Below, piece by piece: positions 1 through 64,000 of a stretch of DNA of 64,000 nt (positions are counted from its first letter, which is position 1; each line of letters opens with the position of its first letter). The translations under genes and the position numbers were made by a program. Below the pieces are notes generated by a model, which saw only the letters and a list, made by a program, of their open reading frames with translations, was not told the DNA's origin and ran no database searches. Source of the stretch: an uncultured Elusimicrobiales bacterium. Lineage in GTDB: Bacteria; Elusimicrobiota; Elusimicrobia; Elusimicrobiales; Elusimicrobiaceae. The DNA is taken from contig CALUXB010000002.1 in the NCBI GenBank assembly GCA_944324645.1, positions 62,001 to 126,000 of the forward strand. Direction: 5' to 3'.

Positions 1-444
1 TAACCACGCCGTACGCAATATCACAGCTGTTTGGGCGTGTTTTAAAACAGCTTCCTCTCCTAAACGTTTTGTTTTCCCATACACTCCCAGCGGATGGGCC
101 GGAGCCGTTTCATCCAACGGAGTGTTACTGCTTCCGTCAAACACATAATCGGTGGAAATATGTATGAGAGGAATGCTGCGGGCAGCAGCCAATTTGGCTA
201 AATTAGCCGGGCCGACGGCATTGATTTGATAGGCTAAATCCGGCTCTTCTTCAGCTTTATCCACATTGGTATAGGCTGCGCAATTAATGATGGCTTTCAA
301 TTCCTTGTCTTGTCCATACGCAAAAACTGCCTTCTCATCTGTAATATCCAAGTCAGACACATCAGTATAAAAGGCCGCGCCTGCAGGCAAAATATCGCGC
401 AGACAGCAGCCCAATTGCCCGTTGGCACCGGTAATTAGAAACAT
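1..444 (-). CDS. rfbD: dTDP-4-dehydrorhamnose reductase, N-terminal 148 codons (cut by window edge)
   Basis: This enzyme reduces dTDP-4-dehydro-L-rhamnose to dTDP-L-rhamnose with NAD(P)H, the last step of the rhamnose donor pathway in the cytoplasm. The translated start [12 protein letters not shown] is the nucleotide-binding glycine motif of an extended short-chain dehydrogenase. Further along HISTDYVFDG is the family's signature with the catalytic-region Thr/Asp, and YGKTK is the YxxxK catalytic pair. The ATG at 442-444 lies inside the end of rfbC (10-nt overlap), so the genes are translationally coupled. The C-terminal half lies outside the window. Confidence 0.93.
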   Translation of the reverse strand, partial: MFLITGANGQLGCCLRDILPAGAAFYTDVSDLDITDEKAVFAYGQDKELKAIINCAAYTNVDKAEEEPDLAYQINAVGPANLAKLAAARSIPLIHISTDYVFDGSSNTPLDETAPAHPLGVYGKTKRLGEEAVLKHAQTAVILRTAWL

Positions 445-989
445 GGGTTCTCCTTATACGCAGCAAAAGAGCCGTTTTGTAAATCTTTATCAGATAAAAT
501 AGCATTGGAAAGATCTATTTTCCAATCAATATGCAAGACAGCATCATCAAAGCGGATAGCTCCCTCAGAGGCTTTGTCATAAAAATTATCACATTTATAA
601 GCAAACTTAGCCGTGGGGGTCAACACGGCAAAGCCGTGTGCAAAACCGCGTGGAATGAAAAATTGTTTTTTATTTTCAGCAGACAATTCCACCCCGAACC
701 ATTGCCCAAAAGTAGGGCTCTGGCGACGCAAATCCACCGCCACATCCCACACAGCCCCCTCCAATACGCGCACCAGTTTTGCTTGGGCAAAAGGAGGTTT
801 TTGAAAATGCAAGCCACGCAATGTATTCTGAGAAGAAAAGGACTCGTTATCCTGAACAAAATCTATACACAAGCCCGCCCTTTCCAATGTTCGTTTATTA
901 TAAGACTCATAAAAATACCCCCTCTTATCCGCAAAAACTTGGGGGATTAACACGCAAAGCCCCTCTATAGGGGTATTAAAAAAATCCAT
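435..989 (-). CDS. rfbC: dTDP-4-dehydrorhamnose 3,5-epimerase
   Basis: RmlC epimerises C3 and C5 of dTDP-4-dehydro-6-deoxyglucose before RfbD acts. The 184-residue cupin matches the usual family length. LRGLHFQ near residues 57-63 carries the catalytic His, followed by DVAVDLR and the Tyr-containing [10 protein letters not shown] segment. I chose ATG at 987-989 because GGAGG (999-1003) lies 9 nt upstream; the ATG at 996-998 abuts that box, and a longer frame to 1028 would run deep into rfbA. The start overlaps the 3' end of rfbA by 14 nt, so rfbA-rfbC-rfbD form one overlapping operon. Confidence 0.95.
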
Positions 990-1860
990 TTTTTTCATCC
1001 TCCGGTATGTGCAATAAATAGGCCCCATATTCCGTGTTTTTCATCAAGTTGGCACGGCGTGCCAGCTGGGCAGCGTCTATCCAGCCGTTTTTATAGGCGA
1101 TTGCTTCTAAACAAGCGATTTTAAGGCCTTGTCGGCTTTCTAAAGCTTCAATGAAAACAGAGGCTTTGATTAAATCAGAGTGGGTGCCTGTATCCAGCCA
1201 AGCCATTCCCCGGCCCATTAATTCTACGGAAAGCTCCCCCTGTTTTAAATACCATTCATTGACAGAAGTGATTTCTAATTCTCCGCGGGCGGAAGGTTTT
1301 AAATGTTTTGCAATATTTACCACTCTGTTATCATAAAAATAAAGCCCCGTTACAGCCCAGCTGGATTTGGGCACTTGTGGTTTTTCCTCAATAGAAATAG
1401 CTTTTTTCTGATTATCTATTTCCACCACGCCATAAGCGCTTGGATTTTTGACGTGATAAGCAAAAACGGTCGCCCCGCTGGAACGGGCAGCTGCCTCTTG
1501 CACCAATTTTTTCAAATCCCGTCCATAAAAAATATTGTCTCCTAAAATCAAACAAACACTATCCTGCCCGATAAAATCCGCTCCTAAAATAAACGCTTGG
1601 GCTAATCCTTCCGGCTTGGGTTGTTCTACATATGAAAAATGCACGCCATACTCTTCCCCACTGCCCAACAAGGCCTTATAAAGGGGTAAATCTTTAGGGG
1701 TGGATATAATCAAAATATCCCGTATGCCAGCCAACATAAGAACCGACAATGGATAAAAAATCATCGGCTTATCATAGACAGGAATTAACTGTTTAGATAC
1801 GGCAAAAGTGGCCGGATACAAACGGCTGCCGGTTCCACCTGCCAAAACAATTCCCTTCAT
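976..1860 (-). CDS. rfbA: Glucose-1-phosphate thymidylyltransferase
   Basis: RmlA couples dTTP and glucose-1-phosphate to dTDP-glucose, the first step towards dTDP-rhamnose. The 294-residue protein has the nucleotidyltransferase signature GGTGSRLYP near residue 8, [13 protein letters not shown] (the substrate and phosphate-binding loop), LGDNIFYG with the metal-binding Asp near 110, EEKP near 160, and WLDTGTH near 220. Length and motif order are normal for the family. It is upstream of rfbC and rfbD on the minus strand and follows the glycosyltransferase gene after 46 nt. rfbB lies divergently about 1.3 kb away. Confidence 0.97.
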
Positions 1861-1906
1861 ATATTTCTCCTTTTATATTGCACTGCCTTTTCCCAAGAAA
1901 CAAACT

Positions 1907-2896
1907 TTATCTAAACCAATATACAAAATAACACGCGTAATAAGGCAGCCACGCATCTTTTACTATCCGCGCAAGGCGGCAAACAATCCAAAGCCGCATC
2001 CTTTTAAAAAAGCAACAGTACTGCCGCTGTTTTTCTACCGTATCAAAAGCCTGGCGGCATAAATTTGCCCATTTATAAGAAGCAGGCAAAGAAAACTTCC
2101 TAATTCTTTTTACAGCATCAAGCGTTAAATCTACTATCCGGCCATAAAATGCCGGCTCCGTCAAATTTCTGCGAGCTAATTCTTGGCAAAGAAAAATCAT
2201 ATTCTCCAATATGCCATATGCTTCCAACGCTTTACCCGAAGACAAGGACTGGCTGTTTCCGATGCGATACAGATACAGATGCTGTGAGGTGAAAACAATA
2301 TTGCCGGCATATTGGTAAAGTAAGACTTCAAAAGGGAAATCTTCTGCTCTAGCGTTGGGCCGGAACATCAGTTCATTGGCTCTGATTAATGAAGTTTTAA
2401 TCAATTTTAGCCACACTTGCCTATCGTCAAGCGCAGCCTGCAGACGCTGCGTGGCGGAAGCATTTGGGACTGTGCGCAAAAAACCTTTACAATGGGTTTC
2501 ACAGGCAAATTGTTCCCCGCTATTGATATCCTGCGCAATAAACAGACCACGCACGATATCGGCATCCTTTTCTACAGCCTGGCTGTATAAATGTTCTAAA
2601 TAAGTAGGAAATATAATATCATCTGCGTCCACAAAAGCTATATATTGCCCTTGAGCTTTCTGCAACAACAAATTGCGGTTTTGAGCGGCACCAATATTGG
2701 AAGATTGTAAGAAGATTTTAATCCGTTTGTCTTTGCGGCTGTAGTCCTGCAGGATAGACACACTATGGTCCGAAGAAGCATCATCCGCGCAAAGTAATTC
2801 AAAATCTGTATATGTTTGGGCCAAAATACTGTCTATACAAGCAGGCAAAAACCGCTCTGCATTATATACAGGAACCAAGACGCTGATTTTAGGCAT
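1907..2896 (-). CDS. Family 2 glycosyltransferase
   Basis: This is a 329-residue GT-A fold glycosyltransferase, probably adding a sugar to a surface polysaccharide on the cytoplasmic side of the membrane. The start is typical GT2 (ISVLVPVYNAERFL), followed by CADDASSD and the DxD-type metal/nucleotide-sugar site FVDADD near residue 95. The C-terminal part is basic and aromatic and shows no clear membrane span, though it may associate with the membrane. A GGAAGGG box precedes the ATG. It is the first gene of the minus-strand set that continues into rfbA. The sugar specificity cannot be read from sequence. Confidence 0.9.
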   Translation of the reverse strand: MPKISVLVPVYNAERFLPACIDSILAQTYTDFELLCADDASSDHSVSILQDYSRKDKRIKIFLQSSNIGAAQNRNLLLQKAQGQYIAFVDADDIIFPTYLEHLYSQAVEKDADIVRGLFIAQDINSGEQFACETHCKGFLRTVPNASATQRLQAALDDRQVWLKLIKTSLIRANELMFRPNARAEDFPFEVLLYQYAGNIVFTSQHLYLYRIGNSQSLSSGKALEAYGILENMIFLCQELARRNLTEPAFYGRIVDLTLDAVKRIRKFSLPASYKWANLCRQAFDTVEKQRQYCCFFKRMRLWIVCRLARIVKDAWLPYYACYFVYWFR

Positions 2897-3132
2897 TTAC
2901 AACCCTTCCTTCTTCTTTAATATTTATTGGGCTTAACTTGTCTTAATTATGACAAATTTTTATTTCATATACAAACTACCTGCGCTTGGAAAGGACCCAA
3001 CCAATAACAGAGCCTCTCCCAGCTAACAGTAATGCCTTGTTTCTGTAAGTAATTTTTGCCATAATATAAAACATATAAAAAGCAACCAGGCAACCATTGG
3101 ATTTGGCAAATAGGATCCCCGTGCGGTTGCTA

Positions 3133-3159
3133 TAGACAATGCGCTAATCGCTTTATACT
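3133..3159 (+). promoter_or_regulatory. Possible rfbB promoter
   Basis: TAGACA (3133-3138) and TATACT (3154-3159) are spaced 15 nt apart, with an AGGAAG ribosome site just before the rfbB ATG. The spacer is short, so this is only a candidate. The 280-nt divergent gap (2897-3176) is AT-rich and shows nothing else recognisable. Confidence 0.33.
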
Positions 3160-3176
3160 TAGTTTAGGAAGAGAAT

Positions 3177-4199
3177 ATGCCCAATACAACCATTTTAGTA
3201 ACAGGAGGGGCCGGTTTTATCGGCTCCAACTTTATTCCCTATTTTTTAGAAGTTTTTCCGCATTATCACTTATTGAATTTAGATAAGCTGACATACGCCG
3301 GCAACTTGAACAATTTAAAAGAATGCGCAGACCACCCCCGTTACACTTTTATACAAGGCGATATTTGTGATGCCGAATTAGTAAGTCGTCTTTTTACTCA
3401 ATATGATATCCGCGGGGTCTTCCATTTTGCCGCCGAATCCCACGTAGATAATTCTATTTCAGGGCCTCTTCCCTTCATTAAAACAAACATAGAAGGCACT
3501 TTTTCCCTTTTGGAAGCAGCACGCAAACATTGGATGCTCGCTCCGGGGCAGATGAAGCCTGGATATGAAAATTGCAGATTTCACCATATTTCTACCGATG
3601 AAGTATATGGCACTTTGGGAGAAACGGGTCTGTTTAGTGAAAAAACCGCCTACGCGCCCAATTCCCCCTATTCAGCCTCTAAGGCCTCTAGTGATTTTTT
3701 AGTCCGGGCTTACCACCACACATATGGTCTCAATACAACTACCAGCAATTGTTCAAACAACTATGGTCCCAAACAACACGCGGAAAAATTAATTCCCACC
3801 ATTATCCGCAAAGCATTGTCCGGGCAGTCTATCCCTATTTACGGTGACGGGAAAAACGTGCGCGATTGGCTGTATGTGCTGGATCATTGCAAAGGCATCG
3901 CTTTGGTATGGCAAAAAGGCCGCGCTGGAGAAACATATAATATTGGCGGCCATAATGAACGCAATAATTTACAAATTGTAGAAACGATTTGCGGCCTTCT
4001 GGATGAACTCCGCCCCGCAGCTACTGGAAAGCCTTACAAAGAATTGGTAACGTTTGTTAAAGACCGCGCCGGGCACGACCGACGCTATGCCATAGATGCC
4101 ACTAAACTGGAGCAGCAATTGGGCTGGAAAGCGCAGGAAACCTTTGAAACAGGTATGCGCAAAACGGTAGAGTGGTATTTGCAACAACAAGTAAAATAA
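3177..4199 (+). CDS. rfbB: dTDP-glucose 4,6-dehydratase
   Basis: RmlB converts dTDP-glucose to dTDP-4-dehydro-6-deoxyglucose, linking RfbA to RfbC. The 340-residue protein has the Rossmann motif TGGAGFIG (residues 9-16), the AAESHVD motif near 85, STDEVYG with the catalytic Asp-Glu pair (139-145), and YSASK (165-169) with the catalytic Tyr and Lys. It is complete and of normal length. It is transcribed away from rfbACD, so the pathway is split over two divergent units. The next gene starts 2 nt after its stop. Confidence 0.97.
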   Translation: MPNTTILVTGGAGFIGSNFIPYFLEVFPHYHLLNLDKLTYAGNLNNLKECADHPRYTFIQGDICDAELVSRLFTQYDIRGVFHFAAESHVDNSISGPLPFIKTNIEGTFSLLEAARKHWMLAPGQMKPGYENCRFHHISTDEVYGTLGETGLFSEKTAYAPNSPYSASKASSDFLVRAYHHTYGLNTTTSNCSNNYGPKQHAEKLIPTIIRKALSGQSIPIYGDGKNVRDWLYVLDHCKGIALVWQKGRAGETYNIGGHNERNNLQIVETICGLLDELRPAATGKPYKELVTFVKDRAGHDRRYAIDATKLEQQLGWKAQETFETGMRKTVEWYLQQQVK

Positions 4200-4201
4200 T
4201 T

Positions 4202-5209
4202 ATGAACATTTGCGTCAGCTCAACTATTAATTGGAATCCAGGCGATGAATTTATCCGCTATGGCGTAATTAATCTATTAAAAAAATTATTAGGAAAAGAG
4301 CATAACTATTTCATTTGGAATCGCAATCCAGATTTTTTTGAAAAAGCCTGGCAAAAAGATTCTATGAAAGAAGAGTTTTGGTCTAATTCTGTGCACCCTG
4401 CGGATTTAGCCTGGATGGATGCGTTTGTCTTTGCCGGAACCCCCGAATGGTTTGGCAACCCAACATATCCTATTTACGCAGAAGCGTTAAAAAACAAAAA
4501 ACCGCTTATTTTGTTGGGCGCCGGAGCTGGACGGCCTTTAGATTTAATGTCCTCTCTGGAAAAACAGGTCTTGCGCTCCCCCAAAACATTTCTGTGCGTG
4601 CGCAGCATCGGTTTAGCGGAAGAGCTAAAAAAGATAGACATTTCGGCCCATACTTTGCCCTGCCCAGCCATCCTGTGCCAAACCAACGACTACAATAACA
4701 AAGAACAAACCGGGCGGATTGGTTTTTTACTGCAAACTTCATCTGTGCTCAATCAACAGTCTGACTTGCGCTTTGCTCAGGATTTCTTTCGGCTGCCACC
4801 TCAAAGAAATTATATCTTACTGGCTTCATATATAGACGAAGCCCGGGAAAATTGTAAGAAACAGGTTCCGTTTCGCTTTAGTTTTGAGCCGAAAGATTAT
4901 TTTGATTTTTATAAAGAATGCGATTGGATTGTCACTACGCGCTTGCACGGGGCGCTTTCTTCTTTGGCTTGCGGCGTACCGGCTGTTTTATTGGCCGATA
5001 CATCTAATGTACGGATACAAAGTTCCGCCGCGCTGTATAAGGAGATCTTGCCTGTAGCAACCTCTTTAAAGGACGGCTTGCAAATTGTGCAGGAACTGTC
5101 CGGCAAGCAATATATTGCCTTGCGCCAAAATATACTACAATTTAAGAAAGATTTGGAAGCACAATATATTCATCTTCTCAGAGATTTTTTACATTCTATT
5201 GGTTTGTAA
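4202..5209 (+). CDS. Polysaccharide pyruvyl transferase family protein
   Basis: This 335-residue protein resembles the polysaccharide pyruvyl-transferase fold, whose members add pyruvate ketals to exopolysaccharide sugars or act as related glycosyltransferase-like enzymes. The N-terminus (INWNPGDEFIRYG) is the typical NxGD-type opening. The C-terminus has the family signature TTRLHGALSSLACGVPAV followed by a short Asn/Arg segment. The ATG at 4202 is preferred over an in-frame codon at 4172 inside rfbB; it lies 2 nt after the rfbB stop. Its stop overlaps the next ATG (TAATG). Transfer of pyruvate itself is a family-level inference. Confidence 0.78.
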   Translation: MNICVSSTINWNPGDEFIRYGVINLLKKLLGKEHNYFIWNRNPDFFEKAWQKDSMKEEFWSNSVHPADLAWMDAFVFAGTPEWFGNPTYPIYAEALKNKKPLILLGAGAGRPLDLMSSLEKQVLRSPKTFLCVRSIGLAEELKKIDISAHTLPCPAILCQTNDYNNKEQTGRIGFLLQTSSVLNQQSDLRFAQDFFRLPPQRNYILLASYIDEARENCKKQVPFRFSFEPKDYFDFYKECDWIVTTRLHGALSSLACGVPAVLLADTSNVRIQSSAALYKEILPVATSLKDGLQIVQELSGKQYIALRQNILQFKKDLEAQYIHLLRDFLHSIGL

Positions 5210-7395
5210 TGAAAATACAACACTTAATTTTGGACATCAAATTATTTACTTATAGACTGGCCAAACATATAGCCCCGGCTAAATTTACGCCCAAATATAA
5301 CCGCAACTATATCAAACGCCATTTACCCTCTAAAACAGTATATACCTTTCTATCTCACCGCGAAGAAAACCAAGACTTCTCCGCCTTACATACAGATATA
5401 AAACTAATGGCCTATTATTTGCCACAGTTTCATACCTTTCCAGAAAATGATGAATGGTGGGGAAAAGGATTTACAGAATGGTGCAACACACGCCCGGCAC
5501 AGCCACTCATTGCAGGGCACTATCAACCCCGGCAACCTCATAAAGATATTGGATACTATGATTTATCCGATGTGAATGTGATGGCTAAGCAGGCCGCTTT
5601 AGCCAAACAACACGGCATTTATGGTTTTTGTATGTATTATTATTGGTTTTCTGGCAAAAAATTGATGGAAAAACCGCTGGATAACCTTATGAAACACCCT
5701 GAAATAGACTTCCCTTTCTGTCTATGTTGGGCCAATGAAAGCTGGTCCCGCCGCTGGAACGGAAGCGAAAAGTTAGTATTGATTAAACAACAATACCGCG
5801 AGCAGGATCCTCTGCTGTTTATACAAGATATTGCCCCTTATTTGAAAGATAAACGCTATATACGTGTTAACCAAAAACCTATTATTTTGATTTATAACAT
5901 CCAGCAACTCCCCAATCCCCAACAAGCCTTCCAAACTTGGCGTGAATGGTGCCGCCAAAACGGAATAGGTGAAATAGAAATATGGGCCGTACGCTCTTTT
6001 TTAAAAAAATATTCCCAATCATTTGCTGATTTAGTTGACAAAGAGGTGGAATTCCCTCCACATTTGGTTACGCCGGATTGGATTTTAGAAAGAATCCAAG
6101 ATAAAGACAGTTTATGGATTGATTACCAAGTTATCTCTTCTGGCGTATTGCACCCACAAACTGCGGAGCCTCTCCCAGACGACAAAAAACCTATTATCCG
6201 TGCCGCTATGTTAGGCTGGGACAATACAGCCCGCTACAAAAAAAAGGGTGCCCATATATATAACCACTTTTCTCTTTTTGCTTATTACCAATGGCTGCGT
6301 TACTTAATTAGTTATACACGTAAGAAAATGCCCAAAGAAGAACGTTTTCTGTTTGTAAATGCCTGGAATGAATGGGCCGAAGGAACCTATTTGGAGCCAG
6401 ACCGCAAATATGCTTATGCTAATATTAACGTTACTTCCCGCGCAATATTTGATTTGCCCTTTGAGCCGGTTCTAAAAGATAATGCCGTCATTATTGCCTG
6501 TTTAGAAAGTTTAGGCGATATTATCGCTTGTGAACCTGTTATACAATCTGTTCAAGAAAAATACCCCGGCAGACCGATTTATTGGGCGCTTTCCGTGCAA
6601 TATGCAGACGTCTTGCAAGCCCATCCCGCTTTAGCAGGGATTTTGCCTTTTTATACTATGCAACAATGGCAAAATTTTAAAAACAATCTGCCGCCCTCTA
6701 TTGCGGTTGTAGATTTACATTTTCAAACCCGGCATTATCTTTTAGCTAATACGGCAACTTATACCGTGGCCTATAATCACAACCGCTCCGATATTACAGA
6801 GGAAAACTATTATACTTGCGGGAACAGTCTGTTAGATATTTTCTCCAAAGTGGCAGGGCTTGCTTCTACCAATGAGGCCCCCCATTTCTATATTGCCCCT
6901 TTTGCACAAAAACCTGCCAATTTGCCCAAACGCTATATTGCCGCGCACACACAGGCCTTCATTATAGATCGCAATTGGGATAAAAGCAAATGGGAAATTT
7001 TGATAAAAGAGCTGGCCAAAGATAATATTGCGGTGGTGGAAATTGGACAAAACAGCTTGCTTAAAGGCCTGCCCGGCTGCACAGACTGCACCAATTTACC
7101 CTCTATTCACGACACAGCAACCGTTTTGGCAGGAGCTGAGCTTTTTGTAGGGATAGATTCCTCTATGGCCCATTTGGCAAATGCTTTAAATATTCCGGGG
7201 GTTATCCTTCTGGGGAAATATCGTAATTTTACCCATTATATGCCTTATTCAGGCAAATACCAAGACGGTACAAATGCAATCGTCTTATATGCCCCTAAAG
7301 ATAAGCCTGCTGCAGAGATTTCTGTTTCTCAAGTTTATCAGTCTATTTGCCAAATGCTGCAGCGCAAATCCAAGCATATTGAAACAAATGCTTAA
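5209..7395 (+). CDS. Two-domain protein: WbsX-like domain fused to a GT9 heptosyltransferase-like domain
   Basis: This 728-residue protein appears to combine two carbohydrate-active modules. Residues about 65-420 match the WbsX/GH99-like family found in O-antigen and capsule loci: AYYLPQFHTFPEND, WWGKGFTEWCN, FCMYYYWFSGKK, CWANESWSRRW and NAWNEWAEGTYLEPD. Residues about 430-720 resemble glycosyltransferase family 9 (ADP-heptose type), with LESLGDIIACEPVIQ at the start and VGIDSSMAHLANAL near 645, the usual GT9 donor-site region. There is no signal peptide, so it should act in the cytoplasm. It overlaps the preceding gene by 1 nt. gmhA at 48593 implies that heptose is made in this organism. 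Confidence 0.82.
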   Translation: MKIQHLILDIKLFTYRLAKHIAPAKFTPKYNRNYIKRHLPSKTVYTFLSHREENQDFSALHTDIKLMAYYLPQFHTFPENDEWWGKGFTEWCNTRPAQPLIAGHYQPRQPHKDIGYYDLSDVNVMAKQAALAKQHGIYGFCMYYYWFSGKKLMEKPLDNLMKHPEIDFPFCLCWANESWSRRWNGSEKLVLIKQQYREQDPLLFIQDIAPYLKDKRYIRVNQKPIILIYNIQQLPNPQQAFQTWREWCRQNGIGEIEIWAVRSFLKKYSQSFADLVDKEVEFPPHLVTPDWILERIQDKDSLWIDYQVISSGVLHPQTAEPLPDDKKPIIRAAMLGWDNTARYKKKGAHIYNHFSLFAYYQWLRYLISYTRKKMPKEERFLFVNAWNEWAEGTYLEPDRKYAYANINVTSRAIFDLPFEPVLKDNAVIIACLESLGDIIACEPVIQSVQEKYPGRPIYWALSVQYADVLQAHPALAGILPFYTMQQWQNFKNNLPPSIAVVDLHFQTRHYLLANTATYTVAYNHNRSDITEENYYTCGNSLLDIFSKVAGLASTNEAPHFYIAPFAQKPANLPKRYIAAHTQAFIIDRNWDKSKWEILIKELAKDNIAVVEIGQNSLLKGLPGCTDCTNLPSIHDTATVLAGAELFVGIDSSMAHLANALNIPGVILLGKYRNFTHYMPYSGKYQDGTNAIVLYAPKDKPAAEISVSQVYQSICQMLQRKSKHIETNA

Positions 7396-7650
7396 TCCCC
7401 ATTTGTTGTAGGCAAAAATTTTATTTTGCTCTCTTTAAGCAATTATCGTTTATATCCTTTACCAAAGCCTATTCATCCGTTGTAATTTTAAAAATTTATA
7501 ACGAGCTGTATTGGAACACATCTAATCCTAACTTACCCGGGGCAGAAAATTCTTTTTATTTTTTCTTCTTGTGTTTCCGTCTTATTCTTACTTCGGGCTC
7601 TATATAATACAGCCACAAGTGCCCGTGTAACTCCACAAAAATAGATTATT

Positions 7651-7679
7651 ACGACATTAAAGAGTCTTTTTGGTAAAAT
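7651..7679 (+). promoter_or_regulatory. Candidate leaderless promoter of the WYL regulator
   Basis: A -10 box TAAAAT (7674-7679) ends exactly 6 nt before the ATG at 7686, with a partial -35 ACGACA at 7651-7656 (17-nt spacer). There is no ribosome-binding site. A start at the expected distance would fall on or next to the A of the ATG. Confidence 0.5.
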
Positions 7680-7685
7680 AGACAT

Positions 7686-8489
7686 ATGTCAAAAGAAATT
7701 ACCGGCAAAACCAAACGTATTGCGCAAATCTTATCGCTACTGGAACAGGCACCCGTCACGGTAACGGATTTGGCCGCACATTTTGGGGTGTCTATACGCA
7801 CCATACAGCGCGATATAGGCCTATTGGTGCAAGCGCAATTTCCGGTTATTTCTCCTCGGCAAAGCGTATATGAATTGGCCCCCGGTTTTTCTTTGGCTGC
7901 GGCCAATTTGTCTGGGGCACAGGCTGCGCTGTATATTGTGGCGGCGGACATTTCCCAACAGATTGGAGAAGATTTTGGTCATATCCCCGGGCAAATTTCC
8001 CAACGTTTTGCTCCCCCCTCTTTTTCGCATTGTACTTTTGGAGCCTCTAAATACGACTTTGCTCAAGCAGAAGAGCCGGCCACTATTTTGCTAAAGTGCA
8101 TCAAATACCACTCTACTTTGCGGGTCTATTTAAAAGACTGTAAAAAAAACCGCACGCTATACCCCTACATTCTGCTTCGTCTTTATGATAAATGGTATGT
8201 GGTAAGCGTAAGCAGCAAGCGGGAAATTGCTTGTTATGCATTGGCAAACATAGGCCATTTTTCCTTACGGGAGGATAGAAATACCTCTACCGGCTATGCC
8301 CAGTTCCGCCCCATTCCCTTTATGAATTGGGCCATTTGGCAGCGTGCTCATCAGTGGGTCAAAGAATTGGCGCCACAAACTTCCGCAGCTACGACATCTT
8401 CTCCGGCCGAACCCCTGCCAGCCCCCACGCAGAACTCTTCGGCCCCGGTATCTGCCCCTGCAAATAAGCCCCAAACGCTGGCTTCTTAA
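7686..8489 (+). CDS. HTH / WYL-domain transcriptional regulator
   Basis: This is a probable DNA-binding regulator of 267 residues. Residues 7-60 form a DeoR/HTH-11-like winged helix (RIAQILSLLEQAPVTVTDLA, then SIRTIQRDIGLL as recognition helix). The middle and C-terminal part (residues 135-205) has the spacing of a WYL ligand-binding domain, with LYPYILLRLYDKWYVVSVS and a conserved Arg/Tyr pattern. Residues about 225-267 are a Pro/Ala/Ser-rich tail that is probably disordered. WYL regulators frequently control phage-defence loci, which fits the genes that follow, but the target is unknown. It is followed by a 180-nt gap and a strong promoter. Confidence 0.8.
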   Translation: MSKEITGKTKRIAQILSLLEQAPVTVTDLAAHFGVSIRTIQRDIGLLVQAQFPVISPRQSVYELAPGFSLAAANLSGAQAALYIVAADISQQIGEDFGHIPGQISQRFAPPSFSHCTFGASKYDFAQAEEPATILLKCIKYHSTLRVYLKDCKKNRTLYPYILLRLYDKWYVVSVSSKREIACYALANIGHFSLREDRNTSTGYAQFRPIPFMNWAIWQRAHQWVKELAPQTSAATTSSPAEPLPAPTQNSSAPVSAPANKPQTLAS

Positions 8490-8571
8490 CCCCCCTAATA
8501 GCGCTAAAACCGCTATCAAAGCATATATAAAGCAAGAAAAAGACATTAAAACGTCGCAAAAGAGCCCGGGG

Positions 8572-8600
8572 TGGACAAAAAGCCTCTTTTATGCTATAAT
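8572..8600 (+). promoter_or_regulatory. Strong sigma-70-type promoter
   Basis: TGGACA (8572-8577), a 17-nt spacer and TATAAT (8595-8600) preceded by an extended TGC give the best consensus promoter in the window. No convincing gene starts nearby, so it should drive the structured transcript below, from about 8607. Confidence 0.75.
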
Positions 8601-8606
8601 TTTATT

Positions 8607-8929
8607 ATAGAAAGGATAAAAAGACGTAAAAATGTCGTTTTTATCCTATTTTTAAAATAACGTTATTTGAAGGAAGATGGATAATGTTACTATCAATCTA
8701 CCAATTCCTAGGAAAAAAGAACCGCTTGCGCCGTTCCAAAAGCTGGTGAAAACAGAGGGGATTGGGTCTTCCGGAAAATACCGTATAGATCCATATAGAG
8801 TGTACGAGGGACAAGCCCGACGACTACACAGCAACCTGCCTAAGGGTAAGGTGCTAATGCTTGCACGATGGGAACTACAACCGCTTTGCTGTAAGTAGAA
8901 CCCATTGGAGACGATGGGTTCTTTTTTTT
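8607..8929 (+). ncRNA. Structured leader RNA or small RNA of unknown class
   Basis: Downstream of a near-consensus promoter, about 320 nt are rich in complementary segments and end in an intrinsic terminator. I see a 5' hairpin (8614-8625 with 8634-8646, one bulge). A long-range helix pairs CTACACAGCA (8824-8833) with TGCTGT-AA-GTAG (8887-8898). It encloses ACCT/AGGT (8834-8837 with 8848-8851) and GTGC/GCAC (8851-8854 with 8863-8866). ATGGG occurs at 8868-8872 and again in the 3' arm of the terminator, so the first copy could pair with CCCAT (8901-8905) as an antiterminator. A 73-codon frame (8677-8898) starting MDNVTINLPIP also fits, but its rare-codon use (AGA, CGA, CTA) is unlike the neighbours. 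I cannot assign a known family. Confidence 0.45.
8898..8929 (+). terminator. Intrinsic terminator 1 of the structured RNA
   Basis: GAACCCAT (8898-8905) pairs with ATGGGTTC (8914-8921) across an 8-nt loop, followed by eight T (8922-8929). The 5' G overlaps the upstream long-range helix, so the two structures compete at their edge. Confidence 0.85.
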
Positions 8930-8933
8930 ACCA

Positions 8934-8969
8934 CCTCTCTAATGGAACTGTCCAAAAGAGAGGTTTTTT
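8934..8969 (+). terminator. Second tandem terminator-like hairpin
   Basis: CCTCTCT (8934-8940) pairs with AGAGAGG (8957-8963), followed by TTTTTT (8964-8969). The 16-nt loop makes it weaker than the terminator just upstream. Together they insulate or attenuate the ClpX-like gene. Confidence 0.6.
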
Positions 8970-9110
8970 GGCAAAGAAAACATACCCCCAACAAGACCAT
9001 TTTACCCCGCCCAGCGCGTGTGGGTGGCAGAAGAGGGACGTTTGCCTAAAGAAGAACCTTTGCAGGAAGAGTTTGGCTATAACGATTGGGGCATTTATCC
9101 CGGTGCATAA
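8943..9110 (+). pseudogene. Possible C-terminal gene remnant without a start codon
   Basis: One frame is open for 55 codons between a TAA at 8940 and a TAA at 9108. It contains no ATG, and the only in-frame GTG or TTG starts (e.g. GTG 9018) lack a ribosome site. The last 30 codons read like real protein (RVWVAEEGRLPKEEPLQEEF, then an aromatic Gly/Pro end) with codon use like the neighbours. It ends 10 nt before the ClpX-like ATG, as an operon neighbour would. It could be the tail of a decayed upstream gene or chance. Confidence 0.3.
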
Positions 9111-9120
9111 GGAAAGAAAT

Positions 9121-10488
9121 ATGAAAACAACAGATCAAGATACAAGCATTAAAAAATATACTTCCCGCACGGAATTGATTGAGCAATTAACCCGTTGGCA
9201 CGCCAAATGCGGCGTGGCAATACGCCAAGCCGAGTGTGTGGAACTGTTTAAAGAAATTTGCGCCCGGCTGAAAAAAACCAATGGCAAAAAAGTGCCTATG
9301 GCTGCCTTGGTGCAAGAGTATAACTTAAACGACACAGAACTGTTTTTGCTGTTGTTTTTGGCCACCTCGCAGTTATTGCGGCTTGTTACGCCATCTACTT
9401 GCAAAGCAACCGCCTTGCTGCAAACGGCCCAAACATTTGCATCTTCCAAAGAGGTATTGGAAACTCTTTTTGACGGCAAAAGCGTGCTTTTTAGCAAGAA
9501 GATTTTAGTTCTATCCGGCGGATTGGTAGATATCAAGAAAAATCCGCTTTTGGCTCCACCGCTCCAAACAGACCGCCCCACCCGACGCACCTTCAACGCC
9601 CGGCGCGTGCTGGCTGAGTTAAATAAATATGTTATCGGGCAGGAGGAAGCCAAAAAGCAGTTGGTGGCAGGCATCTTTGAACATTTGGCCAAATGTGCCC
9701 AAAGCCCCAATATTCCTTTTACCAAAAACAACATTTTTATCAGCGGACCGACGGGCTGCGGAAAAACGTATTTATGCCAGTCTTTAGCGCGCATTTTAAA
9801 AATCCCGTTTGTTCACGCGGACGCTTCCCAATACACGCAGACAGGTTATACCGGTATGAGCGTAGGCAATATTTTACAGCCGCTGCAAGCTTTGGCAAAA
9901 GGCAGGAAACTGCCGCTTTCTATCGTGTTTATTGACGAAATTGACAAACTGCGCGAAGGGAGCGAGCGCTGGGGCGTTTCATCGGGGAATGTTCAGGCGG
10001 AACTGCTGCGTATGATAGAAAGCAGGCTCTTTATTACAGAAGACCCCCTCTCCCACAAAACAGATGAGTGGGACCTTTCCAAAGTGCTCTTTGCAGTAGG
10101 CGGCGCTTTTGAAAAATTGCAGGTAAAACACGCGGATAAATCCGTCGGATTTACTCCGGCCGGCACCGTGCGCAAAGAAGCCCTGTCTGCCGATGATTAC
10201 ATTGACTATGGAATGCTGCCGGAATTTATGGGCCGCTTCTCATATTTTGTACAGTTGCGTCCGTTGGCTAAAGAAGATTTGCGCCAAATTTTGCTCAACC
10301 CCTACAACGGGCCCATCAGCCAATATGAAAAGCTCCTGCATACTTCTGCCGCTATTGGTCAGGAACTGGTGGAACAAATAGTCAACCAAGCCTATGAGCG
10401 GCGTTTGGGGGCGCGAGGGCTTCACCAGCAGGTGGGAATGCTGTTTCAAGAGCAATTTTTACAGCAAACCGTAAAGGTGTGTTTATAG
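9121..10488 (+). CDS. ClpX-like AAA+ unfoldase with a non-zinc N-terminal domain
   Basis: This 455-residue AAA+ ATPase is probably a hexameric protein unfoldase. From residue 160 on it follows ClpX closely: GPTGCGKT (Walker A, 209-216), pore loop GYTG (242-245), IVFIDEID (Walker B, 268-275), LPEFMGRF with the arginine finger (366-373) and GARGL (sensor 2, 430-434). SVGF at 341-344 sits where ClpX carries its ClpP-docking IGF loop, so ClpP binding is plausible. The N-terminal 150 residues lack the ClpX four-Cys zinc domain and instead form a helical, Leu-rich domain (ELFLLLFLATSQLL at 73-86). ATG 9121 has an upstream AAGGAAAG; an in-frame TTG at 8905 lies inside the terminator and is rejected. 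The next gene follows after 9 nt. Confidence 0.85.
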   Translation: MKTTDQDTSIKKYTSRTELIEQLTRWHAKCGVAIRQAECVELFKEICARLKKTNGKKVPMAALVQEYNLNDTELFLLLFLATSQLLRLVTPSTCKATALLQTAQTFASSKEVLETLFDGKSVLFSKKILVLSGGLVDIKKNPLLAPPLQTDRPTRRTFNARRVLAELNKYVIGQEEAKKQLVAGIFEHLAKCAQSPNIPFTKNNIFISGPTGCGKTYLCQSLARILKIPFVHADASQYTQTGYTGMSVGNILQPLQALAKGRKLPLSIVFIDEIDKLREGSERWGVSSGNVQAELLRMIESRLFITEDPLSHKTDEWDLSKVLFAVGGAFEKLQVKHADKSVGFTPAGTVRKEALSADDYIDYGMLPEFMGRFSYFVQLRPLAKEDLRQILLNPYNGPISQYEKLLHTSAAIGQELVEQIVNQAYERRLGARGLHQQVGMLFQEQFLQQTVKVCL

Positions 10489-10497
10489 GAGGAAGTT

Positions 10498-11010
10498 ATG
10501 AATGTATATGCTCAAATCGTGCAGTTTTTTGACCAATTGGAGCAACAGCGCCGGGCGGTGTTAAACCGTTTGCCGGTAAAAGGGTATGCCAGTACGCAGC
10601 AGTTATACCAAGCGTGCACCCAATGGATAAATTTAGAGCGCGGCCCGTTTTACAGAAACGGCTACAAGGAGCATTTTGAAAACATTTGCGCCAATCTGCG
10701 CCACCCGGACAGCCAGCACTTGGCCCTGGCCTTTTTTGCCAAGCTGAATAATTTAAGCAATATGCAGTTGTTTTTGCTAATTCGGTTGCTGACGGTAACG
10801 GTTCAGGGCAATTGCTTGTGGGACAACCTGTTGGAAACCTACACGGACCGAGCCCAAGCTTTGTTTTCGGAAAAAGACTGGCAAAGCATTTTCCACCCCG
10901 TGCAGGACACTTATACACTGGGTAATGTGCTGCAATACAACCAACGGACGGTCTGTTTAATGCGGCCGCATTTGCATATCAAACAATTTTTGGGAGTTCT
11001 TCCCAAATAA
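10498..11010 (+). CDS. Small protein resembling the N-domain of the preceding ClpX-like protein
   Basis: I do not recognise a named family for this 170-residue protein. It starts 9 nt after the ClpX-like gene with a perfect GGAGG site, so the two are co-transcribed. Its middle (residues 55-115: ENICANLRH, then NLSNMQLFLLIRLLTVTV) resembles residues 42-90 of the ClpX-like protein (KEICARLKK, NLNDTELFLLLFLATSQL) in spacing and hydrophobic pattern. A sensible inference is that it is an adaptor, inhibitor or substrate-handling partner built from the same domain. It has no signal peptide or membrane span and no catalytic motif that I can see. Confidence 0.7.
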   Translation: MNVYAQIVQFFDQLEQQRRAVLNRLPVKGYASTQQLYQACTQWINLERGPFYRNGYKEHFENICANLRHPDSQHLALAFFAKLNNLSNMQLFLLIRLLTVTVQGNCLWDNLLETYTDRAQALFSEKDWQSIFHPVQDTYTLGNVLQYNQRTVCLMRPHLHIKQFLGVLPK

Positions 11011-11352
11011 AACAAAGAGCGAATACTGCTGTTCTTTGGTCCCTTGCTGCGGGCAGGCTATGCAGCGGAAATCCGCCATCACATAGCTACAGTAACATAA
11101 AGTGGGATATGCGTTTTGAACGTATGCATTGTGCAAAAGCAGATGCCGCAGCACCCATTATCGCCAAGCAAGCAGACGACCCTTTCTTCGGGCGGCTTCC
11201 GCAGCTGAAATGGTGGGTTCATTCATAAAACAATAGGCTAAAAACCGGGGCCTCGGTACGGGCCCCTTTATTTTTGCCAAACTACGCAAAAAACTTTCTA
11301 TAGAAAAAGCGCTTCTCCAAGCGGCGACCCCAAAAGCCGCCAAGAGAATTTG
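11011..11352. other. Convergent intergenic region, no gene recognised
   Basis: The 342 nt between the small protein and the end of the DUF262 operon hold a terminator at 11247-11275 and several short GC-rich inverted segments. A 61-codon minus-strand frame (11158-11343) has no ribosome site and reads like noise. I see no RNA gene. Confidence 0.5.
11247..11275 (+). terminator. Intrinsic terminator
   Basis: GGGGCC (11247-11252) pairs with GGCCCC (11261-11266), followed by TTTATTTTT. It should end the ClpX-like operon, well downstream of its last stop codon. Confidence 0.75.
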
Positions 11353-13515
11353 TTAGGAGCTTTTTGTTAAAGAAGCAGATAATAAATTGTTATTCTGCAA
11401 ATAAGCCTGCAGGAGCTCTATTCTGTTTTCAACGTCAACGCCTTCACTATTTTGCTTGATAGGAAGAATGTGCACCAAACTTCCGTCGCTTTGATAATGC
11501 TCGTACCGGTCATTTTGGCTCTCAATATAATCGTCATCGCGCAACAAAATTCTTCTGCCATACGATGCCCGGGACAGTTCCTTAGGAGCGGCTATTTTAA
11601 GATAGGGGTTATATGAATTTTCAGACAGTTCTTTCTCCGTTTTCATTACCACAAACATATAAGGGTTTTGTTCTGCATTTGCATTATAGAATTTGCCGGA
11701 GCCCGCTCTAAACTCTGGATATTTGACATAGTAGTAATTAAAAGGGAACTCTTTTTTTTCTTCACAAGCGGAAAGATAGGCGTTGATTATTTGCTCTAAA
11801 AACAGGTTGTCAAAGCTTTCCCCTTCCTGTTTCTGATTTAACAAACTGTGCAAACAGTGCAACGTATTTTCAAAATATGCATTTTTGCCCCGGTGGAACA
11901 ATCTTTTCCAGGAGAGAGGCTGAGCAGAAGCATATTGATAGCGCACATCGTTTTCCTTTTGGCAATAATTGCCCATAGTCATCAAGGCGCAATTTACTTT
12001 ATCCAAATCGCATTGAAACAGGGATTGAAAGCGCTTAAGATAGAACAGATTATTCATCCCAATAATAGCCGTTTGACCATAAAGCAGGGGATGATTTTCC
12101 AGCTCAAAGAGTGCACCGGCGCTATGGGGCTGTTCTTGCAAAAATAGCCGTTTTTTTTCTTCCTCGTCCAGTTGGAATCTATTAAAAGTCTTTCCCCGCT
12201 GTTCGTTGATTTGACCGGTCAAGATAATATGCCGTACCTGCTCCAGCATCTTGCACATAGGATTATTGTCTTTTCTGATGGCAATTTCGTCTTCAGAGTT
12301 TCGTATTAAATTGTTGATAATTCGTATGCGTCTGTAAAAATCAGCCTCATTTACTGTATTTCTATTTAACAGGTATATGATTACCGCATATAAAAAGATG
12401 CTCTTTCCTAACGTAAAAACCTTGTTATTTAGGCAATCTCCCAAAACATCTATATCGTAGTTATCTGCTACGACAATCTTTTGTTTCTCGCATTTTTTAG
12501 TTATAAAAGAGCTAAAAAAGTCATAAGGCGTTGCGGTTTCTTTACTAAAAACAACTTGCCAACAATCAAAATATTTTTCAAGGGTTTTAATATGGGTGCT
12601 GTCGGAAAAAAACTGCAACAAGGTGTCAAAATCAGGCGCCAGCTCCGCCGGTTCCCCTTGTTCGTAAGATATGATATGGTAGAGAAAGCGAATGTAATTT
12701 AGGAATCGCTCATCTACCTGGCAGTCGTCTTGTTTGGCGTAAATCCAGATTAAGTCTGTCCATTCATTATCAAATTTATTGATAATAGCCTCCACCTCCT
12801 GTCTAGGCAGGGCTGCTTTTTTGAGCAAGTTTGATTCCAACTCCGCTTTTAACAATTCAAAATTTGTAAGCGGCTTTCCGCGGGAGTTCATTTTGATATA
12901 TATATCATCGCTAAACCCCATTGTTATATCCATAAAATAGAATTGGATTAATTTTTTATTTAACAGTTTATCCCAAATATGCTCTATTCCTTTAAAATGC
13001 TCGTTTATAGCATCCAGCATTCTCAGCACAGATTCTATAGTGGGATCTTTCTTCCAGTTTAGAGGGAACCAAGATTGGTTGATGATATCTTGGCTAATAT
13101 CTTCTTGAAAAGAAGGCGAAAATGCTATCAGCTCTTCAAAAAACTCTCTTGCGCTCGGCCGGGTTTCATATGTAAATCGCGCAAGAAAAGCACAGGCATC
13201 TGGGGCTATATTTTCTTTTTTGGCCGCATACCAATGCAGCAGGAATAACGTGGTAAGACGTTGCTGTCCGTCCAGCAGAGTCCTTACGTTATTTTCCACA
13301 TTGCCATAAATAAAATCCAATATAAGTGGTTTTTCCTCTGTTAGAGCCGCCGCCAATACTTTTAAAAATTCCGTTCTTTTTTTACTTTCTGATTTTCTGC
13401 CTTGGGCATAATCACGCTGGATTTTGGGAATGACAATATACTGCTCTTTGTCAAGAATTTCCACAAAAGAGCAAAGATGTCCTTCTTTATAGTCTTTTTC
13501 CGTTTCGTTTTCCAT
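11353..13515 (-). CDS. DUF262 protein A (GmrS/ParB-like nuclease-fold domain, 720 aa)
   Basis: DUF262 is the ParB/Srx-like NTP-hydrolysing and DNA-acting domain of GmrSD, BrxU and SspE, which restrict modified phage DNA. The N-terminus has both conserved signatures: IQRDYAQGR (residues 32-40) and LDGQQRLTTL (81-90), the nucleotide-binding motif. About 600 further residues are helical and include FELENHPLLYGQTA near 480, seen in other long DUF262 proteins. I see no clear HNH motif. Its ATG overlaps the stop of protein B by 1 nt (TAATG), so they are translated together and probably function together. A GGAGAA site precedes the start. Confidence 0.82.
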   Translation of the reverse strand: MENETEKDYKEGHLCSFVEILDKEQYIVIPKIQRDYAQGRKSESKKRTEFLKVLAAALTEEKPLILDFIYGNVENNVRTLLDGQQRLTTLFLLHWYAAKKENIAPDACAFLARFTYETRPSAREFFEELIAFSPSFQEDISQDIINQSWFPLNWKKDPTIESVLRMLDAINEHFKGIEHIWDKLLNKKLIQFYFMDITMGFSDDIYIKMNSRGKPLTNFELLKAELESNLLKKAALPRQEVEAIINKFDNEWTDLIWIYAKQDDCQVDERFLNYIRFLYHIISYEQGEPAELAPDFDTLLQFFSDSTHIKTLEKYFDCWQVVFSKETATPYDFFSSFITKKCEKQKIVVADNYDIDVLGDCLNNKVFTLGKSIFLYAVIIYLLNRNTVNEADFYRRIRIINNLIRNSEDEIAIRKDNNPMCKMLEQVRHIILTGQINEQRGKTFNRFQLDEEEKKRLFLQEQPHSAGALFELENHPLLYGQTAIIGMNNLFYLKRFQSLFQCDLDKVNCALMTMGNYCQKENDVRYQYASAQPLSWKRLFHRGKNAYFENTLHCLHSLLNQKQEGESFDNLFLEQIINAYLSACEEKKEFPFNYYYVKYPEFRAGSGKFYNANAEQNPYMFVVMKTEKELSENSYNPYLKIAAPKELSRASYGRRILLRDDDYIESQNDRYEHYQSDGSLVHILPIKQNSEGVDVENRIELLQAYLQNNNLLSASLTKSS

Positions 13516-15173
13516 TAGTTATTCTCCTGCAGATAAGGGGCCAAAATCTTTCTGATTTCTTCCATATAGGCCGTCCGATCCGCTTCGCCCCAGAAATGAA
13601 GCTGGTTTTTATCAGAGGGGGTATAAGACTTCAAAAATACCATTCGGGTACAAAAAGGGATAAAATCCCCCCGCCGGTCCATTTTTATAATTTCATCACG
13701 TTTTACGGAAAAAACAGCGTTACTTAGGGCAATATTATTCTCATTTTTCAATAAAGCAAGGTTCTTTATGGAGTTTATATATTCTTTATTTGCATCATCT
13801 TTACTAGACAGCTTGGCTATCACTTTCTCTTGCAAGTACTTGAAAGTCTTGCCATTGATGTTGGGCATAGCTTCATCTATCTCCTGAAGCAGTTCACTTT
13901 GGCTGTCAATTTTAGCAATTGATTCTTTATGCAGCTTTAGCCACTCTTTCCAATGTTCCTGTTTGGTTAGTCCCTCTGATTTACGGGCGTGTATATGTTC
14001 CAGTGTCCAATCACAATTTTTATACTTAAAAAAAGGGAACCGCTGCTCTTCTTTAAAAGCGTGAATGCTTTCCACATTAAACAAAAGCAAAATCCGTTTC
14101 AGCAAATCAGCGTCCCGCTCATAGTCCAAGTCTTCCAGGTTATAACCGGCCTTTTGGGAAATGCTTTTTCTGATAAGCCCCGCAAGCGCGGCCTTAAATT
14201 CTTTTTTTGTTTTATTTTCTTTTTCTTGGAATATACGGGCAAGAGTGCTCTCTTTGGAGGCTATAAGATAACCGATTTTATGGTACAACTCTTTATCCTC
14301 ATACCAATCTTTTAAGTGAAGAAACGCTTTTTGAATAATAGACCAAAGCTCCTTTACCGTTTTGCCTTCTTTTATTTTTGTATTGAAATAAAAAAATGTA
14401 AAGTAACGCTCTTTGGTGTTTTCTTTTTTTTGCGCAATCAAATCCAAGATAAGATCTACCCGGGTGGGATACTCTGAGTCTTTTTCTTTAGATACATTCG
14501 TTAAAAACAACCAAAAAGACTCATTATGCAAGTCCTTCTCCATCGCATCCCATTGGAGAGCAATTTCATCTTTTTGTTTCTCTTCGGAATTTCTAATAAA
14601 AAGGGCCTTTACCAGTTCCGAGCTTGTAAGGTAAATTTTATCTTTATTTAAACGTTTAAACAGGGCCACGGGGTCTTCGTTTAAATCAATTTCATACCAA
14701 ATTACGCTTACATAGCGTAAATATTCAAATATTTTTTGTACGCGTAAAGTAATATCCTTTGAAAACCAGTTTTTAATTATTTTATAAGCTTCCGCCATAA
14801 AATAAAAATCAATGTTTTCATTGCTGCAAGAATCAGCATTAATACTTTCTAAAAATTCTTCCGATTTTTTTCTGTTTTGATAGGAAAGTTTAAAAGCGGG
14901 TTCTGGACAAAAAGCAGGAACCGTATTGTGCATATACTTATAAATAAGATACAGGGTGGTCAGCCTTTGCTGGCCGTCAACCAGTTCATAGAAATCTTCC
15001 CTCTTTTTAATCACAATGGGCTGCAGACAATAGTTTTTTTCCCCATTTTCAAAGATATCATCTAACATCACCTCTATTTCTTCTTTACCCCAACGGTAGC
15101 CACGTTGATAAGAAGGAACGAGAAAAATTCCCTTTATTTTATTGATTTCTTTGAGACTGATTTTATTATTCAT
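13515..15173 (-). CDS. DUF262-DUF1524 protein B (GmrSD-like, 552 aa)
   Basis: This is a probable nucleotide-dependent endonuclease of the type IV restriction kind. The DUF262 part shows YQRGYRWG (residues 22-29) and VDGQQRLTTLY (65-75). The C-terminal DUF1524 (HNH-like) part has WTLEHIHAR (389-397), whose His pair is the usual metal site. This is followed by NLALLKNENNIALSN and a Lys/Arg-rich end, which are also family-typical. It is the first gene of a two-gene operon. Two full DUF262 proteins in tandem differ from classic GmrSD (one S and one D domain). No dnd, ssp or brx genes lie in the window. Confidence 0.85.
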   Translation of the reverse strand: MNNKISLKEINKIKGIFLVPSYQRGYRWGKEEIEVMLDDIFENGEKNYCLQPIVIKKREDFYELVDGQQRLTTLYLIYKYMHNTVPAFCPEPAFKLSYQNRKKSEEFLESINADSCSNENIDFYFMAEAYKIIKNWFSKDITLRVQKIFEYLRYVSVIWYEIDLNEDPVALFKRLNKDKIYLTSSELVKALFIRNSEEKQKDEIALQWDAMEKDLHNESFWLFLTNVSKEKDSEYPTRVDLILDLIAQKKENTKERYFTFFYFNTKIKEGKTVKELWSIIQKAFLHLKDWYEDKELYHKIGYLIASKESTLARIFQEKENKTKKEFKAALAGLIRKSISQKAGYNLEDLDYERDADLLKRILLLFNVESIHAFKEEQRFPFFKYKNCDWTLEHIHARKSEGLTKQEHWKEWLKLHKESIAKIDSQSELLQEIDEAMPNINGKTFKYLQEKVIAKLSSKDDANKEYINSIKNLALLKNENNIALSNAVFSVKRDEIIKMDRRGDFIPFCTRMVFLKSYTPSDKNQLHFWGEADRTAYMEEIRKILAPYLQENN

Positions 15174-15214
15174 ATACGGTCCCGCATTTTAAATCCAGCA
15201 TAGATATTTTTTAG

Positions 15215-15220
15215 ATTATA
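15215..15220 (-). promoter_or_regulatory. Possible -10 box of the DUF262 operon
   Basis: The minus strand reads TATAAT here, about 42 nt before the operon ATG, in very AT-rich DNA. No good -35 is visible, so this is tentative. Confidence 0.35.
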
Positions 15221-15329
15221 TAAATTTTAAGAAATACTTTATTTTGCCACTAAATAAGATCCAAATAATGCTTTATGCTCCCTCCAAAGGATACCCTACA
15301 CCAGGGAAATAGCAACCTAAAAGGAGAAA

Positions 15330-15363
15330 CTTTGAAATATTGCCAAAAGGCAAAATTTCAAAG
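15330..15363. repeat. 34-nt near-perfect inverted repeat upstream of the DUF262 operon
   Basis: CTTTGAAAT-A-TTGCC-AAAA-GGCAA-A-ATTTCAAAG has 14 paired positions per arm broken by one A/A mismatch, with a 4-nt loop. It has no good T-run on either strand, so an operator or protein-binding site is as likely as a terminator. The 417-nt gap 15174-15590 holds otherwise only a terminator and AT-rich sequence. Confidence 0.7.
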
Positions 15364-15534
15364 AAATGCTCTAAAATCGCAATTATCCATTTTTTCCAAA
15401 AGTCCGGGAAGGAAAATCTTACTTGTAAAAAACCACGCTTACGCGCGGTTTTAAATCTGCGCCCGGTGCAGGGGTGGAACAACAGCAAGAAGGAAGCATT
15501 TAAAATACGCAAAAGTTCCATATGGAAAGCAAAT

Positions 15535-15564
15535 AAAAATCCCCGGATGGATCCGGGGATTTTT
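15535..15564 (-). terminator. Intrinsic terminator after tRNA-Arg
   Basis: ATCCCCGGAT and ATCCGGGGAT pair across a GG loop and are flanked by A5 and T5, so it works in both directions. It lies 27 nt downstream of the minus-strand tRNA. Confidence 0.85.
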
Positions 15565-15590
15565 AAATCAACAACACTTTCGTCGGTAAA

Positions 15591-15665
15591 TGGTGCGCCC
15601 AACAGGAATCGAACTTGTATCTTCAGCTCCGCAGGCTGACACTCTATCCATTGAGCTATGGGCGC
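15591..15665 (-). tRNA. tRNA-Arg, anticodon GCG as read
   Basis: The minus strand folds into a cloverleaf with acceptor GCGCCCA/TGGGCGC, D-stem GCTC/GAGT (one wobble), anticodon stem TCAGC/GCTGA with loop CTGCGGA, and T-loop TTCGATT. The T-stem ACAAG/CCTGT has one A-C mismatch. A discriminator A and encoded CCA (15591-15593) follow. The anticodon GCG would read CGU/CGC with an unmodified G, whereas bacteria usually use ACG. Confidence 0.88.
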
Positions 15666-15787
15666 TAAAAACGGATATTTTTACAACCTGTTTTTTACTA
15701 CTCATTTATTTTAACATTTTTAAAACACATTTACAAAATTTTCTTTTTTCTGCTGGTAAAACAACCTAGACATCCTTCCCGCTCTCT

Positions 15788-16537
15788 TTACAAATACAAT
15801 ATTTTAAATCCCATACTAAAAGTCCAATCGCGTGATTTCCAATTTCCCCCCAAATGCGCGCCGGGTTTAATATACAACGCAGTGCCTGGGTTCACCATCA
15901 CACCTATTTCACTCTCCCAAATTAACTCCGCCTGCCCAGAATGTTTGTAATCTACATAATATTGTGGGTCAAAAGTCACCCACCATTGTGCGTCAGCCAT
16001 ATACGTTAGTAACAAGCGCCAGCGGGCATAGTTAGAATCTTCTTTGTTTCCCTGGCCCGCTACCGAAAAATATTGCTTATAGCCTGCCGCCACAAAAAAG
16101 TTGGTACTTACGGGCACCAAAGCAAATACCGCGGGCGAAACTATCCATTTACTACCGCCCAATAAATCATCGGTAGCAGTGGGCAGATACGTATCCAACT
16201 TTACCCCCCAATCAACATAATGCACCGAATGAATTGCCTCTGCTGAAAGTAAAATATCCCCCAACCCATTTACAGATTTTTCTGGCGACTCAAAACGAGA
16301 AAGCGGCACCTCTATGCCGATATTATAATCCGGCGTAAAAGCATAATACATTTTGGTAGTCATCGTATTAACAGATACGCCGCCATCGTCGTCCACCACC
16401 GTAATAGCTGGTGAAAATTCCAGCGACGTTACATTACGCGACGGGGCCAAACCTGGGATACAAAACTTTTGGATTTGGGCAAAAGAAGGAACGGCGCACA
16501 ACCCCACTACAAAAAGCAAACTTATGCGCTTGAACAT
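15788..16537 (-). CDS. Secreted or outer-membrane beta-barrel-like protein
   Basis: This 249-residue protein has a clear signal peptide (MFKRISLLFVVGLCAVPSFA, cleaved after the Ala). The mature part is rich in alternating aromatic/hydrophobic strands (ITVVDDDGGVSVNT, MYYAFTPDYNIGIEVPLSRF, WWVTFDPQYYVDY) and ends in a strand with a terminal hydrophobic residue. This is the look of an outer-membrane barrel of the transporter/DUF3187 or MetA-pathway type. I chose ATG 16535-16537 over an upstream GTG because GGGAG precedes it correctly and the signal peptide starts there. It stands alone between two tRNA genes. Function unknown. Confidence 0.7.
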   Translation of the reverse strand: MFKRISLLFVVGLCAVPSFAQIQKFCIPGLAPSRNVTSLEFSPAITVVDDDGGVSVNTMTTKMYYAFTPDYNIGIEVPLSRFESPEKSVNGLGDILLSAEAIHSVHYVDWGVKLDTYLPTATDDLLGGSKWIVSPAVFALVPVSTNFFVAAGYKQYFSVAGQGNKEDSNYARWRLLLTYMADAQWWVTFDPQYYVDYKHSGQAELIWESEIGVMVNPGTALYIKPGAHLGGNWKSRDWTFSMGFKILYL

Positions 16538-16726
16538 ATGCTCTCCCACAGAACGAGATTAACTGCTGTCCTCAGTATAGCAACTATTTTGATTTTATGC
16601 CAGGGGAAAAACAAGTTAAACGCCAAGGACGCAATTCTCCTTTTTCTATCTCTCCTACAAACATTTCCGCAATATGATAAAATATAAAAAGAAATAGCGG
16701 TTTTTGCCGTTATCTATTATATTTTC

Positions 16727-16798
16727 GCGCCCGTAGTTCAATGGATAGAGCGTCAGCCTCCGAAGCTGGAAATGTGGGTTCGACTCCCGCCGGGCGCA
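16727..16798 (+). tRNA. tRNA-Arg(CCG)
   Basis: The cloverleaf has acceptor GCGCCCG/CGGGCGC, D-arm GTTC..GAGC, anticodon stem TCAGC/GCTGG, loop CTCCGAA giving anticodon CCG, and a T-arm with loop TTCGACT. The discriminator is A and CCA is not encoded, unlike the neighbouring tRNA-Arg. The two tRNAs are clearly related in sequence. Confidence 0.95.
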
Positions 16799-16906
16799 TT
16801 TTTTATTGGCACTTATTATCTTGCTTCGGCAACACATTCTTGCTATAACGCCAAACAAAGCTGTTGCAAAGCCGTTGTTTTCTATAAATTCAACAAATAT
16901 TTCATT

Positions 16907-18241
16907 ATGGATCCCCTTTCTTCTTTACCCGTTATACAGACCAAACCCAATGCTTGGGCGCTTCTGCCGCTGTGGGTCTTTTTAGTTGCCTATTTGGCGG
17001 TATCTTTATTGGCAGGCGATTTCTATAAAATGCCTATTACCGTTGCTTTTGTATTGGCTTCCGTCGTGGCAGTAGCAGCATCTAAGGGCGGCAATATTAC
17101 CCAACGGATTGAAAATTTTTGCAAAGGCGCAGCCGACGGCAATATTATGCTGATGGTATTAATCTTTATTTTAGCCGGCGCCTTTGCCCAAACCACCCAA
17201 ACGATGGGCGCGGTGGACAGCACCGTCAATCTGACTCTGTGGCTGTTACCTCAAAAGCTGTTGGTACCTGGTTTATTTTTAGCCGCCTGTTTTGTTTCTC
17301 TTTCTGTAGGCACATCCGTAGGCACCATTGTTGCTTTAACGCCCGTAGCGGCTGGAATAGCAGCAAAGACCGGGGTTACCCCGGCACTCATAACGGCAGC
17401 GGTAGTCAGCGGGGCGATGTTTGGCGACAATTTGTCCTTCATTTCCGACACCACCATCGTAGCCACCCGCACCCAGGGCTGCCGGATGAAAGACAAATTC
17501 CGCACCAATTTGCGCATAGTATTGCCTTTTGCCTTAGTTACGCTCTTGCTTTATTTTGCCATTGGGCGCAATGCCGCAGGAGCTTACAGCCCGGGCCACA
17601 TCAACTGGCTGCACGTTTTACCCTATTTAGCCGTATTAGGGGCCGCTTTAGCCGGGGTGCACGTAATGACCGTGTTGCTGGGCGGAACGGTCCTGGCGGG
17701 TATTATTGGGCTTTTAACGGGTTCTTTTGACGCGTGGGGCTGGACTGGGGCTATGGGCAAAGGGATCAATGGAATGGGGGAATTGATTGTAGTCACGATT
17801 TTGGCTGGCGGTATGCTGGAAATGATACGACTCAATGGCGGATTTGCCTGGATTATCCAAAAAATGACTTCTCGGGCCAACTCCATACGCGGTGCGGAAT
17901 TTGCCATAGCCGGACTGGTTGGTTTTGCTAATTTATGTACCGCCAATAATACCATCGCTTTGATTATGGCCGGCCCCATAGCTAAAGAAATTGCAGTACG
18001 TTTTAAAATCCCGGCCAACCGCTCTGCCAGTATTATGGATATTTTCTCGTGTTTTGTGCAGGGAGCTATCCCGTATGGGGCGCAGCTTTTAATGGCGGCG
18101 GGGCTTTCCAACCTCTCCCCGATTGCAATTATGCAATATCTATACTATCCCTATCTGCTGGGTATTGGCGCTTTGCTGGCGATATGGCTGGGGTTTCCGC
18201 GTCGGGGCCCGCGCGGCGGAGAAAATAAAAAGATTCTTTGA
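16907..18241 (+). CDS. NhaC-like Na+/H+ antiporter family membrane protein
   Basis: This 444-residue inner-membrane protein has about 11-12 hydrophobic segments, starting with ALLPLWVFLVAYLAVSLLAG. The signature FGDNLSFISDTTIVATRTQG (around residues 172-191) matches the NhaC/ArsB-superfamily motif for Na+/H+ exchange. Other family features are SVGTSVGTIVALTPVA and ANLCTANNTIALIMAGP. The ATG at 16907 replaces a frame that would begin inside tRNA-Arg. It has no strong ribosome site and is probably transcribed from a promoter between the tRNA and the gene, or with the tRNA. The exact ion or organic substrate (for example malate/lactate exchange) cannot be decided. Confidence 0.82.
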   Translation: MDPLSSLPVIQTKPNAWALLPLWVFLVAYLAVSLLAGDFYKMPITVAFVLASVVAVAASKGGNITQRIENFCKGAADGNIMLMVLIFILAGAFAQTTQTMGAVDSTVNLTLWLLPQKLLVPGLFLAACFVSLSVGTSVGTIVALTPVAAGIAAKTGVTPALITAAVVSGAMFGDNLSFISDTTIVATRTQGCRMKDKFRTNLRIVLPFALVTLLLYFAIGRNAAGAYSPGHINWLHVLPYLAVLGAALAGVHVMTVLLGGTVLAGIIGLLTGSFDAWGWTGAMGKGINGMGELIVVTILAGGMLEMIRLNGGFAWIIQKMTSRANSIRGAEFAIAGLVGFANLCTANNTIALIMAGPIAKEIAVRFKIPANRSASIMDIFSCFVQGAIPYGAQLLMAAGLSNLSPIAIMQYLYYPYLLGIGALLAIWLGFPRRGPRGGENKKIL

Positions 18242-18293
18242 TTTTACACTACCTGTAGCGCAAAAGGCTTTCCTCTGCATAGGATTTACACCC

Positions 18294-18321
18294 AAAAACC
18301 CGCCTCTAACAGCGGGTTTTT
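18294..18321. terminator. Bidirectional intrinsic terminator
   Basis: AAAAACCCGC (18294-18303) pairs with GCGGGTTTTT (18312-18321). It separates the convergent antiporter and Sel1-like genes. Confidence 0.9.
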
Positions 18322-18335
18322 ATAGGTACAATTCC

Positions 18336-18782
18336 TTATTTAAACACTTCTTTACGCAGGTAAATGATTCTCTTTTCCAAATAATCGTGGGCTTCTTTGG
18401 ATAAGTCCGTATTGCGGCCGGAAGCGATATCGGCAGACAAGGCCTGTTCATAGCTGCTCAACGCCCGTTTAGGGTCACGCAAGGTGCCACAACCCAAAGC
18501 ATACAAATCACCTAACAACAGCCAAACTGCAGGGTCTTTCTCCTGAGCAGCCAAGATACTGCTCCATTTAAAAATTTGGGGGTAGTAACGCTCATCTTTT
18601 TCTTCATAAAAAAGCGATGCCATTTTATACATAGCTTCTTTATCACCCTCTTTAGCTCGGTGCTCCAATTCTTTATACATTTGCTTTTTAACGGCAGGCG
18701 AAGGGGGCCTGCGCTGCCACAGCCCATAACCCAAGCTGCCTATAATGACACAAAACAGGAAGAGAAGTATGATGAGTTCCAT
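18336..18782 (-). CDS. Membrane-anchored Sel1/TPR-like small protein
   Basis: This 148-residue protein starts with a single hydrophobic helix (ELIILLFLFCVIIGSLGYGL) that should anchor it in the inner membrane. The rest is helical with Sel1/TPR-like repeats: EAMYKMASLFYEEKDERYY and LLGDLYALGCGTLRDPKRAL, the latter being the classic Sel1 consensus. Such repeats mediate protein contacts. On the minus strand TATACT (18790-18795) lies 7 nt before the ATG with no ribosome site, so the mRNA is probably leaderless. The partner is unknown. Confidence 0.72.
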   Translation of the reverse strand: MELIILLFLFCVIIGSLGYGLWQRRPPSPAVKKQMYKELEHRAKEGDKEAMYKMASLFYEEKDERYYPQIFKWSSILAAQEKDPAVWLLLGDLYALGCGTLRDPKRALSSYEQALSADIASGRNTDLSKEAHDYLEKRIIYLRKEVFK

Positions 18783-18904
18783 ATGTTTAAGTATAGTTTA
18801 TTTCCTGCAAAAAATAAACTCCTTTTTCAAATCCTTAGCCGTCAAACGCCCTCCCAAGTCCCCGCACAGCAATATACCGCGATACACTGCCGTGCAATAA
18901 ACGA

Positions 18905-18931
18905 ACCGCCGCACGGTAAAAATGCGGCGGT
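18905..18931 (-). terminator. Weak terminator after the Cys-rich pilin gene
   Basis: ACCGCCGCA (18905-18913) pairs with TGCGGCGGT (18923-18931), but the following T-run on the minus strand is interrupted (TCGTTTATT). Confidence 0.45.
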
Positions 18932-18956
18932 CTCAAACTCTTTTGCGCCAAATACG

Positions 18957-20228
18957 CTATTGCTTAAAATATTTCACGCAAGTACATTGCAAATAACAGG
19001 CAGATCCGGTGGGCCCCACCCCTATGAGCAATGGCGCTCTACGCCCTTCCGGACTGCACTCCGTTCCCGTAGCATTGCTGGGAATCCAGCAGGCTGATGT
19101 TTCGGTGCACTGCCAGCGCAACATAGAACCGCCCGGCTCAACCGGATCCCTGTCCGGGTTGATATCTACATTATATGTACATTCGCAGGTGGAGGAGTTC
19201 CAGGTACCGCCGTTTTGCGTGCACTGCAGTTGTTCCAACGGACTACAGAAACCTTCCGCCGGTTTAAAATCTCCCTGGCCGCCGCCAGTGCCGCAGCAGG
19301 TCACCCGGCGTACTGAATAATTGAGCCCGCTTTTGGCAATGTCCGTACAGGTACCGTTAAAAACCCCGTCACAGGTATATGACGTTATCGCTTTGTCGCA
19401 ATTGTCAGTATAGTTCACATTGCCCTTTAGGATATCTGCCGTAGTGAATTTGCCTATAACTGTTGTTGATTCTTTGCAGGCTTCCTCGCAACGCCCAGTC
19501 ACACTATTCCACACCTCACCGGAATCACAACATTTTGCTTGATTGGGATTGCAGGTACAGTCATCCGGATTAAGCTCGCAGAATGTTTTAGCCACACACT
19601 GGCTGCCGTCCCATTTCTGTTCTTCCGTGCAGCATTTTTCTTGATTGGCGTTGCATTCACAATCATCTGGATTTAAATCACAAAAAGTTTTAGTCACGCA
19701 TTGACTGCCGTCCCACTTTTCATCAGAAGTGCAGCATTTTTCCTGATTGGGATTACAGCTACAGGAAGAAGGATCTATATCGCAGGGACCTTGCTCTTGC
19801 ACTTCTCCGGCACATTCATCTACCGGCATAGATACATCTTGGCATTTGGGATATGTCTTATTTAATTTGTCGCAATACTCCCCTTCACAGCAAATAAGGC
19901 CTTCTTTGTAAGATAACATTTTCAATGTATAGCCTCTGTCAGAATTGGCCGTCATGCCTTGTCCTGTTAAATTGTACGTATAATTAGAACTTGCAGCACC
20001 GGCCAACATTTGCAACTTGCTTTTATCGGTTTGATAAGTCTTGCCAAAGTTGCAACGATGTTCTTGTTCTGTACGCACAGCAGCGAACATATCTTCCGCT
20101 TCCGTGGTCTTACGTGTTTCCAATACGCGAGAGAATTTAGGCACAGCCACCGCTGCCAATACCCCTAACACGATGACCACTACCAATAACTCTGTCAGCG
20201 TAAAAGCTTTTTTAGTAGATTTCTTCAT
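18957..20228 (-). CDS. Type IV pilin-like protein with Cys-rich repeat extension
   Basis: This 423-residue protein begins like a pseudopilin: short basic leader MKKSTKKA, then FTLTELLVVVIVLGVLAAVA with the conserved Glu at mature position 5. Position -1 is Ala rather than Gly. After a pilin-like stretch to about residue 130 the protein becomes Cys-rich. Residues 149-250 hold three 34-residue repeats built on C-x-(I/L)-(D/N)-P-x-x-C-x-CN-x-NQ-x-KCC..W..(S)QC. A further Cys/Gly-rich region ends in LQCTCVKYF. The length is 2-3 times that of a normal pilin. It is likely exported by the type II/IV pilus machinery and disulfide-bonded. ATG is preceded by AGGAGA. Confidence 0.85.
   Translation of the reverse strand: MKKSTKKAFTLTELLVVVIVLGVLAAVAVPKFSRVLETRKTTEAEDMFAAVRTEQEHRCNFGKTYQTDKSKLQMLAGAASSNYTYNLTGQGMTANSDRGYTLKMLSYKEGLICCEGEYCDKLNKTYPKCQDVSMPVDECAGEVQEQGPCDIDPSSCSCNPNQEKCCTSDEKWDGSQCVTKTFCDLNPDDCECNANQEKCCTEEQKWDGSQCVAKTFCELNPDDCTCNPNQAKCCDSGEVWNSVTGRCEEACKESTTVIGKFTTADILKGNVNYTDNCDKAITSYTCDGVFNGTCTDIAKSGLNYSVRRVTCCGTGGGQGDFKPAEGFCSPLEQLQCTQNGGTWNSSTCECTYNVDINPDRDPVEPGGSMLRWQCTETSACWIPSNATGTECSPEGRRAPLLIGVGPTGSACYLQCTCVKYFKQ
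19479..19784 (-). repeat. Three tandem 102-nt coding repeats (Cys-rich)
   Basis: Residues 149-182, 183-216 and 217-250 of the pilin-like protein align at 34 residues each. Units 1 and 2 are nearly identical (QEKCC..KWDGSQCV.KTFC), unit 3 is diverged and has a 2-residue shift before its QC equivalent (TGRC). Confidence 0.85.
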
Positions 20229-20397
20229 ATATATTCTCCTAGAGCAAAACTTTTACTGATTCTTATTATTCACGTTGAAATCCATATATTAACAATATAA
20301 TAAAAAACACGAAAAAAACCAACAAAATTAATAAACCAACCGTGAATTTATCCAAAAACAATTTCTACACCATCTTCTACCTAATGAATTGAACAAT

Positions 20398-20423
20398 AAA
20401 AAACCCGCTTTTTAGACGGGTTT
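20398..20423 (-). terminator. Intrinsic terminator
   Basis: AAACCCG and CGGGTTT pair around a 9-nt loop, and the minus strand continues with a T-run. It ends the unknown exported-protein gene. Confidence 0.8.
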
Positions 20424-20431
20424 AAAATAAA

Positions 20432-21496
20432 TTACCGGGCTTGTAAACGCCTTAATTCATGTACTAGCCGTGCCTTGTGTAAGCCTATAATAGTATTCTC
20501 CTTTTCTGCAAGCAGGCGCAAAATATTTTCTTGCTGCGGTATGTCCAAAGCAGAGAAAGCTTTTAAAGAGCGAGCTAGGTCTATACAATTTGAACGCAAC
20601 AGAGGGTTCTGTGCCACTATTTGCCATTCGTCTTGGCTCAGTCTAAAGAACAAAGCCGGATTTTCTTTTAAACGATTTTCCATGGCAGCAGACTGGGCTT
20701 GGGCTGAGGTTGGGGCCACAGCAACCAAGGCCATCACGCCCAAAGGAACTGCCGCTCCCTTCATAGCTTTTACAGCGGCTCCCGTGCCAAACATGTTTTT
20801 TATTTCTTTACGTCCAACCAAACCTACCATTTCTCCCATTTTTTGTTTTGAAATGGACAGAGATTTGGAATATTCATATTGACGTGCCAATGCATAGCGG
20901 ATGGTTTGGTCCACATGAGGCTCTACCACACGTTTAAAATAAGCTTTTGGAGTTTCATAACGCAACAGTACTGTTTGGTAGGTTACTTCCATATTAGAAA
21001 AAACATGATCCATCAGACTTTGTGCCGTTTTCAGGCTTTCCATTTCCTTTCCAGGAATTTGAACTTTCCACAATCCAGGATGTTTGCTCTGCACATAACG
21101 GGGTACAGAATATACATAATTATCCGCAATACGTTTTAACTCGGCATTAAAAGAGGCAATATATTCCGGTGACTTGTCATATATCGGCTTAAGCTGAAAA
21201 TGCTCATCTGCCATTTTGGTAGCCAGCACATTTACTTCCCCTTTGGAACGCTTCAGATTTTGGCTTATTTTGCTTACTTTAGCAGATAAATACACATTAC
21301 GCGCCAAGAGTGCCGCACCCCCTCCCGCCAAAAGCCAGCCAAGCAGTTGGGGATGTTTGCGGGCTACTTCTTCATTGTCTTCCAAAACTTTACGCGCATC
21401 CTCTATTTCAGGATCATCAACAACATTTGCTAGAGCACCACCAGCAGACATAGCTACTAACAACACAGACATAACACAACACAGAAAATATTTCAT
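20432..21496 (-). CDS. Exported protein of unknown function, 354 aa
   Basis: I do not recognise a family. The protein begins with a signal peptide (MKYFLCCVMSVLLVAMSAGG, cleavage probably after ALA at about 24). A second hydrophobic stretch LLGWLLAGGGAALLA near residue 55 may be a membrane anchor, and a third (VPLGVMALVAVAPTSAQA) lies near 255. Between them are charged helices with no catalytic motif. ATG 21496 is chosen because GAGGTG precedes it and the signal peptide starts there; an in-frame ATG upstream at 21571 would lie in the operator palindrome. A candidate promoter with an overlapping palindrome lies at 21552-21597. Confidence 0.6.
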   Translation of the reverse strand: MKYFLCCVMSVLLVAMSAGGALANVVDDPEIEDARKVLEDNEEVARKHPQLLGWLLAGGGAALLARNVYLSAKVSKISQNLKRSKGEVNVLATKMADEHFQLKPIYDKSPEYIASFNAELKRIADNYVYSVPRYVQSKHPGLWKVQIPGKEMESLKTAQSLMDHVFSNMEVTYQTVLLRYETPKAYFKRVVEPHVDQTIRYALARQYEYSKSLSISKQKMGEMVGLVGRKEIKNMFGTGAAVKAMKGAAVPLGVMALVAVAPTSAQAQSAAMENRLKENPALFFRLSQDEWQIVAQNPLLRSNCIDLARSLKAFSALDIPQQENILRLLAEKENTIIGLHKARLVHELRRLQAR

Positions 21497-21551
21497 AAAG
21501 CTAGCACCTCTTTCTTGTATTATGAAAAAAAGCCACTCATCTTCACAATAC

Positions 21552-21584
21552 CCATTAGACCTATATGCCATATAGGTCTAATGG
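21552..21584. repeat. 33-nt perfect palindrome over a promoter (candidate operator)
   Basis: Arms of 15 nt (CCATTAGACCTATAT and its exact complement) flank GCC. It overlaps the -10 of the candidate minus-strand promoter, which is where a repressor would bind. No T-run follows on either strand, so a terminator is unlikely. Confidence 0.75.
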
Positions 21585-21597
21585 TCCCTTTATACAA
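21569..21597 (-). promoter_or_regulatory. Candidate promoter of the exported-protein gene
   Basis: On the minus strand TTGTAT (21597-21592) and TATATG (21574-21569) are 17 nt apart. The -10 lies inside the 33-nt palindrome. Confidence 0.5.
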
Positions 21598-21729
21598 TTT
21601 AAGGGTTTCATCTTTCCGCACAATACTTCTGCCCATACAATAAACATAAAAAAACAGCCCACAGCTTAACGCCTTGGGCCATTTGCAGTTTTCCTATACC
21701 TAAGCGCGGGTTAGGTCTTTAAGACCAAT

Positions 21730-21761
21730 AAAAACCCGCCCTTTACAAAGGGCGGGTTTTT
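21730..21761. terminator. Strong intrinsic terminator after the SWIB gene
   Basis: AAAAACCCGCCCTTT and AAAGGGCGGGTTTTT pair across a 2-nt loop, giving a perfect 15-bp stem usable in both directions. Confidence 0.92.
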
Positions 21762-21773
21762 GGAAAAGACAAA

Positions 21774-22028
21774 TTATTTCACGTTCTTGGAAATATATTT
21801 GCTCATGTCAAACATGCTGATTTGTTTTTTGCCTTCAAAAATAGCGGCCAATTTGTCATCGGCATTAATCATACGTTTGTTGGTGCTGTCCTGCAAACCG
21901 TTTTTCTTAATGTAATCCCACATCTTTTTAACGATTTCGGTTCTCGGAAGCGGATTATTGCCCACCACGGCGGCCAAGGCGGCGCTGGGGGTTAAAGGGG
22001 CCATAAATTTAGCGTTAGCTTTTGCCAT
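21774..22028 (-). CDS. SWIB-domain small protein
   Basis: This 84-residue basic protein is a stand-alone SWIB/MDM2-fold domain. The hallmarks are FMAPLTPSAALAAVVG, then LPRTEIVKKMWDYIKKNGLQ, a short NKRMINADDKLAAIF segment, and MFDMSKYISK. In eukaryotes the domain occurs in chromatin remodellers; in bacteria it is known best from chlamydiae, where it is linked to DNA topology, and it also occurs in other phyla. The Met at 22028 is chosen because AGGAGA lies 7 nt upstream; 13 extra codons would lack a site. It is a single-gene unit with its own terminator. Confidence 0.88.
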   Translation of the reverse strand: MAKANAKFMAPLTPSAALAAVVGNNPLPRTEIVKKMWDYIKKNGLQDSTNKRMINADDKLAAIFEGKKQISMFDMSKYISKNVK

Positions 22029-22100
22029 AGTTAAGTCTCCTGTGTCTTGGGTAGTCAGATACCCCAAAAGGGTATTTGTTTTATTCTAGTAAATTACAAA

Positions 22101-22138
22101 GCAAATTGTAAGGGATTTTTTCATCCCTTACAATTTGC
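22101..22138 (-). terminator. Long hairpin after pckA
   Basis: GCAAATTGTAAGGGAT (22101-22116) pairs perfectly over 16 bp with 22123-22138, with a 6-nt loop. It starts 12 nt after the pckA stop. Only a short, broken T-run follows on the minus strand, but position and stem length suggest a terminator or mRNA 3' stabiliser. Confidence 0.75.
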
Positions 22139-22150
22139 CGTCAAAACTGC

Positions 22151-23788
22151 TTATTTGCCGCAGCAGCAGGCGTCTTTCACTTTCGGCGCGGCGGAAAGCA
22201 CTTCCTGGGATACGCCGTCGGCGTATTTTTTGAAGTTTTCCACAAACGCTTTGGCCAGCTCTTCGTACTTTTTCATGTACGCTTCTTTATCCTGCCACAG
22301 GTTCATCGGGTTCAAGATTTCAGAGGGAACGCCTTCGCATTCGGTCGGAATCTGGAAGCCGAACACCGGGTCGGTGGTAAAGTGCACTTTGGCCAATTTG
22401 CCGTCCAAAGCCGCATTCAAGAGCGTGCGGGTGTATTTGATGCTGATGCGGTTGCCCACGCCATACGGGCCGCCGATCCAGCCGGTGTTGACCAACCAGC
22501 AGTCCACGTTGTGTTCTTTAATTTTCTTTTTGAGCAGCTGGGCATACACGTCCGGGTGCAGGGGCATAAACGGACCGCCGAAGCAGGTGCTGAACGTGCT
22601 CTGCGGTTCTTTTACGCCTTTTTCCGTACCGGCCACTTTGGCGGTGTAGCCGCTGATGAAGTGGTACAGAGCCTGGTCCGGGCTGAGTTTGGAAATCGGA
22701 GGCATCACACCGAAAGCATCGCAGGTTAAAAAGATGATGTTTTTCGGGTGGTCGGCGCGTTCGCTTTCCACTGCGTTGCTGATGAAGTTAAGCGGGTAGC
22801 AGGCGCGGGTGTTTTCGGTCAAAGAACCGTCGTCCAAGTCCAGCTTGCCGGTTTCGGGGTCAAAGACCACGTTTTCCAATACGGTGCCAAAGCGGCGGGT
22901 GGTGGAATAAATTTGCGGTTCGGCTTCGGGGTTAAGTTTGATTACTTTAGCGTAGCAGCCGCCTTCAAAGTTGAAGATGCCGCTTTCGTCCCAGCCGTGT
23001 TCATCGTCGCCGATGAGGCCGCGGGATACGTCAGCAGACAGCGTGGTTTTGCCCGTGCCGGACAAACCGAAGAAAATGGCGCTGTCGCCTTTGGGGCCCA
23101 CGTTGGCGGAGCAGTGCATTGTCATAATGCCTTTCTGCGGCAAGAGATAGTTCATTACCGTGAATAAAGCTTTCTTGTTTTCGCCGCCGTATTCGGAACC
23201 AATGACCAACACCATTTTCTTTTCAAAGTTAATCAAAATGGCGGTTTCGGATTTGGTGCCATCGGTAGCCGGGTCGGCTTTCATACGCGGCAGGCAGATG
23301 AGCGTAAATTCAGGCACAAACCCTTTGAGCTCTTCTTTTTTAGGCTCAATGAACATATTTTTGACAAACAGGTTCGTCCAGGCGCATTCGGTAATAGCGC
23401 GCACTTTGAGGCGGGAAGCTTCGCTGGAGCCTACATAAGCGTCACGGGCGAAGAGTTCTTTGTCTTCCACATATTTCTGGGCTTTGGCAAACAAAATGTC
23501 CCAGTATTTGGGCTCAATGCCGACGTTGCCTTTGCTGAACCAAAGTTTCCCTTCCACATCTTTGGTTTTGACAAAGAAGCGGTCATTGGGGCTGCGGCCG
23601 GTATGTTTGCCGGTGCTGACGCACAGCGGGCCGCCGTAGACGATGTCGCCTTCTTCGCGTTTCACAGCTTCTTCATACAAGGCCGGGGTGGAATAGTTCC
23701 AGTGCACGGTCTTGGTGGTTTTTAGGCCGGAATGCTCCAAGCCATAGTCCGGTTTAAAAAAATCCGGGTTTGCGTGTTTTGTATTCAT
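22151..23788 (-). CDS. pckA: ATP-dependent phosphoenolpyruvate carboxykinase
   Basis: PckA interconverts oxaloacetate + ATP and PEP + CO2 + ADP. In gut fermenters it often runs in the carboxylating direction towards succinate. The 545-residue protein has the ATP-type signatures: TGRSPNDRF near residue 70, the P-loop GLSGTGKTTLS near 245, GDDEHGWDESGIFNFEGGCY and the metal-binding Lys/His region before it. The C-terminus ends in an odd Cys/Lys tail (KDACCCGK). It is followed by a hairpin terminator and preceded by the aminotransferase gene on the same strand 8 nt away, so the two may be co-transcribed. Confidence 0.96.
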   Translation of the reverse strand: MNTKHANPDFFKPDYGLEHSGLKTTKTVHWNYSTPALYEEAVKREEGDIVYGGPLCVSTGKHTGRSPNDRFFVKTKDVEGKLWFSKGNVGIEPKYWDILFAKAQKYVEDKELFARDAYVGSSEASRLKVRAITECAWTNLFVKNMFIEPKKEELKGFVPEFTLICLPRMKADPATDGTKSETAILINFEKKMVLVIGSEYGGENKKALFTVMNYLLPQKGIMTMHCSANVGPKGDSAIFFGLSGTGKTTLSADVSRGLIGDDEHGWDESGIFNFEGGCYAKVIKLNPEAEPQIYSTTRRFGTVLENVVFDPETGKLDLDDGSLTENTRACYPLNFISNAVESERADHPKNIIFLTCDAFGVMPPISKLSPDQALYHFISGYTAKVAGTEKGVKEPQSTFSTCFGGPFMPLHPDVYAQLLKKKIKEHNVDCWLVNTGWIGGPYGVGNRISIKYTRTLLNAALDGKLAKVHFTTDPVFGFQIPTECEGVPSEILNPMNLWQDKEAYMKKYEELAKAFVENFKKYADGVSQEVLSAAPKVKDACCCGK

Positions 23789-23795
23789 AATGTTC

Positions 23796-24980
23796 CTATC
23801 CTTCCTTTATAGGGAGATTTTCCAGCGCCCGTTTTATCCTGCGGACCCCTTGGACAATGCTGTCCTCAGAGGCGCAAAAACTAATGCGCAAATGACCGTC
23901 CATTCCGAAGGCCTGGCCGGGCACCACAGCCACTAAAGCCTCTTCCAGCAGGTACTGAGCCAGCACCTGGGAATCGGAATTATAGTAGCTAAAATCGGCG
24001 AACGAATAGAAAGTCCCCTGCGGCTTTTGCACGCGGATGTGCGGAATTTGCTCCAACTCCGCCATCAGGACGTCTCTATTATGTTGCAGTAAAGAACGCA
24101 GGTCCTCAATACAGCGTTGGTCACCCGTAAGCGCGGCCGCAGCCGCAGCCTCAGAGAGATCACTGTTGCAGGAGGTACTTTGGGCTTGCATACGGCCCAT
24201 CGCACTGATTAAGGACCTGTTTTGCGACACCGCCCACCCGATGCGCAGCCCGGTCAGGCCGTATAACTTGGAAACTCCGTTTGCGATCACCAAGTTTTGG
24301 CCGTCCTGGCTGTAGTCATACGGGTTAGGGCAAACTTTGCCGTCAAAAACGAGTTTATGGTAAATATCGTCCATCAGCAAAAAGATCTGTTTCTTTTCCG
24401 CCAGCTGGACCACCTGTTTAATAAAATCCGCATCAAACACCTGTCCGGAAGGATTATTGGGGCTGTTAAGCAAAATGGCTTTGGTCTTATCCGTCACCGT
24501 GGCGGCTAGTTCTTCAAAGCTCACCCGCAAACGCCCTTTTGCCGGGCGCACTATGACCGGCGTCCCCCCTGCCATTTTGACCATTTCCGGATAGCTCACC
24601 CAATACGGCGCCGGAAAAACCACCTCATCGCCTGCATTAACTATCGCCAATAAAAAGTTAAATAGCGCTTGTTTGGCCCCGGCGGAAACGATAATGTTTT
24701 CCGGCCCGACTTTCTGCCCATAGTTTGCCAGTGTGTACTGGGCTACGGCTTCTTTTAGTTCCGGCGTACCGGTGGAAGGAGAATATTTAATTTTGCGGCT
24801 TTTGGCTTTTTCTATAATAGCCTCTACCGCCGCTTGCGGCGCGGGAAACACCGGTTCCCCCCCGCCCAGATGGATAATCGGTTTGCCTTCTTTTTTCAGC
24901 GCGCGCGCCAGCGCATTAATCTTTAGGGTTGGAGAATCCCCAATAGTCTGCGCGCGTTTGCTTAAGGTTAAATCGGACAT
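23796..24980 (-). CDS. Class I pyridoxal-phosphate aminotransferase (aspartate/aromatic type)
   Basis: This 394-residue PLP enzyme moves amino groups between amino acids and 2-oxo acids, probably aspartate/oxaloacetate, which would feed pckA. Family motifs are LGGGEPVFPAP near the N-terminus, NSPNNPSGQVF near 165, DDIYHKLVF near 200, and the PLP-lysine segment NGVSKLYGLTGLRIGWA near 235. A C-terminal LRISFCAS contains the carboxylate-binding Arg. ATG 24980 is chosen because AAGGAG precedes it; a longer frame would add 32 poorly supported codons. It lies 8 nt before pckA. Substrate specificity is inferred from family and context. Confidence 0.9.
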   Translation of the reverse strand: MSDLTLSKRAQTIGDSPTLKINALARALKKEGKPIIHLGGGEPVFPAPQAAVEAIIEKAKSRKIKYSPSTGTPELKEAVAQYTLANYGQKVGPENIIVSAGAKQALFNFLLAIVNAGDEVVFPAPYWVSYPEMVKMAGGTPVIVRPAKGRLRVSFEELAATVTDKTKAILLNSPNNPSGQVFDADFIKQVVQLAEKKQIFLLMDDIYHKLVFDGKVCPNPYDYSQDGQNLVIANGVSKLYGLTGLRIGWAVSQNRSLISAMGRMQAQSTSCNSDLSEAAAAAALTGDQRCIEDLRSLLQHNRDVLMAELEQIPHIRVQKPQGTFYSFADFSYYNSDSQVLAQYLLEEALVAVVPGQAFGMDGHLRISFCASEDSIVQGVRRIKRALENLPIKEG

Positions 24981-25061
24981 ACGGTAAAACTCCTTATCCT
25001 CATTGTAACATTTAATGAGAGCAAAAGGGATAGTCCTTTTTGACTTTGTCCCTGTTAGAAC

Positions 25062-25093
25062 AAAAAGCCGGCGCACTTACTAATCGCGCCGGC
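25062..25093 (-). terminator. Intrinsic terminator after mrp
   Basis: GCCGGCGC (25067-25074) pairs with GCGCCGGC (25086-25093), and T5 follows on the minus strand. It should end transcription of the DUF2157-to-Mrp gene group. Confidence 0.85.
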
Positions 25094-25098
25094 CCCTT

Positions 25099-25929
25099 TT
25101 ATTTTTCCAATTTTTCTAGTACGTCCAGCACGCTGCCCAGCTGTGGCAGACTCAGCCCTTCCACACCGCCCCGGTCCGCCGCTGCGGCGATATCGGAGCT
25201 TAAAGGCAGGCGCGCGGTGGCAGGTATGCTAAAAGCTTGGGCCGTGTCCGCTACGCGGCTCTTGCCAAAAATTTCGTGCTCTTTGCCACAGTCCGGGCAG
25301 ACAAAGTAGCTCATATTTTCCACCAGCGCCGCCAACGGCAAATTCATCATGCGGGCCATTTTGACCGCCTTTTCCACAATCATACCCACCAGCTCCTGCG
25401 GGCTGGTCACAAATACAATGCCGTCCACCGGCAAGCTTTGGAATACCGTCAGCGTCACGTCCCCGGTGCCCGGCGGCATATCCACAAACAGCAGGTCCAC
25501 ATCGTCCCAAATCACTTCGGTCCAAAACTGTTTGACCGTGCCGGTAATCAGCGGCCCGCGCCAGATAACCGGGTCCGTTTCATTATCCAGCAGTAAATTT
25601 AAAGACATCAGCTGCACGCCCCCCGCGCTCAGCACCGGGTAGACGCCGCTTTGGTCGCCTGTGGCGCGCGCATGCACGCCAAACATTTTGGGGATAGAGG
25701 GGCCTGTAATGTCTGCGTCCAGCACGCCGGCGCGCAAGCCTTTTTTCTGCGCGGCACTGGCTAAAAGCGCCGTCACTAAAGATTTGCCCACCCCGCCTTT
25801 GCCGCTGCATACGGCAATTACTTTTTTAATGCGTGCGTGCGGATTGGGTTTTTCCAGCAGGCTTTGGGGCTCTTTGCGCTCGCCGCAGTTTTGGCTGCAG
25901 GAAGCGCAATCATGATTACATTCACTCAT
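25099..25929 (-). CDS. mrp: Mrp/NBP35-family iron-sulfur carrier ATPase
   Basis: Mrp/ApbC proteins carry and deliver iron-sulfur clusters in an ATP-dependent way. The 276-residue protein has the deviant Walker A CSGKGGVGKSLVT near residue 41, LFVDMPPGTGDVTLT near 150, and a C-terminal CPDCGKEH motif whose Cys pair can bind a bridging cluster. The N-terminus is also Cys-rich (CNHDCASCSQNCGE), as in the NBP35 branch. It is on the same strand as the GDYXXLXY gene, which lies 34 nt upstream. Confidence 0.93.
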   Translation of the reverse strand: MSECNHDCASCSQNCGERKEPQSLLEKPNPHARIKKVIAVCSGKGGVGKSLVTALLASAAQKKGLRAGVLDADITGPSIPKMFGVHARATGDQSGVYPVLSAGGVQLMSLNLLLDNETDPVIWRGPLITGTVKQFWTEVIWDDVDLLFVDMPPGTGDVTLTVFQSLPVDGIVFVTSPQELVGMIVEKAVKMARMMNLPLAALVENMSYFVCPDCGKEHEIFGKSRVADTAQAFSIPATARLPLSSDIAAAADRGGVEGLSLPQLGSVLDVLEKLEK

Positions 25930-25963
25930 TTAAATCTCCTCAGGCGCGCAAGAGGCCGCGTCT

Positions 25964-26449
25964 TTATAACAAATTAAAATTCTTGTCCGTCAGGCCCAAA
26001 AGCAAAATAGACCCGTTGGGAAGCACCGCCGCTTTGGCATAGACCGCGTTTTCGTACTTTTTGCCGGTGCCTTCCTGGAAATAAAACTGGTGCGGCACGC
26101 GGTAATGGGAGCGCAGGGTTTTTATGCGTACGGTTTGGGGGCGCTGCGGCGTGTCGGCCTGCGCGGCGGAAGCTTGGGCTTCGTCCTCCGCCGCGGCGGA
26201 AGGCAGATAAAGCACGTTATTTTCCCCCACCTGCAGTACAAGCGCTTGGCCTTGTTCCGCCAAATACGGCCTTTCAAAATCATAGTTTAGCTGCATATAA
26301 TCGCCGCTTAAAAGAGCACGCGGGTCCACCGGTTCTATTTTTAAATACACGGTTTGCGCCGTCTGCAAAGCCCGCTGGGTATAAACGGCGTACCCGCCCA
26401 AAAAACCGGCCAGCACACAAGCCACAAGAAAAAACCATTTAGCGCGCAT
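25964..26449 (-). CDS. GDYXXLXY-domain membrane-anchored protein
   Basis: This 161-residue protein starts with one transmembrane/signal segment (AKWFFLVACVLAGFLGGYAV) followed by a periplasmic domain. LLSGDYMQLNYDF is the GDYXXLXY signature that names the family. It is known to accompany DUF2157 and DUF4401 membrane proteins, exactly as here. The ATG at 26449 overlaps the end of the DUF4401 gene by 11 nt; a longer start would overlap more. The trio is thought to form a membrane complex whose role is not established. Confidence 0.85.
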   Translation of the reverse strand: MRAKWFFLVACVLAGFLGGYAVYTQRALQTAQTVYLKIEPVDPRALLSGDYMQLNYDFERPYLAEQGQALVLQVGENNVLYLPSAAAEDEAQASAAQADTPQRPQTVRIKTLRSHYRVPHQFYFQEGTGKKYENAVYAKAAVLPNGSILLLGLTDKNFNLL

Positions 26450-27347
26450 AGCTCCCCCTTTTCTGCCAAGCATACAGCCCCAGCAGCAAAAGCCCCGACG
26501 CACACAAATAATACGCTTTTACCAAAAGTGTAGTTTGCATATGGTAATACAGCCAAATTAAAGACAGGGCAAACACCGCAGAGCCGGCAATTTTAAGGCT
26601 TAAGCGGCTTTGGGCAAACCCCAGGGCCAAAAGCGCAATCCCCATCACCGTGCCGCAGTTGGTCAAATAACAAAACAGTAAAATAAAGACCGCCAGAGCG
26701 ATGTTAAATTTTTTCCCCGCGCGCCACGCGTACACCGCGCACAGAGCTGCGCCTAAAAACAAAGCATTAAACGCCAGGCCAAAAGTGCCTTTTTGAATCA
26801 ATCCAAACGCAAAGGCACTCGCACAGCCAGGCAATATGCCCCAAGCCAGCGGGCTGACCTTTTCACTGGGTACAAAAAACAGAACATACGCCAGTACAAA
26901 AAGAAATACGCTGAGTGTTTCCATAAAAGGCCACCCATCCGTTTGAGAGTGAAACAGCCAATACTGCAAAGCCAACATACTGGCAAACACCATAAGGGCG
27001 CGGTCCATTTTCTGTGTAAAAAACGGGTAGCTGATGGCTGTTACAACCCACACCAAAATACAAGCCGGGCCCGCTGTCAATTTCCACAAAAAAACCATTC
27101 CAAAAATCAGCAGGCCTTTGCCGCATAAAGAAAAGGCCAGCGCCGCCTGCGCCATAAACGCCCCCGCCACGCCGCCTTTGCCCCCGGCCCCGTACGCCAA
27201 AGCCGCCGCCAATATCACAAACGCTGCACCCGTCCAAACCAGGTTGTGCTGGCCGATTAAAAACGCCGACGCTAAACACGCAAGCCACGCGCCTAAAGCC
27301 AGCAGGGCAGACACCATAAAAGGCAGTTTATTTTCTGCTTTATTCAT
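26439..27347 (-). CDS. DUF4401-family integral membrane protein
   Basis: This 302-residue protein is almost entirely hydrophobic, with about 10 predicted membrane segments (for example FMVSALLALGAWLACLASAF and ALMVFASMLALQYWLF). It has no catalytic motif. Identification rests on membrane topology and the invariant neighbourhood with DUF2157 upstream (8-nt overlap) and the GDYXXLXY gene downstream (11-nt overlap). Function unknown. Confidence 0.75.
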   Translation of the reverse strand: MNKAENKLPFMVSALLALGAWLACLASAFLIGQHNLVWTGAAFVILAAALAYGAGGKGGVAGAFMAQAALAFSLCGKGLLIFGMVFLWKLTAGPACILVWVVTAISYPFFTQKMDRALMVFASMLALQYWLFHSQTDGWPFMETLSVFLFVLAYVLFFVPSEKVSPLAWGILPGCASAFAFGLIQKGTFGLAFNALFLGAALCAVYAWRAGKKFNIALAVFILLFCYLTNCGTVMGIALLALGFAQSRLSLKIAGSAVFALSLIWLYYHMQTTLLVKAYYLCASGLLLLGLYAWQKRGSYAR

Positions 27348-28176
27348 TTTTGTCCCCCCGATTGCTTAAAAAGTAGACCGTACCCGCGCTGAACACAAAC
27401 AGCGCCAGAATGGCCAGCACGGTTACGACCCCGCCGCCATAACGCAGACCGGAAATAATGCGCTCTGTAAGCAAGATATCCAACGCCAGCGCGCACAAAG
27501 CAAGCTGCGCCATACCACGCTTAAAACGCCAAGCATATACCCCCACAAGAAGAACCAGGCAAAACGCCGTCCAAAACGCGCCGTCCCAAGCCCATACGCC
27601 ATGTACCAAACAGGCCAACAAAGTCCCCGCCAAAAAGAACAGCGAAAACCAGCCGCCTTTGCCGCTGCGCTGTGCGGTCCATTCGCTAACGGCAAAACAC
27701 AAAATATTCAGGCTAAACAAACGAGCAAAGAAATATCCGTCATTAGCGGTATCGTCCCAGTAGGACAAAACATACAGGTTGCTCACCGCCGCCCACAGCA
27801 GCCACAACCAGCGGTTGCCTGCCAGCACAGCAAGCGGCAACAGGCAAAGCGCCCACGCCAAGCAAAACTCATACACAAAAGCCCCGCTTTGATACACCTG
27901 ACCATAGACCACCCAAAACAGCCCGACAAACAACCCACAGGAAAAAGAAAACACCTTGCCGGCGGCGCTCTCCAGTCCTTTTATATAAGCGCCTAAAGCA
28001 CACGCCAACAGGCCGACAAGCGGCAGGGCAAATTTATACAGCGTGCCCAAGTCTGCCCAGTTATAGGCCACAAAGCACACGATACCCGCCAAAAACAAAA
28101 CCGCACCCGTTACGCCGCACAGCGGCGCTGACCAAGCAGGCAAAGAAGATTTAAATGAAGCGCAAAACTCTTTCAT
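27340..28176 (-). CDS. DUF2157-family integral membrane protein
   Basis: This 278-residue membrane protein has about 8-9 hydrophobic segments and begins with a short cytoplasmic lead, then GAVLFLAGIVCFVAYNWADL, the usual DUF2157 opening with its YNW. It is the first gene of the overlapping DUF2157-DUF4401-GDYXXLXY operon. Its start is 51 nt from the divergent nucleotidyltransferase-like gene, and the promoter must lie in that gap. Role unknown; the DUF assignment is from sequence style and operon context. Confidence 0.75.
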   Translation of the reverse strand: MKEFCASFKSSLPAWSAPLCGVTGAVLFLAGIVCFVAYNWADLGTLYKFALPLVGLLACALGAYIKGLESAAGKVFSFSCGLFVGLFWVVYGQVYQSGAFVYEFCLAWALCLLPLAVLAGNRWLWLLWAAVSNLYVLSYWDDTANDGYFFARLFSLNILCFAVSEWTAQRSGKGGWFSLFFLAGTLLACLVHGVWAWDGAFWTAFCLVLLVGVYAWRFKRGMAQLALCALALDILLTERIISGLRYGGGVVTVLAILALFVFSAGTVYFLSNRGDKNE

Positions 28177-28215
28177 ATGTTTATTGTACTATTAAACGCA
28201 CTCCTTCGTAATTAC

Positions 28216-28221
28216 TATAAT
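28216..28221 (+). promoter_or_regulatory. -10 box of a probably leaderless gene
   Basis: TATAAT here ends 6 nt before the ATG at 28228, leaving no room for a ribosome-binding site. The -35 is poor (TTAAAC or TAAACG). Confidence 0.6.
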
Positions 28222-28227
28222 AGATAT

Positions 28228-28821
28228 ATGGAAGATATTTTACAGTTGGCCCAACAAAACGCAAAAGAAGCCTTCTCTATGCTGCGCCAAAGCCGCGCAG
28301 TCACAGCGTGGGACTTGCAAGGGGCGGAAGTGCACATCGTCGGCTCTTTAGCCTGCGGGCTTTATTTTAACAGCCGCGACATTGACCTGCACGTCTATAC
28401 TGAGCCTTTTGATATGGAAAATGCCTTTGCCGCTATGGCACTCATTGCCCAGCAAAAGGGGTTTAAACGCCTCACTTGCCAAAACCTTTTGGACACGCCG
28501 CAAGCGTGCGTAGAGTGGCACGTATTTTTTGAAGACGAAAAAGGGCGTGAGTGGAATTTGGACATTATCCATATTGTGCGCGGCAGCCCTTATGACGGCT
28601 ATTTTGAAAAGCAGTCCGCGGCTATTAAAGAAATGCTTACAGACGATACCCGCACTGCCATTTTGCAAATCAAAAAAGACCTGCCCCCTACGCCGCACAT
28701 TGGCGGCATTTGGATATACACCGCGGTGTTGCGCGACGGGGTGCGCACGGCAGATGCATTTAAGGCTTGGTACGCCAAGCAGGACAAAAACCAAATATTG
28801 GAGTGGCCGCTTAAAAAATGA
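28228..28821 (+). CDS. Nucleotidyltransferase-fold protein
   Basis: This 197-residue protein looks like a member of the DNA-polymerase-beta nucleotidyltransferase superfamily. EVHIVGSLACGLYFNSRDID holds the GS motif followed by a DxD metal-binding pair near residues 42-55. A third acidic position is plausible in REWNLDIIHI near 115. The usual downstream substrate domains are missing, so the transferred nucleotide and acceptor are unknown. ATG 28228 is chosen because TATAAT lies 6 nt upstream; the in-frame ATG at 28177 would lie before that promoter. Its stop overlaps the next start (ATGA), so it is co-translated with the hydrolase. Confidence 0.7.
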   Translation: MEDILQLAQQNAKEAFSMLRQSRAVTAWDLQGAEVHIVGSLACGLYFNSRDIDLHVYTEPFDMENAFAAMALIAQQKGFKRLTCQNLLDTPQACVEWHVFFEDEKGREWNLDIIHIVRGSPYDGYFEKQSAAIKEMLTDDTRTAILQIKKDLPPTPHIGGIWIYTAVLRDGVRTADAFKAWYAKQDKNQILEWPLKK

Positions 28822-29642
28822 TATACGCCGCATTTGCGCTTTTGGTGCTGGCAGGCATTTATCTCATCTTATCCCGCAAAGCCGATGAATTTATTTTTCA
28901 TCCGGTGCGCAGTTTTTTGCCCGGCAAACTGCCGGCGGAAACGTTCTTCCTGCCCAGCGGCAAAAATAAAATCCAGGCGCTTTATATGGCGGCCCAAAAG
29001 GGCAAAGATACTATTTTATTTTTCCACGGAAACGGCGGCAATCTTTCGCACTTTGCCCCGTTTGCCCAGCGCTATGCCGCACGGGGATTGGGCATTTTTA
29101 TGTTTGACTACCGCGGCTTTGGGCAAAGCACCGGCCGCGTGAGTGAAAAAAACGCTTACCAAGACGGGCAAACCGCCCTAAACTATTTATTGCACGCCAA
29201 AAAAATCCCGCCGCAAAATATCATACTGTGGGGGTTTTCTTTAGGCAACGCCATTTGCCTGCAAACCGCTTTAAACAATGCCTCTTTGCCTTTCAAAGCC
29301 GTGATTGCACAAAGCCCTTTTACCTCCAGCATAGAAATGGCCGCATTCCGCGCGGGCGGGCATTACAAACCCTGGGCGGCGCGCCAGCGGCTGCTGTTGC
29401 CTCCTCTGCTCTTGATTCTCTGGAACAAACAGCTGGATAACACTCGCAAAATCGGCCATATCCGCCCGCCTTTGCTGGTGGCGTACAGCAAGGCCGATGA
29501 AACCGTCCCCTGGCAGATGAGCGCCGCTTTGGCGCGCCTGGCGCCGCACGGCACGCAGGCTTATGCATCGCCTGTAGGAGCCCACGGGGAATTTGGCTGG
29601 CTGGAAAAACGCGCGCTGGAGTTTTTAAATTCTCTTCATTGA
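28818..29642 (+). CDS. Membrane-anchored alpha/beta hydrolase
   Basis: This 274-residue serine hydrolase resembles the ABHD13/17 or S33 peptidase-like group. An N-terminal hydrophobic helix (IYAAFALLVLAGIYLILS) should anchor it in the membrane. The oxyanion motif HGNGGN is near residue 73, the nucleophile lies in WGFSLGN near 140, and the acid and base are likely in YSKADETVPW and GAHGEFGW near the C-terminus. Its ATG overlaps the stop of the upstream nucleotidyltransferase-like gene by 4 nt. The substrate, perhaps a lipid or acyl ester, is unknown. Confidence 0.83.
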   Translation: MIYAAFALLVLAGIYLILSRKADEFIFHPVRSFLPGKLPAETFFLPSGKNKIQALYMAAQKGKDTILFFHGNGGNLSHFAPFAQRYAARGLGIFMFDYRGFGQSTGRVSEKNAYQDGQTALNYLLHAKKIPPQNIILWGFSLGNAICLQTALNNASLPFKAVIAQSPFTSSIEMAAFRAGGHYKPWAARQRLLLPPLLLILWNKQLDNTRKIGHIRPPLLVAYSKADETVPWQMSAALARLAPHGTQAYASPVGAHGEFGWLEKRALEFLNSLH

Positions 29643-29775
29643 TACGGCCCGCCTTGGGGCCTTTGGGTGCGTCTCCCCCATAAACCCAAACAGCCACAGG
29701 CCCCTATATCTTTCATCTGTAAGAAAGAGGCCGGGCTACGTTTGCCGTCTGTAACAGGCACGCCCCAGGTGAGTT

Positions 29776-29784
29776 TGATATAAT
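29776..29784 (+). promoter_or_regulatory. Extended -10 of tRNA-Ser
   Basis: TGATATAAT is an extended -10 (TGn plus TATAAT) 10 nt before the mature tRNA 5' end. No consensus -35 is evident. Confidence 0.6.
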
Positions 29785-29794
29785 ATAAAGAGTT

Positions 29795-29879
29795 GGAGAG
29801 GTGTGTGAGTGGTTGAAACAGCAGGTCTCGAAAACCTGTAAGCCGCAAGGCTTCGAGGGTTCAAATCCCTCCCTCTCCG
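29795..29879 (+). tRNA. tRNA-Ser(CGA)
   Basis: The 85-nt class II tRNA has acceptor GGAGAGG/CCTCTCC, anticodon stem CAGGT/ACCTG with loop CTCGAAA giving anticodon CGA, a long variable arm (AAGCC/GGCTT), and T-arm GAGGG/CCCTC with loop TTCAAAT. The discriminator is G as required for serine. CCA is not encoded. Confidence 0.96.
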
Positions 29880-29888
29880 TTTTGCTAT

Positions 29889-29922
29889 AGAGTCCGTTTC
29901 GTATAAGAAACGGGCTCTTTTT
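29889..29922 (+). terminator. Terminator of tRNA-Ser
   Basis: AGAGTCCGTTTC and GAAACGGGCTCT pair (one G-T wobble) across a 6-nt loop, followed by T-rich sequence. Confidence 0.85.
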
Positions 29923-30045
29923 GAAATCTTTTTCAAGGTCCTTTATCCCCAGTCAATTCTTTTTAAAACATACTGGTTTTCCGCTGTCCTATTTCCCCGG
30001 CCCCTTTATAAAATTCTCTTACGTCATATATTGAGCAAAATAAAA

Positions 30046-30069
30046 GACCCTCATTGTAAAATGAGGGTC
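30046..30069 (-). terminator. Terminator of the ECF sigma operon
   Basis: GACCCTCAT (30046-30054) pairs with ATGAGGGTC (30061-30069). The minus strand continues TTTTATTTT. Confidence 0.88.
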
Positions 30070-30088
30070 CCTTTGCAATCAAATCATC

Positions 30089-31456
30089 TTACATATTAAA
30101 CAGCAAAAGAAGCAATAAGCCCAAAAACACACCACATAAAAGCAGCTTGGTCAAACCTAAATGCTTTTTCAGCCAGTTATTAAACGTACTGGACTCTTTG
30201 CCACATAAAGCCAAAACAAACACCAGCGCCAAAGGAACGATAAACATCAGATTATAAAGCAACAGATAGGCGGAGGCTTTAAAAAAATGCTCCCGCGATT
30301 CCTTTAAAATAACCATAATAGTAGGCAAATATACTTGCCCCGTACATACCGCTTCCACTAAAGACACAACAAACCCCACCGCGCAGGCAGCCAACACCAA
30401 ACGCCAGGAAGAGCTGTATTTGTCTTTGAGAAAAAAGCGCATCACTTTGTGGATATATTCTTTATAACTGCGCGGCAGTTGCAATAGCATTTTTTCCGAT
30501 TTTTTTGTTTTGCGGTAAATCCAAAAATCGTACAGGCTTAATACAAAAAACAATGCACACAGCCCAATAGTAGCCCACTGAATAGCCAGCGTAACATAAG
30601 TCAAACCTTTCATAGCATATAAAAAGCGGAAAAAGCCCAACCCCAGCAACATATATGCCGCAAAGACGGAGGCACAGTACGCTGTCCCCACCAACACAAT
30701 TTCCTTGCGATTGTATTTATATACAGCTAAAAAAGAAATAAAAAATACAATCACGGCAAATGCACACGGATTTATGCCATCTGCCAAACCGGCTCCGATA
30801 ATAGCCCAAACAGTAATCTGATTAAAAAAGGCCTTATGCTGTGGCAAAGCGGCCGTTTGCTCAACAGAAGAAACTTCTGTAGTGGCTGAGTTGGCGGAGC
30901 TTTGTCTCTGGAGAGCTGGTGCCCCAGTCATTTGTTTCGTTGCCGCAGGCTGTTCTGTGAAAAAGAAACCCTCTTTTTTATCCATTTTATCTGTTGCAGA
31001 CGCAAGTGTTTCTTCCGTCTGTTCTTTTGGGGCAACGGACCTTTCTTTTTCCTCTTCTGCAGGAGTGGTAACGGAGGGCCGTTGCCGCAGTATTTTTTGT
31101 AACACCTCTTCGCTGCGCTTTCCTATGGAAGAGGGATATCCTTGCAGCACTTCATCTCCTATAACCATAGCCGGAATACCTGCCGACCCAATCCCCTTTT
31201 CCTGCAGCACACCTAAAAAGATGATATTTCCGCCATTTTGGGTAACATCGTAGCGGGTTATTCTAATTTGTCCCGGATGCTTGGCAGCAAATTGCTCTAA
31301 AAAACCGTCCTGTTCCATATGGCGGCAATGCGGACAATATGGAGAAGTAAATACCATAACTTCCACTGGCTCTTGCGCCTTAACAGGCAGTGCCCCCAAA
31401 AAGCCACTTATCAAAATTAGCCCAAATACATATGTCCATTTACACATCTTTATCAT
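30089..31456 (-). CDS. Thioredoxin-fold (CPHC) plus CcdA-like membrane protein fusion
   Basis: This 455-residue protein should move reducing equivalents across the inner membrane. After a signal sequence (MCKWTYVFGLILISGFLGAL) it has a thioredoxin-like domain with FTSPYCPHCRHM, and a cis-Pro region GIPAMVIGD. A low-complexity linker of about 80 residues follows. The C-terminal half has six to eight membrane spans of the DsbD/CcdA type, with the Cys pair in GINPCAF and VEAVCTGQVYLP. The order (periplasmic domain, then CcdA core) is like ScsB/DsbD without the gamma domain. ATG 31456 has GGAG 5 nt upstream. It follows the Cys-rich probable anti-sigma gene by 8 nt. Confidence 0.85.
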   Translation of the reverse strand: MIKMCKWTYVFGLILISGFLGALPVKAQEPVEVMVFTSPYCPHCRHMEQDGFLEQFAAKHPGQIRITRYDVTQNGGNIIFLGVLQEKGIGSAGIPAMVIGDEVLQGYPSSIGKRSEEVLQKILRQRPSVTTPAEEEKERSVAPKEQTEETLASATDKMDKKEGFFFTEQPAATKQMTGAPALQRQSSANSATTEVSSVEQTAALPQHKAFFNQITVWAIIGAGLADGINPCAFAVIVFFISFLAVYKYNRKEIVLVGTAYCASVFAAYMLLGLGFFRFLYAMKGLTYVTLAIQWATIGLCALFFVLSLYDFWIYRKTKKSEKMLLQLPRSYKEYIHKVMRFFLKDKYSSSWRLVLAACAVGFVVSLVEAVCTGQVYLPTIMVILKESREHFFKASAYLLLYNLMFIVPLALVFVLALCGKESSTFNNWLKKHLGLTKLLLCGVFLGLLLLLLFNM

Positions 31457-31464
31457 AACAGCTC

Positions 31465-31947
31465 CTAGCACAAAGTCCTGCATAATTTAATTTCTTTTAG
31501 TTGAGAGGGGTATTTCTTTTGGCACTGCTGCAGCTGGATTTGTTCCTTAGCACTACATACAGTACAGGCTATAGACTCCAGTTCCTGGCGCAGTTGCATA
31601 ACAGTCTGCTTATCATAGCCGGTCAAATTTTGCTCACAAGGGCAATGCTCCTTGCTTTGTGCCAAAGCACGGGCTAAGAGATACCGCCCGTTGAGCCTAG
31701 CACAGTCTTCTTCGCTTAATTCCAACGGAGTCTGATGAAAAAAAGCCGGAGCAAACGGACGCACTGTCAGTAAGCCAACAAAAATTACAAATGCAAAACA
31801 AACCGCCCACGCCCAAACAGGAACTCTCCGCCGCCGAAATAATTTGGGCTGTTGCAAACGACTCCATACCCGATTTTTAACCCGGTCCTGCGGGTCAAAA
31901 TCTAAAGAAGCTGCCCGGACCGTCCAGTCTTTTTGTTTTTGTTTCAT
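31465..31947 (-). CDS. Cys-rich single-span membrane protein, probable anti-sigma factor
   Basis: This 160-residue protein has about 45 basic cytoplasmic residues, one membrane span (WAWAVCFAFVIFVGLLTV) and an exported domain carrying eight cysteines, including HCPCEQN, IACTVCS and LCRTLC. Its ATG overlaps the ECF sigma stop (ATGA), the classic sigma/anti-sigma arrangement. The short N-terminal part has no HxxxCxxC zinc motif, so it is not a standard ZAS protein. Thiol sensing in the envelope is an inference from the cysteines and from the downstream DsbA-CcdA fusion. Confidence 0.65.
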   Translation of the reverse strand: MKQKQKDWTVRAASLDFDPQDRVKNRVWSRLQQPKLFRRRRVPVWAWAVCFAFVIFVGLLTVRPFAPAFFHQTPLELSEEDCARLNGRYLLARALAQSKEHCPCEQNLTGYDKQTVMQLRQELESIACTVCSAKEQIQLQQCQKKYPSQLKEIKLCRTLC

Positions 31948-32441
31948 AGCATCTCCATTTGCTGTTTCATTTTATGAAAGGCACGGCTAAGAATGGTGCC
32001 CACATTGCTTTGGCTCAGCCCAGTAACACGTGCAATTTGCCGGTTATTAAGGCCGGAATAAAATTTTAATGAAATCAAATCTCTTTCCCGGGCTGACAAC
32101 TTATCCAACGCTTCAAATAAGTGTTTTTTAAATTCATTTTCTTCCATTTCCTGTAAAATTGGTTTATCATCCGAAGTTACCAAATCTTCCGTTTCTGTTA
32201 TAGAGAAAATATTTTTAACCCAATACAGCCGTCTATGCATATTCACTTCATTGCGTGCGATAGTAAAAACCCATTGCCCAAAAGTACCCTTTTCCTCTTC
32301 AAAACTATTTATCTTTTCATAGGCTTTCCGCCACGTAGCCGCACACAAATCTTCCGCCAGCACCGGGTCTTTGACACGTATCAATATATAGGCATATATC
32401 CGTTTAAAATAGGAATGGTAAAGTTCTTGAAAAGGCATCAT
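31944..32441 (-). CDS. ECF-type RNA polymerase sigma factor
   Basis: This 165-residue protein has the two sigma domains only. Region 2 is FQELYHSYFKRIYAYILIRV with DPVLAEDLCAATWRKAY and the -10-binding GTFGQWVFTIARNEV. Region 4 is LSARERDLISLKFYSGLNNR followed by an HTH ending in SQSNVGTILSRAFHKMK. It belongs to the extracytoplasmic-function group and should recruit polymerase to a small regulon, probably including itself. On the minus strand TAGTAT lies 6 nt before the ATG at 32441, so the mRNA may be leaderless. It heads the three-gene redox-like operon. Confidence 0.9.
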   Translation of the reverse strand: MMPFQELYHSYFKRIYAYILIRVKDPVLAEDLCAATWRKAYEKINSFEEEKGTFGQWVFTIARNEVNMHRRLYWVKNIFSITETEDLVTSDDKPILQEMEENEFKKHLFEALDKLSARERDLISLKFYSGLNNRQIARVTGLSQSNVGTILSRAFHKMKQQMEML

Positions 32442-32525
32442 ACACTAATACTATGCTCCAGCAGACAAAGTATCACACATCATTCTATTCATTTAATACA
32501 AATACCCCCAGCAAAACGCTTTTGC

Positions 32526-32531
32526 TATTAT
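32526..32531 (+). promoter_or_regulatory. -10 box of the MATE gene, leaderless spacing
   Basis: TATTAT ends 6 nt before the ATG at 32538; no ribosome site is present. Confidence 0.5.
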
Positions 32532-32537
32532 ATAAAT

Positions 32538-34004
32538 ATGAGTCAATCTTTGCCTCTTCCTGCCCCCAGCCGGGAAGAAAAACAATTTATTATTATGACC
32601 CAGACCCCGATAGGGCGGCTGATAGCCAAACTGTCCGTGCCTACGGTCATCAGTATGCTGGTTTCTGCCATATACAATATAACCGATACTTTTTATGTGG
32701 CCCATCTGGGCCCCAGCGCAGCCGGTGCGGTGGGAGTGGTATTTTCTTTGATGTCTTTAATCCAGGCGCTGGGTATGGGGGTGGGTATGGGCGCGGCCAG
32801 TATGGTAAGCCGCTGCTTGGGCCGGCGCGACCCGCAAACGGCGTCCAAATATGTATCTTCCGCCTTTTTCTTTGGGGCTTTTATTGGGCTGTGCATTTTA
32901 TTTATCGGAGAAATAAACGTCAACCGCCTGATGCGCTGGCTGGGCAGCACAGACACTATTTTGCCTTATGCCTGCGACTATGGGCACTACATCTTAATTG
33001 CCGCACCCATTATGTGCGCCGCCTTTGTGCTTAACACCACCCTGCGCGCAGAAGGCAAGGCCGTGTTTTCTATGATAGGGCTGACCACCGGGGCTATTTT
33101 AAACATCGCCATTGCGCCGGTTTTTATCTATATATTAGGGTGGGGAATCCGCGGGGCGGCTATTGCGGTGCTCATTTGCCAAAGCATCAGCCTGTGCATA
33201 TTGCTTTCTTTTTTCATCCGCCGCAAAAGTGTAACAACGCTGTCTTGGCAATTAGTCAGCCGCCGCGGACGCGACTATTGGGATTTAATACGCCTCGGCT
33301 CCCCCACCACGCTGCGGCAGGGGTTTGCCTCTTTGGCAATGGCACTGCTAAATGTCCAAGCGGCCCCGTTTGGGGATGCCGCCGTAGCCGCCGTCAGCAT
33401 TGCCACTAAAATTTACTTGGCTATGCGCGGCATCGTGCTGGGTATTGGGCAGGCTATGCAGCCGGTGGCAGGATACAATCACGGGGCTAAATTGTATGAC
33501 CGGGTGCGGCAGGCTTTTTGGGTTACCACACGCGCCGGTACTATTATATGTACGATAGCCGCCATCGCTTTAGCCGTATGGGCCCGGCCTGTGATAGCGG
33601 CCTTCCGCACCGGCAGCGAAGAAGTGGTCATCATTGGCGTACAAACGTTGTATTTCTTCTGTATTGCACTGCCGTTTTTGGCCTATTCCACCTATGTCAA
33701 CCAACTGCTGCAAATTTTAGGCCAAGCCAAAAGCGCGGCTTTCTTAGCCAGCTGCCGGCAAGGCATTATGTTTCTGCCGCTTATTTTTACGTTGCCGCAC
33801 TTTTTTGGCCTTAAAGGCGTGGAAGCCACCCAGCCCGCAGCTGATATGCTGACGTTTTTTGTATCCATTCCCTTTTTGGTCCATTTCTTCCATAAATACC
33901 AAACGTCCCGCCGCCCGCTGGGCACCAAACGCCGTCTGCGGCTGATTTACCTAAAACTAGCCCGCAAACTAAACCATTGGACAGAACCCTATCAAAAATA
34001 TTAA
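32538..34004 (+). CDS. MATE-family efflux transporter
   Basis: This 488-residue inner-membrane protein of 12 spans exports drugs or metabolites using an ion gradient. The first span region has the MATE opening IGRLIAKLSVPTVISMLVSA with YNITDTFYVAHLGPSAAGAV, the family signature. The second half repeats the pattern (LIRLGSPTTLRQGFASLAMA, GIGQAMQPVAGYNHGA). The DinF/NorM-like internal duplication is visible. I chose ATG 32538 over an in-frame start 303 nt upstream because that region would cross the sigma gene on the other strand and TATTAT lies 6 nt before this ATG. The substrate is unknown. Confidence 0.93.
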   Translation: MSQSLPLPAPSREEKQFIIMTQTPIGRLIAKLSVPTVISMLVSAIYNITDTFYVAHLGPSAAGAVGVVFSLMSLIQALGMGVGMGAASMVSRCLGRRDPQTASKYVSSAFFFGAFIGLCILFIGEINVNRLMRWLGSTDTILPYACDYGHYILIAAPIMCAAFVLNTTLRAEGKAVFSMIGLTTGAILNIAIAPVFIYILGWGIRGAAIAVLICQSISLCILLSFFIRRKSVTTLSWQLVSRRGRDYWDLIRLGSPTTLRQGFASLAMALLNVQAAPFGDAAVAAVSIATKIYLAMRGIVLGIGQAMQPVAGYNHGAKLYDRVRQAFWVTTRAGTIICTIAAIALAVWARPVIAAFRTGSEEVVIIGVQTLYFFCIALPFLAYSTYVNQLLQILGQAKSAAFLASCRQGIMFLPLIFTLPHFFGLKGVEATQPAADMLTFFVSIPFLVHFFHKYQTSRRPLGTKRRLRLIYLKLARKLNHWTEPYQKY

Positions 34005-34038
34005 CATTAGCTATATTATCCGTAGAGGGGAAATAGAT

Positions 34039-34662
34039 ATGGCAAAGCTTACAGAAAAACCTTTATTTTGGACGGGAATGGTCGTCTTTGTTCTTGTAAT
34101 ATTTTCAATCGTTGGTATTTTCTATTATAGTGTACGCTGTGTCAACCATTTTGTAGTTTTAGATGAAAACGTTACAGCCGCTTGGGCCCAAGTGGAGAAC
34201 CAATACCAGCGCAGAGCTGATTTAATCAACAACCTGGTTAATACCGTCAAAGGATATGCCGCACACGAACAAGACACCTTAGAAAAAGTAACAAAAGCGC
34301 GCCAACAAGTTGCCCAATACACCATTACCTCGCAGGATTTAAACAGTCCCCAGGCTCTGCGTAACTTTGAGCAGGCCCAACAATCTTTAACGGAAGCTTT
34401 AAGCCGTATGCTGTTGGTCGTGGAACGCTATCCGGATTTAAAAGCAAACCAAAACTTTTTAGCACTGCAAAGCCAGCTGGAAGGGACCGAAAACCGCATC
34501 GCCGTAGCCAGACAAGATTATATCCAAGCGGTTTTTGCGCTCAATTCCGGGCTGCGTCAGTTTCCTGCCGGCTGGATAGCCCGCAATTTTGGCGGCATAC
34601 AGAGCAAGGCATCTTTTTCTTCCGCAGAGCAAACCGCTAAAGTGCCTGAGGTGCAATTCTAA
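34039..34662 (+). CDS. LemA-family protein
   Basis: This 207-residue protein has one N-terminal membrane span (MVVFVLVIFSIVGIFYYSV) and the LemA helical domain. The family core NVTAAWAQVENQYQRRADLI is followed by NLVNTVKGYAAHEQDTL and the conserved DLKANQNFLALQSQLEGTEN near residue 140. LemA proteins typically sit next to TPM/YgcG genes, as here (8-nt gap). The role of the pair in the envelope is unknown. A GAGGGG site precedes the ATG. Confidence 0.93.
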   Translation: MAKLTEKPLFWTGMVVFVLVIFSIVGIFYYSVRCVNHFVVLDENVTAAWAQVENQYQRRADLINNLVNTVKGYAAHEQDTLEKVTKARQQVAQYTITSQDLNSPQALRNFEQAQQSLTEALSRMLLVVERYPDLKANQNFLALQSQLEGTENRIAVARQDYIQAVFALNSGLRQFPAGWIARNFGGIQSKASFSSAEQTAKVPEVQF

Positions 34663-34670
34663 AGGCATCT

Positions 34671-35486
34671 ATGCGAAGAATTCTATTTTTGTTGCTTCTT
34701 GTCTTTTTTCCCTGTATTGGGCAAGGGAAAGCTCTTTCTTTTCCGGTCCATACACCGCCCGTTACCGATGAAGCAGGAGTTTTGGATAACCAAACAGAAC
34801 AAAACCTCTCCCGCTTAGTCAAACAAATTCCTCATTATCAACTGGAAATTGCCACGCTTTCTTCCAGCCGCGGCTTGGAACTTGCTGATTACGGATACCA
34901 GCTGGGCCGGTATTGGGGCGTAGGAGAAAAGGGATTGGACAACGGCATTCTGCTCCTAATTGTTCCTTCCCAACACGAAGTGCGCATAGAAACAGGATAC
35001 GGTGCAGAACAAGCATTAACCGATGCCCAAGCCAAATTGCTCATAGAGCAAGAGATGATTCCTTTTTTTAAAGAAGCAAATATACAATCCGGCGTACTAA
35101 ATGGAACAGAGAAATTGGCACAGCTGCTGCAAGATAGCGCGCCCGTACAAAGACAGCAACGCGTAAAAGATGCTCCTCCTAACCCGCTTTATATCGTGGC
35201 AGGGGGCATATTGCTTCTGCTGATACTGATACTATTTCTTATAAAAAAGGGCAAAACCTATTCCCTACAACTACAAAATAAGCCGCGTCAAAAGCCAAAT
35301 TATTACAAACAATGGCTTGAATCTGTCAAAAAAACAGGCAAAACCCCTTCCAACCCAACGGAAAATGCCCCCGATGCTATTCAGCTACAACCCAAACGTT
35401 CCAAATGGCAGTCTCCCCCTTCGGCCTCGCCCCGCCGCAATGCTGGAGGCAGCTTTGGCGGAGGCGGAGCGGAAGGCAAATGGTAA
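34671..35486 (+). CDS. TPM-domain (YgcG-like) membrane protein
   Basis: This 271-residue protein has a signal peptide (RRILFLLLLVFFPCIGQGKA), then a TPM domain: PVTDEAGVLDNQTEQNLSRL, IATLSSSRGLELADYGYQLG, GILLLIVPSQHEVRIETGYG. A membrane span (LYIVAGGILLLLILILFLI) follows near residue 180, then a basic cytoplasmic tail ending in a Gly-rich GGSFGGGGAEGKW. This Gly-rich end is typical of YgcG proteins. It follows lemA and likely works with it. Enzymatic activity (a phosphatase has been claimed for some relatives) is not supported by anything visible here. Confidence 0.88.
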   Translation: MRRILFLLLLVFFPCIGQGKALSFPVHTPPVTDEAGVLDNQTEQNLSRLVKQIPHYQLEIATLSSSRGLELADYGYQLGRYWGVGEKGLDNGILLLIVPSQHEVRIETGYGAEQALTDAQAKLLIEQEMIPFFKEANIQSGVLNGTEKLAQLLQDSAPVQRQQRVKDAPPNPLYIVAGGILLLLILILFLIKKGKTYSLQLQNKPRQKPNYYKQWLESVKKTGKTPSNPTENAPDAIQLQPKRSKWQSPPSASPRRNAGGSFGGGGAEGKW

Positions 35487-35553
35487 CGCTTTGATGCACC
35501 GTATAAAGCGGCGCATTTTTTTGTCTTTTTCAATTTGATAAAATAAACAAGAT

Positions 35554-36516
35554 ATGAGCAAACTAAAAACCATTTTTTTCGGCACGCCTCAGCTGTCGGT
35601 GCCATATTTGGAATTATTGCACGAGATGACCGATGTGCAATTAGTGGTCACCCAGGCCGACAAGCCGCGCGGGCGCGGTATGGTCATCACACCCTGCCCG
35701 GTCAAAAGCCGCGCGCTGGAGCTGGGCCTGCCGGTGCGCTCCCCGGAAAAATTAAAAGACATTTATGAAGAAGTAAAAAATATTCCCTTTGATTTAGGCG
35801 TCGCGGTGGCTTTTGGCAAAATTTTCCGCCCGGACTTTTTGGCCCTGCCCAAACTGGGCATTTTAAATGTACACTTTTCGCTTTTGCCACTTTTGCGTGG
35901 GGCGGCGCCGGTGCAGCACAGCCTGTTTCAAAATTTTAAACAAACCGGCGTGAGCGTATTTTGGATTGCCCCCGGCATGGACGACGGGCCGCTGTTTTTG
36001 CAAAAAGAAATCCCTGTTGAGCCGGAAGATGACGCCGCCACCCTGTTTGACAAATTAATCCCGCTTGGGCTTTCGGCTTTAAAAGAAGCGCTGGAGCAAA
36101 TTGCGCAAGGCCGCATTACCAAAATTGCCCAAAGCGGAGAGCCTACCCTGGCACCAATGATTGACAAACAAGACGCCGTACTGGACTTTCAAACAATGTC
36201 TGCAGAGCAAATCCACCACAAAGTGCGCGGCCTGGCCTGCGGCCCCAAGGCCCGCACGTTTATACGGCTAAACGGCAAAAAAGAACTGCTGCAAATTCTG
36301 CGCACGCAGCTGCCGCAGCCGGTGCAGGAAGCGCAAGCCGCACCCGGCAGCATACTCGCCGTTGAAAGCGCAAAAGGAATTTTAGTAAAATGTAAGCAAG
36401 GAAGTCTTTGGATTAGTAGCGTACATCCCGCCGGTAAAAAACCAATGTCCGCGGCAGCCTTTGCCAATGGGCGCGGCCTGAAACCTTCCGGGGATGTAGT
36501 TTTTTGCTATGACTAA
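35554..36516 (+). CDS. fmt: Methionyl-tRNA formyltransferase
   Basis: Fmt formylates initiator Met-tRNA with 10-formyl-THF. The 320-residue protein has GTPQLSVPYLE at the N-terminus, the substrate loop in NVHFSLLPLLRGAAPVQHS (the family has HPSLLP; here the second residue is Phe), and the catalytic Asp region GMDDGPLF. The C-terminal OB-like domain begins near residue 210. It is full length. A TAAAAT box ends 9 nt before the ATG, so the mRNA is nearly leaderless. It overlaps the PASTA gene by 8 nt. Confidence 0.95.
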   Translation: MSKLKTIFFGTPQLSVPYLELLHEMTDVQLVVTQADKPRGRGMVITPCPVKSRALELGLPVRSPEKLKDIYEEVKNIPFDLGVAVAFGKIFRPDFLALPKLGILNVHFSLLPLLRGAAPVQHSLFQNFKQTGVSVFWIAPGMDDGPLFLQKEIPVEPEDDAATLFDKLIPLGLSALKEALEQIAQGRITKIAQSGEPTLAPMIDKQDAVLDFQTMSAEQIHHKVRGLACGPKARTFIRLNGKKELLQILRTQLPQPVQEAQAAPGSILAVESAKGILVKCKQGSLWISSVHPAGKKPMSAAAFANGRGLKPSGDVVFCYD

Positions 36517-37510
36517 AAATACAGACGAAAATTTTGAAGAGTTTATCGGAAAGACGAAAAAATCTTCCCGCGCCAAATGGATTGCGGCGGGTGTTATTTT
36601 TGTCTTTTTTGTTTTGTTAATTTTCGTGTCCATAGATTGGGTTATGGGCGCTTTGGTGCACACCCGCAAAGAAGTGCAAGTGCCCGACATTACCAAAAAA
36701 CCAGTAACCACCGCCCTCAATGCCTTGGCTGGAGTTAATTTGGCCTTAAAACAAGCCGGCGTAGAATACGCCGAAGACGTTCCCCCCGGCTCTGTCCTGC
36801 GCCAACTTCCGTCCGCCGGCAGCACCGTGCGGGAAGGGCGCGTAATACGCGTGTGGATTTCCCAGGGAGATGAAATGGTGTTTGTGCCCTCTGTGGAAGG
36901 GCTGGACTTGCGCGCTGCACAGCTGGCCATACGCCAAGCCGGCCTGCAAGTGGAAAAGGTGGAAAACGCTTATTCTCTGACGGTTGAAAAAGGGCAGATT
37001 ATTTCCCAAACGCCGGAAGCAGACAGTATGCTCACCCGCGGAGATAAAGTGACCTTGACGCTCTCCAACGGGCAGCCGCCCGCCAGCGTGATTTTGGTGC
37101 CGGATTTCCGCAATAAAAAACTGGCCGAAGCCACCTTGTGGGCCAGCCAGCAAAATATGAATTTAACCGTAAGAGAAGATTCCAGTTCTCCTTTCCCCTA
37201 TGGTACCATCGCAGAACAAACGCCGGAAGCAGACAGCGAGGTAGCCCCCGGCTCTGCCGTTACCGTTACCGTCAGCCGCCGTGAAGCGTCTGAAGATGAA
37301 AAGATGTACCACTTGCATTATGAACTGCCGCAGGGCAAAAAAGCAATGCGCATACGCATTGTAATGACAGACAACAACGGCGAACGCGAGGTCATTAACG
37401 AGCCCCGCCAGCCGGGCAGCAAGATAGATTTGGAAATCCCGTACAGCGGCAAAGCAACGTTCCGCATTCTTTCGGACGGCATCTTGGTCAGGGAGCGCGA
37501 AATACAATGA
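36509..37510 (+). CDS. Membrane-anchored protein with three PASTA domains, no kinase
   Basis: This 333-residue protein has a basic cytoplasmic lead, one membrane span (WIAAGVIFVFFVLLIFVSI near residue 28) and an extracytoplasmic part with three PASTA modules: VQVPDITKKPVTTALNAL, VFVPSVEGLDLRAAQLAI and ILVPDFRNKKLAEATLWA. PASTA domains bind muropeptides or beta-lactams in kinases and PBPs, but here there is no kinase or transpeptidase domain. A C-terminal beta-rich region of about 70 residues follows. It overlaps fmt (8 nt) and rpe (4 nt), so it is translated as part of that operon. Peptidoglycan sensing or binding is inferred. Confidence 0.85.
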   Translation: MTKNTDENFEEFIGKTKKSSRAKWIAAGVIFVFFVLLIFVSIDWVMGALVHTRKEVQVPDITKKPVTTALNALAGVNLALKQAGVEYAEDVPPGSVLRQLPSAGSTVREGRVIRVWISQGDEMVFVPSVEGLDLRAAQLAIRQAGLQVEKVENAYSLTVEKGQIISQTPEADSMLTRGDKVTLTLSNGQPPASVILVPDFRNKKLAEATLWASQQNMNLTVREDSSSPFPYGTIAEQTPEADSEVAPGSAVTVTVSRREASEDEKMYHLHYELPQGKKAMRIRIVMTDNNGEREVINEPRQPGSKIDLEIPYSGKATFRILSDGILVREREIQ

Positions 37511-38193
37511 CTTCCAAAATCGGCCCCGCAAATGGTAAAATAATAGTTGCGCCTTCTATTTTGTCGGCCGATTTGTGGCATTTGGGCCAAGACGTGCAAA
37601 CCGTGCGCGAGGCTGGAGCAGACTGGCTGCACGTAGATATTATGGACGGGCACTTTGTACCCAATTTAAGCTTTGGGCCCGCCACAGTCAAAAGTTTAAA
37701 CGGACGGGCGCAGCTGCCGCTGGACGTGCATTTGATGGTGCGCCGCCCGATGCAGTTTATAGCGTCTTTTGCCAAAGCCGGGGCTGATATGCTGACCGTG
37801 CACATAGAAGCCGAAGACGATATAAAAGAAGCTCTTTTAACAATAAAAAAATTAGGCGTCGGTGCGGGCCTGTCCTTAAAGCCGGACACGGACCCGGCGC
37901 GCCTGGAACCGTTTTTAGATTTGCTGGATTTGGTGTTGGTCATGACCGTACAGCCGGGCTTTGGCGGGCAAAGTTTTCTGCCGTCCAGCCCGCAACAAAT
38001 AGCATCTGTACGCCAAGCCATTACCCAAAGCGGCCGCCGTATTTGGCTGGAAGTGGACGGCGGCATTAACGCGCAGACTGCGCGTGAAGCGGCAAAGGCC
38101 GGGGCGGACGCCCTGGTGGCAGGAAACGCCATTTTTGCCGCGGCCGACCCCAAAAAAGCGCTGCTGGACATACGCCAAGCGGCCACAATTTAA
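37507..38193 (+). CDS. rpe: Ribulose-phosphate 3-epimerase
   Basis: Rpe interconverts ribulose-5-phosphate and xylulose-5-phosphate in the pentose-phosphate pathway. The 228-residue TIM barrel has APSILSADLWHL at the N-terminus, WLHVDIMDGHFVPNLSFGP with the metal-binding His and Asp residues, DVHLMVRRP, MTVQPGFGGQSFL and EVDGGINAQTA, all family signatures. It is complete. Its start overlaps the PASTA gene stop by 4 nt; rpsP follows after 40 nt. rpiB at 49171 supplies the partner isomerase. Confidence 0.96.
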   Translation: MTSKIGPANGKIIVAPSILSADLWHLGQDVQTVREAGADWLHVDIMDGHFVPNLSFGPATVKSLNGRAQLPLDVHLMVRRPMQFIASFAKAGADMLTVHIEAEDDIKEALLTIKKLGVGAGLSLKPDTDPARLEPFLDLLDLVLVMTVQPGFGGQSFLPSSPQQIASVRQAITQSGRRIWLEVDGGINAQTAREAAKAGADALVAGNAIFAAADPKKALLDIRQAATI

Positions 38194-38233
38194 TTACACC
38201 GCCCGCTAGTGGGCGAACATAAGGAGAAGTTAC

Positions 38234-38488
38234 ATGGCAGTCGTCATTAGATTACAAAGAGTGGGTAAAAAAGCCCATGCGCAGTACAGAGTCGTAGCGA
38301 TTGAAAAGAAAACCGCCGTCGGTTCTGAAGCCAAAGAAGTGCTGGGTCAATACGATCCGTGCAATAAAGAAACAGCCAAACAAATTACGCTCAATCTGCC
38401 CCGCGTGCAGCATTGGATTAAAAACGGCGCCAAACCGTCTGAAACGGTAGCCAGCTTGATTAAAAAAGCCGAAGCCGCCGCCAAATAA
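38234..38488 (+). CDS. rpsP: Ribosomal protein bS16
   Basis: bS16 is a small-subunit protein needed for 30S assembly. The 84-residue protein begins AVVIRLQRVGKKAHAQYRVV, the conserved S16 start, and contains LGQYDPC. It has the normal length with a Lys/Ala-rich end (KKAEAAAK). AAGGAG precedes the start. It is the first gene of the rpsP-khpA-trmD-rplS operon. Confidence 0.97.
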   Translation: MAVVIRLQRVGKKAHAQYRVVAIEKKTAVGSEAKEVLGQYDPCNKETAKQITLNLPRVQHWIKNGAKPSETVASLIKKAEAAAK

Positions 38489-38500
38489 GAGGCGCTGTGT

Positions 38501-38731
38501 ATGAAAGAGTTAGCCACTATCCTTCTCAAATCTCTCTCCGCTAACCCGGACAATGTGGTGGTAGAAGAAAAAGTTGAGAACAATAAAGTGTACCTGACGA
38601 CCAAAGTATCCCCTGAGGACAAAGGCAAGGTAATCGGAAAAGACGGCTGCATTATCAAGGCCGTGCGCACCGTGCTCAGCGCGGCGGCGGCCAAACAAAA
38701 CGTAAAAGTTACGTTGAAGCTGGAAGACTAA
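38501..38731 (+). CDS. khpA: KH-domain RNA-binding protein KhpA
   Basis: This 76-residue protein is a single KH domain of the YlqC/KhpA type, which binds RNA and usually acts with KhpB. GKVIGKDGCIIKAVR carries the GxxG RNA-binding loop. It lies between rpsP and trmD, its usual place. Its stop overlaps the trmD start (TAATG). In many genomes rimM follows khpA here, but that gene is absent. Confidence 0.93.
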   Translation: MKELATILLKSLSANPDNVVVEEKVENNKVYLTTKVSPEDKGKVIGKDGCIIKAVRTVLSAAAAKQNVKVTLKLED

Positions 38732-39492
38732 TGCTCACAGTAGATGTCGTCACCGCATTTCCCGAGATGTTATCCGGCCCGCTGGGCCAAAGCATTGTGG
38801 GAAGAGCGCAAAAAAGCGGAGTGCTAAAATTGGGTTTTACTAACCCGCGGGATTTTACCGACGATAAGCACCATACGCTAGACGACAGGCCCTACGGCGG
38901 CGGCCCCGGAATGCTGATGAAAGCAGAGCCGCTCTACCGGGCAATTAAAAAGCTGCGCAAAAAAAATTCGGTGGTCATATTGACCAGCCCGCGTGGACAG
39001 ACGTTCACGCAGGGCTTGGCTAAAAAATTAGCCAAAAAGAAGCACCTGATTTTCGTTTGCGGGCACTATGAAGGGATAGACGAGCGCGTGTATCCCGAAA
39101 TGGATATGGAAGTGTCGCTGGGAGATTTTATTTTGACCGGCGGCGAACTGGCCTCAGCTGTGATGATAGATGCAATCACGCGGCTTTTGCCGGGGACGTT
39201 TAAAAAACAGGACGTAACCGTTTCTGAGTCGTTTGAAGACGGGCTGTTGGAAGCCCCGCAATACACCCGGCCCGAGGTGTGGCGCGGCAAAAAAGTGCCC
39301 GATATTCTTTTAAGCGGCCACCACAAACAAATGGAAGAATGGAAGCGGGAACAAGCCCTGAAATTGACAAAAAAATATAGACCCGATTTGCTAAAAACCT
39401 CTCAGGCAAAAAAGGCCGCAACGGAAAAGGGTGTCAAAAAAACGGTCAAAAAATCCGTTAAAAAGACGCCAAAGAAAAAAACAACGAAATGA
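38731..39492 (+). CDS. trmD: tRNA (guanine-37-N1)-methyltransferase
   Basis: TrmD methylates G37 next to the anticodon of several tRNAs using SAM, which prevents frameshifting. The 253-residue protein has the SPOUT-fold knot: [28 protein letters not shown] and a linker [15 protein letters not shown]. The C-terminal 35 residues form a very basic tail (repeated KKxVKK units rich in Lys/Thr) beyond the family core, perhaps an RNA-binding tail. It overlaps khpA by 1 nt. Confidence 0.95.
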
Positions 39493-39514
39493 TTTTTCGG
39501 AGGAAGTAAGAGTT

Positions 39515-39925
39515 ATGAACATCAACCAAATTAAACACAATTTAAAAACCAACGTGCCGTCCTTTAAATCCGGCGACACGGTGCGCGTAAAAGTCAAAGT
39601 CGTAGAAGGCGACAACGAACGCGTGCAGGCTTTTGACGGCGTAGTCATCGGCCGCAAAGGCAGCGGCATCAGCGAAACCTTTACGGTGCGCAAAATCTCC
39701 TTCGGCGTAGGCGTGGAAAGAATTTTCCCGGTGCACTCCCCCCGCGTGGAAAGCATTGAAGTGTTAAAGAGCGGCAAAGTGCGCAGAGCCAAACTGAACT
39801 ACTTAAAGAAACTCTCCGGCAAAGCTGCCCGCTTGCAGGAAGTAAAAAAACAAACTGCCGCTGAGCAGGAAGCTGCCGCCGAACAGGCTCCCGCTGCTGA
39901 AGAAACGGCTGCCGAGGCAAAATAA
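39515..39925 (+). CDS. rplS: Ribosomal protein bL19
   Basis: bL19 sits at the 30S-50S interface. The first 110 residues of the 136-residue protein are canonical ([55 protein letters not shown]). The last ~25 are an acidic Ala/Glu-rich extension not found in typical L19. The ATG at 39515 has GGAGGAAG upstream; an in-frame ATG at 39431 lies inside trmD. It is the last gene of the operon, followed by a terminator. Confidence 0.96.
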
Positions 39926-39961
39926 GCAAGCCTGCGGGCCTAATTATTTCCTCCAACTTAA

Positions 39962-39987
39962 ACCGCCCCTTCGGGGGCGGTCTTTTT
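39962..39987 (+). terminator. Terminator of the rpsP-rplS operon
   Basis: ACCGCCCC (39962-39969), loop TTCG, GGGGCGGT (39974-39981), then CTTTTT. Confidence 0.93.
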
Positions 39988-40247
39988 GTGTTTTTTACTA
40001 AAAGGGCAGAAACTTGTTCAAACAACCAGCCATATCCTGAATGTTTATAAACAATTTTTAGGAAGAGTTTTTTGTTTTTCTTTCTCGTCCCGTTTGTTTT
40101 TCTTCTTCGCACCAGAGGCACTTATGTTATATAAAAGAAACAGCTTCTTCGTTAAAAAACAAACAACTTATCGCCTCGTTTCGTTTTTTATCTCCGTTGT
40201 CTAAAATAATCTCAAAAAACCGCTTCCCGAAGTTTTTTTATTTTAGT

Positions 40248-40253
40248 TATAAT
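40248..40253 (+). promoter_or_regulatory. -10 box of the Bat operon
   Basis: TATAAT here would start transcription near 40260, giving a leader of about 55 nt before moxR. No good -35 is visible. The 39988-40247 gap is AT-rich and shows no gene or RNA. Confidence 0.55.
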
Positions 40254-40315
40254 AAAGAAAGATGGCCTATCGTGCAGCGCAGCAAGCGCCCCACGGCCCA
40301 AAGAAGGAGGGGTTT

Positions 40316-41299
40316 ATGGATATCGCCACACTAAACAAACAGGTACAAACCGAAAGTCTTTTTTTGCAAGATTTAAAACGGGAAGTAAGCAAGGTTATTG
40401 TCGGACAGGAAGACCTTATTGAAAAAATGTTGGTGGCCCTGTTGGCAGACGGGCATATTTTGATTGAAGGCGTGCCCGGCCTGGCTAAAACCTTAGCTGT
40501 TAAAACCTTGGCTTCCGCCATTCACGCCCAATTCCAGCGCATTCAATTCACTCCGGATTTATTGCCGGCTGATATTACCGGTACTTTAATTTTTAACCCT
40601 AAAGACGGGCTCTTCTACCCCAAACGCGGGCCCATTTTCTCTAACTTTGTTTTAGCAGACGAAATCAACCGCTCCCCGGCCAAAGTGCAAAGCGCCCTGT
40701 TGGAAGCTATGCAGGAGCGGCAGGTAACTATTGGGGAGCAAACCTACAAACTGCCCGCGCCCTTTATGGTGCTGGCCACCCAAAACCCCGTTGAGCAGGA
40801 AGGCACCTACCCCTTGCCGGAAGCACAGGTGGACCGCTTTATGCTTAAAGTGCTTATTACTTACCCCACCAAAGAAGAAGAAAAACAAATTTTGGAGCGT
40901 ATGGCTTCCCACCAACCTATTGCGCTTAACACTTCCGTCACGCCGGAAATGATTTTAAAAGCCCGCAACGTGGTGGACGGCATTTACGTAGATGAAAAAA
41001 TTAAAAACTATGTAGTGGAGCTGGTGTTTGCCACACGCGAACCCAAAGCGTATAAGCTGGACAAACTGGCCTCTTTTATTGCTTACGGAGCCAGCCCCCG
41101 CGCCACCATTTTCCTTACCCAGGCCGCCAAAGCCTATGCCTTCTTAAACGGGCGCGGCTATGTCACGCCGGAAGATATTAAAGCTGTGGGCTTAGATGTG
41201 CTGCGCCACCGCGTGCTCTTAACGTACGAAGCCGAGGCAGAAAACATTACTTCGGACCAAATCGTCAAAGAAATTTTTGAAGCCGTGGACGTACCGTAA
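40316..41299 (+). CDS. moxR: MoxR-type AAA+ ATPase
   Basis: MoxR ATPases act as chaperones that work on von Willebrand (VWA) proteins. The 327-residue protein has EGVPGLAKTLAVKTLA (Walker A, residues 51-66), PADITGTLIFN, VLADEINRSPAKVQSALLEA (Walker B and sensor) and ATQNPVEQEGTYPLPEAQVD, the MoxR signature. GGAGGGG precedes the ATG at 40316; an in-frame ATG at 40262 would be near the transcription start. It heads moxR-DUF58-batA-B-C-D-E. Confidence 0.95.
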   Translation: MDIATLNKQVQTESLFLQDLKREVSKVIVGQEDLIEKMLVALLADGHILIEGVPGLAKTLAVKTLASAIHAQFQRIQFTPDLLPADITGTLIFNPKDGLFYPKRGPIFSNFVLADEINRSPAKVQSALLEAMQERQVTIGEQTYKLPAPFMVLATQNPVEQEGTYPLPEAQVDRFMLKVLITYPTKEEEKQILERMASHQPIALNTSVTPEMILKARNVVDGIYVDEKIKNYVVELVFATREPKAYKLDKLASFIAYGASPRATIFLTQAAKAYAFLNGRGYVTPEDIKAVGLDVLRHRVLLTYEAEAENITSDQIVKEIFEAVDVP

Positions 41300-41322
41300 G
41301 CGGCCGTGAGGGAGAAACCGCT

Positions 41323-42219
41323 ATGCGTATGGACACCGCCGACATCTTAAAAAAGGTACGGCAAATTGAGATACAAACCGGCAAACTGGTGGAAGAAACT
41401 TTTGCCGGCGAGTATCTGAGCGCGTTTAAAGGCCAGGGTATTGAATTTTCCGAGGTACGCGAATATACCCCCGGCGATGATGTGCGCTCTATAGACTGGA
41501 ACGTCACGGCCCGCAGCGGCACCCCTTACGTTAAAAAATTCAATGAAGAGCGCGAACTGACACTGATGATAGCCTGTGATGTGTCCGCCTCCCAAAATTT
41601 TGGCTCTTTTGACAAATTCAAACAAGAAGCCGCCGCCGAGCTGGCTGCGCTGTTTGCCTTTTCCGCCTTAAAAAATGGCGATAAAGTGGGGCTGCTTTTA
41701 TTTTCAGATAAAATAGAGCTTTTTGTCCCCCCCAAAAAAGGCAAAAAACATATTCTGCGCCTCATTCGCGAATTAGTGGCTTTTGAGCCCCAAAACACCG
41801 GCACGGATATTGCGCTGGCGCTGACGACGCTTTCCAAAGTCATCAAGCGGCAAGGCATTCTCATTTTTATTTCCGATTTCCTGGCAGAGCCAGCCACTTT
41901 CGCCCAGCCTTTGCGTTTAGCGGCCAAAAAATTTGATTTAATCCCGGTCATTATAGAGGACCGCCTGGAACAGGAACTGCCCCTGGTGCACGCTTGTTTA
42001 GATGTGCGGGATCCGGAGACGGGAGAAGAAAAGTTTCTATCTTTAGCTTCATCGGATTTAAACCGCCTCTTGGCTATGCGGCGTGACGTATGGGCCAGCC
42101 AGCTCTCTGATTTATTTAACCCATTGAAAATAGAAGGCATTTTAGTAGATACAGCCCAGCCACCGGCAGACCCCGTGATTGAGTTTTTTAAACGGCGCGC
42201 CAGGAAGATACGCAGATGA
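41323..42219 (+). CDS. DUF58-domain protein
   Basis: DUF58 proteins link MoxR to Bat proteins and have a degenerate VWA-like fold. The 298-residue protein has the family signature EVREYTPGDDVRSIDWNVTA near residue 45 and then LTLMIACDVSASQNFGSFDK, whose DxSxS is a metal site like that of a VWA domain. It lies 23 nt after moxR and overlaps the next gene by 4 nt. It is cytoplasmic by sequence. Confidence 0.93.
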   Translation: MRMDTADILKKVRQIEIQTGKLVEETFAGEYLSAFKGQGIEFSEVREYTPGDDVRSIDWNVTARSGTPYVKKFNEERELTLMIACDVSASQNFGSFDKFKQEAAAELAALFAFSALKNGDKVGLLLFSDKIELFVPPKKGKKHILRLIRELVAFEPQNTGTDIALALTTLSKVIKRQGILIFISDFLAEPATFAQPLRLAAKKFDLIPVIIEDRLEQELPLVHACLDVRDPETGEEKFLSLASSDLNRLLAMRRDVWASQLSDLFNPLKIEGILVDTAQPPADPVIEFFKRRARKIRR

Positions 42220-43202
42220 AAAAATTATTTTTTACATTTTTATTATGTATGTTTGCCGCAGGACTGCTCCCAATAAGCGCCGCGGCACAGAATGCGCAGG
42301 CAACTCCTACGTCTCCGGCTTCTTCAGCCGCCGGGGCAGCGCCCGCTGCGGCGAGGCGCATCAGCCTGACGGCACAGCATATTCCGCAGCAAGCGTCTTT
42401 TGCTAACGCTTTTGATGTGCGCTTTGAACTGGCCTATGAACCCGGCTATGTGACAGAACTAGACAAAGAGACCTTGCCCGAAGGCTTTAAATTAACCGCA
42501 GAAAAACAAGAAAAACTTTCCCCCGGCACCGTAGCATATCAGCTCACGTTTTTGCCGTTCACGTTGGGTGTTTCCACCTTTACGGCAGTTTCTTTTGACT
42601 TAAAAGAGCAATCCGGCGGCAGGACTTTGGCGCAGGTCGCTTCAGAAGCGCAAAAAATTGAGGTGCACCCCGTTAATTATTTTAAAGAAAAAACCCTGCG
42701 CGATATCCGCCCGCCGTATATTCCTTCCAGTTGGCTGATATGGCTGCTGTGCCTGATTGTGCTGGGGCTGATTATTTATTTTCTGCGGCGTTTTTATTTA
42801 GAAACACGCGCCAGAAGAATGGAAATAAAACAGGCCGTTGATAACCGCCCTGCCGATGTGATTGCCCTTTCCAAAATAGAGGCCCTCTTGCAAAGCGGCC
42901 TGTGGGAAAAAGCCCAATATAAAGTCTTTTATATAGAGTTAGGGGATATTTTGCGCGAATATTTTTGGAGGCGTTTTCACCAAGATGTATCTTCCGACAC
43001 CTCGGCAGAACTTTTGCGCCGGGCACGCAAAATCCCCCAATTAACGCCTTTGTTTGCGAAACTGCGGGAATATTTAAATTCTTCCGATTTGGTCAAATTT
43101 GCCAAAGTGATTCCCAGCCAAGACACAATGCAGCAGGACGTAAATACGGTACGCGAAATCGTGCGGGAAACCTCCCCCCGCGAGCTAAAGGAGGCAAACT
43201 AA
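42216..43202 (+). CDS. Bat-operon membrane protein (DUF4381-like)
   Basis: This 328-residue protein has a signal peptide (FFTFLLCMFAAGLLPISAAA), a periplasmic beta-rich domain of about 130 residues, one membrane span (WLIWLLCLIVLGLIIYFL near 175) and a cytoplasmic helical part with RREYFWRR-like arginine-rich segments. It occupies the position between DUF58 and BatA where similar proteins occur. It overlaps DUF58 by 4 nt and abuts batA. Role unknown; it likely bridges the periplasm and MoxR/DUF58. The DUF assignment is tentative. Confidence 0.7.
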   Translation: MKKLFFTFLLCMFAAGLLPISAAAQNAQATPTSPASSAAGAAPAAARRISLTAQHIPQQASFANAFDVRFELAYEPGYVTELDKETLPEGFKLTAEKQEKLSPGTVAYQLTFLPFTLGVSTFTAVSFDLKEQSGGRTLAQVASEAQKIEVHPVNYFKEKTLRDIRPPYIPSSWLIWLLCLIVLGLIIYFLRRFYLETRARRMEIKQAVDNRPADVIALSKIEALLQSGLWEKAQYKVFYIELGDILREYFWRRFHQDVSSDTSAELLRRARKIPQLTPLFAKLREYLNSSDLVKFAKVIPSQDTMQQDVNTVREIVRETSPRELKEAN

Positions 43203-44333
43203 ATGTTTGGCATCTGGTTTCTCATTTCACTGGCACTTTTGATGGCGGCGCTCATTCTCTCCGCCTTGTTCCGCCAATTCCCCCGCTTAACCGGCAGTGC
43301 GGTGTTAGTGTTTGTATGCACCACGCTTTTACTGGCAGTTGCTATGTTGGTGGAACGCTTGGCGGGAGGACGTTTTACTTTTTTAAATCCAGGCTTTTTA
43401 TTGCTGCTTTTTATTCCTCTTATCTTATGGGCCGTATATATTTTCTGCGGCGGACTTTTTAGCCGCCCGCTGGATTACCCCTTAGCCGGTTTTTTGCAGC
43501 AGCCGTTCACGTTGCGCGGGGCATTTACGCGCCGTTTGCCTTTGTTGCTGGCTTTGGCAGGATTGATTTTGTTTATTATTGCCTTGGCGCGGCCAGTCAG
43601 CATCAGCACCTCCAAGCTTCCACCCACGCAAGGCATAGATATTATGATGATTATAGACGCTTCCGCCAGTATGGCAAACCGGGATTTTTATCCTTCCCGC
43701 TTTGTAGCCGCCCAAAAAACTGCTATCAACTTTATTGGCAAGCGTTTTAACGACCGTATCGGCCTGGTGGTATTTGCCAAAAACGCTTCGCTGGCGGCAC
43801 CGCTGACGCTGGACCACGACGCTATGCAAGAATTGGTGGCCTCTTTGTATTTGGGTATTGTGGACCCCAATTTAACGGCTATTGGTGATGCGCTGGGCGT
43901 GGCTTCCAGCCATTTAAAAGACAGCTCCGCCAAAAGCAAAATTATTCTACTGCTTACGGACGGCTCCAATAATACCGGCGTATTAGAGCCTATTTTGGCT
44001 GCCAAAGCTGCCGCCGCTTATGGCATAAAAGTCTATACTATTGCCACGGCCAGCCCGCCGGGCACGAATATCTTTTCCAGCCGGGAAGATGAAATTGATG
44101 AAGGGCTTTTAATGGAAATAGCCAAAGCCACCGGCGGAGAGTTCTACCGCGCCAAAAACGAAATGGAACTGCAAAATATTTACGATAAAATCAATGAATT
44201 GGAAAAAACAGATTTTACCCAAGCCGCCCGCGTGAGCCAAAATGACAGTTACCGCCCGTTTTTGCTGGCAGGGTTGGCGCTGCTGTTGTTAGCGGCCGTA
44301 TTGCGCAAACTTATTTTTATTAAGGTGCCGTAA
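43203..44333 (+). CDS. batA: BatA, VWA-domain membrane protein
   Basis: BatA is part of the Bacteroides aerotolerance set. The 376-residue protein has N-terminal hydrophobic segments (MFGIWFLISLALLMAALILS, LLLFIPLILWAVYIF) and a VWA domain with the metal site IDIMMIIDASASMANRD (DxSxS) near residue 150 and LLLTDGSNNTGVLEP near 245. A C-terminal span anchors it again. The batB start is 2 nt after its stop. Normal architecture for the family. Confidence 0.92.
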   Translation: MFGIWFLISLALLMAALILSALFRQFPRLTGSAVLVFVCTTLLLAVAMLVERLAGGRFTFLNPGFLLLLFIPLILWAVYIFCGGLFSRPLDYPLAGFLQQPFTLRGAFTRRLPLLLALAGLILFIIALARPVSISTSKLPPTQGIDIMMIIDASASMANRDFYPSRFVAAQKTAINFIGKRFNDRIGLVVFAKNASLAAPLTLDHDAMQELVASLYLGIVDPNLTAIGDALGVASSHLKDSSAKSKIILLLTDGSNNTGVLEPILAAKAAAAYGIKVYTIATASPPGTNIFSSREDEIDEGLLMEIAKATGGEFYRAKNEMELQNIYDKINELEKTDFTQAARVSQNDSYRPFLLAGLALLLLAAVLRKLIFIKVP

Positions 44334-44335
44334 TT

Positions 44336-45379
44336 ATGCAATTATTTGAACAACCGATATACTTTGTATATTTACTTGCTACATTAGGCGTGTTAGCCGG
44401 CATATATTGGCTGGGAGCGCGTTTAAAGCGGCGCATCGTTTTCATTTTATTTGGCCCGGCCGCTTATGCGCGCTTAAACAAAGGAGGAGATGCCTTTCAA
44501 ACGCTTAAAACCGCCCTGTTTTTAGGGGCAGTATGTTTCGCTTTTGCGGCGCTGGCGCGCCCCCAGTGGGGATTAGAAATTGTAAAAGCAGAAGGAGAGT
44601 TTGCCCAAACTGTAATTGCGGTGGACGTGTCGGCCTCTATGCGGGCGCGCGACGTTCATCCAGACCGCTTAGACAGTGCAAAAAATATGCTGCGTATGCT
44701 TATTACCCATTTGCACAACGAGCGCATCGGGCTGATTGCATTTACTTCCCAAGCTTACATTCAATGTCCTATCACCACCGATGAAGATGCTTTAAAATAT
44801 TTTATTTCTTCCCTTCAGCCGGATATGCTGCCCGTAGCGGGGACCTCTTTGGCCGCTCCCGTCAAGTTAGCGGCGCATATGCTCTCAAAATATCCGGGCA
44901 AAAAAGCCTTAATTATTTTGACCGACGGCGAGGACCACGAACCCAAAGAACTCAAAGAAGCCCAGGATATCGCCCAAAAAGAAGGCATACGCATTATTGC
45001 TATTGGCATTGGCACGGCGCAAGGAGAACTCATCCCCCAGCGCACCGACGTTTCGGGCCGGGTCTTGGAATATAAAAAAGACCGGGAGGGAAAGACCGTC
45101 GTCAGTAAATTGGACCAACAAAGTTTAGCTTCCCTGGCGCAAGCTACGCAAGGGGTATATATCCAATACACCACCCCGTCCCAGGTGGCAGCCAAAGTGG
45201 AAGAAAGCGTGAAAGATTTGGACCGCAGCCGCTCTGTTTCTTCTTCCCGGGCGCGCTACAAAAACCGCTACCAAATTCCGTTGGCGCTCTCCATACTGTG
45301 CTTAACGCTGGCTTTGGCGCTTCCGTTTCGCCGGCGCCGCGACACTGGGGCGGAAATAGAAGAAAAAAAGGTACAATAA
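44336..45379 (+). CDS. batB: BatB, VWA-domain membrane protein
   Basis: This 347-residue protein is the second VWA protein of the operon. It has two N-terminal spans (YFVYLLATLGVLAGIYWLGA and ALFLGAVCFAFAAL), the metal site VIAVDVSASMRARD near residue 95, ALIILTDGEDHEPKE near 195, and a C-terminal span (YQIPLALSILCLTLALAL). BatA and BatB are thought to form a membrane complex with the TPR proteins BatC/BatE. It precedes batC by 6 nt. Confidence 0.92.
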   Translation: MQLFEQPIYFVYLLATLGVLAGIYWLGARLKRRIVFILFGPAAYARLNKGGDAFQTLKTALFLGAVCFAFAALARPQWGLEIVKAEGEFAQTVIAVDVSASMRARDVHPDRLDSAKNMLRMLITHLHNERIGLIAFTSQAYIQCPITTDEDALKYFISSLQPDMLPVAGTSLAAPVKLAAHMLSKYPGKKALIILTDGEDHEPKELKEAQDIAQKEGIRIIAIGIGTAQGELIPQRTDVSGRVLEYKKDREGKTVVSKLDQQSLASLAQATQGVYIQYTTPSQVAAKVEESVKDLDRSRSVSSSRARYKNRYQIPLALSILCLTLALALPFRRRRDTGAEIEEKKVQ

Positions 45380-45385
45380 AAGAAG

Positions 45386-46042
45386 ATGAATAAATGGCTT
45401 ACGGTTGGGATATGTTTGCTCACTTTCACGGCGGCACAAGCCGGCGTGCGGGGGCAGTTGCGCCAGGGCGGTCAGTTTTATGAGGACCAAAAATACGGTT
45501 CTGCCCTAAACAGCTACAATGAAATTTTAAAAGAATATCCCACCAACCAGCGCGCGCTGTTTAATGCCGGCAACGCTTATTACCGCTTAAATGAATATAC
45601 CCAAGCGGAAGAAATGTATAAAAAAGCAGCCGCCCAAACCGGGGATTTAAGCCAAAGCGCGCTGTTTAACTTAGGCAACGCCTACTACCGCGCCGGGGAC
45701 AGCCAAAAAGCGATTGAAAGCTACCAAGCCGCCATTGTGCAAAACCCGCAAGATAAAGAAGCTATCCACAATTTACAGTTAATTTTGCAACAACAACAAC
45801 AACAAAACCAGGACAATCAGAATAACCAAGACAACCAAGACCAAAATTCTGATAACCAAAACCAGCAAAACGATAATAACAAAGGCCAGGCCCCGCAAAA
45901 CCAACAGCAAAGCCAACAACAAAACGGGCAGCTGGATAAAGAAGCGGCAGACCGCGTAATGGCTATGGCTAAAGAAAATGAGTACCGCCGCACCGGCTCT
46001 TCTAACCGTCAGCCGGACCCCACGGTGGAGAAGGATTGGTAA
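45386..46042 (+). CDS. batC: BatC-like TPR protein with Gln/Asn-rich segment
   Basis: This 218-residue protein has a signal peptide (WLTVGICLLTFTAAQAG), three TPR repeats (YGSALNSYNEILKEYPTNQR, RALFNAGNAYYRLNEYTQAE, SALFNLGNAYYRAGDSQKAI) and from about residue 133 a low-complexity Gln/Asn/Asp tract of some 45 residues. The tract is encoded by CAA/CAG/AAC runs and is prone to length change. TPRs suggest protein binding in the periplasm. It sits between batB and batD with a 6-nt upstream gap and a 2-nt gap downstream. Confidence 0.88.
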   Translation: MNKWLTVGICLLTFTAAQAGVRGQLRQGGQFYEDQKYGSALNSYNEILKEYPTNQRALFNAGNAYYRLNEYTQAEEMYKKAAAQTGDLSQSALFNLGNAYYRAGDSQKAIESYQAAIVQNPQDKEAIHNLQLILQQQQQQNQDNQNNQDNQDQNSDNQNQQNDNNKGQAPQNQQQSQQQNGQLDKEAADRVMAMAKENEYRRTGSSNRQPDPTVEKDW

Positions 46043-46044
46043 TT

Positions 46045-47862
46045 ATGTTCAAACGCTTATTGCTTGCTTTGTTTTTGCTTGTACCGCTAACCGCTTATGC
46101 GGCGCTGGATTTAAACGGCGTCACAATGCGGGCCTCCGTCAATAAAACGTCGCTGACTATGGAAGATGAGCTGCTGCTTACGGTTACGGTGGACGGCGCC
46201 AGCGGGGATTTTGTGCCGCAGTTGCCCAGCATACCTTCTTTTAATGTCTTTCTGCGCGCCGCTTCTAAACAAATTGATAATTTTCACGCCATTAGCACTT
46301 TTGAATATGTAATGATGCCGCGTTTTCCGGGCAAAGCGGTTATTGGCCCTATTACGCTTAGTTATGGGAACAAACAGTACAAAACAGATCCTATTACCGT
46401 AACAGTCTATCGGACTCCGGCTTCTTCCTCTTCTGCCCAAAAAGCTGCGCCCAAACCCCAGGCCAAATCTTCCCCCCAAGCGCAGGCGGAAATGGCCCCC
46501 GCCAATATGCCTGCTTTAGAAAGAGATTTATACAATTTGGCAGCGCGCAACGGAGACAAAGACTTTTTTATGGTGGCAGCTGTCAGCAACAAAGCGCCCT
46601 ATGTCAATCAAACCGTAACGCTGGGAGTGCGTTTTTACTTTGCCCGTTTGTTTATGGACAATGCCCCCTATACAGAGCCTTCTATTTCTAATCTGTTTAT
46701 GGAAGAGATTGCCCGTTCGGAAGGCCGCCAAATCATTAACGGCAGGCTGTATAATTACCAAGAAAGACGCTATGCCATCTCCGGCGTAACGGCAGGTGCG
46801 GCCCAGGCTGGAGCTGCTACTGTACGCTATGTTCCGGCAGCCAGTTTAAGCAATTTATCCGTATTTGACCGTATGTTTGCAGCTGTTGCCCAAGAAGCAG
46901 AAACGGCAAAATCCAACACGATTGCGCTTAACATACAAGCGGTTCCTGCTCAAGGAAAGCCAAAAAGCTTTTATGGCGCAGTAGGCAGCGGATATAGCAT
47001 TTCCGCCAGCGTGGACCGGGACAAAGTAGAAGCAGGCGAAGCTATCAACCTGACAGTTAAAGTCAACGGATCGGGTAACTTAAAACCAACGTCGGATTTA
47101 AAAATCCCCCAGTTGCCTGGATTTAAAGTTTATGACGTGGTTTCCAACTCCGGGGCCATAGCCTCCAACGGAGAACTGCAAAGCTATAAAATTTTTAAAA
47201 CGGTCATAGTGCCCACTTCGTCCGGCACCTACACTATTCCCGAACTGAGCTGGTCTTATTTTGACCCGTCCGCCAAACAGTACCGCACCCTGCGCACGAA
47301 ACCGCTTAGCATACAAGTTACCCCCTCTTCTAAAGCCGATACGGGGTTTGACTTTGGAGCTCACAGCGATTTAAGCAACGGCGTCCGGCAATTAGGGCGG
47401 GATATCCGCTATTTAAAATCAGATATGGCAGATGCCAAGCTGACTTTGCTGGCAAAATTGGCAAGCTGGGTTTGGATTAACTACCTGTTGGGCCTCTTAG
47501 TGGCATTTGCCGGCATATTTGCCCTGTTAGACAAACAAACACTGGCCAGCCGCCGGGCTATGGCAAAAGCCCGCGCACAACTTAAAAACGCTTATACAGA
47601 AGAAGCCGTGGCAGAAGCGCTTAGCACCTATTTGCAAGTGCGCTACAACGTACATACAGCCAGTTTGCCCCTGCGTGATATTTCTGCCTCCCTTAAAAAA
47701 CGGGGCTGCCCGCCGGATTTGGTGAAAAAATTTGAAGATTTATGGAGACATCTTGATGCGGCCCGTTTTGCACCGGTGGATCTGCAAGGGCAAGGCACGG
47801 CTGATTTAGCTCAGAAAGCTACGGAATTGATAAAAAGTATGGACAAAGGGGGCCGGGTATGA
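46045..47862 (+). CDS. batD: BatD-like protein (BatD/oxygen-tolerance family)
   Basis: This 605-residue protein has a signal peptide (KRLLLALFLLVPLTAYAAL), a large periplasmic beta-rich region (NKTSLTMEDELLLTVTVDGA; YNYQERRYAISGVTAGAAQA; KVEAGEAINLTVKVNGSGNL) and a C-terminal membrane span (WINYLLGLLVAFAGIFALL near 480) followed by a cytoplasmic tail. These are the features of BatD. I use ATG 46045, 2 nt after the batC stop, rather than the frame beginning inside batC. It overlaps batE by 4 nt. Confidence 0.88.
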   Translation: MFKRLLLALFLLVPLTAYAALDLNGVTMRASVNKTSLTMEDELLLTVTVDGASGDFVPQLPSIPSFNVFLRAASKQIDNFHAISTFEYVMMPRFPGKAVIGPITLSYGNKQYKTDPITVTVYRTPASSSSAQKAAPKPQAKSSPQAQAEMAPANMPALERDLYNLAARNGDKDFFMVAAVSNKAPYVNQTVTLGVRFYFARLFMDNAPYTEPSISNLFMEEIARSEGRQIINGRLYNYQERRYAISGVTAGAAQAGAATVRYVPAASLSNLSVFDRMFAAVAQEAETAKSNTIALNIQAVPAQGKPKSFYGAVGSGYSISASVDRDKVEAGEAINLTVKVNGSGNLKPTSDLKIPQLPGFKVYDVVSNSGAIASNGELQSYKIFKTVIVPTSSGTYTIPELSWSYFDPSAKQYRTLRTKPLSIQVTPSSKADTGFDFGAHSDLSNGVRQLGRDIRYLKSDMADAKLTLLAKLASWVWINYLLGLLVAFAGIFALLDKQTLASRRAMAKARAQLKNAYTEEAVAEALSTYLQVRYNVHTASLPLRDISASLKKRGCPPDLVKKFEDLWRHLDAARFAPVDLQGQGTADLAQKATELIKSMDKGGRV

Positions 47863-48578
47863 AAAAGCTCGTTTTAACTTTGTTTGTATTGCTGACTTGG
47901 ATAGGTTTTGTTGCAGCGGCTGATTTGCAAAGCGCAGAAGAAGCTTACCGGGAAGGAAAATTTGCCTCCGCCTTAGGTCAATATGAAAGTTTGCTCAATG
48001 CCTATCCAAACGACCCTCATCTTTACTACAATATAGGGAACTGTTATTTTAAAATGGGCAGCCTTGGTCTAGCTATAGCCAACTATTATCGGGCATTCCG
48101 TCTGGACCCGCGTGATAGCGATATACGCCATAACCTGTCTTTGGCGCTGGAAAACAGCGCAGAGCGCTTGGTGCCAACGGGTATGCCGGAAGTGCTGCAT
48201 AAACTATTTTTTAGCCTGCGCAGTGATGAGCTAAAAGGGCTGTTTTTCCTGGCTTTATGGCTGTGTTGTCTGTTGGAGGCATTCTGGCTGGTAAAACGCC
48301 GGGGCGGAAAGGCCGTAACCGCTGCGTTGATATTACTGATTCTGTTAGCGGTGTGGTACGGCTGGCGCAGTAAAATAGACCACGCCTCTTTGGCTGTAGT
48401 GGCGGCGCCGTTGGCAGAACTGCGCAGCGGGCCGGGCTCCAACTTTCCGGCCAGTGCAAGTATAGCGCAGGGCCATTTATTGTTGGTGCAAGACGCTAAA
48501 GATAACTGGTATGACGTCATTGTCAAATCCCAAGGGCTACAGGGCTGGATAGAAGCAGACTCGCTGGAAAAAATTTAG
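47859..48578 (+). CDS. batE: BatE-like TPR and SH3 protein
   Basis: This 239-residue protein has a signal peptide, TPRs (SAEEAYREGKFASALGQYES, YYNIGNCYFKMGSLGLAIAN), two membrane spans near residues 130 and 160 (FLALWLCCLLEAFWLV; VTAALILLILLAVWYG), and a C-terminal bacterial SH3 domain (LAELRSGPGSNFPASASIAQ). The SH3 domain probably contacts the cell wall. It is the last gene of the operon; gmhA follows after 14 nt, so transcription may continue. Confidence 0.85.
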   Translation: MKKLVLTLFVLLTWIGFVAAADLQSAEEAYREGKFASALGQYESLLNAYPNDPHLYYNIGNCYFKMGSLGLAIANYYRAFRLDPRDSDIRHNLSLALENSAERLVPTGMPEVLHKLFFSLRSDELKGLFFLALWLCCLLEAFWLVKRRGGKAVTAALILLILLAVWYGWRSKIDHASLAVVAAPLAELRSGPGSNFPASASIAQGHLLLVQDAKDNWYDVIVKSQGLQGWIEADSLEKI

Positions 48579-48592
48579 CCGATGGAGGATAT

Positions 48593-49150
48593 ATGTTTAT
48601 TACCAAAGAGGCAGACGAACTGATAGCCGCGGTTACTTATGTAAAAGAAAATCTAGGCGCCCAAGTGCAAGAACTGGCGGACCAGATTATCCGTGCTTTC
48701 AAGAATGGCAACCAGGTTATTTTGATGGGAAACGGCGGCAGCGCCGGGGACGCCCAACATATTGCAGCAGAATTTGTAGGCCGCTTTAAAAAAGAACGTA
48801 AATCTTTTCCAGCTTTGGCCTTAAATACCAACACCTCTACGGTAACGGCTGTAGGAAATGATTACGGGTATGACGTGGTTTTTGCCCGCCAAATAGACGG
48901 CTTTGCCCGCAAAGGAGATGTGGTGATAGGGATATCTACCTCCGGCAACAGCAAAAACGTGGAGCTGGCCTTGGAACTGGCTAAAAAACGCGGGTGTTAT
49001 ACAGCCGCATTGCTGGGCAAAGACGGCGGAACGATTAAAAACATAGTGGATTTGCCTATTATCGTGAAATGGCCCAATACGCCGCGCGTACAGGAATGCC
49101 ATATTTTTATTGGTCACAGCGTTTGTGATTTAGTGGACCAAGCTTTTTAA
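48593..49150 (+). CDS. gmhA: Sedoheptulose-7-phosphate isomerase
   Basis: GmhA converts sedoheptulose-7-phosphate to D-glycero-heptose-7-phosphate, the first step of ADP-heptose for LPS core. The 185-residue SIS-fold protein has ILMGNGGSAGDAQHIAAEF with the phosphate-binding Ser, GISTSGNSKNVELAL, and a C-terminal HIFIGHSVCDLVDQ with the metal/acid-base His and Glu nearby. It starts 14 nt after batE. The presence of gmhA agrees with the GT9-like domain at 5209-7395. A DnaA-initiator DiaA paralogue is possible but the heptose-isomerase motifs favour GmhA. Confidence 0.85.
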   Translation: MFITKEADELIAAVTYVKENLGAQVQELADQIIRAFKNGNQVILMGNGGSAGDAQHIAAEFVGRFKKERKSFPALALNTNTSTVTAVGNDYGYDVVFARQIDGFARKGDVVIGISTSGNSKNVELALELAKKRGCYTAALLGKDGGTIKNIVDLPIIVKWPNTPRVQECHIFIGHSVCDLVDQAF

Positions 49151-49170
49151 AAGTATAACCAGGAGTAAAT

Positions 49171-49617
49171 ATGAAAGTAGCTGTTGCCTGCGATCACGCA
49201 GGTTTTGCCTTAAAAGACACCGTCGTCCAAAAAATAAAATCGTTAGGACACGAAGTGTTAGACTGCGGATGCGAAGGCACGCAGCGGGTGGATTTCCCGG
49301 ATTACGCCGCCAAAGCCGGAGAGCTGATCCGAACCGGGCAGGCTGAAAGGGCCGTATTAATTTGCGGCAGCGGGATTGGAATGTGCATTGCTGCCAATAA
49401 AATCCGCGGTGTATATGCCTGCGTCTGCCACGATGAATATTCTGCCCACCAAGGGGTGGAACACGATAATATGAACGCGCTGTGTTTAGGCGCACTGGTA
49501 GTAGGCAAAGAAGTAGCGCAAGAACTGGTGGAACGTTTCTTGGCTGCCTCTTATTTTAACGAAGGCAATTATAAAAAACGCGTGGACAAAGTGCTGGCGT
49601 TAGAAGAAGCAAAATAA
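49171..49617 (+). CDS. rpiB: Ribose-5-phosphate isomerase B
   Basis: RpiB interconverts ribose-5-phosphate and ribulose-5-phosphate. The 148-residue protein begins KVAVACDHAGFALKDTVVQK with the catalytic-region Asp-His, and has CGSGIGMCIAANKIRGV with the active-site Cys/Gly loop, and EHDNMNALCLGALVVG. It is the normal length. It lies 20 nt after gmhA with AGGAG upstream; pgi follows after about 40 nt. It complements rpe (37507). Confidence 0.96.
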   Translation: MKVAVACDHAGFALKDTVVQKIKSLGHEVLDCGCEGTQRVDFPDYAAKAGELIRTGQAERAVLICGSGIGMCIAANKIRGVYACVCHDEYSAHQGVEHDNMNALCLGALVVGKEVAQELVERFLAASYFNEGNYKKRVDKVLALEEAK

Positions 49618-49659
49618 GCAAATTATTTTTAAACTTGTGAAAAGGAAGTAGTATTGAAT

Positions 49660-51324
49660 ATGAAAATGAACGCAAACCCCATAGCAGAAGGCATTATCCG
49701 TGAAGGTATCATTAAGTTGGAAGGCTTGAATTTCAACAAGAAATTTTGGGCCAAAGATCCAACCTTGTGGAAACAAGAGGCAGAACACCAGGAACTGATT
49801 AAAAATTTCTTAGGCTGGCAAACCGTCTATAACTGGACGCTGGAACACATTGACGAAGTGTTAAAGTTTACTGAAGAAGCCAAAAAAGATTATAAATATT
49901 GCGTCGTTATGGGTATGGGCGGCAGCAGCTTGGCGCCGGAAGTATTCCGCTCTTTGTTTGGCAAACAGTCGGGCCGGCCGGAACTGTTTGTGCTAGACAG
50001 CACCAACCCGGACTGGGTGGGCGCCGTGCGCGGTCAAATTAACCCGGCGGAAACCTTATTTATCTTTGCCAGCAAATCCGGCGGAACGGTAGAGCCGTCT
50101 TCTCAATTCGCTTATTTTTATGAAGAAGTAAAAAAGGCAGGAGTCAAAAACCCCGGCAACAACTTTATTGCCATTACGGACGAAGGCACTGGCCTGCAAA
50201 CCTTAGCCAAAAAACACAAATTCCGCTATGTTTTTACCAATCCTTCCGATATTGGCGGGCGGTTTTCCGCGTTGTCTTTCTTTGGCATTGTGCCCGCCGC
50301 CATTATGGGCGTAGATGTAGTGAAAATCTTAAACGGAGCCAAAAAAGCCGCCGAAACCTTTGGCCCGCAAGCTCCGGTAAAAGATAACGCGGCTGTTAAA
50401 CTCGGCGCGTATATGGGGGCCTGCTATTCCAACCACAATAAAGACAAAATGACCATTTTGGCCCCGCAGGAAATTGCCGCTTTTGGTCTGTGGGCCGAAC
50501 AGTTGGTAGCGGAATCCACCGGTAAAGAAAGCAAAGGCGTGGTACCTGTGACTGGGGAAACGCTGCACCGCAATTTTGACTACCGTGAAGACCGCTTCTT
50601 TGTCTATCTCTCCGCTGACACCGACGACAACAAACGCGTAGAAGAAATCGCCGAAGATTTGGCCGAACGCGGCTTCCCAATTGTCACATTGCACCTGGAA
50701 GACAAATACCAGCTGGGCGCGATGTATCTGCTGTGGGAAATCGCCACCGCGGCCGCCGGCGCCATTTTGGCCATTGACCCCTTTGACCAGCCCAATGTGC
50801 AGGAAGCCAAAACCTTGACCAAAAATGTTTTAGCTAAACTGGAAGCGGGTGATATCCCGGCGGAAGTAACCGCCCCGTTGCTGGTAAGCAAAGATTTAAA
50901 AGATGAAGTAAAACTGGACACCTTGGCCCAGGACTTCTTCTCTTTGTTGGAAAGCAACGACTATGTGGCTATTTTGCCTTATTTGTGGCCTTCTAAAGAG
51001 ATTGACGAAGCCTTGTGCGCCCTGCGCGATAAAATCCTTTGCCGCACCAAACGCGCCGTATTGTTTGGCTATGGGCCGCGCTATCTGCACTCCAGCGGGC
51101 AACTGCACAAAGGGGACGGTAACAACGGCGTATTTTTAATCTTATCGGCCGACCCGGCTAACGACATCCAAATTCCGGGCCAGCACTATACATTCGGTCA
51201 GCTCTGCAATGCGCAGGCACTGGGTGATTTTCAGGCGCTGGAAAATAAAGGCCGCCGCGTGGTAAAGCTGCATCTGCAGCAGCCGGTGGCGCAAGCCATT
51301 AAAAAACTGAGCGATTTATTCTAA
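49660..51324 (+). CDS. pgi: Glucose-6-phosphate isomerase (Tal-Pgi type)
   Basis: Pgi interconverts glucose-6-phosphate and fructose-6-phosphate. The 554-residue protein resembles the Pgi part of the bifunctional transaldolase-Pgi fusions more than the classic E. coli enzyme. Features are YCVVMGMGGSSLAPEVFRS near residue 85, IFASKSGGTVEPSSQF near 145, GGRFSALSFFGIVPAAIMG near 205, and ALLCRTK-like and GPRYLHSSGQLHKGD near 475 with the catalytic His. ATG 49660 is preferred; a TTG at 49654 (AAGGAAG 5 nt upstream) is in frame and would add two residues. A strong terminator follows. Confidence 0.9.
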   Translation: MKMNANPIAEGIIREGIIKLEGLNFNKKFWAKDPTLWKQEAEHQELIKNFLGWQTVYNWTLEHIDEVLKFTEEAKKDYKYCVVMGMGGSSLAPEVFRSLFGKQSGRPELFVLDSTNPDWVGAVRGQINPAETLFIFASKSGGTVEPSSQFAYFYEEVKKAGVKNPGNNFIAITDEGTGLQTLAKKHKFRYVFTNPSDIGGRFSALSFFGIVPAAIMGVDVVKILNGAKKAAETFGPQAPVKDNAAVKLGAYMGACYSNHNKDKMTILAPQEIAAFGLWAEQLVAESTGKESKGVVPVTGETLHRNFDYREDRFFVYLSADTDDNKRVEEIAEDLAERGFPIVTLHLEDKYQLGAMYLLWEIATAAAGAILAIDPFDQPNVQEAKTLTKNVLAKLEAGDIPAEVTAPLLVSKDLKDEVKLDTLAQDFFSLLESNDYVAILPYLWPSKEIDEALCALRDKILCRTKRAVLFGYGPRYLHSSGQLHKGDGNNGVFLILSADPANDIQIPGQHYTFGQLCNAQALGDFQALENKGRRVVKLHLQQPVAQAIKKLSDLF

Positions 51325-51338
51325 TCTCTCCTCAGGAA

Positions 51339-51367
51339 AAGGCGGCGTGTTCTACGCCGCCTTTTTT
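51339..51367 (+). terminator. Terminator of pgi, ending 4 nt before the miaB start
   Basis: AAGGCGGCGT and ACGCCGCC pair around GTTCT, followed by TTTTTT (51362-51367). The miaB ATG follows at 51372. Confidence 0.92.
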
Positions 51368-51371
51368 GTGT

Positions 51372-52601
51372 ATGATGAAAAAACTTTTTATTCAAACCTA
51401 TGGCTGCCAAATGAATTTGGCTGATTCAGAAGAGATGGCTTCCCACCTGTTAGGGCGCGGCTTTGCCTTGACTGACAAATTGGACGAAGCGGACCTGGTT
51501 ATCGTCAATACCTGCACCGTGCGCGACCACGCCGAACATCGGGCCCTTTCTTTTCTGGGCCGGCTGCGCCAGTGGAAACGCGAAAAGCCGGGCCGCCATA
51601 TCATCTTTGCCGGCTGTGCGGCCCAGCGTTTGGGTGAAAAGCTCAAAAAAACATTTCCTTATTTGGACTTGGTATCCGGTGCGCGCGAAATAGAACATTT
51701 TGCCGATTTGTTGGACGACAGCGGGCTTTTCCCTGCCGCGCCGGGCGGCAACCCAAACGCCCGCGGTGTTACCGGCTATGTTACCATTATGCGCGGCTGC
51801 GATTTTGCCTGCACCTACTGTATTGTCCCCTCCGTGCGCGGGCCGGTGCATTGTCTGCCTTCTAAAGAAATAGTGGCTAACGCCGCCCGCAAAGCCCAAG
51901 CAGGCCACCCCGAAATTATGCTCTTGGGCCAAACAGTCAACGCCTGGAAAGAAGAGGGCAAAACCTTTGCCGATTTGCTCAATGAAGTTTCTGCCCTGCC
52001 CGGTGTGGAACGGGTGCGCTTTGTCAGCCCGCACCCGGCGTTTATTACGCCGCAGTTTTTACAAGCCGTCAAAAATAACCCCAAAATCGCCCGGCACATT
52101 CATTTGCCGGCGCAAAGCGGTTCCAGCAAAGTATTACAGGAAATGAAACGCGGCTACACGCGGGAAATGTTACTTGAAAAAATAGGGGCCTTAAAAGCCT
52201 GCGGCTTTGCCATCAGTACGGACTTAATTGTAGGGTTCCCGACGGAAACGGAAGAAGATTTTGCCCAAACGCTTACCCTGGTGGAAGAGGCCGGTTTTTC
52301 TGCGGCCTACTGCTTTAAATATTCCCCCCGCCAGGGTACTCCTGCCGCGCAAATGCCGCTTCTTTCTGAAAAAATACTGGAAGAACGGTTGGATATTTTG
52401 TTAAATAAAGTAAGAGGTTTGGCTGAGGCCGCCTATAGCGCACATATAGGCCGCCCGGCAGAAATTTTAATGGAAAGTCCAAACAAAGGCCGTACGTCAG
52501 ATAATTTCTGGGCACAAACGAAAAAAAGTTATACAATAGGGTCTGTGGTGCAAAGTGAAGTGAGCGCTTCGGACGGCACCTTACTTTTTACGAGGGATTA
52601 A
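51372..52601 (+). CDS. miaB: tRNA-2-methylthio-N6-isopentenyladenosine synthase
   Basis: MiaB is a radical-SAM enzyme that adds the 2-methylthio group to i6A37 in tRNA; miaA at 53810 makes its substrate. The 409-residue protein has the N-terminal UPF0004 domain (IQTYGCQMNLADSEEMASHL) with three cluster Cys, the radical-SAM motif CDFACTYCIVP (CxxxCxxC), and SISTDLIVGFPTETEED-type SAM-binding residues. A C-terminal TRAM-like region begins near 345. The start (ATG 51372 or 51375) is fixed by the canonical N-terminus. It has no ribosome site and sits right behind a terminator. Confidence 0.92.
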   Translation: MMKKLFIQTYGCQMNLADSEEMASHLLGRGFALTDKLDEADLVIVNTCTVRDHAEHRALSFLGRLRQWKREKPGRHIIFAGCAAQRLGEKLKKTFPYLDLVSGAREIEHFADLLDDSGLFPAAPGGNPNARGVTGYVTIMRGCDFACTYCIVPSVRGPVHCLPSKEIVANAARKAQAGHPEIMLLGQTVNAWKEEGKTFADLLNEVSALPGVERVRFVSPHPAFITPQFLQAVKNNPKIARHIHLPAQSGSSKVLQEMKRGYTREMLLEKIGALKACGFAISTDLIVGFPTETEEDFAQTLTLVEEAGFSAAYCFKYSPRQGTPAAQMPLLSEKILEERLDILLNKVRGLAEAAYSAHIGRPAEILMESPNKGRTSDNFWAQTKKSYTIGSVVQSEVSASDGTLLFTRD

Positions 52602-52602
52602 T

Positions 52603-53067
52603 ATGAACAAAAAGAATTTTTCGGAAAAACGCAAACACCGCCGTATGCCGGTTATCAGCAATTTAATTGAACCGGTCAACCTTTTCTACAAAACCCAAGA
52701 CGGGAAAGAAACCTCCCTCGTGGCTATCTTGGCAGACCTTTCTGCCTCGGGTATGCGTATGATTAGCTTTTTGGGCGCTCCGATGGCGGAACAATTTTCT
52801 ATCAGTCTGCAACTGCCGGGTATGGAACGTATGGAAATTTCCGCCCGTATGGCTTGGGTAAAGCAGAAAGAAAATGTCTATACCGTAGGTATTGAATTTA
52901 CGGATATGAAGCCGGAATATGCGGCCATCATCAGCGCAATGGCAGACGATTTTAATGATTGTGACACACGCATTTTGCTGCGCCTGCCGGAAGTGTGCGT
53001 GCCCACCTGCAAAGCTTGCCGCATTTGCAATAAAATCCAAAAAGACGAAACTCTGTTTGAAGACTAA
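52603..53067 (+). CDS. PilZ-domain protein
   Basis: This 154-residue protein has the PilZ fold that typically binds cyclic di-GMP. KRKHRRMPVISNLIEPV contains the RxxxR-type arginine cluster, and DLSASGMRMISFLGAP is the D/NxSxxG part, both needed for c-di-GMP binding. After about residue 110 comes a Cys-rich end (CVPTCKACRICNK) that might bind a metal. It lies 2 nt after miaB and is probably co-transcribed. It links the neighbourhood to pilus, motility or surface regulation, but no target is visible. A terminator follows. Confidence 0.83.
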   Translation: MNKKNFSEKRKHRRMPVISNLIEPVNLFYKTQDGKETSLVAILADLSASGMRMISFLGAPMAEQFSISLQLPGMERMEISARMAWVKQKENVYTVGIEFTDMKPEYAAIISAMADDFNDCDTRILLRLPEVCVPTCKACRICNKIQKDETLFED

Positions 53068-53080
53068 TCTTTATCTTGCC

Positions 53081-53110
53081 AAAAAGCCCGCCCCAAGGCG
53101 GGCTTTTTTT
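53081..53110 (+). terminator. Terminator after the PilZ gene
   Basis: AAAAAGCCCGCC (53081-53092) pairs perfectly with GGCGGGCTTTTT (53097-53108) across CCAA. Confidence 0.93.
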
Positions 53111-53136
53111 GGGTCTGTTTAAGAAGAGAAGTAATA

Positions 53137-53142
53137 TATAAT
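53137..53142 (+). promoter_or_regulatory. Possible -10 box upstream of the hairpin-rich region
   Basis: TATAAT lies about 140 nt before the first hairpin at 53282. Further -10-like TATAAA and TAAAAT sequences occur between 53200 and 53240. None can be singled out. Confidence 0.3.
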
Positions 53143-53281
53143 AAGCGTTCATTTCGTCTAGAAAGGGATAGTAAAAAATTATCTTTTTCCCTCTATAAAC
53201 TGGTTATAAAGAAATAATGCCTGAAATGATAAAATAAAAAGAGATGTGGCTGTATCTATAATTTGTTACCGTTTTTTTGGT

Positions 53282-53425
53282 ACCCCGTAACGGGGTTTGT
53301 CCGGCGTTATGCCGGCTGATCGCAACCAAAAAATGGTATCGTTTTGCCGTTCCCTAACGGGGCGGCAGGCGATGTCCATTTTGGGAATGCGATCCTCAAT
53401 AATGGGCGTCGCTTTTTTTACGCCC
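53282..53425 (+). other. Hairpin-rich, probably structured element
   Basis: Four strong hairpins follow each other: ACCCCG-TAA-CGGGGT (53282-53296), CCGGC-GTTAT-GCCGG (53301-53315), TGCCGTTCC-CTAAC-GGGGCGGCA (53345-53367) and GGGCGT-(10 nt)-ACGCCC (53404-53425). AACGGGG recurs twice. The last has an internal T7, so it is not a normal terminator. This may be a structured 5' leader for the small gene at 53444 or a repeat/mobile element relic. Confidence 0.5.
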
Positions 53426-53443
53426 GCACAGAGAGGTCTGCTT

Positions 53444-53656
53444 ATGCCTACTCCACCGCCAGAAATAACACAGGCTGAACTGGAAGACTTATATGCTTCC
53501 ATTTGCCGGGCGCGCGAAAACTTTTTGGAAGCAAAAGAAAAATGTTTCCGTCTCTTTTGCATCGCCAAACGACGTCAATGTTACTTGCAGAGCAAAAACA
53601 AAATACAAAATGCGTTGAAAAACGCCAAACGCCAAACGCCTAAAAAATCCGCTTAG
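53444..53656 (+). CDS. Small basic protein, 70 aa, function unknown
   Basis: I do not recognise it. The frame is open from 53297, but the ATG at 53444 is the only start with a ribosome site (GAGAGG, about 8 nt upstream). The 70-residue product has PTPPPEITQAELEDLYASIC and then a Lys/Arg/Gln-rich helical end (KRRQCYLQSKNKIQNALKNA), probably a coiled coil or nucleic-acid-binding tail. Two to three Cys are present. It is preceded by the hairpin-rich element. Whether it is translated is uncertain. Confidence 0.4.
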   Translation: MPTPPPEITQAELEDLYASICRARENFLEAKEKCFRLFCIAKRRQCYLQSKNKIQNALKNAKRQTPKKSA

Positions 53657-53797
53657 ATACGGCGGCATATTTTGGACTCATCCTGCACGTCTTTCCTCTT
53701 TTTCTACTCTGTCTGTGCTCTATTTCAGGCTTTCACTCCGGCGGAACTAATTTATTAGCGGACGGACAATATAAACCGGGTTTTCCGCACAATTTAC

Positions 53798-53803
53798 TAA
53801 AAT
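53798..53803 (+). promoter_or_regulatory. -10 box of miaA, leaderless spacing
   Basis: TAAAAT ends 6 nt before the miaA ATG at 53810. No ribosome site. Confidence 0.5.
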
Positions 53804-53809
53804 ATAGAA

Positions 53810-54742
53810 ATGAGACATATCGTTTTAGCGGGCCCCACCGCCAGCGGAAAAACCGAATTAGCCTTAGCCCTGGCCCATCAACTGGGCACAGAAATTATTT
53901 CTGCTGATTCGCGCCAAATCTACCAAGGCCTAACTGCCGGAACTGCTAAACCAGAAGGCAAATGGCATAACGGATATTATTTAGTGGACGGAGTGCCCTA
54001 TCATTTGGTGGATTTTTTGCCCCCAGACCAACGTTTTGACGCCGCCTCTTTTTGCACCCGCGCACAAGCAATTACCTGCACCCAGCCGGGCCTGCCTTTT
54101 ATTTTTGCCGGTGGAACCGGAATGTATTTAAGTGCTTTTTTTATTGGGATGGATCCACTCCCCCCTTCAGACCCGGTCCTGCGGACCGAATTGACCGCTT
54201 TTGCCCAAGAAAACGGGAAAGAAGCCTTGCATTTTCGCCTAGCGCAAAAAGACCCGGCTTCTGCGGCTCAAATCCCGGTAGGGAACGTTCAGCGTGTTAT
54301 GCGTGCACTTGAAATTACCCTTTTAGCCAAACGCCCGGCTTCAGAGTTAAAAAGCGGCTCTTTTTTTGGACAATTTCCCTCAGAAAAAGCCTTGTTTGTC
54401 TATTTAAACTGGGACAAAGAAATCTTAAATACGCGCATAGAAAAACGCACGCAATCTATGCTGGAGCCTATGGCAGAGGAAACACACGCCCTGCTTTTAG
54501 CCGGAGCGAAGGCGGACTGTCCGGCTTTAAAAAGTTTGGGCTACCCGCAAATACTGCAATATATAAACGGGCAAATTTCCAAAGAAGAAGCCTTTGAAAA
54601 AATCGTCATTCTCACCCGCCAGTACGCCAAACGCCAGCGCACGTGGTTCAACCGCTACAAAAACGCCCTGCGACTAGACTTAACAGCGCAGGGCTTTGAC
54701 ACAGAAAAAATTATTTCAGAAATCTTGAGACAGTATGTATAA
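53810..54742 (+). CDS. miaA: tRNA dimethylallyltransferase
   Basis: MiaA prenylates A37 of tRNAs reading U-starting codons; MiaB then methylthiolates it. The 310-residue protein has the P-loop LAGPTASGKTELALALA (residues 6-22), ISADSRQIYQGLTAGTAKP with the catalytic Asp, IFAGGTGMYLSAFFIGMDPL, and a C-terminal QYAKRQRTWFNR, all family signatures. The ATG at 53810 has no ribosome site. It ends 3 nt from the convergent pilin gene. Confidence 0.95.
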   Translation: MRHIVLAGPTASGKTELALALAHQLGTEIISADSRQIYQGLTAGTAKPEGKWHNGYYLVDGVPYHLVDFLPPDQRFDAASFCTRAQAITCTQPGLPFIFAGGTGMYLSAFFIGMDPLPPSDPVLRTELTAFAQENGKEALHFRLAQKDPASAAQIPVGNVQRVMRALEITLLAKRPASELKSGSFFGQFPSEKALFVYLNWDKEILNTRIEKRTQSMLEPMAEETHALLLAGAKADCPALKSLGYPQILQYINGQISKEEAFEKIVILTRQYAKRQRTWFNRYKNALRLDLTAQGFDTEKIISEILRQYV

Positions 54743-54745
54743 TTT

Positions 54746-55264
54746 TTATCGGTTGTCATTCACTACATAGCCTAAATTCTCTACTCCTTTACATAATTTA
54801 TATCCAACATCTGTATATGCCTCACAACGCTTATTATCCTCTTTTATTACAGATTCCCAATCGTCCCCCTCTGCTAAAAAATACATTAATTGGGGACCGT
54901 CAAACCGACTGGCTACGATTTCCATATCAAAATCATACTCAAAATATTTCGTGGTATACACAGTAACACGACTCCACTCTCCTCCCTTCAATTCCAAATA
55001 ATCTTGAAATTGATACATACAGTCACTATTTCCCCCACATTCCATCCAGCGCACTTTCATAGCATCACGCACATATTTAATTGTGGTTAAAGCCTCAGTC
55101 ATACGGGCTTTTTCTACCGCCGCCGTATATTGCGGCAGCGCAATGGCAGACAATATGCCGATAATTAAAACAACGACCAAAAGTTCAATGAGCGTAAAAC
55201 CGCCAAAATCGCGTTTTACGAGGTTTTTTACATCGGGAATATTTTTTTGATAAATTTTATTCAT
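54746..55264 (-). CDS. Type IV pilin-like protein
   Basis: This 172-residue pseudopilin has a 21-residue leader ending KRDFGG|FTLIELLVVV with Glu at mature position 5 and a long hydrophobic helix (LIELLVVVLIIGILSAIALP), then YTAAVEKARMTEALTTIKYV, the layout seen in many Elusimicrobia pilins. It has four Cys in the second half, at least two of them probably paired. The start ATG at 55264 has no ribosome site; a promoter TTGACT-16-TAAATT ends 6 nt before it, so it is probably leaderless. It would be processed by prepilin peptidase and assembled or secreted. Confidence 0.92.
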   Translation of the reverse strand: MNKIYQKNIPDVKNLVKRDFGGFTLIELLVVVLIIGILSAIALPQYTAAVEKARMTEALTTIKYVRDAMKVRWMECGGNSDCMYQFQDYLELKGGEWSRVTVYTTKYFEYDFDMEIVASRFDGPQLMYFLAEGDDWESVIKEDNKRCEAYTDVGYKLCKGVENLGYVVNDNR

Positions 55265-55270
55265 AAGCAA

Positions 55271-55298
55271 AATTTATCAAAAAAAAAAAATGAGTCAA
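55271..55298 (-). promoter_or_regulatory. Promoter of the pilin gene, leaderless spacing
   Basis: On the minus strand TTGACT (55298-55293) is followed, after a 16-nt spacer, by TAAATT (55276-55271), 6 nt before the ATG at 55264. Confidence 0.68.
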
Positions 55299-55338
55299 GC
55301 CCTTTTAAAACACCCGACAAGCCAACAAACAGATTTAT

Positions 55339-55344
55339 TAAAAT
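55339..55344 (+). promoter_or_regulatory. -10 box of hflX, leaderless spacing
   Basis: TAAAAT ends 6 nt before the ATG at 55351. The region is shared with the divergent pilin promoter; -35 is unclear (CCGACA, spacer 19). Confidence 0.45.
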
Positions 55345-55350
55345 AGTAGT

Positions 55351-56595
55351 ATGCTGGAAAAAGTCATTTTGGTAGGCGCAACGCTCAAAAACCAATTTTC
55401 CGACGGACAATCCCTGCAGGAGCTGCAAAGGCTGGCCCATACGGCCGGCGCGCAAACGCAGGCGGTTTATCAGGTACGGCTGGAAAGCTACAACCCCGCC
55501 ACTTTTATCGGCTCGGGCAAACTGCAGGAAATAGCCCGAGACTGCGAAGCTTCGCGCGCCGACGCCGTGATTTTTGACGATGAAATTTCCCCCGCCCAGC
55601 AAAAAAATCTGGAAGAAATCCTGCCTGCCAAAGTGTTGGACCGCACCCGTTTGATTTTAGATATTTTTGCCCAGCGCGCCCGCACCCAGGAAGGCAAGCT
55701 GCAGGTAGAGCTGGCCCAATTAAACTATTTATTGCCCCGGTTAAGCGGCCAAGGCGCCGCTATGATGCAACAAAAGGGCGGCATCGGTATGCGCGGCCCG
55801 GGCGAACGCAAGCTGGAATACGACCGCCGCCGCCTGCGCGCGCGGATTGCCCGCTTGGAAAACGAAATTGAACAGGTAAAAAAAGAGCGCGCCCTGCGCC
55901 GCGAAAAACGTTCTTCCGTTCCGCTGCCGCAAATTGCGCTTATCGGCTACACCAATGCCGGCAAAAGCACGCTGTTAAATACGCTCTCCGGCGCAAACGC
56001 CGTGTATGCAGACGACAAACTTTTTGCCACCTTGGACCCCACCACCCGCCGTGTATCTATGCGCGGCGGAGGGCAAATGCTCTTTACAGATACCGTGGGG
56101 TTTATTCAAAAATTACCGCACTCTTTGGTGTCTGCTTTCCGCGCTACCCTAGAAGAAACCAAATTTGCCGACGTGTTGCTGCACATTCACGATGCCTCTT
56201 CTGCCCAGCGGGAAAGCCAAAGCCGCACCGTACGCCAAATTTTAAACGATTTAAAAGCCACCCGTCTGCCCGTCATAGACGTAATGAATAAAATGGATTT
56301 GCTTTCCCCCACCCGCCTGCGTGCCTTGCACGCGCAATATCCCAATGCCATTTTTATCAGCGCGCAGAATAAAAAGGGGGTAAGCGCCCTGCTACAGCGT
56401 GTAGAAAAAGCATTGAAGCATAAATGGAAACGCCGCACCCTGCAATTAGGTGCAGAACAAACGGCCTTATTGGGCAAAATATACAATCAATGTTTGGTAT
56501 TAAGCAGCCACGCCAATACCGACGGCAGCCTGAAATTGACGGTAATGTGCACCGATGGCAACTGGCAACTGCTAACAAGCCTTAAAGAGAAGTAA
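55351..56595 (+). CDS. hflX: GTPase HflX
   Basis: HflX binds stalled or damaged ribosomes and splits them after stress. The 414-residue protein has the N-terminal HflX domain (QAVYQVRLESYNPATFIGSG, LILDIFAQRARTQEGKLQVE), the Gly-rich hinge GGIGMRGPGERKLE, and a G domain: GYTNAGKSTLLN, DTVGFIQKLPHSLVSAF and NKMDL. The C-terminal 14 nt overlap the convergent protease gene. The start ATG lies 6 nt after a TAAAAT box. Confidence 0.95.
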   Translation: MLEKVILVGATLKNQFSDGQSLQELQRLAHTAGAQTQAVYQVRLESYNPATFIGSGKLQEIARDCEASRADAVIFDDEISPAQQKNLEEILPAKVLDRTRLILDIFAQRARTQEGKLQVELAQLNYLLPRLSGQGAAMMQQKGGIGMRGPGERKLEYDRRRLRARIARLENEIEQVKKERALRREKRSSVPLPQIALIGYTNAGKSTLLNTLSGANAVYADDKLFATLDPTTRRVSMRGGGQMLFTDTVGFIQKLPHSLVSAFRATLEETKFADVLLHIHDASSAQRESQSRTVRQILNDLKATRLPVIDVMNKMDLLSPTRLRALHAQYPNAIFISAQNKKGVSALLQRVEKALKHKWKRRTLQLGAEQTALLGKIYNQCLVLSSHANTDGSLKLTVMCTDGNWQLLTSLKEK

Positions 56596-57574
56596 AAGCC
56601 TGCGAAGACAGCGGGTCCCCCGCAGCGGTTTGCTCCGTAAGGGCAGCCTGGTCGGATGAAATGCGTTTAAAATCGGCCCGTTCCTGATCGTGAAAAGAAT
56701 TAAGAACGGACTGAATAAAGCGTACATTCTTGCCAGTAAAAGGCGTAAAATAAAATTTATCCAACCAATAAGGCACCCGGCCCACTACTTGGCCTTGTTC
56801 ATTATATGCCTCCAACTCGGTAACCCCTTCCAAAGAAGCCGACACAACCCCTATAACATCTCCCCCAGGCAACACCACGCCGGAACCGCTCATTCCGGGT
56901 TTTACGCCGAAGTTAGTGCCGACATACATACGCAAATCTGCAAAATAATAAAAATCATCGGTTTGGCTCTGATGAAAAAAGATTCCGTCCGGCTGCAAAA
57001 GGGGCACCGCCAACGGCTGTCTGATATGGCGGTTCGTCAGCGTAGAAATGGTGCATAAAGGGGTCTTCCCCTGCGTCAAAGCCTGCCATTGGAGTAATTG
57101 TTCGGAATAAGCAGGCTTTTGCAAGCGGGCGATAAATGTTTTATAGTCCAAGCGTTCAGCGGCAGCAAAATCTGCAAAATAATAGTCTTGAGCCGAAGGA
57201 GTAAAACGTATTAAAGCCAAATCCTGGCGGATATTATCTGTTTTATCGGCCCGGTAATCAGGATGCACAAAAACCCGCCTGCCGGACCTGTCCGATTTAT
57301 GGTGCACAACCGCCGATGCGGCCAATTTGCCCTGCAACAAATCCACCGATATTTCACACCCTTTGTCACACAAAGGACTCACACAATGGGCCGCCGTTAA
57401 ATACCACTTGGGGGTAATGCGCACGGCTTGGCATCTTTTATGTTCTTTACCGCTGGAAATGGTTACTAGGCTTTGGTTTAAAAAATTATTCGCAAAAAAA
57501 GCCGGCGCCTCTGCGCTTGACAACACGCAAGAACAGAGCAAAAAACAACTTATTGTTACAAATCGCTTGTACAT
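56582..57574 (-). CDS. Secreted trypsin-like serine protease
   Basis: This 330-residue S1-family protein has a signal peptide (KRFVTISCFLLCSCVLSSAE) that may also be a lipoprotein signal. The catalytic triad is visible: His in YLTAAHCVSPLC, Asp in IRQDLALIRF and Ser in KPGMSGSGVVLP. Extra Cys probably form disulfides. The length is normal for a bacterial S1 protease; there are no PDZ domains as in DegP. It would act outside the inner membrane. Its 3' end overlaps hflX by 14 nt on the opposite strand. Confidence 0.9.
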   Translation of the reverse strand: MYKRFVTISCFLLCSCVLSSAEAPAFFANNFLNQSLVTISSGKEHKRCQAVRITPKWYLTAAHCVSPLCDKGCEISVDLLQGKLAASAVVHHKSDRSGRRVFVHPDYRADKTDNIRQDLALIRFTPSAQDYYFADFAAAERLDYKTFIARLQKPAYSEQLLQWQALTQGKTPLCTISTLTNRHIRQPLAVPLLQPDGIFFHQSQTDDFYYFADLRMYVGTNFGVKPGMSGSGVVLPGGDVIGVVSASLEGVTELEAYNEQGQVVGRVPYWLDKFYFTPFTGKNVRFIQSVLNSFHDQERADFKRISSDQAALTEQTAAGDPLSSQAFTSL

Positions 57575-57678
57575 ATCGACACCCCCAGACTGAGCAAATT
57601 CTACATACCGGTTTTATTTTAGTATATATTAAAAAAACAGATTCAGCCACTCTGTCAAGGCCCAAACGGATTTTGCCG

Positions 57679-57706
57679 TTGCTGAAAAGATGAAACTTTA
57701 TATAAT
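57679..57706 (+). promoter_or_regulatory. Promoter of plsY, leaderless spacing
   Basis: TTGCTG (57679-57684) and TATAAT (57701-57706) are 16 nt apart, and the ATG at 57713 follows 6 nt after the -10. Confidence 0.68.
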
Positions 57707-57712
57707 AAATAT

Positions 57713-58339
57713 ATGACTATAAAAGTATTGCTTCTTGTTTTGTTTAGTTATTTACTCGGGGCCGTACCTACCGGCTACCTGATTGCCCGCAAAGCGATGG
57801 GTATAGATATCCGCGAGCACGGCTCTGGCAACCCCGGGGCAGCCAATGTGTACCGCACGGTGGGCAAGTGGGCTGGAATTACCACCTTTTTAATTGACGG
57901 GCTTAAAGGCTTTATTCCTACGTGTCTGGCCCTGCACATCTTCCCGGGAGATTATTGGCCGGCCATTTTGTGCGGCACCATCGCCATTTTGGGCCATATG
58001 TGGACCATTTATCTCAAATTCCGCGGCGGCAAGGGCGTGGCCACTTCGGCCGGTGTATTTGCGGCGCTTTTGCCCATTCCCACGGGGTTGGCCTTTGCGG
58101 CCTTTGTGGTATGCGTAGCCTTGTGGGGCCGCATTTCCATTGGCTCCATTGTAGCCTGCATTATACTGCCGGTGGCTAGTTTCTTTATAGGGCAACACCC
58201 CTTGGCCGTAGATTTAATGGCTTTGGCCATAGCTATTTTGGTTATTTATAAACACATTCCCAACATTAAACGCCTCTTGGCCAAGAAGGAACTGGCCTTT
58301 GAAGACGGCGCCAAAAAAAGACAGAATGAAAATCAATAA
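57713..58339 (+). CDS. plsY: Glycerol-3-phosphate acyltransferase PlsY
   Basis: PlsY uses acyl-phosphate to acylate glycerol-3-phosphate, the first step of phospholipid synthesis. The 208-residue membrane protein has GAVPTGYLIARKAMGIDIRE, GSGNPGAANVYRTVGKWAG and KFRGGKGVATSAGVFAALLP, the three family motifs facing the active site. Several spans are present. It has no ribosome site and overlaps gpsA, which makes its substrate, by 14 nt. The two genes form one operon. Confidence 0.96.
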   Translation: MTIKVLLLVLFSYLLGAVPTGYLIARKAMGIDIREHGSGNPGAANVYRTVGKWAGITTFLIDGLKGFIPTCLALHIFPGDYWPAILCGTIAILGHMWTIYLKFRGGKGVATSAGVFAALLPIPTGLAFAAFVVCVALWGRISIGSIVACIILPVASFFIGQHPLAVDLMALAIAILVIYKHIPNIKRLLAKKELAFEDGAKKRQNENQ

Positions 58340-59330
58340 TATTGCCGTTTTCGGCGCAGGTATTTGGGGCAGCGTTATTGCCCAGCATTTAGCCAAACGC
58401 GGCTATAATGTACGGCTGTGGGAATATGCAGAGCCGTTGCTAAATGTATTAAAAACCAGCGGCACGCACCCGAATATTCCTAACTTTAAAATTCACGACA
58501 ATATCAAACTAACCGGTGATGTAAAAGAAGCGGTGGAAAACGCCGATATGCTGGTGTTTGTCATTTCTTCCAAAGCCATTCGCTCTTTTTGCCGCCAACA
58601 GTTAAAACCCCTTTTAAACGGCAAAGTGCTGCCGGTTATTAGCGCCTCTAAAGGCATAGAAGAGAAATCATTTAAGACCATTTGTGAAATTATTGAAGAA
58701 GAGCTGCCCCAGCTTAAAGACCAGGTTTTGGCTTTCAGCGGGCCGAGCTTCGCTTTAGAAGTGGCGCAAAATGTGCCGACCAAAATTATGCTTGCCGGCA
58801 AAGACCCCGTGCTGGTAGAAGAAATACGCCGTGTGTTTGACGGGGATCCCATTATCGTGGTGCCGGCTTCGGATCGGCGCGGGGTGGAATATGGCGGCGG
58901 CATTAAAAACGTAGTGGCTATAGGGGCTGGCGTCATTGACGGCATTGGCGACGGAGCCAACGCCAAAGCTGCGCTGATTACCCAAGCCTTGCAGGAAATG
59001 AACGATTTAATCATCAGCCAAGGCGGCCAGCCAAACACCGTATATAGCTTGGCTGGGTTTGGTGATGCAATTTTAACCGGTATGTCTGCCATTTCGCGCA
59101 ACCGCCGGCTGGGTGAAAAATTGGGGTCCGGCCTTTCTTTGGAAGAAGCAAAAAAAGAAGTGGGCACCATTGCAGAAGGCGTCAACTCCGTGCAAAGCGT
59201 CTATGATATCGCCCGTAAAAATCAACTTAACACCCCCATTATAGACGCCATTTGGCAGATAGTCTGCCAAGGCAAAAAACCACACGTGCTGCTGCAAGCA
59301 ATGGGGTTTGTCAACCGCGGAGATAAATAA
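58326..59330 (+). CDS. gpsA: NAD(P)-dependent glycerol-3-phosphate dehydrogenase
   Basis: GpsA reduces dihydroxyacetone phosphate to glycerol-3-phosphate for lipid synthesis. The 334-residue protein has the Rossmann start AVFGAGIWGSVIAQHLAKRG, SASKGIEEKSFKTICEIIEE, FSGPSFALEVAQNVPTKI, and the catalytic-Lys region GGGIKNVVAIGAGVIDGIGD near residue 195. The C-terminal domain has AGFGDAILTGMS. ATG 58326 is chosen inside plsY (overlap 14 nt) because it begins the Rossmann fold; an earlier in-frame ATG would add residues without support. Confidence 0.96.
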   Translation: MKINNIAVFGAGIWGSVIAQHLAKRGYNVRLWEYAEPLLNVLKTSGTHPNIPNFKIHDNIKLTGDVKEAVENADMLVFVISSKAIRSFCRQQLKPLLNGKVLPVISASKGIEEKSFKTICEIIEEELPQLKDQVLAFSGPSFALEVAQNVPTKIMLAGKDPVLVEEIRRVFDGDPIIVVPASDRRGVEYGGGIKNVVAIGAGVIDGIGDGANAKAALITQALQEMNDLIISQGGQPNTVYSLAGFGDAILTGMSAISRNRRLGEKLGSGLSLEEAKKEVGTIAEGVNSVQSVYDIARKNQLNTPIIDAIWQIVCQGKKPHVLLQAMGFVNRGDK

Positions 59331-59358
59331 TTTTTTTCCCTATTTTGAGGACACACAT

Positions 59359-59622
59359 ATGAATAAAGATGACGTTATCCGCCACTTAACCCGGCACGTA
59401 TTGGATAAAAAACAAGCCAAAATTTCTGTAGATAAAGTATTTGAGATTATCAAACACGGTCTGAAACGTGACGGAAAAGTGGTGATTAGCAATTTTGGCT
59501 CTTTTCAGTTAAAAACCGCCTTGCCGGTTACCCGCCGCAACCCCAAAACCGGAGAAAAGGTGCAAGTACCCGCCAAGAAAAAAGTGCGTTTCAAACCCTC
59601 CGCCAACTTATTAAACAAATAA
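59359..59622 (+). CDS. HU/IHF-family DNA-binding protein
   Basis: This 87-residue protein belongs to the bacterial histone-like family that bends and compacts DNA as a dimer. KDDVIRHLTRHVLDKKQAKI begins the helical dimer part. GKVVISNFGSFQLKTALPVT and RRNPKTGEKVQVPAKKKVRF include the conserved arm with RNPxTGE. GAGGACA precedes the ATG at 59359, which is 28 nt after gpsA. A terminator follows. It may be HU or IHF; sequence alone does not decide. Confidence 0.94.
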   Translation: MNKDDVIRHLTRHVLDKKQAKISVDKVFEIIKHGLKRDGKVVISNFGSFQLKTALPVTRRNPKTGEKVQVPAKKKVRFKPSANLLNK

Positions 59623-59647
59623 AAAACCGGGCGAAAGCCCGGTTTTT
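59622..59647 (+). terminator. Terminator after the HU-like gene
   Basis: AAAAACCGGGC and GCCCGGTTTTT pair around a GAAA tetraloop; the poly-T follows directly. Confidence 0.93.
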
Positions 59648-59978
59648 CTTTTTCTTCACATCCCCCGCAGAAAAGAGCCGTTATAGCAAAGCCCCCGCAA
59701 GTGTTCCGTTGCAGAGCAGGAAAAATATTCTTTTATCTTCCAATAGACGCGCTGTTAGGGAGATTTAACCACGCAAGGGAATTTTTTATAAAGAACCCGC
59801 TTGTATGCAGTTTTTGTACAAACGGCGCCATACAATAAACCCCGGCTATAAACCCAGGGGAAACAGCCAAAGCCCCCTTGCCTTCCGAAATAGCCACAGC
59901 CGAAATAAATGAAGAATAACTATAAAACTAGACGGATATGCCCTCAAGTCTGGGAGAAAAAGAATAGAATAGTTTGCA
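59648..59978. other. Intergenic stretch, nothing recognised
   Basis: I see no convincing gene, tRNA or known RNA in these 331 nt. There are scattered short inverted segments, the clearest being CCCCGG/CCAGGGG around 59840-59860. Confidence 0.5.
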
Positions 59979-60005
59979 TAAAAAACCCCGGGCCGAAGCC
60001 CGGGG
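59979..60005 (-). terminator. Terminator of the P-type ATPase-queF operon
   Basis: CCCCGGGC (59986-59993) and GCCCGGGG (59998-60005) pair around CGAA. On the minus strand a T-run follows. Confidence 0.93.
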
Positions 60006-60009
60006 CGTT

Positions 60010-60771
60010 TTATTGAATTTGCTCTAAGACAACTGGGACTTTTGTTTTATCCACCGCCACGACGGCGTGGGTATTAATTTTGTCCTGCAAATCAAATATA
60101 TTGACACGGTAAGTAATATGCAGTTTGCCGTCTTTTACTTCTGCCGTGTCTATTTCAAACACATTATCCGGCAAATTACTTTGGGACTCCAACACCACCA
60201 GCATTTGCTTTTTAAAATTAACCTGGGGATATTGCCCCCGCGCACGCGTTTTAAAATCCTTATACTGCTCAAGATTTTCTATCAGAAAATATTGCACCGG
60301 GGCAGCCACCAGCGTAATCTTACTATCCCGCTGCGGCAAGGCGGAAATATCCTGCGGTAAAGCGGCATTATATTCCTGGCCCGTCAGCTGCAAAGGCACC
60401 GCAGCAGAAGATTCTTCCTCCTGGTTTTCATCTTTTTCATTAGGCACAATCCCAGCAATTTCAGAAACATCTGTTAAGGCAATTTGGCTAGGCAAAGAAG
60501 CGCCGTCTTGCCGGGTTGCAGCTGCGGTTTCTTCCGGCAGTTCCACTTCTTGATTAAGCCCATACAGCGCCGCCATTTCCGCAGCAGCCAAATCTTCGGG
60601 TGGAATATTGTCAAAAATACCCAACGCCTCCCCATCCCTACTATAGAGTTCTTCCACCTCTCCTTTGGGAGCGCGCCAAAGCGGCAAGGCGGTAAAGAAC
60701 CACCCCCCCGCCAAAAATAATACCAAGGCTGCTAACACCAGCGCCAAAATTTTAATTTTATTTAGTGCCAT
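60010..60771 (-). CDS. Membrane-anchored protein of unknown function, 253 aa
   Basis: I do not recognise it. It has a short basic lead (MALNKIKI), one membrane span (LALVLAALVLFLAGGWFFTA) and an extracytoplasmic domain. The first part is acidic with Pro/Glu/Ala-rich linkers; the last 90 residues (DSKITLVAAPVQYFLIENLE; FKTRARGQYPQVNFKKQMLV; VDKTKVPVVLEQI) look folded and beta-rich. ATG 60771 is chosen because AAGGAAGG is upstream; the longer frame overlaps queF further. It overlaps queF by 14 nt and is the last gene of that operon. Confidence 0.6.
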   Translation of the reverse strand: MALNKIKILALVLAALVLFLAGGWFFTALPLWRAPKGEVEELYSRDGEALGIFDNIPPEDLAAAEMAALYGLNQEVELPEETAAATRQDGASLPSQIALTDVSEIAGIVPNEKDENQEEESSAAVPLQLTGQEYNAALPQDISALPQRDSKITLVAAPVQYFLIENLEQYKDFKTRARGQYPQVNFKKQMLVVLESQSNLPDNVFEIDTAEVKDGKLHITYRVNIFDLQDKINTHAVVAVDKTKVPVVLEQIQ

Positions 60772-61180
60772 AGCCTTCCTTCTCATCGTAAGACGCCGTA
60801 ATAACAGAACGCAGCCCCCCGCGCGGCGTGAAAACACCCGTTACTACCGCCCACTTGGGCTGGCAGGCTTTTACCACATCGTCCAAAATTTTATTGGCGA
60901 TATTTTCCATAAAAATCCCCATATCGCGATATTCCAACAGGTAATATTTCAGACTTTTCAGCTCCAGACACAATTCATTAGGCACATATTCAATGGTAAT
61001 CACACCAAAATCCGGCAAGCCCGTCTTGGGGCACACCGACGTAAATTCCGGCAATTCTATTTTAATAGTATAATTGCGTTTGTATTGGTTGGGCCAGCAT
61101 TGAATTTGCGGCAACACCACATCTGCGTTTTTGCGTGCGTGGTCCGAAGTATATCCAAAATCAATATCCTGTGTTTTCAT
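60758..61180 (-). CDS. queF: NADPH-dependent 7-cyano-7-deazaguanine reductase
   Basis: QueF reduces preQ0 to preQ1 for queuosine in tRNA wobble positions. The 140-residue protein is the short (YkvM) type: EFTSVCPKTGLPDFGVITIE holds the nucleophilic Cys and the Asp, and ELKSLKYYLLEYRDMGIFME is the NADPH/substrate signature. ATG 61180 overlaps the ATPase stop (ATGA); an earlier in-frame codon lies inside the ATPase. It overlaps the following membrane-protein gene by 14 nt. No other que genes are in the window. Confidence 0.95.
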   Translation of the reverse strand: MKTQDIDFGYTSDHARKNADVVLPQIQCWPNQYKRNYTIKIELPEFTSVCPKTGLPDFGVITIEYVPNELCLELKSLKYYLLEYRDMGIFMENIANKILDDVVKACQPKWAVVTGVFTPRGGLRSVITASYDEKEGYGTK

Positions 61181-63123
61181 TTGACGTTTAATAACCTCGC
61201 AGAGTTTAAAAATACCACCAACACCCCGCCCAAAATACCTGCCGGCACCCAGTACCAACCGTCTATCGCTGCCGCGGGAGCAAACAGAACAACCCCCAAC
61301 AGCACCAAATTACACAGTAAGCACAACAATACATTGCCGCGCACGCGGGCAGAAAGTTTTTGGTTAATAGAGAACAAATCTTTAATACTGCCTAAATCTG
61401 AACGTTTTATAATCACATCCACCCAATTATTATAAACGTTTTTGCCGGAAGAAAAAACCACCCCTGCTTCGGCACGCAACAAAGCGGTAATATCGTTAAA
61501 CCCATCCCCCACCATCACCGCCTTCTTGCCAAGGGCGCTGAAATTGCCCAAAATCTCCGCCTTGGTTTGCGGAAGCACCCCGAAATTAAATTTCTCAATA
61601 CCCGCTTCTTGCGCAATAGCAGCAACGGACGCCTCATTGTCCCCAGACATCAAGATAACTTCTTTGCCCATCTCTTTTAGTGCACGCACCATTTCCACCG
61701 CACCGGGGCGCAGTTTATCATCCAGCAGCACATAACCTAAATATTTACCGTTTTTCGCGCCACAAATAATAGACTGATCCCCAAAAGACTGCTCCGGCAC
61801 CGGTACGCCCTGTTCACGCAGCCATTGCGGGCGGCCCGCCAGTAAGGTGCTTTTTCCGGAAAGGGCTTTTACACCTAAACCGGGCAGCACATCAAAACAA
61901 AGCAACTTCCGGGTAGCAATCTTATGTTCCTGCGCATAAATATTAACCGCTGAGGCAAAAGGCCCGTCCACCAACTGTTCTGCAGAGGCCAAACACTCCA
62001 GCAATTCTTTTTTTGTTTTAGCGTCGGAGGAATGGACGGAAGCCACCCGCAGTTCCCCATAGGTAAGCGTGCCCGTCTTGTCAAAAAATACGGCATCTGC
62101 CTCAGCCAATGCATCTAACGCACCCAATTCCTGCAGTACAATTTGGCGCCGCCGCGCCCCCAAACGCACAAACCACGCCGGAAAAACTGCACAAAAGAAA
62201 AAAGAAAGCGGGCAAGAAAGCCCCATTATCAACAAAAAAATACCTACCGTATGCAAAGGCCGGCGGTAATCCCCGGCCCAATAAAAATACAGATACCCCG
62301 CCACCCCCAGCACCGATGCCAACAACAACAGCCACAAGGCATACTTATCTAGGGGATCTTTGCGGATACAGCGTCGGCGTTCACTATTTTTGATTGCATT
62401 AATAATACCGGCAATGACGGATTCAGAAAGTCCCTTTTTAACCTTGACCATAATTTCCGCCCGTTTATTGAGCGTGCCGGCATATACGCGGCTGCCCAAC
62501 GTTTTGGCCGCCGGCAACATATTGCCGGTAATCAAGCTTTCATCAATTGCCGTATCTCCTTTAATAATCTCTCCTTCACAAGGCACTCGCTCCCCGGCTT
62601 TGACACGCAAAATATCCCCCTCTTTGAGCTCACGGGCAAAAGCCATCATTTCCCTCCGGCCCTGCATTAAACGGCCAGACTTAGGCAAGAAATCGTCCAA
62701 CTTTTTGATAAACACTTTGGTCCGCTCTTTGCTGCGGGCTGCCCGCAAGCCCGTCCATAAATACAAAACTACCACACAAGAGAGAGCAATATATAAATCC
62801 GGCACCGCACCGGCCAATGGACTTAAAAAGAAAGTTTTAGACAGCCCGTAACAAAACGCCGCCAATACACATACACACGCCAGCACAGAAAGAGTAACGC
62901 GAAAGCGTTCTAGGTCCCGCCACGCATTTTTAAACATTACATCGGCACAAAAAAGAAGGTTTAATAAGACTAAAACAAATACACCGGAAGCAGAACTATG
63001 CAACATCAGCAAATAGCTAATCATTACCAAAAAACAGACAGACAAAAAGAACCTGTAAGAGTAGGCTTTGGCAGGAACAGACAGGGCCGCGGCTTCGGCA
63101 GCGGCATTTTTATGGGAAGGCAT
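61177..63123 (-). CDS. P-type (P1B-like) ATPase with altered TGE and HP motifs
   Basis: This 648-residue protein resembles heavy-metal P-type ATPases. About eight hydrophobic segments are visible. IMGLSCPLSFFF (residues 299-310) carries the CPx-type metal site (Cys-Pro-Leu), FDKTGTLTYGEL (347-358) the phosphorylated Asp, and VGDGFNDITALLRA the hinge. Two key motifs differ: the actuator loop reads ESLITGNMLP, so the TGE glutamate needed for dephosphorylation is Asn, and the nucleotide domain reads LVDGPFASAV where SEHPLA-like sequence is expected. There is no N-terminal metal-binding domain. The overlaps with queF and the near-contact with the TPR gene place it in an operon. Function uncertain. 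Confidence 0.85.
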   Translation of the reverse strand: MPSHKNAAAEAAALSVPAKAYSYRFFLSVCFLVMISYLLMLHSSASGVFVLVLLNLLFCADVMFKNAWRDLERFRVTLSVLACVCVLAAFCYGLSKTFFLSPLAGAVPDLYIALSCVVVLYLWTGLRAARSKERTKVFIKKLDDFLPKSGRLMQGRREMMAFARELKEGDILRVKAGERVPCEGEIIKGDTAIDESLITGNMLPAAKTLGSRVYAGTLNKRAEIMVKVKKGLSESVIAGIINAIKNSERRRCIRKDPLDKYALWLLLLASVLGVAGYLYFYWAGDYRRPLHTVGIFLLIMGLSCPLSFFFCAVFPAWFVRLGARRRQIVLQELGALDALAEADAVFFDKTGTLTYGELRVASVHSSDAKTKKELLECLASAEQLVDGPFASAVNIYAQEHKIATRKLLCFDVLPGLGVKALSGKSTLLAGRPQWLREQGVPVPEQSFGDQSIICGAKNGKYLGYVLLDDKLRPGAVEMVRALKEMGKEVILMSGDNEASVAAIAQEAGIEKFNFGVLPQTKAEILGNFSALGKKAVMVGDGFNDITALLRAEAGVVFSSGKNVYNNWVDVIIKRSDLGSIKDLFSINQKLSARVRGNVLLCLLCNLVLLGVVLFAPAAAIDGWYWVPAGILGGVLVVFLNSARLLNVK

Positions 63124-63128
63124 AAAAA

Positions 63129-64000
63129 TTATCTCTGGTTTTGTAAGTCAAAAAAGCGGTCAGTCACTATACGCTTGCGTCCCTCTTCCGTGGTCATCAA
63201 ACGAATTTTACCCTGATAACGAAGCGCACGTTTCGGGTCCAACCGACGGGCAGCCAAATAGTGCTGTGTTGCTTCTACGGGGGACTCTAAAGCCAGCATA
63301 TCGCCCAACATTTCATAAGCAGGAGCATAGGTAGGGGCAAGCAGTTTTGCGCGGTCTGCATAAGAAATAGCTTGTTCCGTCTCCCCTTTGTTAAACAGAA
63401 GCTCGGCTGCATAGAAATAAGGCATAGCGTAGTTTGGATTTAAAGCAATAGCCTGTTGGAAATCATCCATTGCATTTTGGTAATACCCCATCTTCATAAA
63501 GGCACGGCCCCGTTCCAAATACGGACGGGGATTTTGCGGGTCCAGCTCCATCATTTGGCTATAGTCTTCTGCAGCGTTCTGATAATATCCGGCACCAAAT
63601 TGCGCCAAACCGCGGTTTAAATATAAAAGAGCGGAGGTAGGATTTAACTGCTCTGCGGCAGAAAAGTCGGTTAAGGCGTCCCCCATTTTGCCTTGTTTGC
63701 TTTTGGCTACAGCCCGGTTGAGAATTGCCATAAAATAAGTGGGCCGCAGTTGCAAGGCTTGATTCAAACTGACAATGGCTTCTTGATAATTTCCTTCATC
63801 AATATACAAAGCGCCTAAGTTGTTAAAGATTTCCGGTCTGGGATAGTTTAACTCTATAGCACGGATATAATCGCGCTTGGCAAATTCCCGGTTTTTAGCA
63901 AGCTCTTCGCGGTCTTTTACTTTCAACCGTTCATAGGCCAAACCACGGCTGGCATAGGCGGCGTAATTGTCCGGATTATTTTTGATAATGGTAGAGTAAT
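63129..64000 (-). CDS. TPR-repeat protein (N-terminal part outside window)
   Basis: The frame is open through the right edge, so the visible 289 codons are the C-terminal part. At least seven TPRs are seen (FNNLGALYIDEGNYQEAIVS, LNRGLAQFGAGYYQNAAEDY, YLERGRAFMKMGYYQNAMDD, YFYAAELLFNKGETEQAISY). A TTG at 63941 would give a shorter protein, but TPR sequence continues in frame above it. The C-terminus is basic (GRKRIVTDRFFDLQNQR). TPRs bind proteins; no catalytic domain is visible. It ends 5 nt before the P-type ATPase start, so the genes are co-transcribed. Confidence 0.85.
   Translation of the reverse strand, partial: YSTIIKNNPDNYAAYASRGLAYERLKVKDREELAKNREFAKRDYIRAIELNYPRPEIFNNLGALYIDEGNYQEAIVSLNQALQLRPTYFMAILNRAVAKSKQGKMGDALTDFSAAEQLNPTSALLYLNRGLAQFGAGYYQNAAEDYSQMMELDPQNPRPYLERGRAFMKMGYYQNAMDDFQQAIALNPNYAMPYFYAAELLFNKGETEQAISYADRAKLLAPTYAPAYEMLGDMLALESPVEATQHYLAARRLDPKRALRYQGKIRLMTTEEGRKRIVTDRFFDLQNQR

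What the first reader, a model, noticed from the sequence alone, without database searches (positions are those of the whole stretch)
8572..11010. ClpX-like unfoldase module behind an attenuator-like RNA: a candidate undescribed system
A near-consensus promoter makes a structured RNA that ends in two tandem terminators; the first gene downstream is a ClpX-like ATPase that keeps Walker A/B, pore loop, arginine finger, sensor 2 and a VGF at the ClpP-docking position, but has swapped the zinc domain for a new helical N-domain. It is followed 9 nt later by a small protein that looks like this N-domain alone. With a WYL regulator just upstream and DUF262 genes just downstream, a regulated proteolysis or defence role is plausible. 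The function is inference; the motifs are seen.
Basis: partly seen in the sequence, partly recalled or inferred. Interest (0 to 1): 0.8.

Follow-up and report, generated by a model that had tools for sequence, protein, structure and literature searches.

The report
SAM-riboswitch-gated ClpX-like unfoldase module
In gut bacteria that lack the ordinary ClpX protein unfoldase, a mobile gene cassette encodes a ClpX-like machine with a different front end, placed behind an RNA switch that should turn it on when the methyl donor S-adenosylmethionine runs low; such switches often sit beside DNA-methylating defence genes, which suggests an alarm system, though this is untested.

Summary
The "attenuator-like RNA" is a SAM-I (S-box) riboswitch (RF00162, 55 bits; gathering score 44.4) with a conserved OFF-type antiterminator/terminator platform. 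The "second terminator" is a hairpin that buries the Shine-Dalgarno of a small ORF, which has lost its start codon in this genome. The ATPase is a ClpX-type AAA+ unfoldase by sequence and fold. The 170-aa protein is homologous to its N-domain (hhalign E 5e-10). That N-domain is not a zinc domain and weakly resembles Pfam WHD (winged helix). Canonical ClpX is absent from all 37 genomes of the genus and from 24 relatives, whereas ClpP is nearly universal. The ClpX-like gene is accessory (5 of 37) and carries the SAM leader every time.

The same leader was found at about 46 loci in Elusimicrobiales, Clostridia and Gastranaerophilales. It precedes unrelated accessory genes and is enriched beside restriction-modification and defence genes. 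WYL regulators precede the ClpX-like module in 10 of 14 loci; DUF262 genes adjoin only 2.

Best reading: a mobile, SAM-depletion-induced ClpXP-type proteolysis module of defence islands. The switch and the unfoldase are well supported. The purpose (backup immunity after phage SAM lyase, or restriction alleviation) is inference.

The parts
7686..8489 (+). WYL-type HTH transcription regulator (267 aa)
   Evidence: immediately upstream, same strand, in 10 of 14 leader-ClpX loci
8572..8600 (+). Sigma-70-like promoter TGGACA-17-TATAAT, extended -10
   Evidence: consensus match; conserved in G019 and G028
8788..8874 (+). SAM-I (S-box) riboswitch aptamer; P1 8790-8794/8868-8872; pseudoknot CAAG 8812-8815 / CUUG 8860-8863
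   Evidence: Rfam RF00162 55 bits, GA 44.4; covariation
8866..8907 (+). Antiterminator: CGAUGGG 8866-8872 with CCCAUUG 8901-8907, exclusive with both P1 and the terminator
   Evidence: Fold z -3.9; 87% paired across 42 leaders with covariation; present in 41/44
8897..8929 (+). Intrinsic terminator of the riboswitch (11-bp stem + U8)
8933..8969 (+). Second hairpin; its 3' arm AGAGAGGU is the Shine-Dalgarno of the small ORF in relatives; followed by U-run
   Evidence: mean score 12.15 vs 8.0 shuffled over 40 leaders; stems covary
8967..9113 (+). Remnant of the 41-50-aa leader ORF (conserved C-terminus FGYNDWDIYHGA); frame open but ATG lost in this genome
9121..10488 (+). ClpX-like AAA+ unfoldase, 455 aa; WHD-like N-domain ~1-145, ClpX core ~160-448, VGF ClpP-docking tripeptide
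10498..11010 (+). Small protein, 170 aa, homologous to the N-domain of the ClpX-like protein
11109..11228 (+). C-terminal remnant (34 aa) of the TPR/membrane protein gene that follows in relatives
   Evidence: 65% over 34 aa, E 2e-11, to L042:11260-12933
11353..15173 (-). Convergent GmrSD/DUF262 gene pair (neighbour, not a conserved part of the module)
   Evidence: next to ClpX-like only in G000 and G028

Best explanation
A horizontally mobile, SAM-depletion-induced proteolysis module. With ample S-adenosylmethionine the SAM-I aptamer holds P1, the terminator forms and the operon is off. When SAM falls, the P1 3' strand pairs with the terminator 5' arm and RNA polymerase reads on; a second hairpin then sets translation of the leader ORF. 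The operon makes a hexameric ClpX-type unfoldase that docks on the housekeeping ClpP through VGF, selects substrates through a winged-helix-like N-domain, and is accompanied by a free copy of that N-domain acting as adaptor or competitor. A WYL regulator adds a second input. The purpose is most likely linked to SAM-dependent DNA modification: either backup defence when phage enzymes destroy SAM, or removal of restriction enzymes when self-methylation fails. Shown here by sequence: riboswitch, switch architecture, ClpX core, N-domain/small-protein homology, mobility, and enrichment beside RM/defence genes. Inferred: SAM binding, direction of switching, ClpP docking, role of the small protein, biological purpose.
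For: Riboswitch: RF00162 above gathering at the same place upstream of the ClpX-like gene in all five genus genomes that have the gene, which were found by protein search and so independently of the RNA. P1, antiterminator and terminator are 85, 87 and 94% paired over 42 leaders and all covary beyond shuffles and slides, including a three-way C-G-C to U-A-U change. The pseudoknot covaries CAAG/CUUG to CGAG/CUCG. The aptamer nucleotides I recall as SAM contacts are retained. Unfoldase: ClpXP structures are the top Foldseek hits, E 2e-20; [V/I]GF is kept in all members. ClpP is near universal and no canonical ClpX exists in 61 genomes. Small protein: hhalign 96.6%, E 5e-10. Mobility: same leader in three phyla, sporadic. 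Neighbourhood: type III RM 184 bp upstream of the ClpX operon leader in G072, Eco57I-type gene plus WYL in G067, C5-MTase+HNH 43 bp upstream in G015, HsdR in G034, GmrSD 64 bp upstream in G027. GmrSD lies within 10 kb of 4 leaders vs 0.3 expected, P 3e-4; GmrSD or N6_Mtase 5 vs 0.9, P 0.002. MTase motif screen 6/45 vs 0/40 control windows, P 0.02. Literature: phage T3 SAM lyase depletes SAM and blocks type I RM and BREX (PMC11109961, PMC11842806); ClpXP degrades HsdR in restriction alleviation (PMC11109961).
Against: No experiment. RM proximity may only mean that both live in variable islands. The leader also drives unrelated genes (pseudo-DnaA-like, N-formylglutamate amidohydrolase, small unknowns), so the ClpX-like function need not be about methylation. 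HsdR does not clearly co-occur with the ClpX-like gene. In f2-family relatives the ClpX-like gene sometimes has a WYL gene but no SAM riboswitch. The RKH loop of ClpX is missing, so substrate handling differs. In this genome the leader ORF has lost its start codon and the TPR gene is deleted, so this copy may be partly decayed.
Confidence: 0.6

Rival explanations
1. Restriction alleviation proper: low SAM leaves newly replicated self DNA unmethylated; the riboswitch then makes the ClpX-like unfoldase, which with ClpP removes restriction enzymes, as ClpXP does to EcoKI HsdR.
For: ClpXP-mediated RA is established for EcoKI (PMC11109961). The host lacks canonical ClpX. The ClpX-like operon leader sits 184 bp downstream of type III mod/res in G072 and after an Eco57I-type gene in G067. 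G000 itself has a type I system.
Against: Carriers G015 and G019 show no HsdR. GmrSD neighbours do not need SAM. Most genus members have no ClpX at all, with or without RM genes. Other leader-driven genes are not unfoldases.
Confidence: 0.25
2. Backup immunity (guard): phages that cleave SAM to disable RM/BREX thereby switch on the leader-driven effectors, here an unfoldase that degrades phage or host factors.
For: SAM-lyase phages exist and block RM and BREX (PMC11109961, PMC11842806). Leaders are enriched beside diverse RM/defence genes and in mobile elements. WYL regulators are common in defence loci (PADLOC WYL match).
Against: No SAM-lyase phage of Elusimicrobia was shown. No PADLOC or known defence system matches the effectors. 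Presence in only 5 of 37 species limits statistics.
Confidence: 0.3
3. Nutritional control: SAM reports methionine supply, and the module is an ordinary starvation protease acquired by gut bacteria.
For: SAM-I riboswitches classically report SAM/methionine status. metK is present.
Against: No SAM riboswitch of the genus was seen next to a methionine or SAM gene; they sit beside accessory genes. Distribution is sporadic and mobile.
Confidence: 0.25
4. The RNA is a SAM-I relative that senses a different ligand.
For: Unusual gene associations; P2 is fixed in sequence across three phyla (but the search pattern partly imposed this).
Against: RF00162 scores of 45-65 bits; the nucleotides recalled as SAM contacts are kept.
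Confidence: 0.12

Closest known systems
SAM-I (S-box) riboswitch, Rfam RF00162
   Same: Aptamer fold, pseudoknot, and P1/antiterminator/terminator OFF logic
   Different: Controls accessory and defence-island genes instead of methionine/SAM genes; carries a second hairpin burying the Shine-Dalgarno; strongly conserved subtype shared by three phyla
ClpX (TIGR00382 / NF003745)
   Same: AAA+ module with Walker A/B, GYxG pore loop, arginine finger, sensor 2, [V/I]GF ClpP-docking tripeptide
   Different: Score 197 bits vs cut-off 359; no zinc-binding N-domain, no RKH loop; WHD-like N-domain; accessory and riboswitch-controlled
Winged helix domain, variant (Pfam PF22977 WHD)
   Same: Sub-threshold match of the N-domain in 5/12 accessory and 4/6 f2-family ClpX-like proteins
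   Different: Below the gathering score; here fused to a ClpX core, and as a free-standing 170-aa protein
ClpXP-dependent restriction alleviation of EcoKI
   Same: ClpX-type unfoldase plus ClpP, next to SAM-dependent restriction systems in several genomes
   Different: EcoKI RA uses housekeeping ClpX and substrate state, not a SAM riboswitch
WYL-regulated defence operons (BrxR/CapW type; from my own knowledge)
   Same: WYL-type HTH gene directly upstream of the operon
   Different: Effector genes match no known defence system; a riboswitch adds a second input

Membership tests
SAM-I riboswitch (RF00162) | Covariance-model score above gathering threshold | tested here: met
   55 bits vs 44.4; above threshold in all five genus ClpX loci
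SAM-I riboswitch (RF00162) | P1 helix, pseudoknot and conserved SAM-contact nucleotides | tested here: met
   Pair counts; alignment to consensus; contact positions recalled from the published structure
SAM-I riboswitch (RF00162) | Expression platform in which P1 and antiterminator are mutually exclusive | tested here: met
SAM-I riboswitch (RF00162) | Binds SAM and terminates transcription in its presence | not testable with these tools
   Needs in-line probing and transcription assays
ClpX | Equivalog score above NCBIfam cut-off | tested here: not met
   197 vs 359 bits NF003745; 168.6 vs 370.75 TIGR00382
ClpX | N-terminal zinc-binding domain | tested here: not met
   No Cys4 motif; aligned against canonical zinc-domain ClpX of viral contigs
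ClpX | AAA+ core with Walker A/B, pore loop, arginine finger, sensor 2, ClpP-docking [ILMV]GF | tested here: met
ClpX | Hexamer that unfolds substrates for ClpP | not testable with these tools
   ClpP gene present in the genome; interaction untested
PF22977 WHD | Score above gathering | tested here: inconclusive
   17.7 vs 27 bits for the window protein; repeated in 9 of 18 members, best E 1e-4
Known anti-phage systems in PADLOC | Effector genes match a described system | tested here: not met
   Only generic AAA and WYL matches for module proteins
GmrSD/DUF262 restriction as part of the module | Conserved linkage to the ClpX-like gene | tested here: not met
   2 of 14 loci, different arrangement

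The most novel reading that the evidence does not exclude
A cross-phylum class of SAM-depletion-triggered immunity: mobile SAM-I riboswitch cassettes placed in defence islands switch on diverse effectors (WHD-ClpX unfoldase, pseudo-DnaA, small proteins) when phages or failed methylation drain SAM.
Probability: 0.35. Interest if true: 0.9.

Novelty: new variant of a known kind. Interest (0 to 1): 0.68.

Why it matters
SAM riboswitches are textbook regulators of methionine metabolism. Here one subtype appears to have become a mobile sensor attached to accessory genes, often beside SAM-dependent restriction systems, in at least three phyla. If SAM depletion is the signal, it would link a metabolite riboswitch to phage counter-defence (SAM lyase) or to self-restriction control. 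It would also give ClpX-less bacteria a conditional ClpXP-type protease. Both ideas can be tested with one leader reporter and one laboratory SAM-lyase or SAM-limitation experiment.

Tried and rejected
Leader as a new attenuator or protein-coding 73-aa ORF (8677-8898): rejected, since Rfam identifies SAM-I and conservation follows RNA pairing. Second hairpin as simply a second terminator: its 3' arm is the Shine-Dalgarno in relatives, though it may also terminate. Small leader ORF as frame-shifted (my first reading, in the notebook): corrected; the frame is open, only the ATG is lost. Viral ClpX hits: canonical zinc-domain ClpX, not informative about the N-domain. Foldseek of the small protein: no match with E<0.001 (shallow alignment). 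HsdR co-occurrence with the ClpX-like gene: inconclusive. SAM riboswitch at f2-family ClpX-like loci: none found. N6_Mtase proximity alone: not significant (2 vs 0.6 expected, P 0.12). Literature searches for SAM riboswitch with phage defence, restriction-modification or Elusimicrobia, and for ClpX with Elusimicrobia: nothing relevant in the held library.
Full report
What is there. The window is part of a 1.5 Mb gut Elusimicrobiales genome (G000 C2:62001-126000); relatives carry record titles such as "uncultured Elusimicrobiales bacterium". At 8572-8600 lies a near-consensus promoter. The RNA downstream contains a SAM-I riboswitch at 8788-8874 (RF00162, 55 bits, gathering 44.4). It ends in an intrinsic terminator (8897-8922 + U8), and a second hairpin (8933-8964) follows. 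Then come a ClpX-like gene (9121-10488) and a 170-aa gene (10498-11010). A WYL-type HTH gene precedes the promoter. Two convergent GmrSD/DUF262 genes lie downstream.

The switch. In the window, CGAUGGG (8866-8872), which holds the 3' strand of P1, can pair with CCCAUUG (8901-8907) in the 5' arm of the terminator; that antiterminator folds with z -3.9 and the terminator-containing stretch with z -3.2. On 42 distinct leaders, P1 is 85% paired, the antiterminator 87% and the terminator 94%. All three have more double changes than any of 500 shuffles, and pairing collapses when partners are slid. One column triplet changes C-G-C to U-A-U and keeps both P1 and antiterminator pairs. The pseudoknot changes CAAG/CUUG to CGAG/CUCG. 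P2 and the core look invariant partly because the search pattern required them, so I draw nothing from those. SAM-I riboswitches terminate transcription on binding SAM (PMC8603990, abstract), so this one should be ON at low SAM; that direction is inference from architecture.

The second hairpin. In relatives its 3' arm is the Shine-Dalgarno of an ORF whose ATG follows 6-8 nt later. The stems covary (ACCUCUCU/AGAGAGGU, UAUACUCC/GGAGUAUA, GCUCC/GGAGC) and score 12.15 on average against 8.0 for shuffled sequence in 40 leaders. Before ClpX-like genes this ORF is 41-50 aa with a conserved end FGYNDWDIYHG(A). In the window the frame is open but the ATG is gone. In G019 it has a stop codon.

The ATPase. 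Foldseek puts ClpXP structures first (E 2e-20). Walker A/B, pore loop, arginine finger segment, sensor 2 and [V/I]GF are kept in all members; the RKH loop and the zinc domain are missing. It scores 197 bits against a ClpX cut-off of 359, so it works like ClpX but is not a ClpX equivalog. The N-domain matches PF22977 WHD below threshold in 5 of 12 accessory and 4 of 6 f2-family proteins, and almost nothing else. I take it to be a winged-helix variant, not a wholly new domain.

The small protein. Residues 26-99 match N-domain residues 9-82 (hhalign 96.6%, E 5e-10; phmmer E down to 1e-7). The AlphaFold model is mostly helical (pLDDT 82, five models divergent) with no fold match at E<0.001. It is next to the ClpX-like gene in 9 of 15 loci. 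It also occurs alone behind a SAM leader in G017, which shows no ClpX-like match, so it is not only an adaptor of this ATPase.

Distribution. Canonical ClpX is absent from all 61 genomes of genus and order (0 above cut-off), while canonical ClpP is nearly universal. The ClpX-like gene is in 5 of 37 genus genomes. All five, found by protein search alone, carry the SAM leader at the same place. In a second family of the order, ClpX-like genes have the same kind of N-domain, and sometimes a WYL gene directly upstream (L047, L048), but no SAM riboswitch. So the WYL-ClpX pairing looks older than the riboswitch. Full operons in relatives add a 165-aa membrane protein, a ~530-aa TPR membrane protein and others; the window keeps only a 34-aa remnant of the TPR gene at 11109-11228.

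A family of leaders. A 38-nt pattern finds 46 loci in GTDB genomes (Elusimicrobiales, plus records named Clostridia and Gastranaerophilales/Cyanobacteria) and one viral contig. ORFs behind them differ: 41-50-aa ORF plus ClpX-like, the small N-domain protein alone, a DnaA-like protein with a degenerate P-loop and zinc motif, N-formylglutamate amidohydrolase, and several small unknown families. None of the SAM riboswitches of the genus was seen beside a methionine or SAM gene. MAG contamination could blur some phylum labels.

Neighbourhood. Leaders lie beside RM or other defence genes: type III mod/res 184 bp upstream of the ClpX operon leader (G072), Eco57I-type gene then WYL then ClpX operon (G067), C5-MTase+HNH 43 bp upstream (G015), HsdR 1.2 kb (G034), HsdR-like+GmrSD 64 bp (G027), GmrSD and two N6_N4 MTases (G078), type III (G083), SNF2/PLD (G079), DUF4007/PAPS-reductase clusters (G091 and, somewhat further, G061), GmrSD (G000, G028). 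GmrSD lies within 10 kb of 4 of 46 leaders against 0.3 expected (P 3e-4); GmrSD or N6_Mtase 5 against 0.9 (P 0.002). N6_Mtase alone is not significant (P 0.12). A motif screen for MTases gives 6/45 leader windows against 0/40 control windows, nearly all from the same contigs (P 0.02). In the Pfam tallies, near-leader proteins show ResIII, SWI2_SNF2, GmrSD_N and N6_N4_Mtase, which are absent from the 25 families listed for 124 control proteins; single-member families are not listed there, and the G072 mod gene, which I added by hand, lies just outside the 3 kb limit used. Both leaders and RM genes are island residents, so this is association, not proof.

Interpretation. T3 SAM lyase depletes SAM to defeat type I RM, and SAM depletion also inhibits BREX (PMC11109961, PMC11842806). 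ClpXP degrades HsdR in EcoKI restriction alleviation (PMC11109961). A SAM-OFF switch in front of an unfoldase beside SAM-dependent systems suggests either backup immunity or restriction alleviation. I cannot separate these, and simple methionine sensing remains possible. Confidence by my judgement: riboswitch identity about 0.95, ClpX-type unfoldase about 0.9, N-domain homology of the small protein about 0.95, ON at low SAM about 0.8, purpose tied to DNA modification or defence about 0.5.

Noticed in passing
L135:511-1425, L139:507-1514, L143:2043-3065, L156:4222-5121, L189: A DnaA-like protein of about 300 aa with a degenerate Walker A (YNSFIIxGDxxGG) and a C-terminal zinc motif sits behind, or just downstream of, the same SAM leader in several Elusimicrobiales; a possible pseudo-initiator.
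   Followed up: partly
L154, L187 (Clostridia), L156:5126-5848, L174, L227, L231: N-formylglutamate amidohydrolase family genes (PF05013) recur behind or within SAM-leader operons in both Clostridia and Elusimicrobiales.
   Followed up: partly
L150, L155, L157, L158, L169, L181, L184, L190: In Gastranaerophilales the leader drives a family of proteins starting MEQQ with otherwise divergent bodies; one lies on an IMG/VR viral contig.
   Followed up: no
L243, L254: DUF4007 plus PAPS-reductase (BREX type 4/Dnd-like) clusters near the leader, with Mu-type transposase downstream of the leader gene in L254.
   Followed up: no
L045-L050: A second family of WHD-ClpX proteins (505-565 aa) in another family of the order, sometimes next to WYL, DUF2779 and tiny WD40-blade-like proteins.
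   Followed up: partly
All 61 searched genomes of the order: Canonical ClpX appears to be missing from the searched genomes of the order, although canonical ClpP is nearly universal.
   Followed up: yes
window 435-7395: Polysaccharide gene cluster (dTDP-sugar synthesis genes, glycosyltransferases incl. WbsX-like) just upstream of the WYL gene.
   Followed up: no
L041:10742-11353, L042:4194-4742: A 183-204-aa protein with a helical N-domain-like sequence next to a deiminase and DUF2779 gene; possibly a third relative of the N-domain family, not tested.
   Followed up: no
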